From contig NZ_JAAIXY010000007.1 in NCBI RefSeq assembly GCF_010894455.1, forward strand, positions 186,001 through 250,000: a stretch of 64,000 nt of DNA, written 5' to 3'. Positions 1 to 64,000 of this stretch are shown here, piece after piece. A model generated the notes under the pieces. That model was not told the origin of the DNA and did no database searches. It worked only from the letters and a program-made list of their open reading frames with translations. The stretch comes from Myxococcus eversor (GTDB lineage Bacteria > Myxococcota > Myxococcia > Myxococcales > Myxococcaceae). A program made the position numbers and the translations under genes. How positions within the stretch are numbered: position 1 is the first letter of the stretch; every line of letters starts with the position of its first letter.

Positions 1-394
1 CGGAGGCGCGCACCATCGCCGGCCCGCCGATATCAATCTGCTCGATGACCTCCGCCTCTTCCGCGCCCGAGGCCACCGTCTGGCGGAACGGATAGAGATT
101 CACGGCGACCAGCGAGATGGGCTCGATGCCGTGAGCCTTCATCTCCTCGCGGTCCGCCTCCAGCTCCAGGCGACCGAGGATGCCGCCATGGATGCGCGGG
201 TGGAGCGTCTTCACACGGCCGCCGAGAATCTCCGGACTGTGTGTGTGCTCGGACACCTGCGTGGCGGCGATGCCAGCGCCCTTGAGCGCCTCCAGCGTGC
301 CACCCGTCGACAGCAGGCGGTAGCCCAGGCCAACCAGCCCCTGGGCGAAGGGAACCAGACCTCGCTTATCGGAAACGCTGAGGAGAGCCAGCAC
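1..394 (-). CDS. purH: PurH (AICAR formyltransferase/IMP cyclohydrolase), 5' part
   Basis: This is the N-terminal part (about 131 residues) of the bifunctional enzyme for the last two steps of de novo IMP synthesis; the rest lies beyond the left edge. The translation begins [17 protein letters not shown] and contains LLSTGGT, the HPRIHGGIL segment and an FDL-like LYPF stretch, all typical of the MGS-like IMP cyclohydrolase domain. The start is taken as GTG at 394, because homologues begin at this [10 protein letters not shown] segment; an in-frame TTG lies 13 codons upstream. The gene sits 99 bases downstream of the sigma-region-4 gene on the same strand, so it may have its own promoter. Family identity is secure. 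The C-terminal transformylase domain cannot be seen. Confidence 0.93.
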
Positions 395-493
395 GTGTGC
401 GCCTCGGTGTGCGGGAAGCGGCGGTAGTAGCAACCACCCCCTGGGGTGTCAACGCAACACGTCGGCGCTCCGTCGGCGGCGGCGAGCCGCCAG

Positions 494-988
<495 letters not shown>

Positions 989-1043
989 GTCCCCTCCACG
1001 TGAGGCCAGTCTAACCGGGTCCACCGGCTCCAGGGCCGGCATC

Positions 1044-1568
1044 TTATTGCGAACTCATCGTTTCGTCTTCGCGTGCGGTGACTGCGCTGCCCAGCCGGGC
1101 CACGTCCCGGACCAGATCCTGCGCTCTTTGCCGCAGCGTTGCCAACTGTGCTTCGAGCGAACGTCGGTGCTCCCCCCCGAAGGCCCGCTCTCCCAACTCG
1201 TCCCGCAGCCCGTCGAATAGACCGCCGAGGTCCCGCTCCACCTGGTCGATGTGATTGCTGTGGAACACGAAGGACTTCTTGATGTCCTCGAGGGTGTGCC
1301 CCTCCGCCATCATCTTCTTGATGACGTTGATGCGGCGCACTGCCTCCACCGGGTAGAGCCCCAGGCTCCCCTGGTGCTTCCCCTTCCGCCCCACCCGGCG
1401 ACTCCTCGGTAGCAACCCCGCCTGGACGTACTTGCGGAAGGTCGCCTCCGACAGACGCACGCCCCGCGGACGAAAGATTTCCAGAATGGCGCTCGCGGGG
1501 AGTCCTCCCGCGTTCTCGCGCTCAATCCGAGCAATCTCGTCGGGAGCCAGCAGGTCCATCGATTCCAT
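1044..1568 (-). CDS. MerR-type HTH transcriptional regulator
   Basis: A 174-residue protein with an N-terminal winged HTH of the MerR type. A helix-turn-helix over roughly residues 20-50 ([15 protein letters not shown]) is followed by a wing ([16 protein letters not shown]) and the helical segment [24 protein letters not shown]. The C-terminal half is a heptad-like helix that probably dimerises; no effector-binding domain or metal-ligand cysteines are visible. The translation begins MESMDLL, so ATG at 1559 is an alternative start. No Shine-Dalgarno is evident before 1568, and a TATATT lies only a few bases upstream, so the message may be short-leadered or leaderless (inference). It is followed at once by the sigma-region-4 gene, and the two probably form one transcript. 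Confidence 0.8.
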
Positions 1569-1876
1569 TGAATATAAGCTACTCAGAGGAGGACACTGAG
1601 TGCCAGAAATGGGCCTTCGGTGTCAAGGAAGACCGCTACAGGTCCGTTGCGGTGTCGGCCGGTTCACGCTTCGAAAACGGGCGCGCGCGCCACGCGCCAG
1701 GCGGCACGGCGCGGCCTCACCACGGGGTGAAGGAAGACCCGGAGCGCTGGCGTGTGGTGGTGCCCGGGGTGTGATGGAACCCGGGTCCGCGCGCACGGCG
1801 GAGCCCCAGGGGGCGCCGCGCGGGTGTCAGCGCGGGAGTAGCAGTGAGACGGGGGATGCGCCGAGGTGGCGCGGGG
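1569..1876. other. Intergenic region between the MerR gene and the kinase operon
   Basis: A 308-base stretch with no convincing gene. It holds the 3' flank of the kinase operon and the promoter side of the MerR gene, both transcribed leftwards. A small odd palindrome (CACT-G-AGTG, 1594-1602) lies about 25 bases before the MerR start, and AATATA is at about 1570-1575 on the plus strand. The two could be an operator and a -10 element of an autoregulated promoter. CCCGGG arms at 1763-1768 and 1780-1785 form a weak hairpin, possibly a terminator remnant of the kinase operon, but no T-tract follows. Confidence 0.3.
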
Positions 1877-4426
1877 TCAGCGGCCGCGCGGCGGGCGGAA
1901 CTCGCGCGTCACCGTGGCGCCGGCGGTGATGGTGACGTCGTAGCGCTTCTCTCCCGAGGGATGCTGGAAGAGGAGCTTGTAGGTACCCGGAGCCAGCTTG
2001 TACGAGGCGCGGCCCGAGACTTCACCCAGGCGGCGGCCGTCCAGGAACACCGTCGCGTACGGGGTTGCCCGGAGCTGGAGCAGGCCTGTCGCGGCGGCGG
2101 CTCGCGGCGCGAGGTCCGATGGAGCGTCGACTGACTTCGGTGCCGTGCCGAGGACGGCCTCCCGCTTCAGCCCATCCACCTCCGCGTCCGAATCGGAGGG
2201 CTCCGGCTCGGGGTTCGCGGCGGAGGGAGTGCTGCCCGGGGAGACAGGGCGCGGCTCGGGCTGAGCGGGCGCCGTGTCTTTCGTCTCCTTCACGACACTT
2301 CCGACGGAGCCGGCGGCGGGTGCCGAAGGCCGGGCGGTGGCGGGAGCGTCAGTCGGCGTCGATGCGACGGTCGGCGGTGCGTGGGTGGGACTCGGCGTCT
2401 CCGCGGACTGGTCGGAGCGGAGCCCATTCATCACCCCGGCGCCCACGATGAGCAGGAATCCGAGGGCCATCGTCGCGCCTACCATGCGACGCGGCCTGAG
2501 CCATCCCGAGCGCTTCGGCTGTCCAGGCGAGGACTCGGTGACGGTGGGGACCTCGCTGCCCGAGAGTGACTGAGGGCCGCCCTCTCGCGCGCCGGGCACG
2601 TGCGGCCGCGCGCTCGCATCGCGGACATTGGAGGCCATCCCGGCGTCACGGTCCTCGGAGCCGCGCGTCGAGGCTGGAGCTTCCGACGCGGCGGTGAGCC
2701 GCATCGACCTGGCGCCGTCTACCGCCTCCACGTCAGGTGACGTTCCCTCTGAATGAGCCGAGGAGCCCACCACCGCGCCGCGCTGCGACGGTTCGTCAGC
2801 CCCCTGCCCCGGCTCCTCCCCATGACTCGAGGACCGCGACAACCCGGCAGCGCGCCCTTCCACTTCGGAGGCACCATGCGAGGCATCCGCCTCAGACGTC
2901 GAGGACCGAGCCAACCCGGCAGCGCGCTCCTCCGCCTCGATGACATTACGCGCGGCATCCCCCCCTGGCATCGACGAGCGCTCGGACTCGGCCTCTCGAG
3001 GCGAAGCCCCGGCGGCGCCCTCCCTCGACACGGGCGCCAGGCCACTCGAACGGCTCGGCGTCTTCGTGGGCGCGGCGGGCGTGATGTCGGAACGCGGCCT
3101 CTCCTCCGGTGAAGCCACCGCGGGCGTCCCCTCCGGGCGGCTCGGCCGCACGGAGGCCATGGGCGCGGCCAGCGGCGGCAGCGGCGCATTCGCGCGCGGC
3201 ACGGGGGACGAAGCCACCGCGGGCAACGGCATCATCGGCGTGGCCATGGGCGGCAGCGGCACGGACAGCGCCTCCACGTCCTCCCCCCGACGCGGGAGCA
3301 CGAAGGTGGACGCATCCACGTCCTCATCCGGTGACGACGGCGGCGCCATCCCCGCGCGCCCCGCCCGCATCACCGCCGTGGGGTCCCTTCGCGGCGGAGG
3401 CACCAGGTCCTCTTCATCATCGTCATCGGGGACCGGTGCCCCGTCGACGACGTGCGTGCGCTCCTGCACCGCGGGCATCGCCTGCGTGAGGCTCCCGGGA
3501 AACAGGCGCCGCATGAAGGCACCCAGGTCCGTGTCATCCACCGACTTCGCGTGCTTCAGCACGCACTGGGCCAGCGCCCGCTCCAGCTCACCCGCCGTCT
3601 GGAACCGCGCGGCGGGGTCGCGCTCCAACGCGCGCATCACCACCGCGTCCAGCTCCGGGGGCACCTCCGGATTGAGCCGGGCCGGCGGCGGAATGACGCT
3701 GAACTGTACCGCGCGCAGCACCGCGACTTCGGAGTCCCCGTCGAACAACCGCCCGCCCGTCACCATCTCCCACAGCACCACGCCCAGGGCGAAGAGGTCC
3801 GTGCGCGCGTCCACCGCCTCTCCGCGCGCCTGCTCCGGGGCCATGTACGCGAACTTGCCCTTGAGCACCCCGGGCTGCGTCAGCTTCTTGCCCGCCTTCG
3901 CGATGCCGAAGTCCGTCAGCTTCACCGCGCCGTCATACGACAGCAGCACGTTGTGCGGCGTGACGTCCCGGTGCACCAGGTCCAGCGGCTGCCCGTTCAC
4001 CTTCAGGCGGTGCGCGTAGTGAAGCCCTCGGGCCACCTCCGCGCCCAGGTGCGCCACCAGCACCGGCGGCACCGGGTCCATCAGCTCCTTGGACTTGCGC
4101 CGCAGCTCCCACAAGGAGCAGCCACGCACGTACTCCATCGCCAGGTAGTACGTGTTCTCGTGCTTGTCGAAGTCGAAAATCTGCACCACGTTCTCGTGGT
4201 TCAGCCGCGAGGCCAGCCGCGCCTCCGCGATGAACATCTCCACGAACTCCGGGTCGCTCGCGAGGAAGGCACGCACCCGCTTGATGACGACTTCCTTCTC
4301 GAAACCCTCCACCCCGCGCGCGGTGCACAGGTAGATCTCCGCCATCCCGCCCTCCGCGAGCTTGCGGCGGACGACGTACTTGCCGATCTGCGCACCGGCG
4401 ACGAGCGTCATGGGCTTCGGGAACAT
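1877..4426 (-). CDS. Ser/Thr protein kinase with TM segment and C-terminal PEGA domain
   Basis: An 849-residue eukaryotic-type kinase of the bacterial PknB class. The catalytic domain covers roughly residues 15-280: glycine-rich loop LAEGGMAEIYL, lysine in VVIKRV, HRDVTPHNVLL catalytic loop, LTDFGIAK and MAPEQARG. A long low-complexity Pro/Ala/Ser linker follows and includes two imperfect copies of an ERAAGL-RSS / GRAAGLSRSSS segment. A single membrane helix is near residue 640, and a short PEGA domain (ATVFLDGRRLGEV) ends the protein, so the kinase is cytoplasmic with an extracytoplasmic tail. All catalytic residues are present. The start follows the stop of the upstream kinase gene by only three bases (TAG-CGC-ATG), implying translational coupling; ATG at codon 6 is an alternative. 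Confidence 0.93.
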   Translation of the reverse strand: MFPKPMTLVAGAQIGKYVVRRKLAEGGMAEIYLCTARGVEGFEKEVVIKRVRAFLASDPEFVEMFIAEARLASRLNHENVVQIFDFDKHENTYYLAMEYVRGCSLWELRRKSKELMDPVPPVLVAHLGAEVARGLHYAHRLKVNGQPLDLVHRDVTPHNVLLSYDGAVKLTDFGIAKAGKKLTQPGVLKGKFAYMAPEQARGEAVDARTDLFALGVVLWEMVTGGRLFDGDSEVAVLRAVQFSVIPPPARLNPEVPPELDAVVMRALERDPAARFQTAGELERALAQCVLKHAKSVDDTDLGAFMRRLFPGSLTQAMPAVQERTHVVDGAPVPDDDDEEDLVPPPRRDPTAVMRAGRAGMAPPSSPDEDVDASTFVLPRRGEDVEALSVPLPPMATPMMPLPAVASSPVPRANAPLPPLAAPMASVRPSRPEGTPAVASPEERPRSDITPAAPTKTPSRSSGLAPVSREGAAGASPREAESERSSMPGGDAARNVIEAEERAAGLARSSTSEADASHGASEVEGRAAGLSRSSSHGEEPGQGADEPSQRGAVVGSSAHSEGTSPDVEAVDGARSMRLTAASEAPASTRGSEDRDAGMASNVRDASARPHVPGAREGGPQSLSGSEVPTVTESSPGQPKRSGWLRPRRMVGATMALGFLLIVGAGVMNGLRSDQSAETPSPTHAPPTVASTPTDAPATARPSAPAAGSVGSVVKETKDTAPAQPEPRPVSPGSTPSAANPEPEPSDSDAEVDGLKREAVLGTAPKSVDAPSDLAPRAAAATGLLQLRATPYATVFLDGRRLGEVSGRASYKLAPGTYKLLFQHPSGEKRYDVTITAGATVTREFRPPRGR

Positions 4427-4429
4427 GCG

Positions 4430-6910
4430 CTATTCGAACTTCACGCTCACCACGTTGAGGTCGATGGCCTTCACCTCGATACGTCGACTGAGCGTCTTCT
4501 TGAGGTCGGGATTGAAGAATTTGCAGTCATAGGTCCCGACGCGCAGCTCCACCGCCTCGAAGGGCGTCTCCCCCAGCTTCTTGCCTCCGCACGTCACCTC
4601 CGCCCAGGGCCGCACCGCGAAGCGGACCTTCGCCGTGCGAGTCTCCGCGCGAGGCTCCGGCCTCGGAGGACGCGACGGCGGCGGCGTGGGAGCCACCACC
4701 CGAGCCTCCGGATTCAGCGTGAAGCGCTCCACCTGCTCCGGCCCCGAGCCCACCGTCACCGTGCGCTCGCTCGACTGGTGCTTCGCGGCCTCCACCCGGA
4801 CGGCCAGCGCCACGCCCGGCTCGGCCTCCAGCATCACCGGCGCCGCGCCCTGCTGCCGCCCATCCACGAAGACGACGGCCTGCGCGGGCTGCGCCTCCAC
4901 GCGCAACCGCACCTTCGCCACGGCCACCGGCTCCACGGGCACCTGGACCGGCGCCGTCTTCTCCACCGGAGCCTGCTGCGCCACCGGCACCAGCCGCAGC
5001 ACGCCCAGCGGCACCGGCCCCGTCGCCTGGACCTCCAGCTCCGTCCTCAGCTCCTGGTAGCCCTCGTGCGACAACACCAGCGAATAGCGCCCCTCGGGCA
5101 TCCCGGGCAGCGTCACCGGCGTGCGATCCGCCAGCTCCTGCCCGTCGAACATGACTCGCGCCCCGACGGGCACGGACTCCAACCGCGCCGGCGCCTGCAC
5201 GGCGGACCCCGGCTTCAGCCAGCCCCACAGCAGCACCAGCACCACCAGGCCCAACCCCACCGTGGGAATCCACCACCCCAGCCGGGAAGCCGGGGGCGAC
5301 GCCTCCGCCTGGCGCCCGGCCGCGCCCTTCTTGCGGCCCGGTCGCGACATGCCCAGCGACAACGTGGGCGCGTCCTCCTCCTGCTCCTCCAGTTCCTCGG
5401 CTCCCCGAGGCAGGGGCAACGACAGCCGTGACGGGCGCGGCAGGGGGCCCGCCATCTCCGGCATCGCCAGCGTCGGCGCGTCCTCTTCCACATGGTGCGT
5501 GACGGCGGGCATCGGCCGCGTGACGGCGCGCCCCTCCGGGCCGTGCGACTCCTGCTCCCGCGCTTGCGGGTTCGCCACGCGCGAGGCGGCCCGTCCCTCG
5601 GCCGGCTTCGGCTCCGTGGCGATCTTCACGTCCGTCAGCGTCGCCCGTGAGGCGGCGCGGCCGTCCATCGTCGGCGCGTCCTCCTCCACCTGAGGCGGCG
5701 CCTGCACCGCGCCCAGTCCCGAGCGCGAGGAGCGCTCCGGCGGCGCCGGGTCCACCTGACGGCGCTGGCCCGTCAGCCGGCCGCTGGGGGACTCCAGTTC
5801 GATGCGGCCCGTCTTGCCCGTGCCGCGAGGCCGCAGCGCCGCCGTCTCCCCCTCCTGCGCCCCGGTGGAGCGCGGCAGCGCGGGCCGAAGCCCCGACCGC
5901 CGCGAGCTCGCATCCTGGCGCCCGGAGCCCGAAACAGGGTCCGAGTCCTCCGTCAGCAGCTCTCCCGAGCGCGCCTCCGACGCCAGCCGCTCCGCGTAGA
6001 TCTCCTTCATGTACGCGCCGACGTGGGCCGTCGACGAGGGCAGCCGCCGCTCCGTCAGCCAGTCCTCCAGCGCGAGCTGAAGGTGGGCCGCCTCCTGGTA
6101 GCGGTCCGCCGGGTCCTTCGAGAGCGCCTTGAGGACGATGGCATCCAGGTCCTGCGGCACGCGCGGGGACGCCTGCGACGGCGGCACCACCTTGCACTCC
6201 GCCACCGCGGCCAGCGTCTGGATGTCGCTGGGGCGCTTGAACAGGCGCGTGCTGGTGAGCAGTTCGTACAGCACCACGCCCAGGGCGAAGATGTCCGAGC
6301 GCCGGTCCACGCGCTGCCCCGCCGCCTGCTCCGGCGACATGTACGAATACTTCCCCTTCAACACGCCCGAGCGCGTGACGGTGGCCTGGTCCGCCGCCTT
6401 GGCGATACCGAAGTCCACCACCTTCACCCCGCCCTCGAACGTGACGAGGATGTTCTGCGGGGACACGTCGCGGTGGACGATGTCCAGCGGCTTGCCCGTC
6501 GTCGGGTCCGTGCGCTTGTGCGCGTAGTCCAGGCCCGAGCACGCCTCGATGAGGATGCGACACACCAGCGGCACGGGGATGGGCTGCCCCATGGCCTCCG
6601 ACTGCTTCCACACCCGCCGCATGTCCTCGCCATGGATGTACTCCATGGCGATGAAGAACGAGTCGTCCTGCGCGCCCAGGTCGAAAATCTGCACGACGTT
6701 GGCGTGGTTGAGCCGCGCGGCGATGCGCGCCTCATCCAGGAACATCTTCACGAAGTCGTCGTTCTCCGCGAGGTGCGGAAGGATTCGCTTCACCACCACC
6801 AGCTTCTCGAAGCCCTCCGGACCTGGCTGGCGCGCGAGATACAACTGCGCCATCCCGCCCATGGCGAGTCGCTTCAGGAGCTGGTACCTGCCATACGTTT
6901 CAATGGTCAC
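4430..6910 (-). CDS. Ser/Thr protein kinase with TM segment and three PEGA repeats
   Basis: An 826-residue transmembrane kinase, first gene of the two-kinase operon. Motifs in order: LAMGGMAQLYL glycine loop, VVVKRI lysine, HRDVSPQNILV, VVDFGIAK and MSPEQAAG. A disordered linker of about 200 residues repeats EEDAPT. One membrane helix follows (GLGLVVLVLLWGWL, near residue 560). Three PEGA-like beta domains follow it, recognisable from GARVMFDG, AVVFVDGRQQG and AEVTCGGKKLGETP. PEGA repeats commonly bind cell-wall or surface polymers, so an envelope-sensing role is likely (inference). GTG at 6910 is chosen because it begins just before the conserved TIETYGRYQLL segment; the frame is open to an ATG at 7003, but that extension looks like random sequence. 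The substrate is unknown. Confidence 0.92.
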   Translation of the reverse strand: MTIETYGRYQLLKRLAMGGMAQLYLARQPGPEGFEKLVVVKRILPHLAENDDFVKMFLDEARIAARLNHANVVQIFDLGAQDDSFFIAMEYIHGEDMRRVWKQSEAMGQPIPVPLVCRILIEACSGLDYAHKRTDPTTGKPLDIVHRDVSPQNILVTFEGGVKVVDFGIAKAADQATVTRSGVLKGKYSYMSPEQAAGQRVDRRSDIFALGVVLYELLTSTRLFKRPSDIQTLAAVAECKVVPPSQASPRVPQDLDAIVLKALSKDPADRYQEAAHLQLALEDWLTERRLPSSTAHVGAYMKEIYAERLASEARSGELLTEDSDPVSGSGRQDASSRRSGLRPALPRSTGAQEGETAALRPRGTGKTGRIELESPSGRLTGQRRQVDPAPPERSSRSGLGAVQAPPQVEEDAPTMDGRAASRATLTDVKIATEPKPAEGRAASRVANPQAREQESHGPEGRAVTRPMPAVTHHVEEDAPTLAMPEMAGPLPRPSRLSLPLPRGAEELEEQEEDAPTLSLGMSRPGRKKGAAGRQAEASPPASRLGWWIPTVGLGLVVLVLLWGWLKPGSAVQAPARLESVPVGARVMFDGQELADRTPVTLPGMPEGRYSLVLSHEGYQELRTELEVQATGPVPLGVLRLVPVAQQAPVEKTAPVQVPVEPVAVAKVRLRVEAQPAQAVVFVDGRQQGAAPVMLEAEPGVALAVRVEAAKHQSSERTVTVGSGPEQVERFTLNPEARVVAPTPPPSRPPRPEPRAETRTAKVRFAVRPWAEVTCGGKKLGETPFEAVELRVGTYDCKFFNPDLKKTLSRRIEVKAIDLNVVSVKFE

Positions 6911-7057
6911 GGCGACCCGACCGCACCCCACCCACGGGGAAAACCCACGGCCCGTGGCCTTCCGGAATCCGGGCGCGGCGAAGCCCCGAGCGTAAGCGCA
7001 CACGACAGGGGGGTCAAACCCTTGTAGACACGGCGGAACCCGTGCCCCCCTCCGTGG

Positions 7058-7402
7058 TTACCGCCGGGCGGCGCGGACCTCGCGCGACTCCCGCATCAGC
7101 GCCTCCAGTTCGTCCAGGTGGCGCTTGAGCACCGGCATCAGCACCGGGGCCGCATCCACCCTGTCGAACAGGTCCAGGACCCGGTCCACCTTACGCTCGA
7201 TTTCCTGGGCTCGGGCCGGCGTGATCCGTCGCAGGAGCATGTCCGCTCCCGCCTCCATCAACGCGCGGGCGACGGCATCCCGGGAAGCGAGCGGCTCTTG
7301 CTGTCGGCGGCCCTCGCCCTGAATCACCCGCAGGCCCGGGGCGCGCGCCGGGGAAGAGCGAGCCACGCTCGTCGTCTTCGTGTTTTCGGAGTCTGGGGAC
7401 AT
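7058..7402 (-). CDS. Small conserved-type hypothetical protein
   Basis: A 114-residue charged, soluble, mostly helical protein with no recognised domain. The N-terminal 40 residues are polar and probably disordered. The rest looks like a helical bundle or coiled coil (EIERKVDRVLDLFDRV, RHLDELEALMRESREV). ATG at 7402 is chosen because GAGGAGG lies eight bases upstream and codon bias starts there; the frame stays open further upstream, but that extension lacks coding character. It lies 147 bases upstream of the kinase operon on the same strand, so it may be co-transcribed. No function is proposed. Confidence 0.65.
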   Translation of the reverse strand: MSPDSENTKTTSVARSSPARAPGLRVIQGEGRRQQEPLASRDAVARALMEAGADMLLRRITPARAQEIERKVDRVLDLFDRVDAAPVLMPVLKRHLDELEALMRESREVRAARR

Positions 7403-7529
7403 CACCGGGTGCCTCCTCGGCGGGCGCGGGTACGACCTCAGGGTACACACCGTGAGGAGCCCTCCAATTTTCTGGTCATCCGCACAGGCGGAGCCAGACC
7501 TGTAGCACCCGGGACCGACATGAACGTCG

Positions 7530-7549
7530 AGGGCCGGATGACCGGCCCT
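7530..7549 (-). terminator. Hairpin downstream of the vWA/ASH lipoprotein gene
   Basis: A perfect 8-bp stem (AGGGCCGG / CCGGCCCT) with a four-base ATGA loop, 36 bases past the stop of the leftward gene ending at 7585. There is no T-run after the stem, so termination may rely on Rho or simply protect the 3' end. Confidence 0.5.
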
Positions 7550-7584
7550 TCGACTGGCGCACACGACGCGCCTGCTCCCCTGCT

Positions 7585-10542
7585 TCAGCCCGCGTCGCAG
7601 GAGCGACGGTAGGAGATGGCCACCTTGGCGCCTGGCGCGGGCACGTGGGTGAAGATGACGCTGTTGGTGGGGGCGTCGTAGCGCCAGCCCGTCGTCACCG
7701 GGGCGCCGTCCACCGTCACCGTCACGCTCCCCGGCTCCGGAGCGTCGCTGAGCGGGAAGCGGTCCTGCGCGGAGAAGGCCTTGTTGGCCACCGCGGCCAG
7801 GAGCGGCCCGTAGTTGGCCGCGCAGACGTTCATCACCTCGCCACCGGTGCGCGCCGTCGCCTCCGCGTAGCGCGTGCCGGTGCCGCCCGCCGTTCCGCAC
7901 GCCGTCGCCGTGGGGGCAATGGCGTAGAACGTCGCGCGCTGGGGCTGGTTCTGCCCTTTGCGCTGCTGCGCCCACTGCACGTAGGTATCCACCGCGTCCG
8001 GCGAGTGGTCATCCTCGTCGCCCACGAACACGACGACCAGGGCCGCCGAGTCACGCAGGAAGCCCAGGTTGCCGTCCTGCGCCGCCGGCGTGCGGGGATC
8101 ATCCGCGTTGTTCACCAGCGGCGGAGACAGCGCGCGGCGCATCGCCTCGAAGCCCTGCTCCACCTGGGCGCACTGCCCCACCTGCACGTTCTGCTGGAGC
8201 AGCGCCGTCAGGTTGGGCATGCCGTTGGTGAGGATGCGAGGCCGCGCGTTGTCCACGGGGAAGAAGCGCCCCGCCTCGCCGCCCTGCGCGCCGCCGGGGC
8301 ACGTCGCCGCCACCTGGGTGATTCCCGTCGTGGTGACGGCCACGTGCATGTCCACCTGCTTGGCGCGCGCCGCGTCCACGAACGAGGGGATGGCGGACAC
8401 CAGGCGCGGGTGCTCCTCCACCATGGACGCCGTGTTGTCCACGACGAAGAGGACGTCCACCTTGCTCACGTCCTGCTGGGTGAAGGTGTCCGTCTTGTCC
8501 GTGCGCTTGGAGGACTCGCCGATGAGCGGCACCAAGAGCGGCGCGGGCAAATCACTGGAGCTCACGTAGAGCGGCGACAGGTTCATGCCGTACACCTGCG
8601 CGGCGTAGTCCAGGTCCACCGTGAAGGCGTCGCCGGGCTGCAGCGTGAAGGGCATGGGCGCGGGCACCCCGCCCAGGGTGAACTCGCCGTCCGTCGTGCC
8701 CGGGCCAATCCACACGTTGGACACCGTCACCGGCATGGTGCACGCGTTGAGGTAGTTCACCTCGCGCGGCTCGGGCGGACAGTCGCGCCGCGCCACGCCC
8801 CAGTCCACGTACCAGGGCGACGCCATCAGACACGTCGCCTGCGAGTGGGCCAGGAGCGGCACCAAGATGACGGGATTGACGGGGTCCATCTGCTCCACCT
8901 GGAGCATGCCCGTGAAGTCTCCGCCGTCATGAGGCGCCTGGAAGGCCACCTGGAAGCTGAACCAGTCCCCCGGGTAGATGATGACGCCGAAGAGGTCCCC
9001 ACCCGGCATGCGGAAGCTGCCGCCGCCGTTGTCGCGAAGTTGGATGTTCTTCACCGGGCACAGGTCCGTGCCCTTGTTCTCCAGCTTCACGCCCAGCACC
9101 GCGCCCCGGCCCGGAGGCACCGTGCCGAAGTCCAGCGCGAGCGGCGTCACCGTGAGGTCGCAGGGCGCGTGCTCCTGCGCGGTGCCCTGGAAGTCCAGCT
9201 CCACCGTGGCGGCCGAGTACGCGTTCGTCGTCAGCACCAGCACGCCCGTCGCCGCGCCCGGACGCATGGGCTCGTAGAAGACGGAGATGTTGACCTCCTG
9301 CCCCGGCTGCAGCGTGAGCGGCATGGCCAGCGGGGTGTTGTTGAACTGGAGCGCGCCCGAGGGGTCCGGCTGCCACGCCAGCGACTCCAGCGTGAGCGCT
9401 CCCGCGTTGGAGGAGCCACAGTTCTTCACGTTGACGATGACGCGCGTCTTCGAGCCCAGGGGCTGGGTGCCGAAGTCGTAGGTCATCGGCGACACGCACA
9501 GCTCCGACGCGCCGCCGAAGCCCCTGAGCTTCACGTCGGTGGTGGGGTGCCGCTTGCTCACCACGTGATAGCGGGCCATGTCGTCCGCGGGGCCCATGTG
9601 GCCGGGGCTGTAGCGGAACTGGAAGCCGCGCACCTCGCCGGGCTGGAGCACCAGCGGGAAGCCCGCGTTCGCCTGGGAGAAGGAGGCATCCAGCCCGTCG
9701 AGCGTGAGCCGCGTGACGGTCATCGGCTCGGTGCTGATGTTGTGGATGCGAGACTCGCGGAAGGCCTCTCGGTCCACCGGCACCGCCGCGAAGTCCAGCA
9801 CGGGCGGCTCGGCGATGACGGCCTGCTCCAGCGCCTCCGCGGCCACCTGCACCGTCACATCCGCGCAGCCCCGGCACGGCGTCACCGCCAGCGCCACCTG
9901 CTTGCGGCCCACGCGCACGGGGTTGAACGTCAGGGGCAGCTCCGCGCTACCGCCCGGGGCCACGACGACGGGGCCCGCGACGAACTCCGCCCGGTCCGCG
10001 CCGACCAGGCGGGGCGTCACCTCCACGGGCAGCTCCGTGGGGTTCTCCAAGGTCAGCACCAGCGTCTTCGTCGAGTCCGCTTCAATCCGCCCGAAGTCGA
10101 GCATGCGGGGCGACACCCGAGCCCACGCGTCGATGCCCAGGCCCGCCAGGGGGATGCGCATCAGCGGCTCGATGCGCGTGTCCGAGCGCACGACGAGGAA
10201 CGCATCCTGGCCGCCCGCCTTCATGGGCGCGAAGCGCACGCGCAGGGCGCACGCGCTGCCAGGCGCCAGGCTGTGTGGCCCCTCGTGCGTGAACTCCGCC
10301 CGGTAGGCCCCTTCCGGGCCCTCCACCCAGACCTCGTTCACATCGACAGGGGCCCGGCCCACGTTGCGCAGCGAGATTTCCGTCTCGCGCGCATCGAAGA
10401 GGGCGACCTTCTCGAAGTCCATCCCGCCCGGAGTCGCCGTCAGCCGACCGTCCGCGAGGGACGACCGTTCACGATCAGCACACCCCGCGGCAGCCACCAG
10501 CCCCAACACCGCGAGGGCCCAAATGCCCCAGCGCCCCGTCAT
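7585..10542 (-). CDS. Lipoprotein with choice-of-anchor D (ASH/Hydin-like) repeats and a vWA domain
   Basis: About 985 residues with a lipoprotein signal (hydrophobic run ending VAAAGC). The first two thirds contain five or six repeats of about 110 residues of the ASPM-SPD2-Hydin/choice-of-anchor-D type, each with LDFG or YDFG, a V-NVKNCG or NKGT strand and LQPG. The C-terminal third is a von Willebrand A domain (VDVLFVVDNTASM, VVFVGDEDDHSP). Its MIDAS reads D-x-T-x-S, with Thr in place of the first Ser. A short beta domain (SVTVTVDGAPV) ends the protein. It is probably an outer-membrane or periplasmic adhesion or scaffold protein. ATG at 10542 gives the cleaner signal peptide; an in-frame GTG lies three codons earlier, and a GGAGG is very close to the ATG. 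Partner and ligand are unknown. Confidence 0.85.
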   Translation of the reverse strand: MTGRWGIWALAVLGLVAAAGCADRERSSLADGRLTATPGGMDFEKVALFDARETEISLRNVGRAPVDVNEVWVEGPEGAYRAEFTHEGPHSLAPGSACALRVRFAPMKAGGQDAFLVVRSDTRIEPLMRIPLAGLGIDAWARVSPRMLDFGRIEADSTKTLVLTLENPTELPVEVTPRLVGADRAEFVAGPVVVAPGGSAELPLTFNPVRVGRKQVALAVTPCRGCADVTVQVAAEALEQAVIAEPPVLDFAAVPVDREAFRESRIHNISTEPMTVTRLTLDGLDASFSQANAGFPLVLQPGEVRGFQFRYSPGHMGPADDMARYHVVSKRHPTTDVKLRGFGGASELCVSPMTYDFGTQPLGSKTRVIVNVKNCGSSNAGALTLESLAWQPDPSGALQFNNTPLAMPLTLQPGQEVNISVFYEPMRPGAATGVLVLTTNAYSAATVELDFQGTAQEHAPCDLTVTPLALDFGTVPPGRGAVLGVKLENKGTDLCPVKNIQLRDNGGGSFRMPGGDLFGVIIYPGDWFSFQVAFQAPHDGGDFTGMLQVEQMDPVNPVILVPLLAHSQATCLMASPWYVDWGVARRDCPPEPREVNYLNACTMPVTVSNVWIGPGTTDGEFTLGGVPAPMPFTLQPGDAFTVDLDYAAQVYGMNLSPLYVSSSDLPAPLLVPLIGESSKRTDKTDTFTQQDVSKVDVLFVVDNTASMVEEHPRLVSAIPSFVDAARAKQVDMHVAVTTTGITQVAATCPGGAQGGEAGRFFPVDNARPRILTNGMPNLTALLQQNVQVGQCAQVEQGFEAMRRALSPPLVNNADDPRTPAAQDGNLGFLRDSAALVVVFVGDEDDHSPDAVDTYVQWAQQRKGQNQPQRATFYAIAPTATACGTAGGTGTRYAEATARTGGEVMNVCAANYGPLLAAVANKAFSAQDRFPLSDAPEPGSVTVTVDGAPVTTGWRYDAPTNSVIFTHVPAPGAKVAISYRRSCDAG

Positions 10543-10702
10543 GGCCTCCACCCCTTCCCCACGCCCATCGCCCGGTTCCGCCCCGCAAGCCTCGAACGAG
10601 GCACTGGAGCGGATCAGTTGGCCAAGCTAGGCACCCACCCGTGGGCGGGCAACCACCCACGAAGGGCAATCCCGGTGTCAGGGGGGGCCGCCCCGTTCAC
10701 TT

Positions 10703-11347
10703 TCAAATCTTCGGGATTCGCAGCGTCTTGCTGATCATGGCACTGCCGCTGGCCGCATACAGCAGCACCAGGGGATGAAGCACCACCGGCCCCACGTCCC
10801 ACGCCCCACCCAGCAGGGTGTCGCCAATGCGCCCCATCCACGTGGCCGCCGCCAGCACCATCACCAGCGCCAGGCTGGTGGGAATGGGCGTCCCCTCGAA
10901 GTACTTCACCTTCCCCGTCGCGTCCGCCAGCTCCGCCGACGTGACGTTGAAGCGCGCCAGCCGGCTGATGCCGCACGCGACGAAGTACAGGAGCACCGCC
11001 ACGTCCAGCGCCCCCCGCATCCCCACCGCGAAGGCCAGCGCCGCGGGCGCCATGCCGAAGGAGATGACGTCCGCCAGGGAGTCCAGGTCGGCCCCCAGCG
11101 GCGACTTCTTGTAGCGCCACCGGGCGATTCTCCCGTCCAGGACATCCATCACCAGCGCCACCGGCATCAACGCGAAGGCCACCCACAGGAAGCCCACACG
11201 CCACGTGGCCAGGTACTGCATCGCGGCGAGGATGGTCCCCGCTCCCGCGAAGCCGTTGCCGAGCGTCACGAAGTCGGCGAGCACGAAGGTGCGAATCATC
11301 GAGAAGTGGCGGCGCGGGCGGCGGGCACGCGGCTGCTCGGTCGTCAT
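10703..11347 (-). CDS. pssA: CDP-diacylglycerol-serine O-phosphatidyltransferase
   Basis: A 214-residue integral membrane enzyme of the CDP-alcohol phosphatidyltransferase family. It makes phosphatidylserine from CDP-diacylglycerol and serine, the precursor of phosphatidylethanolamine. The signature D-x2-DG-x2-AR-x8-G-x3-D-x3-D is intact (DVLDGRIAR, then SPLGADLDSLAD). The N-terminal segment FVLADFVTLGNGFAG and about six hydrophobic helices fit the PssA subfamily rather than PgsA. ATG at 11347 follows a long intergenic region shared with the divergent acylase gene. No partner psd gene is visible in the window. Confidence 0.9.
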   Translation of the reverse strand: MTTEQPRARRPRRHFSMIRTFVLADFVTLGNGFAGAGTILAAMQYLATWRVGFLWVAFALMPVALVMDVLDGRIARWRYKKSPLGADLDSLADVISFGMAPAALAFAVGMRGALDVAVLLYFVACGISRLARFNVTSAELADATGKVKYFEGTPIPTSLALVMVLAAATWMGRIGDTLLGGAWDVGPVVLHPLVLLYAASGSAMISKTLRIPKI

Positions 11348-11501
11348 ATTCGCGCTCTCCTAGCACAGTGAATCCTCACTGCCCGTCCCTCACTGCGGCG
11401 TTTCGTGCCGCGGTGCGTCTGACTCCAGGCTCCCAGGAAAAGTCAAACCTCAGAAAACTTTTGACGTGCGGATCAGCCCCTTCCTACGCTCATTGTCATC
11501 C

Positions 11502-14039
11502 ATGCCTCCAAACCATTCCGTGTCCTCTTCGCGGGGGGCGACCTGGAAGTCCGGGCGCTCCCGCTGGCACCTCCCCCTTCTCGCCGGACTGAGCCTCGTC
11601 TTCGCCACCGCATGTGGTGAGGATGATGACGGCGGCCCGGTGACGCCACCCGTGGAAGAAGGCCCTCCGAAGTACGAGGCCACCATCCGGCGCACGTCGC
11701 ACGGAATCCCGCACATCATCGCCAACGACATGGGCAGCCTGTCGTACGGGCAAGGCTACGCGTTCGCGAAGGACCACGTCTGCATCCTGTCGGATCAGAT
11801 CATCAAGGTCCGCGGTGAGCGCGCGCGCTACCTGGGGCCGGGCCCCGGCAACACCTACGCGGGCAGCGACTTCGGCTACCGCGTCCTCCAGCTCCAGGAG
11901 AAGGCCCAGGCGGCCTTCCCCACCCTGCCGGCCGACATCCAGGAGATGTTCAACGGCTACGCGGCGGGCTTCAACAAGTACCTGTCGGAGACGCCCGCGG
12001 CGCAGCTCCCCGCGCCCTGCACCAACGCCCCCTGGGTCAAGCCCATCCAGGGCGTGGACCTGCTCGCCTACGACATCAGCGTGGGCCTCGCGGCCAGCAG
12101 CTACCAGCTCATCCTCGCCATCGCCGCGGCCACCCCGCCCATCCCCGGCGCGGGCTCCGAGGGCCGCCCCGTCCCGGGCAGTTGGAAGGTGGAGCGTCCG
12201 GACTTCAGCCAGGTCGGCAGCAACGGCTGGGCCATTGGCGCGGAGCGCTCCGCGTCCGGCCACGGCATGGTGGTGGCCAACCCGCACTTCCCCTGGGAAG
12301 GCGAGCTGAAGCTCTGGGAGAGCCAGCTCACCGTGCCCGGCCAGCTCAACGTGTACGGCGTGGGCCTCCTGGGCGTGCCCGCGGTGCTCATCGGCTTCAA
12401 CGAGAACGTGGCGTGGACGCACACGTTCTCCTCCGGCCAGCGCATGACGCTCTACGGGCTGCAGCTCGTGCCCGGCAACCCCACCCGGTACAAGTACGGC
12501 ACCGAGGAGCGGGCCATGAGCTCCCGCGACATCACCATCCTGGTGAAGCTGCCGGAGGGCTCGGTGACCAACATCACCCAGCGCTTCTACAGCAGCCACT
12601 ACGGCCCCATCATCGTCATCCCCGGCACCGCCGAGTGGACCCAGCAGACGGTGCTCAGCTACCGCGACGCCAACCTGGACAACACCCAGCTCGTCACCCA
12701 GTTCGTCGGGATGAACCGGGCCAAGAACCTGGAGGAGTTCCAGAACGTCTATGCCAACATCCAGGGCATCCCCTGGGTCAACACCATGGCGGCGGACCGG
12801 GCCGGCAACGTCTGGTACACGGACGCGACGCCCACCCCCAACCTCACCCCCACCGCCATCGGCACGTGGCGCGCGGCCTCCGGCGGCCTGGACCCGACGA
12901 CCACCGCCATCTGGCAGGGCATGGGCCTGGTGCTGCTCGACGGCAGCAACCCGGAGAACGAGTGGCGTGACGCCGCCGGTGCCCGCGGGCCCGGCCTGGT
13001 GCCCTTCAGCGGCGTTCCCAAGCTGGCCCGCCGCGACTTCGTCTTCAACGCGAACGACAGCTACTGGCTGGCCAACCCGAACGCGCCGCTCACCGGCTAC
13101 TCGCCGCTGCATGGCCTGGAGGACGTGGGCCAGTCGCCGCGCACGCGCATGAACGCCGTGCTGCTGATGGAGCAGAACGGCGCGTCCGGCTCGGACAACA
13201 AGTTCACCACCGCGGAGCTGGAGAACGCCATCCTCGGCAACCGCGGCATGATGGCGGAGCTCTTGAGGGACCAGGTCGTCGCGCGCTGCACGGGCAAGAC
13301 GACGGTGCTCTACAACACCACCGTGGTGGACATCCGCGCGGGCTGCGCGGCGCTGGCCGCCTGGGACATGCGCTACGACGTGGGCAGCAAGGGCGCGGCC
13401 CTGTGGCGCGAGTTCAGCGGCCACTTCAGCATGGCCGCCCTCTCCAACGGCCCCGGCTCCCCGTCCAGCACCGGCACGCCGTTCGCGGTGCCCTTCGACG
13501 TGGCGCAGCCCATCGCCACGCCGCACACGCTGGTCGCCGAGCCCCAGACGGGCTCGGACCCGTCGATGCTCGCCCTGGCCGCGGCGGTGTACCGCCTCCA
13601 GGTCGCCGGCATCCCCGTGGACGCGCCGCTGGGTGAGTCGCAGTACACCACCCGCGTGAACGGCCGGAAGATTCCCATCCACGGCGGCGGCGCCTACGAC
13701 GGCACGGCGAACGTCGTCTCGTGGGGCACGCTCAAGTCCACCACGCCCGACTCCGACTTCAGCGCGGTGCGCGGCACGCCGCTCAACTCCCGCACCAACC
13801 TCACCAGCACCGGCTACAACGTCAACAACGGCAGCAGCTTCATCATGGCCATGGAGTTCACCCCCACGGGCATCAATGGCCGCGCGGTGCTGACCTACAG
13901 CGAGTCCAGCGACCCCGCGTCGCCGTACTTCTTCGACCAGACGGAGCTGTTCTCCAACAAGCAGTGGCGGCCCATCGTCTTCACCGAGGAGGCCATCGCG
14001 GCCACCCAGGTGGAGGAGAAGAAGATCTCCGGCAACTGA
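11502..14039 (+). CDS. Penicillin acylase family lipoprotein (AHL/beta-lactam acylase type)
   Basis: About 845 residues of the Ntn-hydrolase penicillin G acylase/AHL acylase family. These proteins are made as a precursor and cleaved autocatalytically to expose an N-terminal serine on the beta chain. The expected cleavage site is GSNGWAIG, with Ser near residue 240, followed by the oxyanion/nucleophile context MVVANPHFPW. The downstream Asn of the catalytic centre probably lies in the SYRDANLDNTQ region. The signal sequence ends FATAC-GEDDD, so it is probably a lipoprotein. ATG at 11502 is chosen because it gives a compact signal peptide; an in-frame GTG at 11466 is the alternative and neither has a clear Shine-Dalgarno. 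Likely substrates are acyl-homoserine lactones or acylated peptides (family inference). Confidence 0.85.
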   Translation: MPPNHSVSSSRGATWKSGRSRWHLPLLAGLSLVFATACGEDDDGGPVTPPVEEGPPKYEATIRRTSHGIPHIIANDMGSLSYGQGYAFAKDHVCILSDQIIKVRGERARYLGPGPGNTYAGSDFGYRVLQLQEKAQAAFPTLPADIQEMFNGYAAGFNKYLSETPAAQLPAPCTNAPWVKPIQGVDLLAYDISVGLAASSYQLILAIAAATPPIPGAGSEGRPVPGSWKVERPDFSQVGSNGWAIGAERSASGHGMVVANPHFPWEGELKLWESQLTVPGQLNVYGVGLLGVPAVLIGFNENVAWTHTFSSGQRMTLYGLQLVPGNPTRYKYGTEERAMSSRDITILVKLPEGSVTNITQRFYSSHYGPIIVIPGTAEWTQQTVLSYRDANLDNTQLVTQFVGMNRAKNLEEFQNVYANIQGIPWVNTMAADRAGNVWYTDATPTPNLTPTAIGTWRAASGGLDPTTTAIWQGMGLVLLDGSNPENEWRDAAGARGPGLVPFSGVPKLARRDFVFNANDSYWLANPNAPLTGYSPLHGLEDVGQSPRTRMNAVLLMEQNGASGSDNKFTTAELENAILGNRGMMAELLRDQVVARCTGKTTVLYNTTVVDIRAGCAALAAWDMRYDVGSKGAALWREFSGHFSMAALSNGPGSPSSTGTPFAVPFDVAQPIATPHTLVAEPQTGSDPSMLALAAAVYRLQVAGIPVDAPLGESQYTTRVNGRKIPIHGGGAYDGTANVVSWGTLKSTTPDSDFSAVRGTPLNSRTNLTSTGYNVNNGSSFIMAMEFTPTGINGRAVLTYSESSDPASPYFFDQTELFSNKQWRPIVFTEEAIAATQVEEKKISGN

Positions 14040-14045
14040 CGTCCC

Positions 14046-14080
14046 GCGAGGCTCCTCTCCTCACTTGAGGGGAGCCTCGC
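14046..14080 (+). terminator. Hairpin immediately after the acylase gene
   Basis: A 10-bp perfect stem (GCGAGGCTCC / GGAGCCTCGC) that can be extended inwards by four more pairs including a wobble. It begins six bases after the acylase stop codon. No T-tract follows directly; a second hairpin lies a few bases further on. Confidence 0.6.
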
Positions 14081-14091
14081 CCAGTACCCCT

Positions 14092-14118
14092 AAAGCCCCT
14101 GCTCCGGCGGGGGCTTTT
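14092..14118 (+). terminator. Rho-independent-type terminator after the acylase gene
   Basis: An 8-bp stem (AAAGCCCC / GGGGCTTT) with a 10-base loop, followed by TGCTTTGG. The AAA/TTT ends give it an intrinsic-terminator look in this GC-rich genome. Together with the preceding hairpin it forms a double terminator. Confidence 0.6.
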
Positions 14119-14309
14119 GCTTTGGCGCGGACAGTCGGTGACGCCTGGAGGGGAGGCCTCTGTCCGCCCGGCGATGCCCGCCCTTTGGGGAGGCTTCCGC
14201 CGTGACGCGGCGAACCCAGGATGCCCTGGCAGACCGCCCGGCACCGCATGGCAGCACGCGGTGAAACGGCCCCGGGGGCAACGGTCCTGCGAAGGAGCGG
14301 CAGTTCGCC

Positions 14310-14756
14310 ATGACGTCACCCGTCTACAAGACCGCCATCATCGACAGGGTCTTCTTCCTGCGCTGGGAGTCCCCACCCAACCGGGAAGACCTCCACGCCG
14401 TCTTCCAGCAGATGCGCGAGACGCACGAGCGACTCAAACCGCCCCTGGTGCTGGTGGCGAGCCTGTCCTCGAAGTCCGCGGTGCCCAACAGCGAACAGCG
14501 CAACAACCTGTCCGCCTTCCAGACCGACGCGCGCCCGCTCTTCACCCAGATTCACGCCATCGTCGAGGGCAACGACCTGCAGTACAACCTCCAGCGCGTC
14601 ATCATCGCCGGCATCAACATCGTCACGCGCACCCACGACGAGACGCTCCAGCGCGTGCACCAGCGCGCCGAGCAGGTCGCTCCGCTGCTCTCCGACAGCC
14701 TGGGCGTGGATGGCTCGAAGGTCATCGAGGAGGCGCGCAGGCGCGGCGTGGTGTGA
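14310..14756 (+). CDS. Hypothetical protein, STAS-like small domain
   Basis: A 148-residue soluble protein. Alternating strands and helices (KTAIIDRVFFLRWE, PLVLVASLSSKSAVP, VIIAGINIVTRT) suggest a single alpha/beta domain like the SpoIIAA/STAS-like folds often seen in myxobacteria. This is a fold guess, not a family match. No catalytic motif is visible. GGAGCGGCAGTTCGCC precedes the ATG, a modest Shine-Dalgarno at best. The gene converges with the ThiF-like gene, 36 bases apart. Function unknown. Confidence 0.6.
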   Translation: MTSPVYKTAIIDRVFFLRWESPPNREDLHAVFQQMRETHERLKPPLVLVASLSSKSAVPNSEQRNNLSAFQTDARPLFTQIHAIVEGNDLQYNLQRVIIAGINIVTRTHDETLQRVHQRAEQVAPLLSDSLGVDGSKVIEEARRRGVV

Positions 14757-14792
14757 GCCTGGCAGGCGCGGCGCGTCGGCCCCGAGCCTGAC

Positions 14793-15608
14793 TCACATGG
14801 GCTGACGCGCTGGCTGCTTCGTCGGACTGACGGCCGCTCGCACGTAGCGGTGGTCGAACAGGTCCACGTACAGGTACTCCGGCCAGGACACCATCGCGCG
14901 CGCGCCGAGCATCACCCCGCGCATCAGCTCGCTCACCATCATCCCCGCGGCCGTCGTCGCTCCGACGACGCACGTGGGGGCGTGCCCTCGTCCCGCGAAG
15001 CACGCGTCCATGGCGTCCTGCAACAGATAACTCCCCAGGTGGGGAATGATGGCCGGCAGGTCCACGCGGCCATCCGGGAGGATGTAGAGCTGCTCGTACA
15101 GCGGCGCATCCGGTTGGAAGACATGCAGCGCGGCGCCAAACCCCAGCATCAGCCCTGTCATCGCCGGCACGCCGCGCTCACGACACGCGCGGTGGAGCGC
15201 CTGCTTCGCGCCCGCGCCCGCGATGTCGATGACCTCCACCACGAAGTCCACCGGTGGCAGGACTTCGCCGCCCGCCAGCACGTCGTCCACGTTGGCCTCG
15301 GTGATACCCGCCTCCACCCGCCGCAGCCGCAGCGCCGGGTGGATGTCCAGGCACATCCGCGCCACCACGTCCACCTTGGACTGGCCCAGCGTGCTCTCGA
15401 AGCAGCCCACCTGCCGGTTCATGTTGTGGCGCTCGTAGATGTCGAAGTCCGCCAGCGTCAGGCACCCCAGGCCCAGCCGCGCCAGGTCCACCGCGCACTG
15501 GCCTCCGGCGCCCCCCACCCCGGCGACGACGACGTGCGTGCGGGCCAGCCGCGCCATCACTTCCGAGCTGATGACGCCCAGGTTGCGCTCGAAACGGGGC
15601 TCCACCAT
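14793..15608 (-). CDS. ThiF/E1-like adenylyltransferase, stand-alone
   Basis: A 271-residue protein of the ThiF/MoeB/HesA (E1-like) family, which adenylates the C terminus of small carrier proteins or the side chain or tail of a peptide. The nucleotide loop VVVAGVGGAGG, the acidic residue in TLADFDIYERHNMNRQ (with the N-x-NRQ ATP-contact segment) and the LGQSKVDVVARMCLDIHP segment are all intact. The CxxC zinc pairs of MoeB are not evident, and no rhodanese domain or carrier protein gene is adjacent. Start 15608 has GGAGG four bases upstream; the frame is open for 37 more codons, which look non-coding. Its role could be tRNA or cofactor modification (TcdA/CsdL type) or peptide modification. 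Confidence 0.85.
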   Translation of the reverse strand: MVEPRFERNLGVISSEVMARLARTHVVVAGVGGAGGQCAVDLARLGLGCLTLADFDIYERHNMNRQVGCFESTLGQSKVDVVARMCLDIHPALRLRRVEAGITEANVDDVLAGGEVLPPVDFVVEVIDIAGAGAKQALHRACRERGVPAMTGLMLGFGAALHVFQPDAPLYEQLYILPDGRVDLPAIIPHLGSYLLQDAMDACFAGRGHAPTCVVGATTAAGMMVSELMRGVMLGARAMVSWPEYLYVDLFDHRYVRAAVSPTKQPARQPM

Positions 15609-16095
15609 GACGCCTCCACTTTCTGCCCGCGGGGCGTCGAGCGGCTCGTCGGACGCGCCGCCCACCGCCCGGCGGGGACACCTGGATGTGGACCCGGCGT
15701 TCCGTCCCCGGGAGGCCACCGCGACCCCGGGTGTTCAGCACTCTCCCCTCCCCCCAGGACGTTGTCCAAAGCACGGCACTCCCCACGTCCTCCAGCGCGT
15801 GACTCGGTTCGAACGGGCCCGCACCACCGCGCCAGGACCTCTGGCGGCACAGCCGTGATGCCCCTGCTTCAGTCGTGAAGCGGGGTCATCGGCGCCACAC
15901 CTGGCAGGGCATGTCAGACGGGTGCTTCACAGTGGACAACAAGCGTGGAGTCCAGGGATAGACGACACTCCAAGGGATTCATGTGTTCAATGTCTGGCGC
16001 GGATTCTGCTCTGCGGGTGACACAGCGGGGCGGGTCCCAAGGCCAGTCAACACGCGCCTTCCTCCGAACCCTCTCTTCTTCGATTCGAGGTCCCT
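15609..16095. other. Divergent intergenic region without a gene
   Basis: A 487-base region between the divergent ThiF-like gene and the lipoprotein hydrolase gene. I see no coding sequence with proper codon bias. Its right part is less GC-rich and contains a near-consensus sigma54 promoter at 15995-16010. Confidence 0.6.
15995..16010 (+). promoter_or_regulatory. Sigma54 (-24/-12) promoter for the lipoprotein hydrolase
   Basis: The 16 bases TGGCGCGGATTCTGCT match the sigma54 consensus TGGCRCRNNNNTTGCW at every defined position but one (C for T at position 12), with the required GG-N10-GC spacing. The site ends 85 bases before the start of the lipoprotein gene at 16096. A sigma54 enhancer-binding protein is encoded just beyond that gene. 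Confidence 0.65.
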
Positions 16096-17499
16096 ATGCG
16101 TTCGTGGTTCAGCCTGTTTGTTGGCCTGACATTGTTGTCGTTGGGTTGTGGAATTTCCGAGTCGCCTGAGGCCTCGGAGGACTTACGCGACAGCGCGACG
16201 GCGGCGCTGGTGTCGGGTGCCTCCGCGCTGGACGGGGTGGCCAGCACGGCCTCCACCCAGCAGGCTTCACGCCAGCATGTGTTTGGCGATGTGGCGCACT
16301 ACCGCTTCGAGCTGAAGGTAGGTCCTGGGGTGCACGACACCATCACGGTGCACCGGGTGGTGAAGGAGCGCGCGCCGTGGGTGCCCGCCAGGGCGAGCCG
16401 GGCGGTGTTCATGGTGCATGGCGATGCGTGGGGCTTCGAGGCGGCGTTCCTCTCCAGCGTCGACTCCGCGTACGTGCCGGTGAACCAGTCCATCGCCGCG
16501 TACCTGGCCCAGGAGGGCGTGGACGTGTGGGGCATCGACATGCGGTGGGTCGGGGTGCCGGCGGGCACGACGGACTTCGGTTTCATGGCGGGGTGGAACC
16601 TGGGCACGCACGCGAAGGATGTGGGCACGGGCCTCTTGCTGGCGCGGACGCTGCGGCTCGCGGGCGGCAACCTGGGTTCGATGAACCTGCTCTCGTGGAG
16701 CCGGGGGACGATGGTGGCCTATGCCTATCTCAACTCGGAGGCGCGGCTGCCCAAGCTCTTGCGGCAGGTGGACGGCTTCATCCCCGTGGACATGGCGGTG
16801 CGCCATGCGCCCCAGTTCGCGCAGCAGCAGCAGTGGGCGTGTGAGCGTCACACGGCGTTGAAGGCCCGGCGCGACTCGGGCGTCACGGAGGGCGGCCTCC
16901 TGGGCTCCGCGCCCGGCATCACCCTCCAGTACATCGGAATGTTCGCCGCCACGGCGCCGGACGCGCCCTCCCCGCTGCTGCCGGATGACGTCTTCGGCCC
17001 GGGCACCGGCCGTCCCTCCAACCGGCGCGCCGCCATCGTCTCCGCGGCGGCCACCTACGCGCTGCTGGCGCCGCTCCAGCCGCTCACCCCGGGCTACCAC
17101 CTGATGGCGGGCATCCCCGACGCGTCGGGCCTGCCGGGCAGCCTGAAGTACACGTCCGAGCCCTACCTCTACGAGTACGCCCAGCGCGCGGCGCCCTACC
17201 AGAGCCTCAACGAGGTGGTGGAGTCGGAGGCGTGGACGTGCGGGCTGAACGTGCCCTACGACGACCACCTCAAGAGCGTGAAGGTGCCGGTGCTGTACGT
17301 GGGCGCGGGCGGCGGGGTGGGTGAGTACGGCGTGCACTCCGCGACGCTCCTGGGCAGCACCGACGTCACGTCGCTCGTCGTGCGCGACCTGCCGACGTCG
17401 TCGCGCGCGCTCGACTTCGGGCACGCGGACCTGTTCCTGGCGAACACGGCCCGCCAGCGCGTGTGGCAGCCCATCCTCCAATGGGTGCGCGCCCACTAG
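16096..17499 (+). CDS. Lipoprotein alpha/beta hydrolase
   Basis: A 467-residue exported protein with a lipoprotein signal (LSLGC, Cys 18). The rest has an alpha/beta-hydrolase layout: an early strand AVFMVHGDAWGFE, the nucleophile elbow LLSWSRGTMVAYAY (S-W-S-R-G, where the usual first Gly is Ser), a strand KVPVLYVGAGGG and a late DFGHADLF that supplies the histidine. Such proteins are esterases or lipases; the substrate is unknown. The ATG follows GATTCGAGGTCCCT, with GAGG seven bases upstream. The gene has a strong sigma54 promoter candidate. It is convergent with the sigma54 activator gene, whose stop is 12 bases away. Confidence 0.75.
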   Translation: MRSWFSLFVGLTLLSLGCGISESPEASEDLRDSATAALVSGASALDGVASTASTQQASRQHVFGDVAHYRFELKVGPGVHDTITVHRVVKERAPWVPARASRAVFMVHGDAWGFEAAFLSSVDSAYVPVNQSIAAYLAQEGVDVWGIDMRWVGVPAGTTDFGFMAGWNLGTHAKDVGTGLLLARTLRLAGGNLGSMNLLSWSRGTMVAYAYLNSEARLPKLLRQVDGFIPVDMAVRHAPQFAQQQQWACERHTALKARRDSGVTEGGLLGSAPGITLQYIGMFAATAPDAPSPLLPDDVFGPGTGRPSNRRAAIVSAAATYALLAPLQPLTPGYHLMAGIPDASGLPGSLKYTSEPYLYEYAQRAAPYQSLNEVVESEAWTCGLNVPYDDHLKSVKVPVLYVGAGGGVGEYGVHSATLLGSTDVTSLVVRDLPTSSRALDFGHADLFLANTARQRVWQPILQWVRAH

Positions 17500-17511
17500 G
17501 GATGGCGGGAC

Positions 17512-19299
<1,788 letters not shown>

Positions 19300-19431
19300 G
19301 ACTCCGGCACTCTACTGCAGGGATGAAGCCTTGCTGGGAAATTGCGGCGCCAGAAGATTCGCCACCGACCATTCCGGCGCCAGGCGCAGGAGAGCACCGG
19401 CCCGGAAGCGAGCAAGCGGGTTGAAGTCGAC

Positions 19432-20022
19432 TCAGGCCTCCGGCGCGTCGAGCAGCAGGCCCATGAGGATGCCATCGACATAGGTGCCTTCGTCGACGCG
19501 CAGGTGCTCCCGTTGGGTGCCCTCGGTGACGAAGCCCAGAGAGCGATAGAGCGCGAGGGCCTTGGCGTTGTCGGCCCGGACGTGGAGCTCCACGCGGGTG
19601 ACGGCGCCCCCATCCGGGTCTCGGTGGGTGCGCACCCAGGTGAGCAGGTGGTCCATCAAGGCCCGGCCGACCCCCAGTCCCTGGGCTGACGGATGCACGC
19701 CGATTCCCAGCACGCCCGAGTGGCGCAGCATCTGGAAGCCCTGACGGAGGATGGAGGCCTCGCCCAGGAGCGCGCCGTGCGCGTCCGTCACGACGAGGGG
19801 GAACGCGTGGCCGTCCAGCCGGTGCAGCCCCGCGGCCTCCCGCTGGGCCAGGAAGGCCTCCGCGTCCTCGGGCAATTCGTCCAGGCGCTTCACGACGCCG
19901 TGCCGGGCCAGGACCTGGGCGCGCTCCAGCGCGAGCAGCGCGGCCCCGTCCTCTCGCGTCGCCTCCCGGACGAGGGCGGAGCGACCGTCACGAAGCAGCA
20001 GCGGGACTGGCTGGAAACGCAT
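19432..20022 (-). CDS. GNAT family N-acetyltransferase
   Basis: A 196-residue acetyltransferase of the GNAT superfamily. Motif A is clear: LGIGVHPSAQGLGVGRALMDHLLTW carries the Q-x2-G-x-G acetyl-CoA pyrophosphate loop. Motif B follows (VRADNAKALALYRSLGFVTEG). The N-terminal half fits the RimI/YhhY-like group. Start 20022 is preferred because the conserved fold begins at MRFQPV; the frame is open for 17 more codons. The gene stands alone, divergent from the operon starting at 20132. The acceptor cannot be told from sequence. Confidence 0.85.
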   Translation of the reverse strand: MRFQPVPLLLRDGRSALVREATREDGAALLALERAQVLARHGVVKRLDELPEDAEAFLAQREAAGLHRLDGHAFPLVVTDAHGALLGEASILRQGFQMLRHSGVLGIGVHPSAQGLGVGRALMDHLLTWVRTHRDPDGGAVTRVELHVRADNAKALALYRSLGFVTEGTQREHLRVDEGTYVDGILMGLLLDAPEA

Positions 20023-20131
20023 GGACAGGACCTTCGAGTACGACGGCCGGGCGACCGGGCATGGGGCCTTCACCGTACCTGACTCGCTTCAGCGCCCGGG
20101 GCATGATGTGGACACGCCGATGAGGGGGCCG

Positions 20132-20848
20132 ATGCCTTTGACGATGACCGCGACCGCTCGAAGCACCCGGAGCGAGGAGCACGAGCTCGCGCTGCTCTTG
20201 AGCGGGCGCTGTCGCCGGTGCGCCGAGCGGATTCCAGGCGGCACCGCGCTGCGCGGTCGGCCGTGTCCCCGGTGCGCCGAGCAGACGCTGCCAAACCCCA
20301 CGGACCGCGAGGTCCTCCACCAGCTCGCCTCCGAGCGGGCCACGGTGAGGCTGGGCATCGCCGTGGCGTTTGTCGCGCTCGCCGCGTTGGTCGCCAGTTG
20401 GGTGCCCCTGCTCACGTCGCTGCTGCTGGTGGCCGCGTTGGTGTGGCTGCGCGTGACGCTGGTGACGCCCGCGCTCCAGCTCCTCACGCCCCAGCGGCGG
20501 CTGGTCTCCCGGTGGACGTTGCGCCTGGCCGCGGGCTGCTTCGTGGCGCTGTCCGTCCTCGTGCTCGAATTGCTGACGCTGATTCCGGCCTTCGGCGCGC
20601 TGGCCAAGGTCGCCATCAGCGCGGGCCAGGTCGCGCTCGCCGGCCTCTTCGCGCGTCGCTACCTCGCGTGGCAGACCGAGCGCGAGGCGCGCGGTGTCTC
20701 CGTCGCCTTCTGGGAGATGGGCCTCCTGGTGGGGTGGATGTTGATGCTGCTGACCTTCACCGCCGCGTCGGTGCTGCTGGTGCTGTACGTGCTCCAGTCG
20801 CTGGGACTCGCGCAGGGCTTCCTCGCCGCGCCCATGGGAGGGCGCTGA
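20132..20848 (+). CDS. Zinc-ribbon membrane protein, first gene of the ternary-system operon
   Basis: A 238-residue protein. A small N-terminal zinc ribbon (CRRC near residue 20 and CPRC about 18 residues later) is followed by about four membrane helices (residues 70-235) with short loops. No enzyme motif is seen. Start 20132 is chosen because GAGGGGG ends five bases upstream; ATG at 20120 and at 20144 are alternatives. The stop is three bases before the next ATG, and the next protein also combines membrane helices with a zinc ribbon. The pair may form a membrane anchor or sensor for the system (inference). Confidence 0.7.
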   Translation: MPLTMTATARSTRSEEHELALLLSGRCRRCAERIPGGTALRGRPCPRCAEQTLPNPTDREVLHQLASERATVRLGIAVAFVALAALVASWVPLLTSLLLVAALVWLRVTLVTPALQLLTPQRRLVSRWTLRLAAGCFVALSVLVLELLTLIPAFGALAKVAISAGQVALAGLFARRYLAWQTEREARGVSVAFWEMGLLVGWMLMLLTFTAASVLLVLYVLQSLGLAQGFLAAPMGGR

Positions 20849-20851
20849 ACC

Positions 20852-21646
20852 ATGCTCACGTTCGCCCTCGCCTCCCAGGTCATCGGCCTGAGCGGCGCGT
20901 CCGGCACCCGGGCGGGAGGCAGCCTGCTGCTGCTCGCGCTCGCCGCGCACTACCACTACCTGTCGCTGCCACCGGAGCTGATGTGGCTCGCGACGCCCCA
21001 GGCGCTCGGGGCCTTCGTCGCGTTGCTCGCGTTCGAGATGTACACCCAGCGCGACAGCGACTTGCGCATGGTGCTGGGCCTGGCGCAGTTCGCGCTGAGC
21101 GCGGGCAGCGGCGCCACGGTGGCGCTCGCCTCGCTGGGCGTGGGGACGGAGCAGCTTCCTCCATGGGCCGTGGGCGCGGTGGGTGCCTTCGTCGCCGTGT
21201 CCACGCTGTCGGTGCGGCAGTGGCTTCACACGCGCGTGGACCAGCTCGAGACAGAGGTGCTGCATCCCCGGCGCTGGCTCCTGCGCACCGAGGACTTCGT
21301 CGGCCTGGGGCTGGCGGCGGTGGCCATCCTCTGGGCTCCTCTGTCGCTGGCGCTCGTGCTGCTTTTCACCCTCGCATGCGGCGTGGCGGGGCTCGCGGCG
21401 TACCGGCTGGAAGCGCGCTCGAGACGCGCGTGTCCCGCCGGGTGTGGTGCGAAGATTCGCGAGGAGGCCTCGCGCTGTCCCAAGTGCCGTGCGGACGTTC
21501 CGGTGGCCAGGGCGTTGGACTTGCGACTCGGCGGACGGATGAGGGACTCGCTTCGCGGGGTGCTCGGGTCCGGGAACTCCAGCGCTCCACGCATGGAACC
21601 AGGCATCCAGCGCGACGGCGGCAAGGTCCCTTCCCGGCTGGGATGA
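20852..21646 (+). CDS. DUF4126-like membrane protein with C-terminal zinc ribbon
   Basis: A 264-residue membrane protein. Five or six hydrophobic segments fill residues 1-190, beginning FALASQVIGLSGASGTRAGG, which resembles the DUF4126 family. The cytoplasmic tail holds a zinc-ribbon pattern (CPAGC then CPKC, about residues 194-213) and then becomes polar and probably disordered. The gene starts three bases after the preceding stop and is followed 24 bases later by the radical SAM gene. Its job is unknown; its place suggests a membrane component of the operon. Confidence 0.7.
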   Translation: MLTFALASQVIGLSGASGTRAGGSLLLLALAAHYHYLSLPPELMWLATPQALGAFVALLAFEMYTQRDSDLRMVLGLAQFALSAGSGATVALASLGVGTEQLPPWAVGAVGAFVAVSTLSVRQWLHTRVDQLETEVLHPRRWLLRTEDFVGLGLAAVAILWAPLSLALVLLFTLACGVAGLAAYRLEARSRRACPAGCGAKIREEASRCPKCRADVPVARALDLRLGGRMRDSLRGVLGSGNSSAPRMEPGIQRDGGKVPSRLG

Positions 21647-21670
21647 TGGGCGGTCCTCGCCGTTCCTGGC

Positions 21671-22297
21671 ATGCTGCGGACGGCTCCCATGTCTTCGACC
21701 GCGGACGCGTCCTCTCCTGGCCCGGTGCTCCGGGTCGCCCAGCAGGTTCCTCGCACCGAGGCGGAAGGGCCGGGGCGCCGCTTCGCGCTCTGGCTCCAGG
21801 GGTGTCCACTGCGCTGTCCCGGGTGCTGCAACCCGGAGATGTTCGCGATGGAGCGTGGCACCGTCGTGACGGTGGAAGCCCTCGCGGCCCGGGTGCTCGC
21901 GACGCCCGGAATCGAGGGCTTCTCGCTGCTGGGAGGCGAGCCCTTCTCCCAGCCCGGCCCCGCCGCGGACCTCTGTGAGCGCCTGCGCGCGGGCGGCTTG
22001 AGCACCATGGTCTTCAGCGGCTACACGCTCGCGGAGCTGAAGGCCCAGGCGAACCCGGACGTCGAGCGGTTGCTCGCCAGCCTGGACCTGTTGGTGGATG
22101 GGCGTTACGAGAAGGACCTGCCGGAGACGCGCCGGCGGTGGATTGGCTCCAGCAACCAGATCATGCACTTCCTCACCCCGCGCTACTTGCCCGAGGACCC
22201 GACGTTCACCGCGCCAAACACGGCGGAGATGCACCTCGTCGAGGGCCGGCTCATCGTCAACGGCTGGCCCGACCTCGCGGACCGACTCCGTCCATGA
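21671..22297 (+). CDS. NrdG-like radical SAM protein (4Fe-4S single-cluster domain)
   Basis: A 208-residue radical SAM protein. The cluster motif is CPLRCPGC (C-x3-C-x2-C), followed by the SAM-binding glycine-rich strand GFSLLGGEPFSQP and the later VDGRYEKDL segment. The size and layout match pyruvate-formate-lyase/ribonucleotide-reductase activases (NrdG), which generate a glycyl radical. No NrdD or other glycyl-radical enzyme is nearby, so it probably serves this operon. ATG at 21671 or 21689 could be the start; neither has a strong Shine-Dalgarno. The stop overlaps the next gene by ATGA. Confidence 0.85.
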   Translation: MLRTAPMSSTADASSPGPVLRVAQQVPRTEAEGPGRRFALWLQGCPLRCPGCCNPEMFAMERGTVVTVEALAARVLATPGIEGFSLLGGEPFSQPGPAADLCERLRAGGLSTMVFSGYTLAELKAQANPDVERLLASLDLLVDGRYEKDLPETRRRWIGSSNQIMHFLTPRYLPEDPTFTAPNTAEMHLVEGRLIVNGWPDLADRLRP

Positions 22298-23397
22298 CGC
22301 GCGTCTCGCCCTCCGAGCGCCGGCTGCTCACGCTCGCGCGCGCCGTCATGGGCCTGGGCCAGTACGCGCCCGTGGAGGACCTGCTGCGCGAGCGCCACAC
22401 CATCGCCGCGCGCTTGAGCCCCGGCGCCCTCGCCTCGCTGCGCGACACGCTGGCCCGGGGCACCGTCCTGGCGTTGGCCCGCTGCGGAGGGGCGCACCGG
22501 CGACGTCACCTGTCCTCCGACTCCGGCGAGCCTGGAGAGTCGGGCCCCTCACGGCTCTGGGAGCGACACCGTGCCCCCGAGCTGCGCTTCTCCGCGCTGT
22601 GCTTTCACACGTTGCGCTGGCTCGTGGAGCAGCCGCTCGTGGTGCCCGGCCACCGGCCCCTGGACGTGGACGCACCGCCGACGCTCGCCGACGAGCTGTT
22701 CCTCTTCCTGTGCTGCCGGCTGGTGGCGGGCACGGCCTGCGCTCCCACGGTCAGCCTTCAGCCGCAGTTCCAGCGCTCCATCCTCTGCCGGCTGGCGTTC
22801 CCCGACCTGTTCGTCGCCGCGCCCGGCGCCCTCGACGCGGAGGGCTTCGCGCCGCTGCTCGCGGGGGGCGGATGGTTGCTGGAGGCGCTCCAGGACGAAC
22901 TGGCGCTTCGGTGGCGACGGCTGGAGGAAGCCAAGGGACGACTCATCGAGCCCAAGCAACTGGTCGACCTGGGCACCGCGCAGGAGCGAGTGCTGGACGC
23001 GTTCCTCGATGCCGTGGACGGCGCGGGCCGCAGGGACCTCGCGGGCTTCGTGCTGGACGCGCTGCGCCCCCTGGTGGACCAGCCCGCGTCGCGGTGGGTG
23101 TCGAGCCTGTCTCCTCGCGCGTCGCTGAGTGTGAAGGCCGAGGCACGCCGGGCGGCGGGCGCGAGCCTGCGCGCGCTCGGACGGCTGGCGCGCTGGGACG
23201 CCGAGCACCGCGCGGTGCGCTTCTTCGACGACGGCTACGAGGGCGCGCAGTTGCTGCTCTCCGCGTGGGCGTCCTTCGGTGAGCCCGGCTTCCGCCTCGC
23301 ATCGGACCGCGAGCGGGAGCTGACCACGGACCTGGCGACGCCTGTCGAAACGATTCCGGATACCCTCCCCCTCCCTTCCGCCGAGAGCGCCCCATGA
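22294..23397 (+). CDS. Unrecognised helical protein of the ternary-system operon
   Basis: A 367-residue soluble, Leu/Ala/Arg-rich, mainly helical protein with no catalytic motif I can identify. Repeated amphipathic helices (for example LRRWLVEQPL-like and ADELFLFLCCRLVAG) suggest a helical scaffold such as the X-type accessory domains of FtsH/MoxR/vWA systems (inference from position). It is joined by ATGA overlaps at both ends, to the radical SAM gene and to the gene at 23394, so all three are translated together. Confidence 0.7.
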   Translation: MTRVSPSERRLLTLARAVMGLGQYAPVEDLLRERHTIAARLSPGALASLRDTLARGTVLALARCGGAHRRRHLSSDSGEPGESGPSRLWERHRAPELRFSALCFHTLRWLVEQPLVVPGHRPLDVDAPPTLADELFLFLCCRLVAGTACAPTVSLQPQFQRSILCRLAFPDLFVAAPGALDAEGFAPLLAGGGWLLEALQDELALRWRRLEEAKGRLIEPKQLVDLGTAQERVLDAFLDAVDGAGRRDLAGFVLDALRPLVDQPASRWVSSLSPRASLSVKAEARRAAGASLRALGRLARWDAEHRAVRFFDDGYEGAQLLLSAWASFGEPGFRLASDRERELTTDLATPVETIPDTLPLPSAESAP

Positions 23398-23960
23398 GCC
23401 GCGCCTATCGAGTCTCCGTCTCCGAGTCCCTCAACCGCATCGTCCAGGCGGAAGACGGCGTGTGCTCCAAGCTGGAGCTGTTGCCCTTGCTGTCTCGCGA
23501 GGAGACGGCGGGCCTGCTCGCCGCGGAATTGGCGAACCGTGGCTTCAAGCAGGAAGGTGACGTGGCGGTGCGCCTCGAGGCCGACGGCGTGCGCGTGGCC
23601 GTGGACGTCACGACTGGCGAGGTCAGCGTCACGCTGTCGGACGCGGAGGAGGTGGAGCTGAGAGCGACGGGCGAGGTCCTCTCCCACACCCCGGACGGCT
23701 CCGATGCGACGAAGAAGCTGGCGCGAGAGAAGGCCCGCGCGAAGCTGGAGGACCGGACCCAGGACGCCACCGAGTCGCTCCGCGAGGACATCACCCGCAG
23801 GCTGGAAGGGCGCTTGAGGGACCTCAAGTCGGAGCTGGACTCCATCGCCAACAAGGTGACGGGCGAGGCCCTCAAGGTGCGCGCGTCGCAGTTGGGCACG
23901 GTGGAGGAGATCCACGAGGACGCGGCGACAGGCTCGCTCACCATCAAGGTGCGCGTATGA
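23394..23960 (+). CDS. Accessory protein with beta-domain and coiled-coil, ternary-system operon
   Basis: A 188-residue protein. The first half is a small beta-rich domain (YRVSVSESLNRIVQAEDGV, then DVAVRLEADGVRVAVDV). The second half, from about residue 105, is a highly charged coiled-coil helix (KKLAREKARAKLEDRT, LEGRLRDLKSELDSI), and a short beta tail ends it. It resembles the short conserved proteins that accompany FtsH-type ternary systems. It probably binds or presents substrate to the adjacent protease (inference). ATGA overlaps bind it to both neighbours. Confidence 0.7.
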   Translation: MSRAYRVSVSESLNRIVQAEDGVCSKLELLPLLSREETAGLLAAELANRGFKQEGDVAVRLEADGVRVAVDVTTGEVSVTLSDAEEVELRATGEVLSHTPDGSDATKKLAREKARAKLEDRTQDATESLREDITRRLEGRLRDLKSELDSIANKVTGEALKVRASQLGTVEEIHEDAATGSLTIKVRV

Positions 23961-26074
23961 GCCAGCGCATCCCCGAGGAGTCCCTGCCCACGGAGCTGAC
24001 GCCCTTCGCGGCGGTGGAGGCCGCCTATCCCGCGGAGCTGGGCCGTTTGTGCGAGGCGCTGCTGCGGGGCCTGCCCGTCATGGTGGAGGCGGACAAGGAG
24101 CTGACGCCGTACTTCTACAAGTGCCTGCGAGACAGGCTGAAGAAGGACGGCAAGCAGTTCCTCTACCTGGACGGCCGCGCCGCCGCGGAGCCGCCCCCTG
24201 GAATGCCCGCGCCCAGCATGATGGCCACGCTCATCGGCCAGCTCCGCGACGCGGTGCGAGGCGCGGTGCGTGAGCGCATCGTCGTGCTGCCCCACCTCGA
24301 CCTGCTCACCACCAGCAGCGGTGGCCTCACCTCCGAGGCGCGCGAGGTGATTCCGCTGCTGTATGAAAACCCGGAGATGCTCTGGGTGGGCTTCAAGGAC
24401 CCGTCCTTCCCCCTGCCGCGCGTCATCGAGAACCTGTTCCCCCACAAGGAGAGCATCCTCGGCGTGAGTCGCGAGCGGCTGCGCTACCTCGTCACCCAGC
24501 GCGAGTGCCGCAAGTTCGGCCGGGGCCTCCAGCCGTACTCGCTCTACAAGCACGTGTCCGGAGTGAATGCCGTGAGGCTGCGACGGCTGCTCGGGGCCAT
24601 CACCGGCGAGGACTATCCCAGCGACGCGCGCCCCGCCTTCGCGCAGCTCCGCTCGGCCACGCTGAGCGGCTCGCTCAATGTGCCGGAGATTGACCTGCAC
24701 ACGGAGATTGGCGGCTACGCGAAGGTGAAGGAGCGACTCCAGCGCGAGATTCTCGACGTGCTCGCGCACAAGGAGACGCTGACGGACGCGGAGGCGGTGA
24801 AGCGCGTGGAGGGCCTTCTGCCCCGGGGAATGATCTTCTGGGGCCCACCGGGCACCGGCAAGACGCTGTTCGCCAAGGCGATGGCGTCGTCACTGGGCGC
24901 GGCCGTGATTGTGGTGAGCGGCCCGGAGCTGAAGAGCCGCTGGGTGGGCGAGAGCGAGGAGAACCTCCGCCAGATTTTCGTGCGGGCCCGACAGGCCGCG
25001 CCCAGCATCATCATCTTCGACGAGCTGGACTCCTTCGCGGCGGCGCGCGGCACGTACACTGGCTCCGGCGTGGAGCACTCCATGGTGAACCAGCTCCTCA
25101 CGGAGATGGACGGCTTCCGCAAGGAGGAGCTCGTCTTCGTGGTGGGCACCACCAACTTCGTGGAGTCGCTGGACGCCGCGCTGCTGCGCCCGGGCCGTTT
25201 CGAGTTCCAGCTCTGCATCCCCTACCCCAACAGCGCGGACCGCCGGGCCATCCTGTCCATCTACAACCAGAAGCTGGCCCTGGGCATGACGGAGCGCGCG
25301 CTCGACTACGCGGTGAAGCGCACCGGAGACCGCGTCGAGGGCACGGGCACGCGCTTCTCCGGCGACCACATCCAGGCGCTGTGTCGGGCCCTGGCGCGAC
25401 GCAGGCTGCGCGAGGGAACGCAGGCGCCCACCGAGGCGGTGGACGTGGAGAAGGCCCTCACGGACTTCCTGGACCGGCCGGAGCTCACCTCCGCCGAGGA
25501 GAAGGTCGTGGCCACGCACGAGGCCGGCCACGCCGTGTGCGCGCTGTTCTGTCCCAGCGCTCCCGCCATCGACCGCATCAGCATTCGCGGAGACCTGGCG
25601 GGCATGCTCGGCTTCGTGCAGTACGCGGACCCGGCGCATCGCTACGTCGTCACGCGGAGCCAGTTGCTCGACAGCATCTGCATGCTCTTCGGCGGACGCG
25701 AGGCGGAGGCGTTGCTCCTGAACGACCTGTCCATCGGCAGCGCGCACGACCTGGAGCGCGCCACGGAGATTGCTCGCGAGCTGGTGGAGATGCTTGGCAT
25801 GGGCGGCGATGGAATGCCCGTGCGGCGCTTCGACGCCCCCGGACGGGACTCTGAGCGGCATGCGCTCTCCGATGGCATGCGCACAGCGATGGAGGTCGCG
25901 GTGCATACGCTGCTGGAGGAACAGCGTGCGCGGGCTCGCGACATCCTCCAACGCGAGAAGGCCCACCTGGTCGCGTTGCGGGACTTGCTGCTGGAGCGCA
26001 AGGTGCTGGACCGCGAGGCATTCGTCCACCTGGCGCCCACGGTGGCGCCGCAGAAGGAGCCGGCCCATGGCTAG
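23957..26074 (+). CDS. Soluble FtsH-like AAA+ protease with M41 metallopeptidase domain
   Basis: A 705-residue ATP-dependent zinc protease. The AAA+ domain has Walker A GPPGTGKT (296-303), Walker B IIIFDELDS (about 352-359) and the second-region-of-homology LLRPGRFEFQ. The M41 domain has HEAGH (521-525) and the third zinc ligand in AHDLERATEIA (Asp 598), so both activities look intact. Unlike housekeeping FtsH there is no membrane helix. Instead the first 230 residues look like a second, inactivated AAA module, with a Walker-B-like strand RIVVLPHLDLLT but no P-loop. ATGA joins it to the gene before, and its stop overlaps the next gene by eight bases. Confidence 0.92.
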   Translation: MSQRIPEESLPTELTPFAAVEAAYPAELGRLCEALLRGLPVMVEADKELTPYFYKCLRDRLKKDGKQFLYLDGRAAAEPPPGMPAPSMMATLIGQLRDAVRGAVRERIVVLPHLDLLTTSSGGLTSEAREVIPLLYENPEMLWVGFKDPSFPLPRVIENLFPHKESILGVSRERLRYLVTQRECRKFGRGLQPYSLYKHVSGVNAVRLRRLLGAITGEDYPSDARPAFAQLRSATLSGSLNVPEIDLHTEIGGYAKVKERLQREILDVLAHKETLTDAEAVKRVEGLLPRGMIFWGPPGTGKTLFAKAMASSLGAAVIVVSGPELKSRWVGESEENLRQIFVRARQAAPSIIIFDELDSFAAARGTYTGSGVEHSMVNQLLTEMDGFRKEELVFVVGTTNFVESLDAALLRPGRFEFQLCIPYPNSADRRAILSIYNQKLALGMTERALDYAVKRTGDRVEGTGTRFSGDHIQALCRALARRRLREGTQAPTEAVDVEKALTDFLDRPELTSAEEKVVATHEAGHAVCALFCPSAPAIDRISIRGDLAGMLGFVQYADPAHRYVVTRSQLLDSICMLFGGREAEALLLNDLSIGSAHDLERATEIARELVEMLGMGGDGMPVRRFDAPGRDSERHALSDGMRTAMEVAVHTLLEEQRARARDILQREKAHLVALRDLLLERKVLDREAFVHLAPTVAPQKEPAHG

Positions 26075-26333
26075 TCTCATCCTCCGCCTCCTGGTGAATC
26101 CCCAGACGGGTCGCAAGGACGTCGTCATCCAGTATGAGAGCGACTCCGACGCGCTGCCCATGGAGCACGAGGAGGAGCACCGCCGCCTCGTGGATCAGCT
26201 CATCGCCGGGGGCGCGCTCAAGGCCTCGGAGGTGGGCCGCATCATCGTCCAGCGCGACACCCCGTCCGGCCAGGTCGCCGAGCCCGAGTCCACGTCCGAG
26301 AGCACCGCCGAGAAGGTGAGCCAGAAGGCCTGA
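26067..26333 (+). CDS. Small accessory protein of the ternary system
   Basis: An 88-residue protein that starts inside the end of the protease gene (ATGGCTAG). The N-terminal strand pair ASLILRLLVNPQTGRKDVVIQYE resembles a small beta-grasp or ubiquitin-like start. A helix rich in Glu/His (LPMEHEEEHRRLVDQLI) follows, then a Ser/Glu-rich tail. It is too short for a firm family call. Its ending TGATG is shared with the start of the next gene. By size and position it could be an adaptor or a tagging peptide for the protease (inference). Confidence 0.65.
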   Translation: MASLILRLLVNPQTGRKDVVIQYESDSDALPMEHEEEHRRLVDQLIAGGALKASEVGRIIVQRDTPSGQVAEPESTSESTAEKVSQKA

Positions 26334-29300
26334 TGTCCACGCTCGTGTTTCCCACCGAGGAAGCGCTCCACCTCGCGCTGACCTCCCGCCTCGTCCCTCC
26401 GGAAGTCCAGGCCACGCCGGCCCGCTACCGTCGGTCCGCCGAAGGTGTGCTCCACGTCACCTCCCAGGCCCCCTTGTCGAAGGCCGTGCTCGCGGAGCTG
26501 GCCACGTTCGGCATCAAGACCGATGCGAAGGCGCCTCGCCCGGAGGACTCCGTGTCGTGCTGGGCGGAGCTGCTGACCTCGCGCCGGGTGCCCGTCGAGA
26601 ACGCGCCCCAGGGGCCAGTGTTGTTCATGCCCGTGGATGGTGACGGGCTGCTGTCGCTCGCGGGTGAGCTGCTGCGCCTGGGGTGTGACCGGCAGGAGGT
26701 CTGCTTCGCCGAGGAGAAGCAGGGACGGCGAGCCCTGTTGCGCGCGTCCGCTCCGCCCTACTTCACGCTCACCGGTGCGATGGACCGCGTGGGCGGCCTG
26801 CTCGCCTTCGTGCCCGCGGTGCCGGGGCAGCACTCCGTATGGGTGGAGCTGGGCCACGCGCATCCGCTCGCGCGCACGCTCGTCCCCGCGCCTGGCACCG
26901 TGCTGCTCATTCCCGGAGAGGGCCCGTGGCTGACGGCGCCGGATGGCCCGTGGACGGACCTGTATCAGCTCACGGACCTGCGGCTCCCCGAGCCCGCGGA
27001 GGACTGGACATCCACGGCCGCGCCGGGGCGACTCTCCGTCCACTTGAAGCTCACGCGTGCCGCTCGCACGGAGGCCGCGAGCCTCTGGGTGCTGCGCGAG
27101 AATGCCGTCGCGCAGGTGGAGTCACTGGTCCACACATTGCCGGAAGCGCTGCTCGCGCAGCTTCGCTTCGCGGTGACGGGCCCCGCCGACGCGCCGTGCA
27201 TCATCCTCCGCGCGCGCCACGGACGAGAGCGCCCGCCGGAGCTGGGCCTGTCCGCCATGGCCTATGCGCCGCTGCCCCAGCTCTCCGACCTCTACCTGCC
27301 CTGTGACGGGCTGCTGGAGCCTCCCGTGCGCAGAGACCGGCTGCGCGCGCTGCTGGCGCCCGTGCCGGACACCGTCACCTGGTTGCATCCCACGGGCGCT
27401 GGCGGCTTCCGCGCGGAGCGAATCCCGGAGCAGGCCTTCCAGCCGCTCGAATCCTGGGTGGACTACGTGGTGGACACCGCCGCCTCGGCCCTGGAGCCGT
27501 GGGTGAAGGGGGCCACGTTCGACTTCGGCGCCCTCGAAGCCACCGAGGGAGAATGGATGCCCGGCGCGGAGAACCCCGCGCCCACCGAGGAGAGCGAGGA
27601 CCCGGACACCGCGTCGACCCGGAGCAGCCGTCGCACGCGTAGGGGACAGAAGCCCACGCCACCAGAGCCCGTCGAGCCCGAGCTGTCAGAGACGGCGAAG
27701 CGCTCGGGGTCCCGAGGCTCGGGCACCAGCCTGGAGCCGCTCACTCCCGCGCAGCTCAGCGCCGCCGAGGAAGCCCTCGCGCGCGCGGAGAAGTCCTTCC
27801 TCGAGTTGGAGGCGCCCGCCAGTTCCCCCGAGCGACAGGCGCTCTGGGTGCGCATGGCCGAGCTGAATGGCCAGGTGGGACGGGGACGCGACGCGGCGCT
27901 GTGCTGGACGCGTGCGCTCTGGAACGCCTCGGGAGAGGCGGCCACCGAACTGGCAGTGCGTTGGGCGGAGGCGGAGTCTCGCGCCGGTGTCTCCCAGGCC
28001 GAATTGCTGGCCCGTGCGACGCCCTCCGAGGACGACGTGCGAGGCCTCGCGAGCGGGCTCGTCCTGGGGGCGCTGACGTCGCCACGGACGCCCCCGAAGG
28101 ATGTGCCCTCGCTCCAGCGCTGGTTGGACCGCCATGACGCCACGCTCGACGTGCGCACGCTGTGGCTCTCGCGCGCCGCGCTGGACACGCTCGTGGGGGG
28201 CGACTCATTGAGCCTCGCGAGGACGGGAGACCGACTGCTGGAGATGCTCCAGCGGGGGCTCTCCCTCTCGCGCGATGTCCCGCGCTTCCTGCGCGGTGGC
28301 GCGGATGCCTCGGCGCTGCCAAAGCTGGCGTCACAGCTCGATGCGCTGAGAGACCGCTTCGAGCGCACGACGCGGCGGCGCTCCTCCGTCGAAGCCCCCG
28401 CGGAGCTGACGCAGGCCTATGTCCGCCTCGTCTTCGCCTGTGGCCTCGCGCGACTGGGACAGTCGGACCGGGCGCGGGAGCTGGTGGCCTCCGCCACGGC
28501 GGCGCTCGACCCCAAGGAGCCCATTCACGGCTTCCTGTCGCGGGCCTATGGCGCGCGCGTGGCACAAGCGCTGGAGGGCGAGCCGCTGGAGAGCCCGCTG
28601 CCGGCGGACATCTCCGCGGAGCTCAACGCGCTGGCCACCTTCCAGCGGTACAAGGTGGACCGGCTGCGCCAGGCTTCGGCGCTGCTGGAACCCAGCGAGC
28701 GACTGGACCCGGCCCGGGCCTTCGGGCGCGGGACACGGGACTTGCGAGGCGAGGAGTTCGCGGCGCTGCGAGACATCCGCGACGCGGCCACGGTGACGCA
28801 TGAGGTGGTCCAGTTGGTGAGGCGCGCCACGGGAGCCCGCGTGCAGGCGCCCGAGCGACTGCGCCTCATCGGCGGATTGCTGGAGACATTGCCTCGACTG
28901 GCCCCCGCGAGGGCGCTGCCGCTGATGGATGACCTGGTCTCCGCGATGGAGGGGCTCCCGGGCGAGTCCCAGGCCCGGCTCCTGGGTGACGCGCTCACGC
29001 TGGCGGCGCTGTTCGGCCGTGCGGACCGCGCGACGTCACTGGCGGGTCGGCTGCGGCTGGTGTTGTCCGGCCTGGCTCCGGAGTCTCCCGCGTGGGGAGA
29101 AGGCATCCTGGAGGCCAGCCTGCGCGGCCTGCGTCGCGTGGGCCTGTCTCGCGAGACGGGCGAACTGGTGGAGGCGACGCGCGGGTTGCTCAAGCGGGCC
29201 AAGGCGCCCTTGGCGGCGCGGCTGGGAGTGGCGTCGGGAATGGCGATGCTCGGGCACGTGGACGAAGCGCTGCCGGTGTTCAACATGGCCTTCGACGCGC

Positions 29301-29611
29301 TGGCCGCCGCGAAGGGCTCGCCCCAGGAGCGGATGGCCCTGACGCGGAGCCTGGCGAGAGCGCTGGCGCACACGCCGACGAACATCGCGTTGCCGGGACT
29401 GGCGAGGCTGTCCGAGGGGCTCGCCACGGTGACGGACAGCTTCAATACCAACAGCCACTTCTGTCTGTCCGTGGTGGAGCTGGCGGACTCACTGGTGCTG
29501 GGCCACATTGAAGTGGCACAGGGCTCCAGCGAGCGGGCACGAAGCTGGTTGGACGAGGATGAGTTCCTGGTGCGGCGACGCATCCATCAGGAGTTGGAGG
29601 ACCGTACATGA
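26333..29611 (+). CDS. Large ternary-system protein with beta-rich N-terminal and helical-repeat C-terminal part
   Basis: A 1092-residue soluble protein with no enzymatic motif seen. Residues 1-400 alternate strands and turns (VLFMPVDGDGLLSLAGELL, GGLLAFVPAVPG, PLPQLSDLYLPCDGLLEPPVRR) and resemble the large X-type accessory domains of MoxR/vWA systems. Residues 405-460 form a charged disordered linker rich in Glu/Ser/Arg. The last 600 residues are almost entirely helical repeats of 35-45 residues, TPR-like, typical of a scaffold. It probably acts as the target-recognition or assembly platform (inference). It starts on TGATG and ends with an ATGA overlap to the MoxR gene. Confidence 0.72.
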   Translation: MSTLVFPTEEALHLALTSRLVPPEVQATPARYRRSAEGVLHVTSQAPLSKAVLAELATFGIKTDAKAPRPEDSVSCWAELLTSRRVPVENAPQGPVLFMPVDGDGLLSLAGELLRLGCDRQEVCFAEEKQGRRALLRASAPPYFTLTGAMDRVGGLLAFVPAVPGQHSVWVELGHAHPLARTLVPAPGTVLLIPGEGPWLTAPDGPWTDLYQLTDLRLPEPAEDWTSTAAPGRLSVHLKLTRAARTEAASLWVLRENAVAQVESLVHTLPEALLAQLRFAVTGPADAPCIILRARHGRERPPELGLSAMAYAPLPQLSDLYLPCDGLLEPPVRRDRLRALLAPVPDTVTWLHPTGAGGFRAERIPEQAFQPLESWVDYVVDTAASALEPWVKGATFDFGALEATEGEWMPGAENPAPTEESEDPDTASTRSSRRTRRGQKPTPPEPVEPELSETAKRSGSRGSGTSLEPLTPAQLSAAEEALARAEKSFLELEAPASSPERQALWVRMAELNGQVGRGRDAALCWTRALWNASGEAATELAVRWAEAESRAGVSQAELLARATPSEDDVRGLASGLVLGALTSPRTPPKDVPSLQRWLDRHDATLDVRTLWLSRAALDTLVGGDSLSLARTGDRLLEMLQRGLSLSRDVPRFLRGGADASALPKLASQLDALRDRFERTTRRRSSVEAPAELTQAYVRLVFACGLARLGQSDRARELVASATAALDPKEPIHGFLSRAYGARVAQALEGEPLESPLPADISAELNALATFQRYKVDRLRQASALLEPSERLDPARAFGRGTRDLRGEEFAALRDIRDAATVTHEVVQLVRRATGARVQAPERLRLIGGLLETLPRLAPARALPLMDDLVSAMEGLPGESQARLLGDALTLAALFGRADRATSLAGRLRLVLSGLAPESPAWGEGILEASLRGLRRVGLSRETGELVEATRGLLKRAKAPLAARLGVASGMAMLGHVDEALPVFNMAFDALAAAKGSPQERMALTRSLARALAHTPTNIALPGLARLSEGLATVTDSFNTNSHFCLSVVELADSLVLGHIEVAQGSSERARSWLDEDEFLVRRRIHQELEDRT

Positions 29612-30654
29612 GCAGTGTTCCCCGACGGGAGGAGCCCGTCGCCGACCCCATCTCCGCGCTGACGTTCGACGCGCTGTCACGCGAGGCGCAGGGGCTGCGC
29701 GAGCGGCTCAACCGGTTCCGACAGGGGCTAGGGCGACACTTCGTGGGCAAGCAGACGCTGGTGGACCTGATGACGGTGGCCGCGGTGGCGCAGGAGCCGC
29801 TGCTGCTCGTGGGTCCTCCGGGCACGGCGAAGTCGGACCTGGTGCTCAAGTTCCGCGAGGCGCTGCGCATCCCCAACGAGGACTACTTCGAATATCTGCT
29901 CACGCGCTTCACCGAGCCGTCGGAAGTCCTCGGCCCCATCGACATCAACCTCCTGCGCCAGGGCCGCTACATCCGCCGCGAGGGCGGCAAGCTGCCCACC
30001 GCGAAGCTGGTGTTCCTGGACGAGGTGTTCAAGGCCAGCTCGGCCATCCTCAACGCGCTGTTGACGGTCATCAACGAGCGCAAGTTCTACCAGGACGGCG
30101 CGCCGCAGCCGGTGAAGCTCAAGGTGCTCTTCGCCGCGACGAACGAGCTGCCCGAGCACGCGGAGCTGGGCGCCCTCAAGGACCGCTTCTGTTTGAAGGC
30201 CGCGTGCCGCCCGGTGCAGGACCGCTACTTCCTGGAGCTGCTCGACTCCGGCCTGGAGTCGCAGACACACCGCGAGATGAACCAGAAGCCGTGGGCGGAG
30301 GGGCACGCGACGCTGGAGGACATCCTGAAGGCGCACCGCTACCTGACGCTGATGATGGGGCGCAAGGAGATGGGACCGGACGGGCGCGAGCTGAAGGACC
30401 GGGACTTGTTCTTCCGCGACGAGCTGCTGCGAGAGTTCCGCCGTGTGGTGCAGACGCTGACGCGCGAGGACGGCGTGTTCATCAGCGACCGCAAGCTGGT
30501 GAAGCTCTACCGGCTGCTGCGCACGCGCGCCTGGATCTTCCACGGCGGCGCGGTGGAGCGACAGGACCTCCAGCTCCTCTCCTATCTGGGAGAGACGCGG
30601 GAGGAGATTGATTTGCTGGAGGAGAAGGTGCCCCGGTTGCTCGGCCTGACGTGA
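29608..30654 (+). CDS. MoxR/RavA-type AAA+ ATPase
   Basis: A 348-residue chaperone-like AAA+ ATPase of the MoxR class. Walker A is GPPGTAKS (about 69-76), the Walker B strand is LVFLDEVFKAS, the pre-sensor segment is AILNALLTVINERKF, and sensor 1 lies in VLFAATNELPE; the arginine-finger region (LKDRFCLKA) is present. The FKAS form and the LGPIDINLL insertion point to the RavA side of the family. MoxR ATPases work with vWA proteins, and one that looks vWA-like is encoded next. ATGA overlap with the scaffold gene shows coupled translation. Confidence 0.92.
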   Translation: MSSVPRREEPVADPISALTFDALSREAQGLRERLNRFRQGLGRHFVGKQTLVDLMTVAAVAQEPLLLVGPPGTAKSDLVLKFREALRIPNEDYFEYLLTRFTEPSEVLGPIDINLLRQGRYIRREGGKLPTAKLVFLDEVFKASSAILNALLTVINERKFYQDGAPQPVKLKVLFAATNELPEHAELGALKDRFCLKAACRPVQDRYFLELLDSGLESQTHREMNQKPWAEGHATLEDILKAHRYLTLMMGRKEMGPDGRELKDRDLFFRDELLREFRRVVQTLTREDGVFISDRKLVKLYRLLRTRAWIFHGGAVERQDLQLLSYLGETREEIDLLEEKVPRLLGLT

Positions 30655-30685
30655 CGCGCGTCCGAAAGTGATACAGGAAGGACGC

Positions 30686-32182
30686 ATGGCAGCAGCGGAG
30701 CCGCGAGGCCCCCAGGACATGGAGCGCTGGTTGTGCGCCGGGCTCGCCCTGGCGCGACAGGAAGGCCTCGACGCGGAGGCCCTCGCCACGAGCGTGCCCT
30801 GGCTCCTGGCCACGCTCGCGGAGACACCCACGCTGCCTCCTCCCGCGCTGGTGGCGGACCTGGGACGGCTCGTCTGTGGCCTCCCCCTGGCCTCCTCCCT
30901 GCCCGTCCCCGACACCCTGCCCCGCCTGCGCGCCGCGGTCCGCGCGTATGACGACCATGTCCTCGCGCGGCTCGCCGCCGAGCCTCACCTCGAACCCGTC
31001 TCCGCCGCGCTCGCCCGCCTGCCCGAGCCGCTGCGGCCCCGAGGCGTGGCCTTCCTCGTGGCCCGCCTCCTCTCCCGCCTGGGCTTCACCGCCGGCACCT
31101 CCGTGAGCCCCGCCGTGGCGCGGCGAGTCCTCGAACGTCCACCTGGGGAACTGTTGTCATCTGGATACATCTCGCTGCGTGAGCCCGGCCCCGCGCTGGA
31201 GCAACTGGCCCAGGGCTACGAGGCCCTGAGCACCGGGGCCCGGCGCGCGAGTGCCCTGCTGGGCGACGCGGAGGCCTTCACGCTGGAGAACCTGGAGCAC
31301 CTCCAGGGCAAGGCACAGCGGCTCGCGTTGGAGCAGGCGGTGGAAGCCGCCGAGGCCCTCTCTCGCGCCCTCCCGCCCCGCCTCCGCGCGCGCTCCGTGT
31401 CTACCGGCCCCGCGCCCACCTCGATGGAGGACGACGCCTCTTTTCCGCAGGGCGGGTTCTCCTCCGTCTCCAACGTGGGCAGCCTGGAGAACCTGGTCAC
31501 CTCCGAGCTGGTCTACATGGAGGACGAACCCACGCTGGACTTGTTCGACGTGCGCTACGTCGAGGGCGAGCTGCTCTACTACACCCGCGACGAGAGCCTC
31601 GCGGTGCGACGCCGCCGCGTGGTGACGTTCGTCCTTCCGCCGAGCCTCGCGGACGCGCGTGTGAAGGACCCGGGCGTTCGCTGGCAGCGCGCCGTGCTGG
31701 CCCTGGGACTGGTGCTGTGCCTGGTGCGCCGGCTGTCCACGTGGCTTGGAGACCAGGACCTGCGCTTCCACGTTGCCTTCCCCTGGCAGGGCGAGGGGCC
31801 CCACCCGCTGGAGGCCGAGCGCGGCCTGTGTGAGCTGCTGCTGCGCGAGTGGCTCGCCCGAGGCACCGTGGAGATTCTCACCCCACGAGACTTCGACGAG
31901 GTGCTGGAGGGCGCGGCGGCGCAATCGAAGCGGGCCCGGGTGGACGTGCTGCTGCTCGACGCGGCCCGTCAAGCGCGACTCGACACACAAAAGTTGCCGG
32001 CCCGGGTGGGGCTGCATCACCTGGACTTGAGCGAGTCGAACCCGAGCCTCGAAGTCGTGGGCCCGGGGACTGCGTCACGGGGGCCAGGAATCCAGGAAGC
32101 CGACTCCGGGCAGAGTCCCCGAGAGACACCTTGGGAGGCCTGGACGGGCGCGACGCTTGAGCTTGCGCGAGGGCTTCTCTAG
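30686..32182 (+). CDS. vWA-like protein without a MIDAS motif, MoxR partner
   Basis: A 498-residue protein. The first 230 residues are helical. A hinge (TSELVYMEDEPTLDLFDVRYVEGELLYYTRDE) precedes an alpha/beta domain whose order, strand RVVTFVLPPS, helix QRAVLALGLVLCLVRRL, strand LRFHVAFPW, then VDVLLLD, matches a von Willebrand A fold. The expected D-x-S-x-S metal site reads VLPPSLAD, so metal binding appears lost. The C terminus is polar. ATG at 30686 is chosen because AGGAAGG lies six bases upstream; a GTG at 30668 is in frame. It closes the operon core, next to its likely ATPase partner. The vWA call is by fold pattern only. Confidence 0.65.
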   Translation: MAAAEPRGPQDMERWLCAGLALARQEGLDAEALATSVPWLLATLAETPTLPPPALVADLGRLVCGLPLASSLPVPDTLPRLRAAVRAYDDHVLARLAAEPHLEPVSAALARLPEPLRPRGVAFLVARLLSRLGFTAGTSVSPAVARRVLERPPGELLSSGYISLREPGPALEQLAQGYEALSTGARRASALLGDAEAFTLENLEHLQGKAQRLALEQAVEAAEALSRALPPRLRARSVSTGPAPTSMEDDASFPQGGFSSVSNVGSLENLVTSELVYMEDEPTLDLFDVRYVEGELLYYTRDESLAVRRRRVVTFVLPPSLADARVKDPGVRWQRAVLALGLVLCLVRRLSTWLGDQDLRFHVAFPWQGEGPHPLEAERGLCELLLREWLARGTVEILTPRDFDEVLEGAAAQSKRARVDVLLLDAARQARLDTQKLPARVGLHHLDLSESNPSLEVVGPGTASRGPGIQEADSGQSPRETPWEAWTGATLELARGLL

Positions 32183-32228
32183 CGTCCGGTCCGGGAAGCG
32201 CCACGCTGGGCGCAGGAGAGGACGGGCC

Positions 32229-33590
32229 ATGCCGCGGTATGAGTTCAAGGAAGGCAGCTCCAACAAGTTCTGGGAGATCAAGCTCGAGGGAAAGTCCTTC
32301 ACGACGCACTGGGGGCGCATCGACACCGACGGCCAGGAGAAGACGCAGTCCTTCGACTCCGCCGAAGCGGCCCAGAAGGAGTACGACAAGCTCGTCCGCG
32401 AGAAGGAGAAAAAGGGCTACGAGTTGGTGGGGGACGGTGAAGGGGGCGAGGACGGGGACGACGAGGCGCCGAGCGTCGAGGGCAAGTCCAACCCGGAGCT
32501 TGAAGCCGCCATCTTGAAGGACCCGGACAACGCGGACGCGTACCTCGTCTACGGCGACTGGCTCCAGAGCCAGGGCGACCCGCGCGGCGAGCTCGTCGCC
32601 TTCCAGAATGCGTTGTCGAAGGCCGAAGGCACCGAGGCCTCCAACCTCAAGCGGCAGATCAACGCGCACATCAAGAAGCACAAGGCGCTGCTGCTCGGCT
32701 CACTGGCGAAGGCGTGGTCCGAGGACGAGCTCAAGGTGGAGTGGCACCTGGGCTTCATCCGCGACGCGCGGCTGGGCAAGAAGGACTACGACTCCGAGCT
32801 GGAGGTCGCCGAGACGCTGGCGAAGCTGCTCGCGCACCCGTCTGCGCGGTTCCTCCAATCGCTCACCATCGGCATGGTGGATATGGAGGGCGAGAACTAT
32901 TACGACGAGCCCATCAAGGCCATCGTCAAGATGAAGAGCCTGCCGACGCTGCGCAGCCTGTTCCTCGGCGACTTCGAGTACCCGGACGAGACGGAGATCT
33001 CCTGGTCGTATATCAACGACGTCTCCGGGCTCTACAAGGTGCTGCCCAACCTGCGCTCGCTGCGGCTGCGCGGTGGGTCCGCGGACCTGGGCAAGATTGA
33101 CCTGCCGGAGCTGCGTGAGTTCACGATGGAGACGGGCGGCCTGCCGCTGGGCGCGGTGAAGTCCATCGCCGCGGCGAAGTGGCCGAAGCTGGAGAAGCTG
33201 GAGGTCTGGTTCGGCTCGGAGAACTACGGCGCGGAGGGCGGTCTGGAGGACATCCAGCCCATCCTCGACGGCAAGGGTCTGGCGAACGTCAAGGTGCTGG
33301 GCCTGTGCAACTCGGAGTTCACGGACGAGCTGGCGAAGGTGCTGCCCACGGCCAAGATTCTCCCCCAGCTCGAGAAGCTGGACCTGTCCAGGGGCTGTCT
33401 GTCTGACACGGGCGCGCAGACGCTCGCGGACAACGCGGCGGCCTTCAAGCACCTCAAGCACCTGGACGTGACGGAGAACACGCTCACCAAGGCCGGCGAG
33501 AAGCTGGTGGCGAAGCTGGCCGCGACGGTGGCGGCGGGCAGCCAGCGTGACTACGACGAGGAATACCGTTACGCGGCGGTGGGCGAGTAG
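32229..33590 (+). CDS. STM4015-like leucine-rich protein with WGR and TIGR02996 domains
   Basis: A 453-residue protein. Residues 1-75 are a WGR domain (YEFKEGSSNKFWEI, then THWGRIDTDGQ), a small fold that in PARPs and helicases contacts DNA ends. Residues 95-140 match the TIGR02996 repeat-companion domain (AILKDPDNADAYLVYGDWL, GDPRGELV). From about 190 onward come leucine-rich repeats (LRSLFLGDFE, LPNLRSLRLRGG, LEKLEVWFGSENYG, LANVKVLGLCNSEF) very like the STM4015 family. The start has AGGAGAGG upstream. It lies 46 bases after the ternary-system operon and six bases before the STM4014-like gene. The role is unknown; the LRR part probably binds a protein partner. Confidence 0.82.
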   Translation: MPRYEFKEGSSNKFWEIKLEGKSFTTHWGRIDTDGQEKTQSFDSAEAAQKEYDKLVREKEKKGYELVGDGEGGEDGDDEAPSVEGKSNPELEAAILKDPDNADAYLVYGDWLQSQGDPRGELVAFQNALSKAEGTEASNLKRQINAHIKKHKALLLGSLAKAWSEDELKVEWHLGFIRDARLGKKDYDSELEVAETLAKLLAHPSARFLQSLTIGMVDMEGENYYDEPIKAIVKMKSLPTLRSLFLGDFEYPDETEISWSYINDVSGLYKVLPNLRSLRLRGGSADLGKIDLPELREFTMETGGLPLGAVKSIAAAKWPKLEKLEVWFGSENYGAEGGLEDIQPILDGKGLANVKVLGLCNSEFTDELAKVLPTAKILPQLEKLDLSRGCLSDTGAQTLADNAAAFKHLKHLDVTENTLTKAGEKLVAKLAATVAAGSQRDYDEEYRYAAVGE

Positions 33591-33596
33591 CGCCGC

Positions 33597-34730
33597 ATGA
33601 CGGCGGCGGCTGACTTCATCCTCATCGGCAACGCTGAGAACCGGCGCGTCACCCTGTTTCAGGACGCGCTGGCCCGCCAGGGCCTTCCGCCCGCGAGGGT
33701 GGTGCCCTGGCGGGAGCTGGTGAAGCGCCCTGCCCTCCTCGCGGAGCTGCCCGATACGGACGCCCTCGTCCGCATCGACTCCGCGGGTGAGAGCTGGGAG
33801 GTGGAGAAGGCGCTGCTGAAGCGCGGGTATGAAGCCGCGCGGGAGTACGGCGGACAGGTGCTCGCACCGGACGTCGTGGATGCGCTCGTCGAGGACCACG
33901 GGCGCATTCTCGCGCCGCGACAGGGACACCTGGGGTTCCTACGGGTCCTCTCCGAATTGGAGGCGGTGTTCCGGGAGCGGCCCCGCTGGAGGGTGTTGCA
34001 GTCCACCGCGAGCATCGCGGACCTGTTCGACAAGCGCATCACCTCGCGGAGGTACGCGGCGCTCGGCGTGCCCGTGCCGGAGCCCTTGGACGGGGTGACG
34101 GACGTGGAGTCGCTGCGCGAGCGGATGGACGAGGAGGACTGGCGCGAGGTGTTCGTGAAGGTGTCGTGCGGTTCGTCGGCGTCGTGTCTGGCCATCTTCC
34201 GCAGACAGCGTGGGCGTGAGTCGCTGGTCACCACCATCGAGCAGGCGCCGACGGGTTGGTACAACTCACTGAAGGTGCGCCGAGTCACCGAGCCAGAGCG
34301 CGTGGAGGAGGTGCTGGACTTCCTGCTGCGCGAGGGCTCGCAGGTGGAGCGCTCGATTCCCAAGGCACGGCTGGACGGCGACTACTTCGACTGTCGGGTG
34401 CTCGCGGTGCGCGGAGAGCCCGCCTTCATGGTGGTGCGCCAGAGCCGGGGCCCCATCACCAACCTGCACCTGGGCGGCTGGCGCGGGGAGCCGGCGGAGT
34501 TGCAGGCAGCGGTGCCGCGCAACGAATGGAAGGCGGCGATGGAGAGCTGCCGCGTGGTGGCGCGCGCCCATGACTGTCTTCACGTGGGCATCGACCTGAT
34601 GTTCGAGGAGTACTTCTCCGGACACCGCGTGGTGGAGGCGAATGCCTTTGGAGACTTGCTTCCCAGCCTGCGCCGCGACGGCCTTTCTGTTTACGAGTGG
34701 GAGATCCGCGAGGCACTCAGGACTGGCTGA
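33597..34730 (+). CDS. STM4014 family ATP-grasp protein
   Basis: A 377-residue ATP-grasp enzyme of the STM4014 family. Lys/Gly-rich strands (EVFVKVSCGSSASCLAIF) and the metal-binding strand pair GIDLMFEEYFSG / VVEANAFGD mark a RimK-like ATP-grasp domain in residues 140-370. An N-terminal Rossmann-like domain begins ADFILIGNAENRRVTLFQDAL. ATP-grasp enzymes of this branch ligate amino acids or carboxylates to amines; the substrate is unknown. In Salmonella-type clusters it sits beside STM4011-4013, whose homologues here are 24 kb away. Confidence 0.87.
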   Translation: MTAAADFILIGNAENRRVTLFQDALARQGLPPARVVPWRELVKRPALLAELPDTDALVRIDSAGESWEVEKALLKRGYEAAREYGGQVLAPDVVDALVEDHGRILAPRQGHLGFLRVLSELEAVFRERPRWRVLQSTASIADLFDKRITSRRYAALGVPVPEPLDGVTDVESLRERMDEEDWREVFVKVSCGSSASCLAIFRRQRGRESLVTTIEQAPTGWYNSLKVRRVTEPERVEEVLDFLLREGSQVERSIPKARLDGDYFDCRVLAVRGEPAFMVVRQSRGPITNLHLGGWRGEPAELQAAVPRNEWKAAMESCRVVARAHDCLHVGIDLMFEEYFSGHRVVEANAFGDLLPSLRRDGLSVYEWEIREALRTG

Positions 34731-34847
34731 ATACGCTGTGACGTAGAAAATTATTCGAACCACGAAATACGAGACTAACAAGAAACTTGCTTCGCGGACT
34801 CCCGACAAACAGGAAGACGTTCCATCCTTGCTCTGGAGTCTTCCTTG
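34731..34847 (+). promoter_or_regulatory. AT-rich leader/promoter region of the GDSL hydrolase gene
   Basis: These 117 bases are markedly richer in A+T than their surroundings (for example GAAAATTATTCGAACCACGAAATACGAGAC is mostly A/T-rich steps), as expected for a promoter in a high-GC genome. I could not align a confident -35/-10 pair or a sigma54 site. Confidence 0.35.
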
Positions 34848-35726
34848 ATGTCGTTCCGCCTTCTCCTCGCCGCCGTCGTCCTGACGGTGTTGGTCCCCGT
34901 CCACGCGGGCGCGCAGACCCAGCTCGTCGTGTTTGGCGACAGCCTCAGTGACTACGGCAACAATGGCATCGCCACCAGCAGCCCGACCTCCAATCCCAGG
35001 AGTCAGATTACGGGTGTCTGGGTAAAGCAACTGGCGAACCAGCTCGCCCTTCCGCTCGTGGCCTCCGATGACGGCGGGACGAACTACGCCCGGGGTGGCG
35101 CCGTCACCAGCGGCATGACGACGCAGGTCCGGAGCTATCTCACCGCGCATCCCACCGCGTCGGCCACCGCCCTCTATGTTCTCTGGGGCGGCGGCAATGA
35201 CATCAACTACCGGGCCCAGGCAAACCCCTTCGACGCCACGGGCCTCAAGAACACGGCCGCCACGGCCGTCTCCAACATCGAGTCCCAGATTCGCCTGCTC
35301 GCGCGGGCCGGCGCGAAGTACGTGCTCTGGGTCAACATGCCGCCGCTGCACAAGACGCCCGCCGCGCTGTCCATTCCGGGCGGACTGGGCACCGCCGTGC
35401 TCCAGCCGCCCTCGCAGCACTTCAACACGCTGTGGGCCCAGTCCCTCGCCCGGCTCCGGACGGAGTTCCCGGGCCTCACGCTCGGCGGCATGGATGTGTA
35501 TGCCCTCTTCCTGGACATCACCTCGCGCCCGTCCGCGTATGGGCTGACCAACGTGACGTCCACGGCCAAGGGCAAGGCGGTCAACCCGGACACGTATCTG
35601 TTCTGGGATGAAATCCACCCCACCAGCTACGCCCACGGAATCCTGGCTGACCGCGCCTATGACCTCGTCGAGGACGCGACATCCATCCTGGAGGAAGACG
35701 CCCCGTGGGCCGAGCCCGCGTACTGA
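34848..35726 (+). CDS. Secreted SGNH/GDSL hydrolase (thermolabile hemolysin-like lipase type)
   Basis: A 292-residue exported esterase/lipase. The signal peptide is about 22 residues (LLLAAVVLTVLVP, cut near HAGA-QTQ). Block I FGDSLSDYGNN holds the nucleophile serine. Block II contains NYARGGA, block III is LYVLWGGGNDIN, and block V FWDEIHPTSYAH gives the Asp and His. All four catalytic blocks are present, without the C-terminal autotransporter of EstA-type proteins. ATG 34848 is preferred over the in-frame TTG at 34845. The enzyme probably hydrolyses acyl esters outside the cell. It is monocistronic as far as can be seen. Confidence 0.92.
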   Translation: MSFRLLLAAVVLTVLVPVHAGAQTQLVVFGDSLSDYGNNGIATSSPTSNPRSQITGVWVKQLANQLALPLVASDDGGTNYARGGAVTSGMTTQVRSYLTAHPTASATALYVLWGGGNDINYRAQANPFDATGLKNTAATAVSNIESQIRLLARAGAKYVLWVNMPPLHKTPAALSIPGGLGTAVLQPPSQHFNTLWAQSLARLRTEFPGLTLGGMDVYALFLDITSRPSAYGLTNVTSTAKGKAVNPDTYLFWDEIHPTSYAHGILADRAYDLVEDATSILEEDAPWAEPAY

Positions 35727-35749
35727 TGACCAGATTTCCGCGCTCCGCG

Positions 35750-35904
35750 ATGACCGCCAACACGCTCGGTGGGACATCGAAGCCCATGACCGGCACGACG
35801 AGCTGCCCGTCGGCGCCCACCCATCGGTGGCCGATGACCTTGAAGCCGCGAACGCCCGCGATATGTGTAAGGATTCTTGCGCGTCGGACCTTCGGCAGCA
35901 GCAC
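35750..35904 (-). pseudogene. Possible remnant of a small protein gene
   Basis: On the minus strand this stretch reads with strong coding character (GFKVIGHRWVGADGQL, VPVMGFDVPPSVLAVIAERG) and G/C-ending codons. It has no convincing start: a stop lies just upstream, and an in-frame GTG/CTG would give an unusually short leader. The frame runs on into the antisense of the GDSL gene. It lies 3' of the SUKH-like gene on the same strand. It could be the tail of a disrupted gene or a genuine 50-60-residue protein. Confidence 0.28.
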
Positions 35905-35963
35905 ACGGAAATCTCACGAGATTTCACGTCCCGACTTCCGGCGAAGAGCGAGTAATCGGTCGC

Positions 35964-36596
35964 CTACTCCGAACCGAAGACCTGCGCGAGATAGTGCTTC
36001 GAGAACGCCGTCCAGTCAGGACTGTCGAAGAATGCTGCCTCGACCCAGTGGTGTATGAAACGCATGGCAAAGCCGCGCTGCAAATAGTCCTCGACGCCCA
36101 CGGGCAGCGGCCGGATCTCTCCGACTCCGTCGAGTGGCACGAAATGCAGCCGGTCGAGGACCCGGCCCGATTCCATTTCGAGGCAGACCGCGAACTCGCC
36201 CTCGCAGTAATCGAAGGGCGCGAGGCGGTCGAGCAACTCACGCGCCTCCGGAAAGGAGCCGTACGGGTCGAGTAGTTCCGCTCCACGTCGGCCGTCGATG
36301 CCGTCGACGCATGTGGAAACAGGGAGGACGTTCGCCTCTCCCCCAACGATGTCGATCTCGCGGTCGAGGTACTCGATTGCGGCGCCTTGTTGCAAACGCC
36401 ATCGGATCTGCATGGAATCAGCCCGCCCGTAGAAGCGCTCGATTGCCGCGGGCAGTGTCAGAGTCTGTCGTACGCGGGCGAGGTCGGCGCCATTGTGGCC
36501 ATACGACAGCACGCACCGACCAGCTTTCGCCACCGAGGAAGCCGCGAGGGGCGCGATGCAAGCATGGTATCGGTCCGAGACCGGATTATCGCTCAT
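35964..36596 (-). CDS. SMI1/KNR4 (SUKH)-like protein, probable immunity-type
   Basis: A 210-residue soluble protein. LPAAIERFYGRA resembles the start motif of SUKH domains (LP.....FY...NG). The later segments GEFAVCLEMESGRV, LHFVPLDGVGEIRPLP and VEDYLQRGFAMRFI fit the C-terminal strand and helix order. SUKH proteins are commonly immunity proteins against nuclease toxins, or toxin-cluster orphans. Codon use is more relaxed than in the neighbours (more A/T-ending codons), suggesting recent arrival. ATG 36596 is chosen by similarity of fold; the frame is open to 36662. No toxin gene is adjacent. Confidence 0.5.
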   Translation of the reverse strand: MSDNPVSDRYHACIAPLAASSVAKAGRCVLSYGHNGADLARVRQTLTLPAAIERFYGRADSMQIRWRLQQGAAIEYLDREIDIVGGEANVLPVSTCVDGIDGRRGAELLDPYGSFPEARELLDRLAPFDYCEGEFAVCLEMESGRVLDRLHFVPLDGVGEIRPLPVGVEDYLQRGFAMRFIHHWVEAAFFDSPDWTAFSKHYLAQVFGSE

Positions 36597-36714
36597 CGCT
36601 GGATGATACGCGAGGAGACGCGTTTGTCGCGCGGCGCCACCCAACGGCGCCATTCCGTTCACCGCGACGAGCCTGTGTCAGGGCGTCGTTTCGACATCGG
36701 CGCTCTAGCGAGGC

Positions 36715-38211
36715 TCAGTCGCAGCCCGTGGCGTCGCGAGAGGGCACCCAGTTGCAATCGAAGGTGTGCACCTCTCCCGTGGCACGACCGCGCCCAGGCG
36801 CCGAGTTGAGCATCGTGTTCCAGAACCGCGAGAGCACCGAGTTGAGCGAGTGGGTGGGACCTGTCGGCGGGTCATTGCTGTAGAGCTGCGCCCCGTGCAC
36901 GTTCGGTTCGACGGAGCCATTGGCACGGAGCACGACAGGGTCACTCGGCGCGTAGAGCCACTTCATGCGCGACGAGGCGTTCCTGCCGGTGACTCCCATG
37001 GCCCGGTTCATGGTCTGCACCCACTCGGTACGCGCCGCGCGCTCCGCCGGGGTATTCGTCGTGGAGAGATACGGCAGCCCGGCGTTCGACATGTAGAGCT
37101 GGTCCTGGCGGTTCTGCCAGACGAGCGTGGGCAGGTCGAAGCCCCCTTCCGATACGGGCGCGGTGATGATGTCGTAGAGCACCGGACCGCTGATGCACTC
37201 GTGCGGAGGATGCACGGGGTCCCCCGGCGTCCGCGCGGCCACACAGGACGGTGTGAGCGAAGACTTCCAGATGCTCGTCAGCTCCTCGAACGCCTCCAGC
37301 CCCGAGCCAATCCCAAGCACGGGATAGTCCGGGTGATTCCAGTCGAGCGGCAGGTACCCGGCACCCGGGAAGACAAGCAGCCGCCCCGCCTTCGCGGCCT
37401 TGGGCAGGTGCCTCACCACGCGATGCGTGTTGTTGAACGCACCAAAGCCTCCCGCCGAGCCTCCCCGCCACAGCACTCGCAGGGCCTTGTTGTCATCCAG
37501 GCCATATCGCTCGACGAGCACGGCGAGCATCGCCTCCACGTTGTGCGCCCCCGTGAAGCGCCAATCCCGCCGCGTCCCCTTGTAGGTGATGTCGGGCGCA
37601 TCCAGGGCCGTGCCCGTCCACAAGTCACTGGAGCAGTAGTGGCCGAGCACATCGATGGCGCCACTGAAGTCATCAGGGCTCGCGGGAGCGCTCTCCCGCA
37701 GCGCCCTGTCCGCGGGCAGGTTCACCGACGACACCAGGTCGATGCCCCGATTGCCGCAGCCCCCCAGCGGACTCTCGCTGTCGAACGCGCAGAAGCCCCC
37801 GCCTTCGAGGCGCAGCACCCACTGCGTCGGCAGGGCTCCACCTGGGGGCACCGGAGGGAAGGTGACCTCCAGGACGAACTCGTCGCCCAGGTTGCACCGG
37901 GCATCCGTCCAGCGGGCATCTCGAAGCGCCGGGCGCACCGTCTCCGTCAGCCGTCGTGCGGGATTGCCAGCACGAGTGCACGCGGTGACGTTGTAGCCAT
38001 TGCCCGAGGGCCGACAGGTGGCCGTCCCTCCAGCCCAGGCGGACGCCAGCGAGGAGCAGGATACCGAGGCTCCAGGCACACACGCCGTCGCCACGGCTTC
38101 GAGCGACGGGTCCGTGACGCCCGCCTCGGAGAGGGGCACGTGGCGAGGTTCCGCCTCACCACAGGCGGAACAGGTCAGGACAACGGGGAGCAGCAAGAGA
38201 AGAGAGCGCAT
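36715..38211 (-). CDS. Pectin acetylesterase/Notum-family secreted hydrolase, probable lipoprotein
   Basis: A 498-residue exported protein of the pectin-acetylesterase (Notum-like) alpha/beta hydrolase family. Motifs in order: WVLRLEGGGFCAF oxyanion-hole strand, YCSSDLWTG, the nucleophile LWRGGSAGGFGAFN, the acid in VWQNRQDQLY and a late VHGAQLYSN. The signal sequence ends VLTCSAC, so a lipid anchor at Cys 14 or Cys 17 is probable. Family members remove acetyl or palmitoleoyl esters from polysaccharides or proteins. It lies on the same strand and 104 bases downstream of the RND permease gene. Confidence 0.85.
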   Translation of the reverse strand: MRSLLLLLPVVLTCSACGEAEPRHVPLSEAGVTDPSLEAVATACVPGASVSCSSLASAWAGGTATCRPSGNGYNVTACTRAGNPARRLTETVRPALRDARWTDARCNLGDEFVLEVTFPPVPPGGALPTQWVLRLEGGGFCAFDSESPLGGCGNRGIDLVSSVNLPADRALRESAPASPDDFSGAIDVLGHYCSSDLWTGTALDAPDITYKGTRRDWRFTGAHNVEAMLAVLVERYGLDDNKALRVLWRGGSAGGFGAFNNTHRVVRHLPKAAKAGRLLVFPGAGYLPLDWNHPDYPVLGIGSGLEAFEELTSIWKSSLTPSCVAARTPGDPVHPPHECISGPVLYDIITAPVSEGGFDLPTLVWQNRQDQLYMSNAGLPYLSTTNTPAERAARTEWVQTMNRAMGVTGRNASSRMKWLYAPSDPVVLRANGSVEPNVHGAQLYSNDPPTGPTHSLNSVLSRFWNTMLNSAPGRGRATGEVHTFDCNWVPSRDATGCD

Positions 38212-38315
38212 TCCCTCTCAACCCGCGACACCCGAGAAAGTCGCGGAGGTCCCGACTCTACTTCCGAGGCTGGAGCCCGCCACCAGGGACGGACTCCAGC
38301 CAGGAAGCATGGAAC

Positions 38316-41300
38316 TCAGCCAGCGGGCGGCGTATCCGACACGCGCTGGCGTCGGCTGAACACCCGTTGGACGACGACGAAGAACAGCGGCACGAAGAAG
38401 ATGCCCAGCAGCGTGCCGACAATCATGCCCCCGAGCACGCCGGTGCCAATGGCCCGCTGCGCGCCCGAGCCCGCGCCGGACGCAATCGCCAACGGCGTCA
38501 CGCCGAAGCCGAACGCCAGCGACGTCATCAGGATGGGCCGCAGACGCGAGCGCACCGCCGTCAGCGTCGCCTCAATCAACTCCATCCCCTTGTCCAGGTT
38601 CTCCTTCGCGAACTCGACGATGAGGATGGCGTTCTTGCTGGAGAGTCCCACCGTCGTCAGCATGGCGACCTGGAAGTACACGTCGCGGTCCATTCCCCGC
38701 AGCGCGCTTCCCAGCACCGTCCCCAGGATTCCCAGCGGCGCCACGAGCAGCACGGCCGTGGGAATCGTCCAGCTCTCATACATCGCCGCCAGGCACAGGA
38801 AGACCAGCAGCAGCGAGAGCGTGTAGAGCAACGGCGTCTGAGCACCCGCCGCGCGCTCCTGGTACGACTGCCCCGCCCACTCCAGGCCGAAGCCGGGAGG
38901 CAACTGGGAGACGAGCCGTTCGACCTCGGCCATCGCCACGCCGGAGCTCACGCCCGGAGCGGCCTCGCCGTTGATCTCCATCGCCGACACGCCGTTGAAG
39001 CGCTCCAGTCGCGGAGAGCCGGAGCCCCAGCGCGAGCTGGCGAAGGAGGTGAAGGGAACCATCTCGCCCTTCATGTTGCGCACCGACCAGCGGTTGAAGT
39101 CCTCGGGCACCATGCGGAACGGCGCGTCGGACTGGACGAACACCCGCTTGACGCGACCCCGGTCGATGAAGTCGTCGATGTACTGACCACCCCAGGCCAC
39201 CGAGAGCGTGTTGTTGATTTCAGCCGTCGCCAGCCCCAGCGCGGAGGCCTTCGCGACATCCACGTCGATGCGGAACTGCGGCGTGTCGTCCTGCCCGTTG
39301 GGCCGCACGTTCGCAAGCAACCCGTTCTGCGCCGCCGCGCCCAGGAACTGATTGCGCGCGGCCGTCAGCGCCTCGTGGCCCTGACCGGCGTTGTCCTTGA
39401 GGTAGAAGACGAAGCCCGCCGAGTTGCCCAGCTCCGACACCGCGGGCGGCGGGAAGGCGAACGCGAGCGCATCCTGGATCTGCGACAGCGCCCCCATGCC
39501 CTTGCCCGCCACGGCGTTGACGCCGAGCTCGGGCGACTTCCGCTCGGACCAGTCCTTGAGGTTGATGAACGCGATGCCGGAGTTCTGGCCACTGCCGCCA
39601 AAGCTGAAGCCCTGCACGCTGAACAGCGCGGCGACCGCGTCCTTCTGGTCCTCCAGGAAGTGCCGCTCCACCTGCTCAATCACCTTCATGGTGCGCTCCT
39701 GCGTCGCGCCCACGGGCGTCTGCACCAGCGCGAACAGGAAGCCCTGGTCCTCGGAGGGAAGGAAGGAGCTGGGCAGCCGCAGGAACAGCGCCACCATCAC
39801 CGCCACCATCACCACGAAGATGAGCATGAAGCGCCTGGTCCGGGAGAGGATTCCACGCACCACCCGCTGGTACCCCGCATTGCCCTTGTCGAAGCCGCGA
39901 TTGAACGCGCCGAAGAACCCCGTCTCCTTCACGTGGTGTCCCTTGGCAATCGGCTTGAGCAGCGTCGCGCAGAGCGCCGGGGTGAGGACGATGGCCACCA
40001 GCACGGAGAGCACCATGGACGTCACGATGGTCACCGAGAACTGCCGGTAGATGACGCCCGTGGCCCCTCCGAGGAACGCCATGGGAATGAAGACCGCGGA
40101 GAGCACGACGCCAATGCCCACCAGCGCGCTGGTGATCTGGTCCATCGACTTGCGGGTGGCCTCCACGGGAGACAACCCCTCCTCGCTCATCAGTCGCTCG
40201 ACGTTCTCGACGACGACGATGGCGTCATCGACGAGCAGGCCAATCGCAAGCACCATCGCGAACATCGTCAACATGTTCGCCGAATAGCCCAGCGCCGTGA
40301 GCACGCCGATGGTCCCCAACAGGACGACGGGCACGGCAATCGTCGGAATCAGCGTCGCGCGGAAGTTCTGGAGGAACAGGTACATCACCAGGAACACCAG
40401 GAGGATGGCCTCGAGCAGCGTCGAGATGACCCCCATGATGGCCACGCGCACGAACGGGGTGGTGTCGAACGGAATCACCGCCTTCATGCCCTTGGGCAGC
40501 GTCGGCTCCAGGTCCTTCAGGGCCGCGGCGACACCCTGCGCCGTGTCCAGCGCGTTGGCGCCGGCGGCCAGCGACACGGCGATGCCGGTGGCGGGCTTGC
40601 CGTTGTAGCGACTGATGATGCTGTAGTTCTCCGACCCCAGCTCCACCCGGGCCACGTCTCCGAGCCGGAGCACGGAGCCGTCGGCGTTGCCTCGCACGAT
40701 GATGTCGCGGAACTGCTCTGGCGTCTGGAGCCGGTCCTGCGCCGTCACCGTGGCGTTCAACTGCTGGCCCGGCACCGACGGCGTCCCACCGAGCTGCCCC
40801 ACCACGACCTGCTGGTTCTGGGCCCGGATGGCGCCGATGACGTCGTTCGGAGTCAGCGCGTAGGTGTCCAGCTTGTTCGGGTCCAGCCAGATGCGCATCG
40901 CGTACATCGTGCCGAACACCTGGGTGTTGCCCACGCCGGGGACGCGCGCGATGGGGTCCACCAGGTTCGTGGCGACGAAGTCCTGGATGTCGTCGCCGCC
41001 CATGCTGCCGTCCTCGGAGACGAAGGCAATCACCTGCAGGAAGCCCGAGGCGGCCTTGCTCACCGCGATGCCCTGCTGCTGCACCGTCTGCGGCAACAGC
41101 GGAATCGCGAGCTGCAGCTTGTTCTGCACCTGCACCTGCGCGATGTCCGGGTCGGTGCCGTTCTTGAACGTCAGGGTGACGGTCGCCGTGCCGTTCGACT
41201 CGCTGGTCGCCGACATGTAGAGCAACCCATCGAGTCCCTTCAGGCTCTGCTCGATGACCTGCGTGACGGAGTCCTCAATGGCCTTCGCGGAGGCACCGGG

Positions 41301-41447
41301 ATAGATGGCCGCCACCGTCACGGTGGGAGGCGCGATGACGGGGTACTGCGCGATGGGGAGCTGGGTGATGGAGAGCGCGCCCGCCATCATGATGATGATC
41401 GCCAGGACCCAGGCGAAGATCGGACGGTCAATGAAGAATCGTGCCAT
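38316..41447 (-). CDS. RND multidrug efflux permease (HAE1/AcrB type)
   Basis: A 1043-residue inner-membrane proton/drug antiporter, full length for AcrB. It starts [17 protein letters not shown], contains [19 protein letters not shown] and [12 protein letters not shown], and has the proton-relay aspartates in [19 protein letters not shown]. The two periplasmic porter loops and twelve membrane segments are in the usual order. It works as a trimer with an adaptor and an outer-membrane channel; no TolC-like gene is present here. It starts 12 bases after the adaptor gene stop, so they are one operon, presumably controlled by the divergent TetR gene. Confidence 0.95.
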
Positions 41448-41459
41448 GTGAAGGTCCCG

Positions 41460-42653
41460 TCACTCCTGCGTCTTCGCGGGAACCAGGGGCTCTGATTCCC
41501 CTGGCTTCGCGACCGCCGGTGGAGCTTCCGTCGCCTGGACGGGCATCCCCGGCTGGATTTTCTGGAGGCCTTCGACAATCACCCGGTCACCCTCGACCAG
41601 ACCGCTGTCGACGAGCCACCGGTCGCCCACCGTCCTGCTGGCCTGGACGACGCGAGGCTCGACCTTGCCGTCCTTGCCCACCACCAGCGCGGAGGCGTTG
41701 CCCTTCGCGTCCCTGGCGATGCCCTGCTGGGGAACGAGGATGCCCTGCTGGCGCAGCCCGTTGCCGACGAGCGCGCGCACGTACATGCCGGGCAGCAATG
41801 ACTGGTCGGGGTTGGGCACCGTCACGCGCAGCGCGAAGCTGCCGGTGCCCGGGTCCACCGTCACGTCGGAGAAGGTCAGCGAACCGGGATGCTCGTAGCG
41901 GCTGCCGTCCTCCAGGAGGAGCGTCACCGGCGTGCTGTCGGTGTTCTTGAGCGTCCCGGCATTCAGCTCCTTGCGCAGCCGCAGCAGCTCGCTGCTGGAC
42001 TGGGTCAGGTCGACGTAGAGCGGGTCCAGTTGTTGAACCACGGCGAGCGCCGTCGGCTGGTTGGCGGTGACGAGCGCGCCCTGGGTGATGGACGACTTGC
42101 CGATGCGCCCGGAGATGGGTGAGGTGATGCGGGCGTAGCCCAGCGTCACGCTCGCCCGCTGCAACGCGGCCTGCGCGGCCTTGACGTCCGCCTCCGCCTG
42201 TCCCAGCGAGGCCACGGCCTTCTCGTTGTCCGACGGGGTGACGGCCTCGAGCCGCAGCAGTTCGGCCGAGCGCCTGGCCGTCAGGGCGGCCGAGGTCAAG
42301 GTCGCCTGGGCACGCTCCAGCGCGGCCTTCGCGCTGCCGTAGTCCGCGCGGTAGGTCGCGTCGTCAAGCTCGTAGAGCGGCTGCCCTTGCTTGACTACAC
42401 CACCCTCCGTGAAGAGCCGGCGCTGGACCAGGCCGTTGACCTGGGGGCGGACCTCCGCCACGAGAAAGGCACTGGTGCGGCCCGGCAGCTCCCGGGTGAG
42501 GAGCACGGATTCCGCCTTCAGCGTGACGACGGTGACTTGCGACGGCCCGTAGGCCTCTTGCGGAGGGGCGGCTTTCTGGCAGGCGGCCAGAAGCGCGGCG
42601 CCGGACGACAAACCAACGAGCGCCAGCCGAAGCGAGCGCGAGCGAGACCACAT
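41460..42653 (-). CDS. RND efflux periplasmic adaptor (AcrA/MexA type)
   Basis: A 397-residue membrane fusion protein. The signal region LVGLSSGAALLAACQKAA ends in a lipoprotein cysteine. The lipoyl-like half motifs (VRPQVNGLVQRRLFTEGG and GYARITSPISGRIG) flank a coiled-coil hairpin (about residues 95-165: LERAQATLTSAALTARRSAE), and beta-barrel and membrane-proximal domains follow. It links the permease to an outer-membrane channel. It is the first gene of the efflux operon. Confidence 0.94.
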   Translation of the reverse strand: MWSRSRSLRLALVGLSSGAALLAACQKAAPPQEAYGPSQVTVVTLKAESVLLTRELPGRTSAFLVAEVRPQVNGLVQRRLFTEGGVVKQGQPLYELDDATYRADYGSAKAALERAQATLTSAALTARRSAELLRLEAVTPSDNEKAVASLGQAEADVKAAQAALQRASVTLGYARITSPISGRIGKSSITQGALVTANQPTALAVVQQLDPLYVDLTQSSSELLRLRKELNAGTLKNTDSTPVTLLLEDGSRYEHPGSLTFSDVTVDPGTGSFALRVTVPNPDQSLLPGMYVRALVGNGLRQQGILVPQQGIARDAKGNASALVVGKDGKVEPRVVQASRTVGDRWLVDSGLVEGDRVIVEGLQKIQPGMPVQATEAPPAVAKPGESEPLVPAKTQE

Positions 42654-42786
42654 GACAACCTCGGGAGCGGGGATGAAAACAGGGCGCCAGACCTCGGCGC
42701 GGCCCTTCCTCTACCGAATGCACGAGTTCCCGCCACCAAAACCGCATGCACATCGGAGTGGAACCTCTTGGCGGAAAATCGCTGGA

Positions 42787-42800
42787 CACTTACGAAAGTG
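42787..42800. promoter_or_regulatory. Candidate TetR operator
   Basis: An inverted repeat CACTT-ACGA-AAGTG in the 236-base divergent region between the efflux operon and the TetR gene. It is 90 bases from the regulator start and 134 from the adaptor start. Its place and symmetry fit a regulator site, but many such short repeats occur by chance. Confidence 0.4.
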
Positions 42801-42839
42801 CCCCCGGTAGTCTGACAGGCGCGGGTTTTCCCGATTGGA

Positions 42840-42882
42840 CCTTGAGCGCTGCTCCTTGAAATGGTTCGGCTCCAGCTCAAGG
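42840..42882 (+). promoter_or_regulatory. Possible hairpin over the TetR ribosome binding site
   Basis: An 8-bp perfect inverted repeat (CCTTGAGC at 42840-42847, GCTCAAGG at 42875-42882). The right arm covers most of the AAGGAG Shine-Dalgarno that precedes the ATG at 42890. If the RNA folds, translation of the regulator would be limited. The loop is 27 bases, so stability is uncertain. Confidence 0.35.
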
Positions 42883-42889
42883 AGTCGTG

Positions 42890-43570
42890 ATGCCGCGCAG
42901 CGCGTCCCCCACTCGTCGGAAGCAACCTCGCCAGCAGCGGGCACAGGCCACGTGCGACGCCATCCTCACGGCCACCGCCCGCATCCTCATTCGTGATGGC
43001 TACGAGACCACGAGCACCAACCGGATTGCCCAGGAGGCCGGGGTCAGCATCGGCTCGCTCTACCAGTACTACCCGAACAAGGAGGGGTTGGTGTTCGCGG
43101 TGTTGGAGCACCACGGCGCCCAGTGGCTCGCGGGGTTCGAGGCGGCGCTGCACGACTCCGCCTCCGCGTCGCTGAACGTGGCGGTCCGCGCCATCATCCA
43201 GAAGATCCTCACGCTCAAGCGGCTCCATCCCCAGTTGGATCCGCTCCGGTATGCCCTGCTGCCCGTGCTGCGTCCGTTGGGATACGTGGACACGTTCGAG
43301 CAACAGCTCTTCCGGCTGGTGCGGGCGTTCCTCGCGGCGCGCCTGGAGGACATCCGGCCGCGCGAGCTGGACATGGCGGTCTTCATCATCGTCCACACGT
43401 TGGAGGCGCTCTGCCACGCCGCGGGGGTGGACCGCCCCGACTACCTCACGAACGAGCCGTTCCCGGAGGAGCTGTGCGCGCTCGTGCTCGGCTATCTGCG
43501 CCCCGAGCCCGTGGCCTTGCGCCCTCCGCCCCACCGGTCCGCCGCGCCTCGACGGAAATATGAGCAGTAG
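42890..43570 (+). CDS. TetR/AcrR family transcriptional regulator
   Basis: A 226-residue repressor-type regulator. The N-terminal HTH is typical (ILTATARILIRDGYETTSTNRIAQEAGVSIGSLYQYYPNKEGL). The rest is the helical ligand-binding and dimerisation domain, with a basic C-terminal tail. ATG at 42890 has AAGGAG five bases upstream; a GTG just before it is in frame. It is divergent from the RND operon and most likely represses it until a drug binds. It also lies 133 bases upstream of the desaturase-PKS operon on the same strand and could control that too. Confidence 0.92.
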   Translation: MPRSASPTRRKQPRQQRAQATCDAILTATARILIRDGYETTSTNRIAQEAGVSIGSLYQYYPNKEGLVFAVLEHHGAQWLAGFEAALHDSASASLNVAVRAIIQKILTLKRLHPQLDPLRYALLPVLRPLGYVDTFEQQLFRLVRAFLAARLEDIRPRELDMAVFIIVHTLEALCHAAGVDRPDYLTNEPFPEELCALVLGYLRPEPVALRPPPHRSAAPRRKYEQ

Positions 43571-43703
43571 CCCCGGGGAGCGCGCGACGAAGGCCCCTTT
43601 CCCCTCGGTGGCGAGAATGTGAGCCCCCATGCGAGTTGAGCCGGGGTGCAATCAAATACATCCTGATTGCACCTCCAGCGCCTGTCTCGACGGCTCTCCA
43701 TTC

Positions 43704-44747
43704 ATGAATCTCCATCCCGATGACCAGCGGCGAGCAGCCGCGCACCACGCGTCCGCGCTCGGAGCCTTTCCCTCCCTGACGCCGTCCCAGCTCGAAGCCA
43801 TCCGGCACCGGGCCCGGGACTTCCTGGAGCAGTTCCGCGCCCACCCCGTGTTGCATGACACCGTCAACGTCCTGCTGCTGCTGGGCCTGTTCGCGGCGGA
43901 TGTGCTGTCACTGACGCTGCTGCCCTCCGTGTTGCCCTGGACGCTGTCGACACCGGGCAACACCGTGCTCGCGGGGCTGGTGTCCGGCGCGGCGCATGGC
44001 TTCCTCGTGTGCGGCATCGTCACCTTCAGCGTGCACGAAGGCGCCGCGCACGACCTCATCATCATCGGCGAGGGACGGCTGGCGCGCACGCTGCGAGTCC
44101 TCGCGAACAATGCCTGCCGGCTCTTCCTCGCGGACCCGCTCCACTACAGGGAGGCCCATGCGAGCCATCACCGGAGCCTGGGGACAGAGGACGACGGCTC
44201 CTTCACCCACTTCGTCCGCTTCCGCCGGCTCCTGGGAAGCCTGCTCCCGCTGGCGCCCATGCTCAGTCACTCCGACTACTTCCCCTGGCGCCCCCAGGAG
44301 CACACGCGCAGCCGCAGGCTCTCCGTCGCCCTGACCAACGTGTACCTGGTGCTCTGCGCGGTGCTGGCGACGTGGCTCCATGGGTGGCTCTTCACGGGCG
44401 TGGCGCTGTTCCTCGTCGGCAGTTGGCTCAGCTTCGTGTTGGACAGGCTGCGCGAGAGCACCGAGCACCTCTTCATGCCCCTGGACCGGGTGAATGGAAC
44501 GAGGGAGCTGGGCCTGGGCTTCTGGGGACTGCTCCTCGGCGGCGGGCCGTGGGGACAACCCTGTCATCTGTCGCATCATCTGGCGCCCGCGCTGCCCTGG
44601 TACCAGCAGCTCCGGCTGCACTTCTTCCTGCGCCGTGTGTTGAGCCCGGAGCAGCGGAGCCACTTCTTCCCGCGGCCCGTCATCGGCATCCCCTCGTTGC
44701 TCTGGCGACTGGCCACCGCGACACCTCCCGCCCCGACGCGGGACTGA
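43704..44747 (+). CDS. Membrane fatty acid desaturase/hydroxylase
   Basis: A 347-residue membrane di-iron enzyme. Three histidine boxes are present: HEGAAHD (from about 111), HYREAHASHH (about 147-156) and HLSHH (about 288-292), arranged around hydrophobic hairpins. This is the acyl-lipid desaturase/hydroxylase/ketolase pattern. It would introduce a double bond or hydroxyl into an acyl chain, perhaps the product of the PKS encoded downstream (inference). ATG 43704 gives the expected N terminus; an ATG at 43629 is in frame, but the added 25 residues look non-conserved. The gap to the next gene is 13 bases. Confidence 0.82.
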   Translation: MNLHPDDQRRAAAHHASALGAFPSLTPSQLEAIRHRARDFLEQFRAHPVLHDTVNVLLLLGLFAADVLSLTLLPSVLPWTLSTPGNTVLAGLVSGAAHGFLVCGIVTFSVHEGAAHDLIIIGEGRLARTLRVLANNACRLFLADPLHYREAHASHHRSLGTEDDGSFTHFVRFRRLLGSLLPLAPMLSHSDYFPWRPQEHTRSRRLSVALTNVYLVLCAVLATWLHGWLFTGVALFLVGSWLSFVLDRLRESTEHLFMPLDRVNGTRELGLGFWGLLLGGGPWGQPCHLSHHLAPALPWYQQLRLHFFLRRVLSPEQRSHFFPRPVIGIPSLLWRLATATPPAPTRD

Positions 44748-44760
44748 AAGGCCTGACGCC

Positions 44761-46374
44761 ATGAACTCCCCTTCTCCACGCGGCGACGCGTCCGCGAGTG
44801 GTGCGTCCTTCGACGCCATCTTCATCGGCTCGGGCATCGGCTGCCTGGGCGCCGCAGCGGTGCTCGCCCGGCACGGAATGAAGGTGCTCGTGCTGGAGCA
44901 GCACTCCATCGCCGGAGGGATGACCCACACCTTCCGACGCAAGGGCTATGAGTGGGACGTCGGCGTGCACTGTCTGGGCAAGGTGCATGACCCGAACGCG
45001 CAACTGCGCCAGGTCTTCGACTTCGTCACCGACGGCGCGCTCGGCTGGGCGCGCATGGCGCCTGTGTATGACAGGCTCGTCTTCAGCGACCGGAGCCATG
45101 ACTTCATCGCTGGGGCGGAGGCGTTCCAGGAGGAGCTGGGCCGCGCCTTTCCGTCCGAGCGCAAGGCCATCGCCACATACCTGGGCCTGTTGCGCGGAGT
45201 GGAGCGGGCCTCGCAGCGCTACTTCATCCAGCACGTCCTTCCCCGCTGGATGACACCGCTCACGTATCCCGTGCTCGGCTGGCCCTTCCGGCGCCATTCG
45301 AATCGCACGACGGGGGACGTGTTGCGCTCGCTCACGTCGGACTCGCGACTGCTGGGGGTGCTCACGGGACAGTGGGGCAACTACGCGCTGCCACCCGGAG
45401 AGAGCAGCTTCGCCATGCATGCCCTCATGGCCGAGTACTACCTGGAGGGCGGCTGCTATCCCGTGGGAGGCGCCGGGAGCATCCTGGACACCATTGCCCC
45501 GGTCATCACCCGCGCCGGAGGACAGCTTCGCGTCCGCGCCGAGGTGAAAGAGATTCTGGTGCGCGACGGCCGCGCCCTGGGCGTTCGCCTGACGAGCGGA
45601 GAAGAGCTCCTGGCCCGGCATGTCATCAGCGGCGCGGGCGCGGCACGGACGCTGGGCGTGCTGCTGCCGGAGCGCTGGCGTCCTCCTGACGCCGTGCGGG
45701 CCCTCCAACGGATTCCCCAGTCCATCGGACACCTGGGCCTGTATCTCGGCCTCCGAGGCTCGCCCGAGGAGGTAGGCCTGCCCGCTACCAACGTGTGGGT
45801 CCATGCCGGGTATGACCATGACGCGAACCTGCGCGCGTTCAGGAACGACGCCTCGTCCCCGCTGCCCGTCGTCTACCTGAGCTCCTCGTCCGCGAGAGAC
45901 CCCGCGTGGACGCAACGACATCCAGGGCGCTCCACGCTCACCGCCGTGTGCCCGGCTCCCTACTCCTGGTTCGAGCGCTGGGAGGGCACGCGCTGGCACC
46001 GACGAGGGCCCGAGTATGAGGCTCTCAAGGCCCAGCTCACCGAGCGGCTGCTCTCCGTCGTCTTCGACCAGTTCCCCCAGCTCCGTGGACGGGTGGAGCA
46101 CCAGGAGCTGTCCACACCGCTCAGCACGGCGCACTTCGCTCATCGGCCTCGTGGTTCCATCTACGGGCTGGAGCACAGCCCGGAGCGCTTCCGCCAACCC
46201 TGGCTGCGCTCGCGACTTCCCATCCGCGACCTGCTCCTCGTGGGACAGGACGCTGTCTCCGTGGGCGTCGGCGCGTCCCTGATGTCCGGCGTCCTGGCCG
46301 CCTCCGTCATCCTGCGGCGCAACGTCCTCGGCGACATCGAGCGCCAGTCATCCGCCTACCGCCGCGCGGCCTGA
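44761..46374 (+). CDS. CrtI/retinol-saturase-like FAD oxidoreductase
   Basis: A 537-residue FAD-dependent oxidoreductase of the phytoene desaturase / carotenoid isomerase / retinol saturase group. The dinucleotide fold is AIFIGSGIGCLGAAAVLARHG with VLVLEQHSIAGGMTHTF. The GYEWDVGVH segment is typical of RetSat-like members. A late FAD-contact segment, LLVGQDAVSVGVGASLMSGVLAA, is present. It acts on conjugated or isolated double bonds in lipids. It lies between the desaturase and the PKS, so all three probably build one lipid-like product (inference). Confidence 0.87.
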   Translation: MNSPSPRGDASASGASFDAIFIGSGIGCLGAAAVLARHGMKVLVLEQHSIAGGMTHTFRRKGYEWDVGVHCLGKVHDPNAQLRQVFDFVTDGALGWARMAPVYDRLVFSDRSHDFIAGAEAFQEELGRAFPSERKAIATYLGLLRGVERASQRYFIQHVLPRWMTPLTYPVLGWPFRRHSNRTTGDVLRSLTSDSRLLGVLTGQWGNYALPPGESSFAMHALMAEYYLEGGCYPVGGAGSILDTIAPVITRAGGQLRVRAEVKEILVRDGRALGVRLTSGEELLARHVISGAGAARTLGVLLPERWRPPDAVRALQRIPQSIGHLGLYLGLRGSPEEVGLPATNVWVHAGYDHDANLRAFRNDASSPLPVVYLSSSSARDPAWTQRHPGRSTLTAVCPAPYSWFERWEGTRWHRRGPEYEALKAQLTERLLSVVFDQFPQLRGRVEHQELSTPLSTAHFAHRPRGSIYGLEHSPERFRQPWLRSRLPIRDLLLVGQDAVSVGVGASLMSGVLAASVILRRNVLGDIERQSSAYRRAA

Positions 46375-46485
46375 CAGCCGCGAGGCACTCCCGCCCTCTC
46401 TCCATTTCCGACGGCGCCCGAGAACCGGGCGACCGCTGTACCGGCGCATGCCTGGACGCTCCTGGCTCGCGCGAAAGGCCCCACC

Positions 46486-49400
46486 ATGAAGCCCTCACTG
46501 CGATTGCTCCAGACCCTCCTGCGCGGACCGACTCGAGGACGACTGGCCCCCCTGGAGGAGAGCGTCACGCACTGGCGCGTCCTGCCCACGGACCTGGACC
46601 TCTTCGGCCACATGAACAACAGCCGCTATCTGGCGATGATGGATCTGGGCCGCGTCGACCTGCTCGTGCGCGCGGGGCTCTTGTCGGACCTGCTCCAGCA
46701 CCGCTGGGTCGTCCCTGTCGGCGAGACATCGCTCCAGTTCAGAGGCTCGCTGCGCCTGTTCGAGAAGTACGCACTGGGCACCCGCCTGGCCGCCTGGGAC
46801 GACCATTGGCTCTACTTCCAGCAGGAGTTCCGGAGGCCATCGGAGCCCGAGCGCCCCGTGGCCACGGGCTATGTGCGCGCCGTCTTCCGCGACGCGAAGG
46901 GCTCCGTCCCACCGGCCCGCATCATCCAGAGCGTGTTGGGACATGAGGCGCGAAGCCCGGAGCCCGACGAGGAGCTGCGCCGCCGCTTCGACCTGCGAGG
47001 CGCGCGGGCCGACACCGCCGCGGCTTCCACGCGCGAGCCGCTGGCCATCGTCGGCATCGGCTGCCGTCTTCCTGGCGGCATCGAAGACACAGACGGCTTC
47101 TGGACGGTGTTGATGGAAGGGCGCGAGTGCATCGTCGATATCCCCGAGGAGCGATGGGATGCGAAGAAGTTCCACGATGCCTCTGGCAAGGCGCCCGGCC
47201 GGACCTACGTGCAGAGAGCGGGGCTGCTCCAGCAGGACCTCCGCGAGTTCGAGCCGGGCTTCTTCGGCATCACCCCGCGCGAGGCCAACGCCCTGGACCC
47301 GCAGCAGCGCTTGATGCTGGAGGTCTCCTGGGAAGCGCTCGAGGACGCGGGCGTGCCACCGAGCACCCTCGCGGGCAGCCGCACCGGCGTCTTCGTCGGT
47401 GGCTTCATGATGGACAACCTCATCCTGCACGCGAGCCCGGACAACCGGGAGCGGCTCGACAGCCACTCGGCGACGGCGAGCACGCTGACGATGCTCTCCA
47501 ACCGGCTGTCCTACTTCTATGACCTGCGAGGCCCCAGCGTCTCCATGGACACGGCCTGCTCGTCCTCGCTCGTCGCGCTGCATCTGGCGTGTCAGAGCAT
47601 CTGGGCGAAGGAGAGCGACGCGGCGCTCGTCGGTGGCGTCAACGTCCTCCTCCTCCCGGAGACCCAGGTCACCATGTCCAAGGGGCGCTTCCTCTCTCCC
47701 CGAGGCCGCTGCCACGCATTCAGCGACCAGGCCGACGGCTACGTGCGCGCCGAGGGCGCCGCGATGCTGGTCATCAAACCCCTGTCATCCGCGCTGCGCG
47801 ATGGCAATCCCATCCACTCGCTCATCCTCGGCACCGCCGTGAATCAAGACGGGCGAACGCCGGGCATCACCGTGCCCAATGCTGAAGCGCAGGTGGCCGT
47901 GATGCGCGAGGCGTACGCGAAGGCAGGCGTCGACCCGCACAGCGTCGCGTATGTCGAAGCCCATGGCACGGGCACGCCGGTAGGTGACCCCATCGAAGCG
48001 CGGGCCATCGGCACGGTGACAGGCGTGGGACGCGGTGACGGCGAGCGCTGCCGGATGGGCTCGGTGAAGACGAACCTGGGGCACCTGGAAGCGGCGGCGG
48101 GTGTGGCGGGCGTCATCAAGGCGGCCCTCGTCCTCAAGCACGGCACCGTGCCGCCGCACCTGCATCTGGAGAAGGTGAACCCCCAGATTCCGCTCGACGC
48201 GCTCGGCCTGCACATCCCCACGCGTCCGGAGTCGTTGCCGCGCGGGACGGAGCCTCGCATCGCGGGAGTGAACTCCTTCGGCTACGGAGGCACCAACGCT
48301 CACGTCGTCCTGGCCGAGCCACCTCCGCGAGTGGCCACCCTGACTCCCCGACGCCCGGAAGGACGCCCCCTGCTGCTGCCCCTGGGCGCGAAGTCACCCG
48401 AAGCCCTGTCCGCGCTCGCGGGTCGCTACGCCACCTGGTTGGAGACAGGACGAGGAACGCCGGAGCAACTCTGCCGCGACGCGGCCGTGCACCGCTCCCA
48501 TCCTCGTCATCGACTGGCCCTCCGCGGCACGAGTCGCGAAACCATGGCGACCTCACTGCGCGCCTTCTCGAAGGGTCAGCGCGATGTCCCCGGCCTGGAC
48601 TTCCTCGCGGAGCCTCCCGAGCGCCACAAGGTCCTCTTCGTCTACACAGGGATGGGTCCGCAGTGGTGGGCCATGGGACGACAGCTCCTGGCCACCGAGC
48701 GCGTCTTCCGCGACGCAGTGGAGGAGTGCGACGTCCTCTTTCGCGAGCTGGCGGGGAGGTCCATCGCCGAGGAGTTGGCGCGGGACGAGGCGTCTTCGCG
48801 CATCACCCGCACGGAGGTGGCACAGCCCGCCAACGCGGTGTTGCAGGTGGCGCTCACGCGGCTGTGGGCCTCGTGGGGAGTCGTCCCCGACGCCGTGGTG
48901 GGGCACAGCATCGGCGAGGTCGGCGCGGCGTGGGCATCAGGGGCCCTGGATTTGCGAGACGCGCTGCTCACCGCCTTCCATCGGAGCAGGCTCCAGCAAC
49001 GGCTCGCGGGGCATGGCGCCATGCTGGCGGTGGGACTCGGGCCGGACGAGGCGCTCGAATGGGTCCAGCGTCACGGCCCTGGCATCGCCGTCGCGGCCAT
49101 CAACAGTGAGCGCTCCGTCACCCTCGCGGGCGAACGTGCCCCGCTGGAGCGCGTGGCCTCCGAGCTGGCCGCGGCTCAACGCTTCCACCGCTTCCTGCAG
49201 GTCGAGGTGCCGTATCACAGCCCGCTCATGGACCCGCTCCAGGGAGAGCTGCTCACCGCCCTGAAACCCCTGCGGCCCCGCGCGCCGGGCATTCCCATCT
49301 ACTCGACGGTGTCCGGCCGACGCATGGAGCCGGGCGAGCGTCACGACGCCACCTACTGGTGGAACAATGTCCGAGGCTCGGTGCGCTTCGCGCAGGCGCT

Positions 49401-52400
49401 TCGTCAAGCCGTGGAGGACGGGCATGGAGCGTTCGTGGAGGTGGGCCCGCACCCGGTGCTGGCCTCGTCCATCCGCGACGTCCTGAGCGCGTCCAAGGCG
49501 CGCGGCGAGGTCATCGCATCGCTCGTGCGTGAGGCGCCCGAGCAGGAGACGATGGCCGCCGCGCTCGGACGACTCCATGTCCTGGGGGCGGAGCTCTCAT
49601 GGCCGGGGTATTTCGGAGCGGGCGCCTACTCAGGAGCGCCGCGCACGCCCTGGCAACGCAAGACCTACTGGGAAGAGAGCCCACGCTCCGCACGTCGACG
49701 GCGCGCCTTCGTGGGGCATCCCTTGCTGATGGACTCCGAGCCGGGCCCCGCCCCCACGTGGACGGCGGAGTTGAACCTCGCGGCGTTGCCCTATCTCGCG
49801 GACCATCGGGTGGCTGGCAGCCTCCTCTTTCCTGGCGCGGGACATGTGGAACTGGCGCTGGCGGCGAGGCACGCGCTCACGGGGGATGCGCGCTGCTGCA
49901 TCGAAGAACTGGAGCTCACGTCGGCGATGTTGCTCCGCGAGGACTCGAGCCCTCGTGTACGGCTGAGCTTCTCGTCCGAGACGTCGTCCTTCCACGTCCA
50001 GCGACAGGAGGAAGAGCAACAGCCGGTGGTCTGCGCTCGAGGCAAGCTGGTCTCGACCGGGCGCGCGACCCACACCGTGGACGTGGCGGCGCTTCAGGCG
50101 CGAATGTCGGACCTGACGGACGCCGACACGCTCTATGCCGCGCTTGAGCGCCGGGGGTTGAGCTACGGCCCTGCCTTCCGCGCGGTGACGACGCTGCACC
50201 GTGCATCAGGCGAGGTGCTCGCGCGACTGTCTCTCCCCTCCTCCGTGGACGAGCGGGGCTACCATCTGCATCCCGTGTTGCTCGATGCGGCGTTCCACAG
50301 CCTCATCGCGGCGGCGACGGAAGAGGCGAAGCACGACATCGTGCCCACGGGCATCGAGCGCCTCCAGGTGCTCGGCCTCCCGGGCCGGGAGCTGTTCGCC
50401 CATGGGCGACTCCTCTCCGTGAGCGGAGCCACCCTGCGTGGGGACATCACGCTGATGACGGAAGACGGCACCGTCCTGGCCGAAATCACGGGCTTCACGT
50501 GCCGCTTGTTGCCTCGGGTTGCCTCGGACGATGCGGCACTGATGGAGCGCTCCGTGTACCTGCGTCAGTGGGAGCGAATCGAGCCCGCGGAGCCAGCTGC
50601 GCGGGAAGAGGTGACCTGGGTGGTGCTGGGTGGCTCGGCGCCAGAGGCAGGTGCGCGTGGCTGGCACCACGTCACTGACGCCATCTCATTGGACACGATT
50701 GTTGGAGGGCTGCCCGAGCAGGAGCGCGTGCGGCTCGTCGACCTGCGCTGGCTCGACTCGGCTCCCGAGAGCGAGACACCCGTGTTTCGGGGAACGGATG
50801 CCGCGGAGGCGCTCCTGCGAGGAGTCCAAGCGCTGCGTCCCGGTCGAATCGAGCGCTACTACCTGATCACCACTCGTGCCGAGCTGGTGTCCGCTTCGGT
50901 CGAGGGCACGCCAGGTGCGAAGCCGTTGCCGGGTGCGTCAGACGCGACGGTCCTCGGGAACACGGCTCCGACTTTCGCCGTGGAACAGCCAGACCTGCCT
51001 TCGCTGGAACATGCGCCGCTGCTCGGGCTGGCCCGGACCGTCATGACGGAGCGCCCTGACCTCCGCTTCACGTGGGTGGACCTCGACGCGGCTCCGACGA
51101 GCGTCGAGGCTTTGCTGGTCCGCCTGCGTGGACTCGGCGAGGAGCAGGAGGTCGCCGAGCGCGAGGGGCTGTTCCATGCCTCGCGCCTCGTGCGTGGCAC
51201 CCTCACCTCAGCGCAATCCCTCGCGGAGGGCCCACCACTGATGCCAGTCCCCGAGGGAATGGGCTACGAGTTGGTGCTCGGAGAGGAAGGACGACTCGAC
51301 ACGCTCGGCTTCGTGCCACGCGCGCGCCATGCTCCCGGCGTCGGTGAAGTCGAAATCGAGGTCGAGACCACCGCCCTGGGCTTCAAGGACATCATGAAGG
51401 CCCTGGGCCTGCTCTCCGCGCGCGTGAAGCAGAACACCTATATCGGCGACGCCATCGGCATGGAGGGAGCCGGGCGCATCAGCGCCGTGGGCGCGGGAGT
51501 GACGGACTTCGCGGTGGGAGACCGCGTCTACGGTGTCGCCCCGGGCTTCGTGGCATCCCACGTGGTCCTGCCCGCCGGGCACGTGGTGAAGCTCCCCGCG
51601 CACCTGACCTTCGAGGAGGGTGCCAACCTCATCGTCTTCATGACCGTGTACCACGCGCTGGTGCGGGTGGCGCGACTGCGCCGGGGCGAGCGAATCCTCA
51701 TCCATGGAGCCACGGGAGGCATCGGGCTCGCGGCCATCGAGGTCGCCCGCTGGTGCGGCGCGGACATCATCGCCACGGCCGGAAGTGACGAGAAGCGTCA
51801 GTACCTGCGCGAGCACGGCCTCACCCACGTGAGCAGCTCCCGCGACGTGAGCTTCGCGGATGACGTGCACGCCTGGACAGGAGGGCGTGGCGTGGACGTG
51901 GTGCTGAACTTCATGCCCGGTGAGGTCATGACGAGGAGCCTCGGCTGTCTGGCTCCGTTCGGACGGTTCATCGAGCTGGGCAAGGCCAGCTTCGAGCAGG
52001 ACGAACTGCTCCGCCTGCGTCCGTTCAACGAAAATTTGATGTACGCGGCGGTCGACTTCGACCGACTCCTGGATTGCCGTCCCGAAGAAGTGCGCGAGCT
52101 GTACCAGGAGGTGCTGCAGCGCTTCGAGGAAGGGAGCTTCCACCCCCTGCCCTCCCGCTCCTGGCCCGCGAGTCAGGTGGAGGAGGCCTTCAGGACCATG
52201 GCGAGAGGCAAGCACATTGGCAAGGTGTGCATCTCCCTGAAGGACCCGGCGCTGCGCGTCCTTCCGCCCGCGCGGCACGAGCGACTCTTCGCCGACGGCA
52301 CGTATCTCGTCACGGGTGGCCTCGGAGGGTTTGGACTGGAAGTCGCGCGCTGGCTCGTGGAGCAAGGCGCGCGGCATCTGGTCCTGGTGAGTCGGAGAGG

Positions 52401-53391
52401 CGCATCGTCCGAGGAGGCACGTGAGGCTCTCGCGGCCTGGAGCACTCGCGGTGTCACCGTCCTCGCGGTGTCTGCGGACGTGGCCCGGTACGAGGACCTG
52501 GAGCAGGTCTTCACGCGCCTGCGCGCCGAACTCCCTCCGCTCCGAGGCGTCTTCCATTGCGCTGTCGCCCTGGACGACAAGCCGCTGGAGCGCCTGGACC
52601 GGGCCTCACTGGACAGGGTGATGGCCGCGAAGGCCCAAGGAGCCTGGAACCTGCATCTGTTGACTCGCGCGTCGCCGCTCAACCACCTGATTCTCTTCTC
52701 CTCCATCTCCTCGCTCATCGGCAACGCGGGGCAAGGCAGCTACGTCGCAGCCACCGCGTTCCTGGACCAGCTCGCGGTGTACCGGCGACAGCAGGGCCTG
52801 GCGGCGACGGCACTCCAGTGGGGGGCCCTGGGAGAAGCGGGGCTCGTCGCGCGCAACGCGAACGTGGCGCAGCACCTGGAACACCTGGGGCTGCGCGGCC
52901 TGTCCACCCGTGCCGCGCTCCAGGCACTCGGGCGCGTCCTGGACGCCCCTCCCGTGCAACTGGCCATCGCGGACGTGGACTGGAATCGCCTGGGTGCGGC
53001 GCTCGTGCCTTGGAGTGGGGCTCGGCGTCTCGTCGGACTGCTGAAGACCGCGGAGCAAGCCCCCAGCAACGAGCCTGGCGCCCTCGCGGGCATGGACGAG
53101 GACACCCGACGCGGGCTCGTCACCCAAACCCTCTCTCGAATCGTGGCGAGGGTCATGCGCACCCAGGAAGGCTCACTCAATCCCACCCAGCCCCTCCGTG
53201 AGCTGGGAATGGACTCCATCATGGCCCTGGAAATCGTCACGGCGGTGGAGCGCGAGCTGGGCGTGAAGCTGTCCACGATGGAGGTGGTGAGCGGCCCGTC
53301 CCTGCGCGAACTGTCCACGCGCCTGTCCATCAGCGCGGTTCCGGAAAACCAGACAGCCTCCGGTCCACATTCACACACAATGCACCTGTAA
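46486..53391 (+). CDS. Fully reducing type I polyketide synthase with N-terminal hotdog thioesterase
   Basis: A 2301-residue single-module PKS. Domains in order: hotdog thioesterase-like (about 25-160; TDLDLFGHMNNSRYLAMMD), KS (184-610; DTACSSSL Cys near 358, HGTGT, KTNLGH), AT (700-1000; GHSIGEVGA near 805 and VPYHSPLMD, suggesting malonyl), DH (1080-1370; DHRVAGSLLFPG, LLDAAFH), a structural pseudo-KR (1370-1595), ER (1595-1910; HGATGGIGLAA), KR (1935-2120; TGGLGGFG, LDD) and ACP (GMDSIMALE, Ser near 2241). There is no C-terminal thioesterase, so the hotdog domain may release the chain. In the KR, Y2086 is followed by T2090 where Asn is usual. A single complete reducing module suggests iterative use to make a saturated or partly reduced chain. 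Confidence 0.95.
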   Translation: MKPSLRLLQTLLRGPTRGRLAPLEESVTHWRVLPTDLDLFGHMNNSRYLAMMDLGRVDLLVRAGLLSDLLQHRWVVPVGETSLQFRGSLRLFEKYALGTRLAAWDDHWLYFQQEFRRPSEPERPVATGYVRAVFRDAKGSVPPARIIQSVLGHEARSPEPDEELRRRFDLRGARADTAAASTREPLAIVGIGCRLPGGIEDTDGFWTVLMEGRECIVDIPEERWDAKKFHDASGKAPGRTYVQRAGLLQQDLREFEPGFFGITPREANALDPQQRLMLEVSWEALEDAGVPPSTLAGSRTGVFVGGFMMDNLILHASPDNRERLDSHSATASTLTMLSNRLSYFYDLRGPSVSMDTACSSSLVALHLACQSIWAKESDAALVGGVNVLLLPETQVTMSKGRFLSPRGRCHAFSDQADGYVRAEGAAMLVIKPLSSALRDGNPIHSLILGTAVNQDGRTPGITVPNAEAQVAVMREAYAKAGVDPHSVAYVEAHGTGTPVGDPIEARAIGTVTGVGRGDGERCRMGSVKTNLGHLEAAAGVAGVIKAALVLKHGTVPPHLHLEKVNPQIPLDALGLHIPTRPESLPRGTEPRIAGVNSFGYGGTNAHVVLAEPPPRVATLTPRRPEGRPLLLPLGAKSPEALSALAGRYATWLETGRGTPEQLCRDAAVHRSHPRHRLALRGTSRETMATSLRAFSKGQRDVPGLDFLAEPPERHKVLFVYTGMGPQWWAMGRQLLATERVFRDAVEECDVLFRELAGRSIAEELARDEASSRITRTEVAQPANAVLQVALTRLWASWGVVPDAVVGHSIGEVGAAWASGALDLRDALLTAFHRSRLQQRLAGHGAMLAVGLGPDEALEWVQRHGPGIAVAAINSERSVTLAGERAPLERVASELAAAQRFHRFLQVEVPYHSPLMDPLQGELLTALKPLRPRAPGIPIYSTVSGRRMEPGERHDATYWWNNVRGSVRFAQALRQAVEDGHGAFVEVGPHPVLASSIRDVLSASKARGEVIASLVREAPEQETMAAALGRLHVLGAELSWPGYFGAGAYSGAPRTPWQRKTYWEESPRSARRRRAFVGHPLLMDSEPGPAPTWTAELNLAALPYLADHRVAGSLLFPGAGHVELALAARHALTGDARCCIEELELTSAMLLREDSSPRVRLSFSSETSSFHVQRQEEEQQPVVCARGKLVSTGRATHTVDVAALQARMSDLTDADTLYAALERRGLSYGPAFRAVTTLHRASGEVLARLSLPSSVDERGYHLHPVLLDAAFHSLIAAATEEAKHDIVPTGIERLQVLGLPGRELFAHGRLLSVSGATLRGDITLMTEDGTVLAEITGFTCRLLPRVASDDAALMERSVYLRQWERIEPAEPAAREEVTWVVLGGSAPEAGARGWHHVTDAISLDTIVGGLPEQERVRLVDLRWLDSAPESETPVFRGTDAAEALLRGVQALRPGRIERYYLITTRAELVSASVEGTPGAKPLPGASDATVLGNTAPTFAVEQPDLPSLEHAPLLGLARTVMTERPDLRFTWVDLDAAPTSVEALLVRLRGLGEEQEVAEREGLFHASRLVRGTLTSAQSLAEGPPLMPVPEGMGYELVLGEEGRLDTLGFVPRARHAPGVGEVEIEVETTALGFKDIMKALGLLSARVKQNTYIGDAIGMEGAGRISAVGAGVTDFAVGDRVYGVAPGFVASHVVLPAGHVVKLPAHLTFEEGANLIVFMTVYHALVRVARLRRGERILIHGATGGIGLAAIEVARWCGADIIATAGSDEKRQYLREHGLTHVSSSRDVSFADDVHAWTGGRGVDVVLNFMPGEVMTRSLGCLAPFGRFIELGKASFEQDELLRLRPFNENLMYAAVDFDRLLDCRPEEVRELYQEVLQRFEEGSFHPLPSRSWPASQVEEAFRTMARGKHIGKVCISLKDPALRVLPPARHERLFADGTYLVTGGLGGFGLEVARWLVEQGARHLVLVSRRGASSEEAREALAAWSTRGVTVLAVSADVARYEDLEQVFTRLRAELPPLRGVFHCAVALDDKPLERLDRASLDRVMAAKAQGAWNLHLLTRASPLNHLILFSSISSLIGNAGQGSYVAATAFLDQLAVYRRQQGLAATALQWGALGEAGLVARNANVAQHLEHLGLRGLSTRAALQALGRVLDAPPVQLAIADVDWNRLGAALVPWSGARRLVGLLKTAEQAPSNEPGALAGMDEDTRRGLVTQTLSRIVARVMRTQEGSLNPTQPLRELGMDSIMALEIVTAVERELGVKLSTMEVVSGPSLRELSTRLSISAVPENQTASGPHSHTMHL

Positions 53392-53599
53392 CACCCCACG
53401 CTACAAGCGCTCTGTCCAAACACGCCACCACACTATTCCTGTAGCGCTCCACGCCACAGACGTCCCATCCAGACATCGCGATACCAAGGGGAAGCCCGCG
53501 AGTCCCCTCAAACCCAGTCTTTCCTTCACAGGCAATCCTCATACACTTCAGGCGCGACTTGCGTGACGACCTGTCACGCCTGCTCGCGCGGGGGTGCCA
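53392..53599. other. Intergenic region after the PKS gene
   Basis: A 208-base stretch, richer in A/C runs than the flanks, with no gene. Related segments (CTACAAGCGCTC and CTGTAGCGCTCC) occur twice, but no strong hairpin or T-run is seen. It probably holds the promoter of the lipoprotein gene at 53600. Confidence 0.35.
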
Positions 53600-55828
53600 A
53601 TGGACAGGGATATCCGTCGTAGGCCGGGCGCGGTGTCTTTCGTGCTCTGTCTGACTGGGATGTTGACTCTCTTCACAGGCTGCACGGACAAGACGACAGC
53701 AGAGGACCGCTCCGAACCGGCGCGGAAGGACAAAGCAAACCCAGGCGAACCCGCCGAGGACCCGGAGGCCGAACTCCAGCGGCTGGACGATCTGCCCGAG
53801 GCAGAGACAAGGAAGGTCACCAACACCTTCATCCAGCGGACGAAATCGCCCACCGACCTGGAGGAGAACCTGGCGATTCATACGCGCCTGCCACCCCCCG
53901 CCAATGAAAGCCTCAAGGACAGCTTGATTCGGGTGATGGGAACGCGGGAGAGCCCCGTGGTCCTCTTCCGTTCGGATGTCCTGGAAGAGATGGGGGTCAT
54001 TTCCAAATCGCCGGGTCCTGAGTTCTTCACCTCGCTGTCGCTGTTTGATGAGGAGCATGAGCTCGCGCGGCGCTTCGAAAACGAGGAGCTTCTCGCCAAG
54101 GGCGTTTTTGGAGACACGACCGAGGACACCGTCGTGTTCGAGGGGCTGTCGCCCACGAAGCGAATCAAGGGAGAGCTGTTCGAACAGGAGGTCTTCCGCC
54201 AGGGCGCAACCGTGGCCGGCGCGCTGTGCGCCCGGACGCCGAGGTCCTCCTGGGCGGCGTGGGAGAAGTCCCTGCTCATCACCGCCGAGGAGGTCGTCGC
54301 GGATCCATTCCGCACCTGGAACGCCTGCACGCAGTGGGGCACTCCCGGTGGGGCATGGACGTTCGCCCATCTGATGAGACAGATGGCGGCCAACTCGAGC
54401 ATGTCGCCGGAGCAGTTCACCCTGCGCTGGCTGGAGACCTGGCTCAACGAGCAGGTCATCAACGGCGACAAGGTGGCGGCCCGCACCTTCATCTTCCCCA
54501 GGGTCATTCAGCCCTGGGCCACCGCCAGTGGCGCTTCCGCGACCCTGGTGACGGATGCCACCGGACGCATGCGCGTCGTGTTGAGCGGAGCGCTTGACCT
54601 GGACATGGCGCCCCTTGCGCTGCGTGCCATCGTCAACAGGACGGACATGGGCCGCACGACGAAGGGAAAGTCCGGCTATGGCGGTACCACCACCGCCGAG
54701 CCAGTGGACGCTGGAGAGCTGCGGTTCGTCTTCGCCGTTCAGATGGGCCTCGGTGAGACCTGGTGCTCCGAGTCGGAGTTCACCGTCATCATCGAGTACG
54801 GCGTGCCCATCAATGGCTGCGGCCCGGTGGTGGCGTGGGCCCGGAACTGGCTGGACCTCAGCACGTTCGCGTCATTCGACTACAACTATCTCAACGCGTT
54901 GGAGAAGCTGACGAGGCGAGTGGTCACGGCGAACGCAGCGCCCAAGAAGGGCAACCGGAGCGCGCTCAACCAACTGCGCACCAACGAGGTCTCCCTCCAG
55001 CCTCGGTATGGCGGGTGGGAGCTGCGGGAGTTCACCCTCTCGGTGGAGAAGCCGGCGAGCAACTCCGACACCCCGGCGAATGGGCCGCTGCGTCCCCACA
55101 CGGTGGCCCAGAGCCCCGATGACGACGTCTATGACTCGAACAGCAGTCTGGAAGTCGACGACTACGTGCGCAATGTGGTGCTGCCCACCGTGCCCTTCGG
55201 CTCGGGGCCCGCTCCCGGCCAGTGCACGTCGAACTACACCGTGCCCTACCGTTACCTGGGCCAGGACTTCCGGGGTGGCAACTCGCTGGTGCCTCCCGAC
55301 TTCTGGCGCGCCGTGAGCATCAACCCCGCGGACACTCGGGAGGTTTGCGCGCGGCATGATTTCTCGCTCAACACCTGCCAGGGCTGCCACAGCAAGGACA
55401 CGGCGACCAGCTTCACCCACGTGAAGCCCACTGGTGGGATTCCCGCCGCGCTCTCCAGGTTCCTCACGGGCGGCGGGCCCGGCTTCTTCCTCTCCGTCCG
55501 CGACACGCAGTTCCCTGGCAGCGGCTACAGGTGGCGCTTCGCCGACCTGGACCGCCGCTGGCGCCGACTCAACGAACTGGCGCTGTGCACCTCGTGCACC
55601 AAGACCGCCGTGCTCAAATCCGAGCTGCTGGACAGGATTGCCGAGATAGCGGGCGTGCTTCCCATCGACCCCGTGGGCCCGGTCGATGGCGACGAGCCGT
55701 TCAAGCCCGGCCCCATCAAGGACCGTGAGACCGTGAAGGCCATATTCGACCTGCGCAAGGAGTTCGCCTCCGAGTTCCGTGACGAGACGCTGGACACGAT
55801 TCGTCCCGCGGAGTCCATCACCCACTGA
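53600..55828 (+). CDS. Exported lipoprotein with a single CxxCH heme-type motif
   Basis: A 742-residue protein of unknown function. The N-terminal signal ends LFTGC, a probable lipoprotein site. A Lys/Glu/Pro-rich linker follows. The body contains paired cysteines (for example CSESEF, NGCGPV, GQCTSN) expected in an oxidising periplasm. Near residue 595 is CQGCHSKDT, a canonical c-type heme attachment motif, and CTSC lies about 70 residues later. No further heme motifs are seen, so it may be a monoheme redox or electron-entry protein, or the motif may be structural. ATG 53600 is chosen (a GGGGG lies about nine bases upstream); GTG 53594 is in frame. Confidence 0.7.
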   Translation: MDRDIRRRPGAVSFVLCLTGMLTLFTGCTDKTTAEDRSEPARKDKANPGEPAEDPEAELQRLDDLPEAETRKVTNTFIQRTKSPTDLEENLAIHTRLPPPANESLKDSLIRVMGTRESPVVLFRSDVLEEMGVISKSPGPEFFTSLSLFDEEHELARRFENEELLAKGVFGDTTEDTVVFEGLSPTKRIKGELFEQEVFRQGATVAGALCARTPRSSWAAWEKSLLITAEEVVADPFRTWNACTQWGTPGGAWTFAHLMRQMAANSSMSPEQFTLRWLETWLNEQVINGDKVAARTFIFPRVIQPWATASGASATLVTDATGRMRVVLSGALDLDMAPLALRAIVNRTDMGRTTKGKSGYGGTTTAEPVDAGELRFVFAVQMGLGETWCSESEFTVIIEYGVPINGCGPVVAWARNWLDLSTFASFDYNYLNALEKLTRRVVTANAAPKKGNRSALNQLRTNEVSLQPRYGGWELREFTLSVEKPASNSDTPANGPLRPHTVAQSPDDDVYDSNSSLEVDDYVRNVVLPTVPFGSGPAPGQCTSNYTVPYRYLGQDFRGGNSLVPPDFWRAVSINPADTREVCARHDFSLNTCQGCHSKDTATSFTHVKPTGGIPAALSRFLTGGGPGFFLSVRDTQFPGSGYRWRFADLDRRWRRLNELALCTSCTKTAVLKSELLDRIAEIAGVLPIDPVGPVDGDEPFKPGPIKDRETVKAIFDLRKEFASEFRDETLDTIRPAESITH

Positions 55829-55833
55829 CGCGA

Positions 55834-55884
55834 GCGTTCAGGGTGGGCGAGCTTCGACTTCACGGGCTCGCTCTCCCTGAACGC
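55834..55884 (+). terminator. Long hairpin after the CxxCH lipoprotein gene
   Basis: Perfect 10-base arms (GCGTTCAGGG / CCCTGAACGC), with a second inner pairing GGCGAGC/GCTCGC, six bases past the stop codon. There is no T-run. It is probably a terminator or 3' stabiliser. The arms would also fold on the opposite strand. Confidence 0.55.
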
Positions 55885-56136
55885 CGAGGACAACGCGCGT
55901 GGCCAGACTGCACGCCCTCTTCGAACAGGTTGAGTGGGGGTGAGAGCCTGCACCGCGCTGGCCCATGACGGAGCGCCGGGAATGGCTCAGCGGGCAAACC
56001 TGGGGGCCGGATCCAGAGCAGGTCAGCGCAGGTCGCCCCCGAACCTCGGGCTGAACCTGGATTCTCCTGGGGCTTTGCCCCGAGAATCGCGCGCATCGAC
56101 GCTCTTGGGGCGTCGCCGTGCTCCCGGCGGTCCTCC
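55885..56136. other. Intergenic region before the membrane-protein/kinase operon
   Basis: No supported gene. Short open frames here lack coding bias. The region presumably contains the promoter of the operon beginning at 56137. I found no clear promoter motif. Confidence 0.4.
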
Positions 56137-56697
56137 ATGGACAATGCAGCCTCCCAGCTCACCGTCCCCCCGACTCGCGTGCCCCTGGCGCGGCTGCGCG
56201 ACTCCGCGAATCTCCTGGCCTCTCTCGCCCCAGGCGCGCTCTTCGCAGTGGCCCTGCTCGTGGTGTCGAGCCAACCGCGCTTCTCATGGCTCGCCGAGCC
56301 CCTCCGCTACCCGTGGGAGCTCTGGGTGATTGCGCTCGCCGGAACGACCGCGACGGTCGCTGGCGTGGCGGACTGGCGCTACCACCGCGTGGCACAACTC
56401 CGGGTCGGCCCCAATGAACACCGCGCGGAGTTCCTCGCCCTCGCTGGCGGCGGCTTCCCGCTCTTCCTGCTGATGTGCGCCGCCTCGGTGGCACACCGCC
56501 CTCTCGTGTTCCTGCTCCCCGTGCTCGTCCTCCTCATGGGGACAGTGGTCCTCATCTGCTACGACGAATTTGTCTTTCACCGTCGGCGGTGCGACCGCTG
56601 GGAGTCCTTGCTGCATCGCACCCTGCTCCTCGGCCATGCGACGGCGTTCCTCGCCTGGGCGCACTTCTGCTTCGTTCGTGAGCACCTTCATGGCTGA
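56137..56697 (+). CDS. Four-helix membrane protein, unknown function
   Basis: A 186-residue integral membrane protein. About four hydrophobic helices are visible (LAPGALFAVALLVVSS, WELWVIALAGTTATVAG, PLVFLLPVLVLLMGTVVLICY, LLLGHATAFLAWAHFCF). Three His residues lie in the RRRCDRWESLLHRTLLLGH segment near the C terminus. No family is recognised. It is first in a three-gene operon and overlaps the next gene by eight bases. Confidence 0.65.
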   Translation: MDNAASQLTVPPTRVPLARLRDSANLLASLAPGALFAVALLVVSSQPRFSWLAEPLRYPWELWVIALAGTTATVAGVADWRYHRVAQLRVGPNEHRAEFLALAGGGFPLFLLMCAASVAHRPLVFLLPVLVLLMGTVVLICYDEFVFHRRRCDRWESLLHRTLLLGHATAFLAWAHFCFVREHLHG

Positions 56698-57253
56698 GTA
56701 TCCGCGCTCCCCGTGGAGCCGGGGCATCGAACTGCTGACTCGCGCCGCCCACCTCTACGACGCGCCGGGCTCGACACTCGCCCATGAAGCGCGGAGCGCA
56801 TGGCGCGGGGGCTTCGCCAGCAGCGCGACGTGGATGGCCCACGCGCTCGCCCAGGTCCGGGGGCGTCCCGTCCCCACCGCACTGCCACATGCGGGCCGCT
56901 GGGGCGCACTCAAGTATGGCTGCGCGCTCCTCGCTGCCCTCTGTGGCTGGGGACTCGCCGTGGGCCTCGGCCTGCCGCACGCCATCGGTCTGGGGCTGGC
57001 GGTGCTCGCGTTCTATGCCGCCGAGGTCCAGGGCCTCTTCCTGTTTCCCCTGCTGATGGATGGCGTCGAGCACCCCTGGCGCAGCGGGCGCGCGTTGCTG
57101 CGCCGAGCCGGTGGCACCTCGCACGCCGTCGGCACCGTACTCATGCTGGCCGGAGTGATGCTCCTCGGTGGACTCGTCGGTCGCGGCTGGGTCCGCTGCT
57201 GGTGCCTGGGATGTCTCGCGGTGGTCCACTGGTACGAGGACCTGCGAGCGTGA
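56690..57253 (+). CDS. Membrane protein, unknown function
   Basis: A 187-residue protein with a soluble N-terminal third (IELLTRAAHLYDAPG, LAHEARSAWRGGF) and three or four membrane helices after residue 60 (GCALLAALCGWGLAVGLGL, GLGLAVLAFYAAEV, VLMLAGVMLLGGLVG). Its start lies inside the end of the upstream gene and its end overlaps the kinase-like gene by GTGA. No function is recognised; tight coupling suggests a complex with its neighbours. Confidence 0.65.
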   Translation: MAEYPRSPWSRGIELLTRAAHLYDAPGSTLAHEARSAWRGGFASSATWMAHALAQVRGRPVPTALPHAGRWGALKYGCALLAALCGWGLAVGLGLPHAIGLGLAVLAFYAAEVQGLFLFPLLMDGVEHPWRSGRALLRRAGGTSHAVGTVLMLAGVMLLGGLVGRGWVRCWCLGCLAVVHWYEDLRA

Positions 57254-58032
57254 GTCTCGCGGAGCTGTGGAGTCGAGGACTCGCCCTCGCGGTGGACGCC
57301 GTGCGCGTCAACACCGTGGCACTGGAGGTCCGTCAGGACGTCTCGCTCTGGCACAAGCAGCGCCGGCTCGGCATGGGCGCGGTGATTGCCGCCGGTAACG
57401 TCTTCCTGCGCCTGTCTCGCAGCCACATCCGGATGTTTCCCTCCACGAAGAGCTGGCGCGACTGGGAGCTGTCCACCTTCGCTCTCCTCCACCCGGGCCA
57501 CACCGCGGAAACACGGGGCGCCCGCGCCGTCGCCCTCGAGGCGCTTCCGGGTGAGCGCCTCGACCTCCTGCTCGCGCAAGGACGACTGACGACGCCGATG
57601 GTGGAAGCCGCCGCGCGGGAGCTGCATCGAGCGCATGGCCTGACACCGCCCCACGCTTCGCATCCGTGGTCCCACGGCGATGCCCACCTGAAGAACGTCC
57701 TCTATGACGAAGCGGGGCAGCGAGCCTGGCTCATCGACTTCGAGACCGAGCACGACGCCCACCTCAACTCCGACGAGCGACACGCGGATGACCTGTTCGT
57801 CTTCCTGCTCGACCTGAGGGGGTGCTCGACGCGGGAACAGGCACGCTCCTTCGCCATGGCGTTCCTGCGCGCCTACTCCGAGCCTTGCGTGCTCAAGGCC
57901 CTGCAAGCCCGCCTGCGTCCACCTCGCGGGCTGGAGCGAGCCCTCTGGAAGAGCCGCTCACATCACCTGCCGGACGCGCAGCTCATCGAATGGCTGGAGC
58001 ACCTTCGCCACGAGTTGACGCTGCTGTCGTGA
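57250..58032 (+). CDS. Aminoglycoside-phosphotransferase/Kdo-kinase-like kinase
   Basis: A 260-residue protein kinase-like fold of the APH/choline-kinase/lipopolysaccharide-kinase group. The catalytic loop is HGDAHLKNVLYDE (Asp base, Asn for Mg) and the metal-binding strand is WLIDFETEHDAH in place of DFG. The N-terminal lobe is short and lacks a clear glycine loop. The substrate could be a sugar, lipid-linked glycan or small amino alcohol; with two membrane proteins in the operon, a membrane lipid or glycan is likely (inference). GTG 57250 overlaps the previous stop (GTGA). It converges with the STM4011-like gene, 19 bases away. Confidence 0.75.
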   Translation: MSLAELWSRGLALAVDAVRVNTVALEVRQDVSLWHKQRRLGMGAVIAAGNVFLRLSRSHIRMFPSTKSWRDWELSTFALLHPGHTAETRGARAVALEALPGERLDLLLAQGRLTTPMVEAAARELHRAHGLTPPHASHPWSHGDAHLKNVLYDEAGQRAWLIDFETEHDAHLNSDERHADDLFVFLLDLRGCSTREQARSFAMAFLRAYSEPCVLKALQARLRPPRGLERALWKSRSHHLPDAQLIEWLEHLRHELTLLS

Positions 58033-58051
58033 CTCACGAGAGGAGCTTCCG

Positions 58052-58939
58052 CTACTCGCGCAGCGGCACGTCCTGCCTCCGCCACAGCGGCTTCACCGGC
58101 ACACGCTCGAGAATCCCCGAGCCGAAGACCCGGTCCAGCTCCAGATAGTCCATGTGCACGTAGCCGATGTGACACCCGCACGTCGCCTTCGCGCACGGCC
58201 GGGGACGCAGCGCCTGGTCGAAGTCCGGTGCGTAGATGTTCCCAATCGGCTCATCGATGAAGTGACACCGGCGCGCCGTTCCCTCTCCATCCACGGAGAT
58301 GACCGACTCGCCTCCCCTGCACGCCCGCCCCAGGCTCGGATGCCGCACGTTGTTCACCGGGAACAGCGGGTCCACCGCTGTGAAGCGCGCCACGTCCTCG
58401 GGCGTGTACGGCTCCTCCTGCCCGTCCTTCACCGCGTTGATCCACAGGTACGTGTCGTCGGACAGCTCGCGGCGCAAGGCCTCCGCCTCCTCGGCGAAGC
58501 GCAGGAACCCCACCATGCCCGCGCTGTGCCGCACGCCCAGGGCCGTCAGCGTCTCGCACTGCGCCACGAAGCGACGGCGCTTCATCCACTCCGGATGATA
58601 CGTCGCCCAGATGCCCAGCTTCTCCGCTCGGCAGTCCTTCACCCAGTCCAGCTTGCACGACAGGTTCGTCTGCGCCGCCACCCGCTCCACGTGCGGCAGA
58701 TGCGTCAGCCGCGCCAGCGCCTGCTGATACCAGGGCCAGATGAGCGCCTCACCCCACGGCGTGAAGAACACGGACACCGTGTCCCCCGTGCGCGACTCCA
58801 CCCACGCCAGGAACCTCTCCAGGTCCGCGCGGTCCTTCTCCAGCTCCTCGTCCGTGTGCTTCCACTTGCCGAAGGGACAGTACTCGCAGCCGTAGTTGCA
58901 GCTCGACAGCGGACCTCGATAGAGCACGGTGAGCTTCAT
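58052..58939 (-). CDS. STM4011 family radical SAM protein
   Basis: A 295-residue radical SAM enzyme of the STM4011 family. The cluster motif CNYGCEYC (C-x3-C-x2-C) is near residue 14, followed by FFTPWGEALIW, which is the SAM-binding GE region. A C-terminal set of cysteines (RRCHFID, RPCAKATCGCH) resembles a SPASM/twitch auxiliary cluster site, as in peptide-modifying enzymes. It is last in the operon and joined to the STM4012 gene by a 4-base overlap. Its substrate is unknown. Confidence 0.9.
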   Translation of the reverse strand: MKLTVLYRGPLSSCNYGCEYCPFGKWKHTDEELEKDRADLERFLAWVESRTGDTVSVFFTPWGEALIWPWYQQALARLTHLPHVERVAAQTNLSCKLDWVKDCRAEKLGIWATYHPEWMKRRRFVAQCETLTALGVRHSAGMVGFLRFAEEAEALRRELSDDTYLWINAVKDGQEEPYTPEDVARFTAVDPLFPVNNVRHPSLGRACRGGESVISVDGEGTARRCHFIDEPIGNIYAPDFDQALRPRPCAKATCGCHIGYVHMDYLELDRVFGSGILERVPVKPLWRRQDVPLRE

Positions 58940-60267
58940 CGCCAGGCGTACTCCTGTGACAACTCACGCACCCCCGTCGAGTGCAACCAGGGGCCAATCA
59001 GGTCCGAGAGTTCCACGCCCGCGGCCGTGAGCCGCAGCGCCGTCTCGTCCCGCCGCGCCAGCCCGTGAACCTCCAGCTCCAGCAGCTCCGGGAAGTCCTC
59101 CAGCACGTCGGTGCAGAACTGCTCGCGGTACGTCGCGAAGTCCACGCCCTCCGCCAGGAGCGACAGCAGCATGTACCGACGCCGCCGCTCCTCACCGTCC
59201 AACCGGAAGCCGTACCCCACCTCGCCAAAGGACTCCGACGTGCGCGCGCTGTACGACGCGATGATGGAGCGCACCTCGCGCGAACCGACGGCGTACTCGG
59301 ACGAGTAGTGCACCTGTCCCGTATACGAGCGCGCCCCGCACCCCAGCCCCACCATGCCGTCCTCCTGGCAACGGTACACCGGGCCTCCCGCGTCCGGCGC
59401 GTGGCGCGCGCGGAACATCCGCATGGACACCTGCGTGTAGCCTTGCGCCAGGAGGAACTCGCGGCCCGCGCGATACAGCGCGATTCGCAGGTCATCCCAC
59501 GCGCGCGCCTTCTTCCCCAGGAAGGTGAGCGGGCGCACGTAGAGCGGATAGAGATACACCTCCTCCGGCGTGAAGCGCAGCGCCTGCTGGATGGAGTACA
59601 GGAACGTCTCCACCGTCTGCCCTTCCATGCCGTAGATGAGGTCCAGGTTCAGCGTCGGGAACCCCGTCGAGCGGATGAGGTCCAGCGCCGCCTCCACCTG
59701 CGCCGTCTGCTGGGGCCGCTTCACCGCGGCCACCTCCGCCTCGATGAAGCTCTGCACGCCGATGCTCACCCGGTCCGTGCCGCGCGAGCGCAGCGCCCGC
59801 AGCTTCTCCGCGTCCACCGTCTCCGGAGACACCTCCACCGAGACGGGGATGTGATGAGGGTCCGCGCCCAGCACCTTCTCCGCCAGGTCGAACACGCGGT
59901 GCAGCCCCGCCACGTCGAGCAGCGTCGGCGTGCCTCCTCCCACCGCGAGCCGCGCGAAGCTCGCCGTGCCCAGCGCCGCCTTCACCCGGTGCGCCTCGCG
60001 CTCCAGCGCCCCCAGATACCCCTCCACCACGTCCTGCTTCGGCCCCGCCGCCGTGAAGAGATTGCAGAAGCCACAGCGCATCTCGCAGAACGGGACGTGG
60101 AAGTAGAGGAACAGGGCATCTCGCCGCTCCTCCGCCCACACCGACTCCAACGAGAGCGCCGGCGTGAAGGGCCGGTAGGCCGTCTTGTGCGGGTAGCCAT
60201 AGAGGTACGCCACATACGGCGTCTCCCCCAGCATCTGCTCCAGGCGCGTCATGGTGAGGACTCTCAC
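58936..60267 (-). CDS. STM4012 family radical SAM protein (HemN-like)
   Basis: A 443-residue radical SAM protein related to coproporphyrinogen III oxidase/HemW. It has FHVPFCEMRCGFCNLF (C-x3-C-x2-C), the SAM strand LAVGGGTPTLL, RVSIGVQSF, the LNLDLIYGMEGQT segment and a C-terminal HemN-like winged domain. It probably transfers methyl groups or performs a radical reaction rather than heme synthesis (family inference). GTG at 60267 overlaps the stop of the upstream gene by GTGA; ATG at 60252 is an alternative start. Confidence 0.9.
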   Translation of the reverse strand: MRVLTMTRLEQMLGETPYVAYLYGYPHKTAYRPFTPALSLESVWAEERRDALFLYFHVPFCEMRCGFCNLFTAAGPKQDVVEGYLGALEREAHRVKAALGTASFARLAVGGGTPTLLDVAGLHRVFDLAEKVLGADPHHIPVSVEVSPETVDAEKLRALRSRGTDRVSIGVQSFIEAEVAAVKRPQQTAQVEAALDLIRSTGFPTLNLDLIYGMEGQTVETFLYSIQQALRFTPEEVYLYPLYVRPLTFLGKKARAWDDLRIALYRAGREFLLAQGYTQVSMRMFRARHAPDAGGPVYRCQEDGMVGLGCGARSYTGQVHYSSEYAVGSREVRSIIASYSARTSESFGEVGYGFRLDGEERRRRYMLLSLLAEGVDFATYREQFCTDVLEDFPELLELEVHGLARRDETALRLTAAGVELSDLIGPWLHSTGVRELSQEYAWR

Positions 60268-61052
60268 GACAGGGTGAACTCGGCGTAGGGCACCGTCCAG
60301 ACGACGGGGTGGCCCACGCGATGACCGTTATAACCGTCCTCGCCGTACGCCGTGCCGTGGTCCGAGCAGACCATGCAGAAAGCCGGTCCCCGGCGCCGCA
60401 ACGCGGCGAAAAGGGGTGGGAGCTGACTGTCCACGTATTCCAGGGCTGCCGCGTGGGACGCGACGGAATCCTCGGCGGCCCCCGGCAGATAGTGGCGGTT
60501 GGGCTGGTGCAGCGCTGAGACGTTGATGAAGAGGAACACGCGCTGCTCCCGAGGCACGGCCGAGAGTCGCTGGACGGCCAGCGCCACCTGATGCTCGGTG
60601 GAACGAGGCTCGCGCACCCCCAGCTCGGGGCTCCAGTGGCTCTCCGCGAAGAGGCCTGGCAGCACGCTGCCCAAGGGGTTGAGCTTGTTGAAGAAGCCCA
60701 CGCCGCCAATGCACACGGTGTGGTAGCCGCGCGCCGACAGGCCCGTGACGAGGTCCGGCGCATCCAGCACGCAGGTTCCCTGCCCCGTCGTCTCGCTGCC
60801 CTCGAAGCGCATGGAGAACAGCCTCGCGTGCCGGCCCGGACGCGCGGGGGTGGGAAGGAAGCCGGCGAAGAAGGCGTGGTGCGCGGCGTAGGTGAAGCTC
60901 GCGGGCGAGTGGCGCTCCTCCCACTGACCTCCCGGCATCAGCGCGGACAGATTCGGGATGCGCCCCGCCATGGCCAGCTCGGTCGCCACGTCGTGGCGCA
61001 AGGTGTCCAGGGTGAGGAAGAGCAGGTCGTGCGAGCCGACCACCGTGTTCAT
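60264..61052 (-). CDS. STM4013/SEN3800 family sulfatase-fold hydrolase
   Basis: A 262-residue alkaline-phosphatase/sulfatase-superfamily protein of the STM4013 family. Residues LTLDTLRHDVA supply the nucleophile and metal ligands at the first strand. The late CSDHGTAYGEDGYNGHRVGHP gives the Asp-His and His metal ligands typical of the superfamily. No sulfatase Cys-x-Pro-x-Arg motif is visible, so phosphoryl transfer or ester hydrolysis is more likely. ATG 61052 is preferred because it forms an ATGA overlap with the HAD gene; an ATG two codons earlier (61058) is also possible. Confidence 0.85.
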   Translation of the reverse strand: MNTVVGSHDLLFLTLDTLRHDVATELAMAGRIPNLSALMPGGQWEERHSPASFTYAAHHAFFAGFLPTPARPGRHARLFSMRFEGSETTGQGTCVLDAPDLVTGLSARGYHTVCIGGVGFFNKLNPLGSVLPGLFAESHWSPELGVREPRSTEHQVALAVQRLSAVPREQRVFLFINVSALHQPNRHYLPGAAEDSVASHAAALEYVDSQLPPLFAALRRRGPAFCMVCSDHGTAYGEDGYNGHRVGHPVVWTVPYAEFTLS

Positions 61053-61813
61053 GTCCATTTTGTAATCACTTCCGCGACGGACTCGTGTCGCGAGGTGATG
61101 CGCTCCACCGTGAAGGTCGGAGGCGGCAGCGCCACGGGCCACTCCCGCCCATGTGAGACCCAGCACGTGGCGAAGCCCATCTGCGTCGCGCCGACGATGT
61201 CCCGCACCGGGTCATCGCCGATGTGGAGGACCTCGAAGGGTTCACGATTCACGTGCTTCAGCGCGGCCTTGAAGATGGCCGGGTCCGGCTTCTCCGCGCC
61301 CACCTCGCTCGAATAGAAGCCATCTGGCACGGAGTGGTAGAGGCCCGCGGTGAGCAGCTTCCAGCGCTGCGTTCCCGAGAAGCCGTTGGAGACCACCTGG
61401 ACGGGCTGGCGCCGCGCCAGCGTGTCGAGCCACGCCGCCAGCTTCGGGTCGCCGACCACGAAGCTCGACACCTTCGACTGGAAGTCCAACCAGAACTCCT
61501 TCGCCTTCAGCTCCTTCAAGAACGTGGTCGTCACGTCGGCGCAGAAGGCCTCCCTGTCACGCTCTCCCCGCTCGTCGAACTTCTGGAGGGTGGCCAGGTC
61601 CTCGGCTCGACGATGCTCGGGAAACACGTCGGAGAACCGGGTCATGAGGTCCTCGAAGTAGCGCACGACGGCGGACTCGCGGTCGACCAGGGTGTTGTCG
61701 ACGTCGAAGAAGATGGCCTTCGGCCGCGCGGGCCCGTACTTGCCGAACGCGCGCGGCTTGCTCATCCACTTCTGGTCTTCGTACAGGTGGCGATACCGCT
61801 TGTACGGTTCCAT
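61049..61813 (-). CDS. HAD family hydrolase, first gene of the STM4013-4011 operon
   Basis: A 254-residue haloacid-dehalogenase-type phosphatase of the YjjG/PGP-like class. Motif I is FFDVDNTLVDRE, motif II is VVSNGF, the Lys is in GAEKPDPAIF, and motif III/IV is LHIGDDPVRDIVGA. The helical cap lies between residues 50 and 130. GAGGAGG six bases before the ATG makes the start secure. Its stop overlaps the STM4013-like gene, so it is part of that operon, an addition I do not expect in the enteric cluster. It would remove phosphate from a small metabolite. Confidence 0.9.
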   Translation of the reverse strand: MEPYKRYRHLYEDQKWMSKPRAFGKYGPARPKAIFFDVDNTLVDRESAVVRYFEDLMTRFSDVFPEHRRAEDLATLQKFDERGERDREAFCADVTTTFLKELKAKEFWLDFQSKVSSFVVGDPKLAAWLDTLARRQPVQVVSNGFSGTQRWKLLTAGLYHSVPDGFYSSEVGAEKPDPAIFKAALKHVNREPFEVLHIGDDPVRDIVGATQMGFATCWVSHGREWPVALPPPTFTVERITSRHESVAEVITKWT

Positions 61814-61849
61814 GAGACTCCTCCTCGCGATGCACTCGAAGACCGCGGC

Positions 61850-62992
61850 TCAACCCGCGACGAGCGCGGAGTCGTACTCCATCAGCGCGCGAAGGACCTC
61901 TTCCCGCGAATCCGTGAGCAACAGGTGCCGAGCGTAGTCCTGTCCCTGCGCGAGCTGCGCCAGCAGCGGATAGACGGGGCGCGTTTGCGTCCAGAACTCA
62001 CGGCCCAGGAAGATCATCGGGCTGATGACGCCGACGCTGTTGTAGTGGTTCTGGCAGGCGTCCTGGAAGATCTCCTGGATGGTGCCGGCGCTGCCGGGCG
62101 CGTAGACGATTCCGCCCCGGGCGATGGTCAAGAGCCCGTCCTCGCGCACGCTGTTGGCGAAGTACTTGGCGATGTGCGTGGCGAAGGGGTTGGGCGGCTC
62201 GTGGCCGTAGTGCCAGGTGGGGATGCCCAGGCTGGAGCACGCGAAGACATCCTTGGGCTCCAGCGGGAAGGCCGCGCGCACGTCGAAGGCCCGCGCGAGC
62301 CACTCGCGGTCCGTGTAGCTGGGCGCCTGGGCGAGGATGGCGAGCGCCGCGTCCAGCTCCGCCTCCGGACGCACGGCGAACCAGGCGCCCAGGTGAGTGG
62401 CCTCCATCGCGCCCGGGCCTCCGCCGCTGACGAGGAAGAAGCCCGCGCGCGTCAGCTCCCTCGCCAGCGTCGCCACCTCGCGGTAGTCGGACTTGCCACG
62501 CTTCATGGAGTGTCCCCCCATGATGGCCACCACCTTCCGGGGCGGCCCCGACGCGGCGAGCAGGTCCTCCATCGCATCCGTGACGGCATGGTCATGCAGC
62601 CGCTGCGCGAGCGTCTCCAGCAGCGTGGGCGGCGTACCCCGTCCGTGCGATTCCCAGTGCCGGTAGATGCGCGCGTCCAGCGTGTCCGCGTACGTCTCCG
62701 GCCGCGTCCGGTCGAAGCCCGCGTACAGCTCCTCCGGCGAGTACAGGCCGCCCCGGTACGGTTGATACGGCACCCCGGAGATCGGCGGGAAGACGAGGGC
62801 CCCATGCGCGAGCGCGGCCTGGAGCGCGTCCTTCTCCAGCTCACAGCCCAGGAACACCGTTCCGGCGAGCGGCGCCGCGCTCAGCTCACGCGTGTAGCCC
62901 CGCAGGTCCAACCCCTGGATGACGACGTTGACCAGGGTGCGCCCGTCGCGAAGGTGCTGCTCGAAGGCCTCGGGAGTCTCTAGCTCAATCAC
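61850..62992 (-). CDS. LOG-like Rossmann nucleotide-binding protein
   Basis: A 380-residue protein. The C-terminal two thirds resemble the LOG (lysine decarboxylase-like, cytokinin-activating) fold: KVVAIMGGHSMKR, the FFLVSGGGPGAMEATHLGA loop, and APGSAGTIQEIF, a variant of the PGGxGTxxE motif with Ser-Ala in place of Gly-x. The N-terminal 130 residues (DLRGYTRELSAAPLAGTVFLGCEL) are a separate domain. It may be a phosphoribohydrolase on nucleotides. GTG 62992 has no strong Shine-Dalgarno. It is 36 bases upstream of the HAD gene, likely in the same transcript. Confidence 0.8.
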   Translation of the reverse strand: MIELETPEAFEQHLRDGRTLVNVVIQGLDLRGYTRELSAAPLAGTVFLGCELEKDALQAALAHGALVFPPISGVPYQPYRGGLYSPEELYAGFDRTRPETYADTLDARIYRHWESHGRGTPPTLLETLAQRLHDHAVTDAMEDLLAASGPPRKVVAIMGGHSMKRGKSDYREVATLARELTRAGFFLVSGGGPGAMEATHLGAWFAVRPEAELDAALAILAQAPSYTDREWLARAFDVRAAFPLEPKDVFACSSLGIPTWHYGHEPPNPFATHIAKYFANSVREDGLLTIARGGIVYAPGSAGTIQEIFQDACQNHYNSVGVISPMIFLGREFWTQTRPVYPLLAQLAQGQDYARHLLLTDSREEVLRALMEYDSALVAG

Positions 62993-63021
62993 CCGCGAAG
63001 GATTCCATGCCTCGGGCCCTA

Positions 63022-63993
63022 CTAGAAGAGGACAACCATGGTGCCGAGCGGCATCCGGTCATACAGCGCCGTGATATCGCGGGGGTGGAACACGACACAG
63101 CCCCAGGACAGCCGGCCGCCGCTCGCCTCCAGGGACCATTCGCCCGCCCACCCGTGAAAGCCGATGCCGCTGCCCAGCCGCGTGGTGGCATCCGTCGCCT
63201 CGCGGGCCTCCCAGGAACGGGCGATGCGCTCGCGCGTCTTCTGTGTGAGCCAGCCCTGCTTCACCCCTCGGCTCGCGTCCCAGGGGTTGGGGTAGTTCAC
63301 CCGCAGCCAGTGGCCGCCGTAGTACGCGGCGTAGGGCCCGGGAATCTCCCCGCGCACCGTCTGCACGATGAAGTACATGCCGACGGGCGTGCGGTTGTCG
63401 CCCCGCTGCTCCTTGGGCCCCGCCTCCTGGCCGAAGCCCACCTCCACCCGCGCCCGCTCCACGCCCCGCTCGTAGAGGCGGAGCTGGTTGAGCGCGTGGG
63501 AGATGAGCACCAGCACCGGCTCGCTCGCGGGCTGGGGCAGGCGGGCACGCTCGGCGGTGAAACGACGGGACTCCGCGACGGACAGCGCGCGGTCGGTGTG
63601 CAGCACGACTCCGAGTCGCTCGGACGTCCCCACCTGACCGAGCACCTGGCCCTTGGTGACGAGCGCACCGGGACGCAGCGCCACACCGCTCAGCCCGGAG
63701 TACTCGGAGCGGGCGCGCAGCAGCTCGTGGTTCTCGTGGTACAGGTGCTCCAGCGTGACGCTGTCACCTCTCGCGCCCACCGTCACCACGCGGCCCCGGG
63801 CCAGCGCGCGCACGTCACTTCCCGGCCTGGCCCGCGCGAAATCCGGCCACGGCGCGAAGCCCTCCGCCACCGAGTGCTCGGGACGCAGCCAGGCCTCGAA
63901 GACATCCGGCGTGGAGGCGGTGGCGACCTGGGCGGACAGCACCCAGGCGAGGCACAGCAGCGGCAACCTGGAGCGCGGCGCGGAGGAAGTCAC
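63022..63993 (-). CDS. L,D-transpeptidase (YkuD) with a degenerate LytM/M23-like domain
   Basis: About 323 residues. A signal peptide (LLCLAWVLSAQVATA) is followed by a beta domain of residues 50-130 that resembles the M23 peptidase/LytM fold (GSDVRALARGRVVTVG, VTKGQVLGQVGTSE) but lacks most zinc ligands. The C-terminal catalytic YkuD domain has VLISHALNQLRLYERG, the histidine in GIGFHGWAG and the nucleophile in RLSWGCVVF (Cys 299). Such enzymes cross-link peptidoglycan or attach proteins to it in the periplasm. The GTG start is seven bases from the window edge; a longer N terminus cannot be excluded. Confidence 0.88.
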   Translation of the reverse strand: MTSSAPRSRLPLLCLAWVLSAQVATASTPDVFEAWLRPEHSVAEGFAPWPDFARARPGSDVRALARGRVVTVGARGDSVTLEHLYHENHELLRARSEYSGLSGVALRPGALVTKGQVLGQVGTSERLGVVLHTDRALSVAESRRFTAERARLPQPASEPVLVLISHALNQLRLYERGVERARVEVGFGQEAGPKEQRGDNRTPVGMYFIVQTVRGEIPGPYAAYYGGHWLRVNYPNPWDASRGVKQGWLTQKTRERIARSWEAREATDATTRLGSGIGFHGWAGEWSLEASGGRLSWGCVVFHPRDITALYDRMPLGTMVVLF

Positions 63994-64000
63994 TCGCGCT

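Follow-up and report, generated by a model that had tools for sequence, protein, structure and literature searches.

A hotdog thioesterase-like domain at the front of a MAS-like PKS in Myxococcus

Introduction

Chain release determines what an iterative PKS makes, and one gene of the soil bacterium Myxococcus eversor poses the problem of release in an inverted form: how might a synthase that ends in its ACP set free a finished chain with a thioesterase-like domain that stands at the very front, ahead of the KS? And if that domain is the gate, how does an ACP at the far end of the protein reach across to an active site at the front end? We have approached these questions through the gene itself, its relatives and its neighbours. 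The gene, here called hotdog-PKS, lies in a window of 64,000 nucleotides (contig NZ_JAAIXY010000007.1, positions 186,001 to 250,000) of an 11.4-Mb genome, and all coordinates without a locus name are those of the window.

Hotdog folds and PKSs have been found together before. Few bacterial type I PKSs are said to contain hotdog domains, and those of the PfaC type are assigned to the FabA-like dehydratase subfamily (PMC516016), whereas the domain described here belongs to the thioesterase branch; a hotdog within a bacterial type I PKS is in itself no novelty. The fungal leucinostatin cluster, as reported, has a 4HBT_2 thioesterase-like gene, lcsJ, and a reducing PKS gene, lcsB, with three genes between them (PMC4946873), but these are separate fungal genes and hotdog-PKS is one fused bacterial gene. 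Among titles and abstracts, searched mostly in non-subscription journals, we found none that reports a PKS headed by a hotdog thioesterase. What we describe is a variant, by N-terminal fusion, of two known things: MAS-like PKSs and hotdog thioesterases.

Results

The anatomy that the sequence-only reading had given to this gene, a lone KS-AT-DH-psiKR-ER-KR-ACP module behind an N-terminal hotdog, holds up against both Pfam and an alignment to MAS (Table 1). The order is hotdog (4HBT_2)–KS–AT–DH–psiKR–ER–KR–ACP and nothing follows the ACP, after whose Pfam match only 22 residues remain. The 4HBT_2 family (PF13279) matches aa 32-166 (E 6.3e-22, 78.8 bits against a cut-off of 25.5), with the FGHMNNSRY motif at aa 40-48, and the Pfam spans behind it are KS 184-562, AT 718-1036, DH 1078-1347, ER 1620-1914, KR 1938-2116 and PP-binding 2215-2279. 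No Pfam family matches aa ~1348-1619, and the MAS alignment is continuous across that region, which therefore fits a psiKR. The motifs of KS, AT, DH, ER (a nucleotide motif) and ACP, together with Asp38 of the hotdog, are intact in all six hotdog-PKSs that we found. One position departs: where the KR of all five relatives has the Asn of YxxxN, M. eversor has Thr2090, a difference that may reflect either a weakened KR in this strain or a wrong base call.

Table 1. Features of the four-gene operon and of hotdog-PKS, in window positions.
Feature	Position	Strand	Basis or detail
TetR-family regulator, first of four genes	42887..43570	+	Pfam TetR_N 7.6e-16, TetR_C_15 6.2e-16
Fatty-acid-desaturase-family enzyme	43629..44747	+	Pfam FA_desaturase 1.1e-13; His boxes HEGAAH, HASHH, HLSHH
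CrtI-like FAD oxidoreductase	44761..46374	+	Pfam Amino_oxidase, NAD_binding_8
hotdog-PKS	46486..53391	+	ATG, 2301 aa, frame open end to end (ORF reading, Pfam, alignment to MAS)
N-terminal amphipathic helix (aa 3-13)	46492..46524	+	AF2 helix 3-13; hydrophobic moment 0.69, residues 1-14
4HBT_2 hotdog thioesterase-like domain (aa 24-166)	46555..46983	+	Pfam, AF2, fold matches; Asp38 codon 46597-46599
Variable hotdog-KS linker (aa 161-183)	46966..47034	+	Pairwise identity 0.38-0.64
Ketosynthase (KS) with C-terminal extension	47035..48450	+	DTACSSS, EAHGTGT, NLGHLEAAAG
Acyltransferase (AT)	48637..49593	+	GHSIGE; specificity region VPYHSPLM
Dehydratase (DH)	49717..50526	+	HRVAGSLLFPG; DAAFH
psiKR structural region	50548..51255	+	No Pfam match; fastest-evolving domain except the linker
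Enoylreductase (ER)	51343..52227	+	Pfam and alignment
Ketoreductase (KR)	52297..52833	+	YxxxN position is Thr2090 (52753-52755) in M. eversor
Acyl carrier protein (ACP)	53128..53322	+	GMDS; then just 22 residues

Could the hotdog be an illusion of annotation, lost if translation began later? A start that drops it is disfavoured, because there is no in-frame start upstream in the stretch and because the ATG, with a GAAAGG ribosome-binding-like stretch before it, is identical in five of five relatives. Chance or faulty assembly we reject, since the fusion, its start codon and its operon all recur in five further genomes.

The best full-length solved relative of the module is MAS (992 bits over aa 184-2291), and on the MAS side the alignment runs from residue 6 to 2106 of a 2124-residue chain. 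MAS has the domain order KS-AT-DH-psiKR-ER-KR-ACP, and it too is a single module in one chain without a C-terminal TE. The sequence-only reading had counted the missing C-terminal release domain as a peculiarity of this gene; as MAS also does without one, its absence is not in itself unusual. What sets hotdog-PKS apart is the hotdog, which has no counterpart ahead of the MAS KS (the match begins at MAS residue 6), and a different set of operon partners. The VPYHSP of its AT aligns to VPAHSP in an avermectin AT and to YASHSP in DEBS ATs, and is neither YASH nor HAFH, which we take to be the two classic specificity motifs; MAS is reported to use methylmalonyl-CoA (PMC3089613), whereas the AT motif here fits neither classic type. 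Hotdog-PKS is not a Pks2 equivalog: among the best 25 of 124 NCBIfam matches, the Pks2 model (NF041183) scores 1181.6 bits where an equivalog would need 2400. The layout is nonetheless of MAS type, a single complete module with its active sites intact save for KR Thr2090, and this layout, together with an operon that holds no second PKS gene and no NRPS gene, suggests iterative chain building.

That the front domain is a hotdog is supported by its AF2 model (pLDDT 83.9, from ten sequences), which has at least 50 fold matches, with Z of 11.2-15.2 among the matches listed. Known and putative thioesterases are among them: the best is YbgC (1s5u, 15.2), then YbaW (14.4), Orf6 of Photobacterium (14.3) and 4HBT (13.8), and the enediyne thioesterases CalE7 (13.3), EspE7 and SgcE10 (13.1 each) and DynE7 (12.9) are there as well. 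With YbgC/4HBT-I and THEM6-like proteins it shares the 4HBT_2 family, the D-x-D-x-x-G-H-M-N-N pattern (and thus the Asp of DxxGH) and the predicted fold, although the free YbgC/4HBT-type proteins stand alone and this one is fused to a PKS. The THEM6 label once given to it presumably reflects a motif resemblance, and THEM6 is described as a protein without a characterised biological function (PMC8899912). A search of PHROGs with the hotdog gave no match.

The catalytic residue of such a domain would be Asp38. Its partner in the alignment to 1z54, a Thermus protein, is the Asp of ETDQMG, and it stands at an offset of 21 from D17 of 4HBT, a figure taken from the range ends of the 1lo7 and 1lo9 matches only. 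According to PMC2698920, the YbgC D18N mutant cannot hydrolyse short-chain acyl-CoA, 4HBT-I uses Asp17, and both subunits contribute residues to hotdog active sites. Asp36, Asp38, His42, Asn44, Asn45 and Tyr48 do not vary across the 13 aligned sequences, six of them fused and seven free. In five of the 15 possible pairwise comparisons dN/dS over the hotdog (residues 25-155) is 0.12, 0.23, 0.07, 0.21 and 0.22, and over the same five it is 0.08-0.13 for KS, 0.15-0.25 for DH, 0.27-0.39 for psiKR and 0.63-0.75 for the linker; the hotdog thus changes at about the rate of DH, for the most part faster than KS, and far more slowly than the linker behind it. By these measures the hotdog is under purifying selection and keeps the catalytic Asp of the YbgC/4HBT type, and the N-terminal hotdog that was first read from the letters gains a Pfam family, an Asp intact in six of six and a confident fold model.

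Where else does this arrangement occur? When the 187 N-terminal residues were searched against 100 genomes, 32 matched with E no worse than 1e-3, and the fusion was present in 6 of 27 genomes of the same genus, M. eversor counted (74-100% matches, in frames open over 2319-2840 aa); G003 and G005, both among the six, have a free hotdog homologue in addition. A profile search of 195 Myxococcota, in which the best candidates of each genome, up to 17, were scored, recovered the same six fusions, and in the other 189 genomes it found no fusion and only matches in short frames, of at most 457 aa. Among 398 sampled Pseudomonadota (the best candidates per genome, up to 8) the fusion was not found: 71 match at 1e-15, and the longest frame is 436 aa. 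Weak N-terminal matches lie in larger frames of G054 (950 aa, E 8e-5), G078 (934 aa with one stop, E 4.8e-4) and G038 (549 aa with one stop, E 1.3e-5). Plasmid records match in 7 of 72,556 cases. Of 12 loci that match the hotdog (L031-L042), the nine that were read for ORFs comprise seven free proteins (L033-L039) and two fusions, one in Myxococcus llanfair… (L031) and one in M. dinghuensis (L032), both of the same genus. The proposed search for the same architecture elsewhere has thus turned up five further same-genus genomes that have the fusion together with its operon. The architecture is genuine; it is intact and conserved, and among the genomes that we sampled it is rare.

The free relatives are proteins of ~170-220 aa with a similar short N-terminal helix. 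The fused hotdog aligns along the entire free protein, helix included, with M1 and R6 invariant, and since the free relatives begin with such a helix, the fusion seems to have captured a whole free protein. The hydrophobic moment of the helix is 0.54-0.69 in three fused proteins against 0.28-0.59 in four free ones, so that the fused exceed most of the free. In all three such loci scanned, in different bacteria, the free hotdog gene adjoins an MMPL/Patched-like–LolA_like transporter gene (L033:10001-15044, L035:10001-13758, L037:9989-13707), with a DUF1302 gene next in line in L033, and in L034 it adjoins ABC-transporter genes. In a genome of the same genus without the fusion (L051:4706-7958), a desaturase-family gene and an alpha/beta hydrolase gene stand directly upstream of a free hotdog gene, all on one strand. 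Apart from the hotdog, no part of hotdog-PKS matched the 20-kb loci L033-L038 at 1e-6. These neighbourhoods point to work on acyl chains or membrane lipids, and away from a fixed PKS link before the fusion; because the free genes sit beside transporters and lack PKS parts nearby, the ancestral substrate may have been acyl-CoA and not acyl-ACP.

The fusion travels with three other genes. In all six loci the order is TetR–fatty-acid desaturase–CrtI-like flavoprotein–hotdog-PKS, and the TetR gene is kept in five of five relatives at 78-89% identity. The desaturase may truly start at Met26 (43704), where three relatives begin in a six-sequence alignment; it has no match at E 1 among PDB sequences, and its AF2 model is poor (pLDDT 37, from three sequences). 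The flavoprotein scores below cut-off with both crtI_fam (119.7 bits) and carot_isom (123.7 bits) of NCBIfam, and its best solved relative is a gamma-carotene desaturase (E 1.4e-11). In eight loci that have flavoprotein relatives at 44-50% identity, from elsewhere in the taxonomic order (L070, L107-L113), hotdog-PKS was not found. Two flavoprotein homologues (46-49%) lie beside ORFs of 819-831 aa, one with kelch repeats (L107:5183-7642) and one with no Pfam family (L113:6162-8657).

When the flanks of the six loci were compared by blastn, about 4-8 kb on each side, sharing was confined to subsets: M. eversor with L043 upstream (and in an extra 500-base match 2.7-4.3 kb downstream), L046 with L047 on both sides, and L043 with L045 downstream. 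The four genes are for this reason the conserved unit. Within those flanks no further release-type gene is conserved with the operon, which ends at the PKS, and the hotdog is the only release-type domain that we found conserved with it. Divergent from the operon lies an RND adaptor gene (41460-42653, minus strand; RND_mfp 280.7 bits against a cut-off of 94.9) which, with an adjoining 1043-aa ORF, occupies 38316-42653 (minus strand); common only to L043 among the five relatives, the pair falls outside the unit.

A search of the M. eversor genome with 4HBT_2 gave six matches, two of them in large frames, and the other large frame is a synthase as well (L139:6479-13087; G000:C36:127478-134086). 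Its 2202 aa read hotdog–AT–KS–KR–DH-N, and an ACP–ACP–SDR gene stands 24 bases upstream. Its front domain scores 26.0 bits alone, against the cut-off of 25.5, and 20.6 within the whole protein; its best solved matches are 5v10 (2.3e-5) and CalE7 (0.011), so that we call it a probable hotdog. It cannot be aligned with the first (BLASTP E 0.06) and by eye lacks the canonical Asp. Like hotdog-PKS this synthase would have a hotdog at its extreme N terminus; unlike it, the 4HBT_2 match is weak, the ACPs are on a neighbouring gene, and the gene is near-universal in the genus (26 of 27 genomes; 29 of 100 overall, with frames of 2127-2382 aa in 28 and of 916 in one). If its domain is a hotdog, front-end hotdogs on synthases arose at least twice in Myxococcus, which makes the first fusion less unique and the pattern more interesting. 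The sequence-only reading had called the N-terminal placement of a release domain unusual, and that is right as to rarity in the genomes sampled and probably wrong if taken to mean uniqueness.

Discussion

What, then, might the front domain do? The architecture, its conservation, the operon, the selection and the intact residues are direct observations, and on these and a predicted fold we base the reading that we favour with moderate confidence: this is an iterative PKS of MAS layout whose hotdog thioesterase frees the acyl chain as an acid in cis, and whose operon partners modify that chain. Hotdog-PKS would work alone, as an iterative and highly reducing type I enzyme, with a fatty-acyl-like chain growing on its one ACP. 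Once the chain is finished, the N-terminal hotdog would hydrolyse it off the ACP, in cis within the homodimer, and a free acid would result. Double bonds would be added or rearranged, before or after release, by the desaturase and the CrtI-like flavoprotein, and the TetR protein would govern expression of the operon. Placement at the N terminus may succeed for a structural reason: the active sites of hotdogs lie at the interface of a dimer, the KS is the dimeric centre of a PKS, and the two tethered hotdogs could therefore pair close to the KS twofold axis.

Enediyne synthases offer the nearest precedent. SgcE10, DynE7 and EspE7 have the same fold as our domain by model matches, and the domain order of enediyne PKSs differs from the order here. 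CalE7 is reported to act in trans on the iterative PKS CalE8 and free its product, and catalytically incompetent CalE7 to form a stable complex with CalE8 in which the polyene stays on the ACP (PMC3107222); this much resembles our proposal, an iterative highly reducing type I PKS with release by a hotdog thioesterase. In the enediyne systems, however, the thioesterase is a separate protein, whereas here it is fused before the KS and has the canonical YbgC/4HBT Asp. The locus is accordingly not an enediyne PKS/thioesterase pair, the hotdog being fused in six of six loci.

Segments ahead of the KS often serve dimerisation or docking, and one might suppose that this hotdog is a catalytically dead remnant kept for its shape; yet its catalytic motif is invariant, and selection holds the fold far more tightly than the linker next to it, which makes such a role very improbable. 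Another thought is that the domain acts on acyl-CoA, for starter supply or on membrane acyl pools, and rides on the PKS mainly for localisation, perhaps by way of its helix. The similar helix of the free relatives and the annotations of the plasmid homologues (acyl-CoA thioesterase in three of the seven, thioesterase family protein in two more) fit this idea, but fusion to a synthase that bears an ACP is more simply explained by work on acyl-ACP, and CalE7, a hotdog thioesterase, is reported to work on a PKS-bound acyl chain (PMC3107222); we think it improbable.

The MAS pathway suggests a different exit altogether. There mas encodes an iterative type I PKS, MAS is described without a TE domain, and PapA5 carries out the diesterification of phthiocerol with mycocerosate (PMC3089613); since MAS lacks a TE and PapA5 esterifies its product, it is conceivable that the MAS-like hotdog-PKS also gives up its chain by transfer, through an enzyme encoded elsewhere, and that the hotdog is an editing (type II TE) thioesterase, which would remove chains that have stalled or were primed wrongly. 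The genome does have separate thioesterase-family genes: PF00975 has 22 matches, of which the two best lie in short frames (293 and 272 aa), and 4HBT_2, besides its two large frames, has four matches in ORFs of 164-261 aa. Their products could act in trans on the chain. But a comparison of some 4-8 kb on each side revealed no acyltransferase, ligase or other acceptor enzyme that stays with the operon, and six flanking genes of L044, L045 and L046, scanned with Pfam, have no family in common and include a single putative esterase, convergent and downstream in L045, within a stretch common to L043 only. An editing hotdog seems to us rather unlikely, and release in cis by the hotdog is the reading that we retain.

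A bolder idea, which we hold only tentatively and think possible rather than probable, is that Myxococcus has twice independently fronted iterative synthases with releasing thioesterases, drawn from unrelated subfamilies, and that N-terminal fusion is a general hotdog solution. Hotdogs must dimerise, the argument would go, and the KS twofold axis would give them their pairing as an ACP-tethered position at the C terminus would not, so that the PKS would release its chains through a front-end gate.

The arrangement could show where release domains can work. If release in cis is true, those who engineer MAS-like or FAS-like synthases to release free acids would gain a new position for a hotdog thioesterase, the N terminus. 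The desaturase and CrtI-like flavoprotein that accompany the fusion hint, perhaps, at an undescribed unsaturated lipid product in these bacteria.
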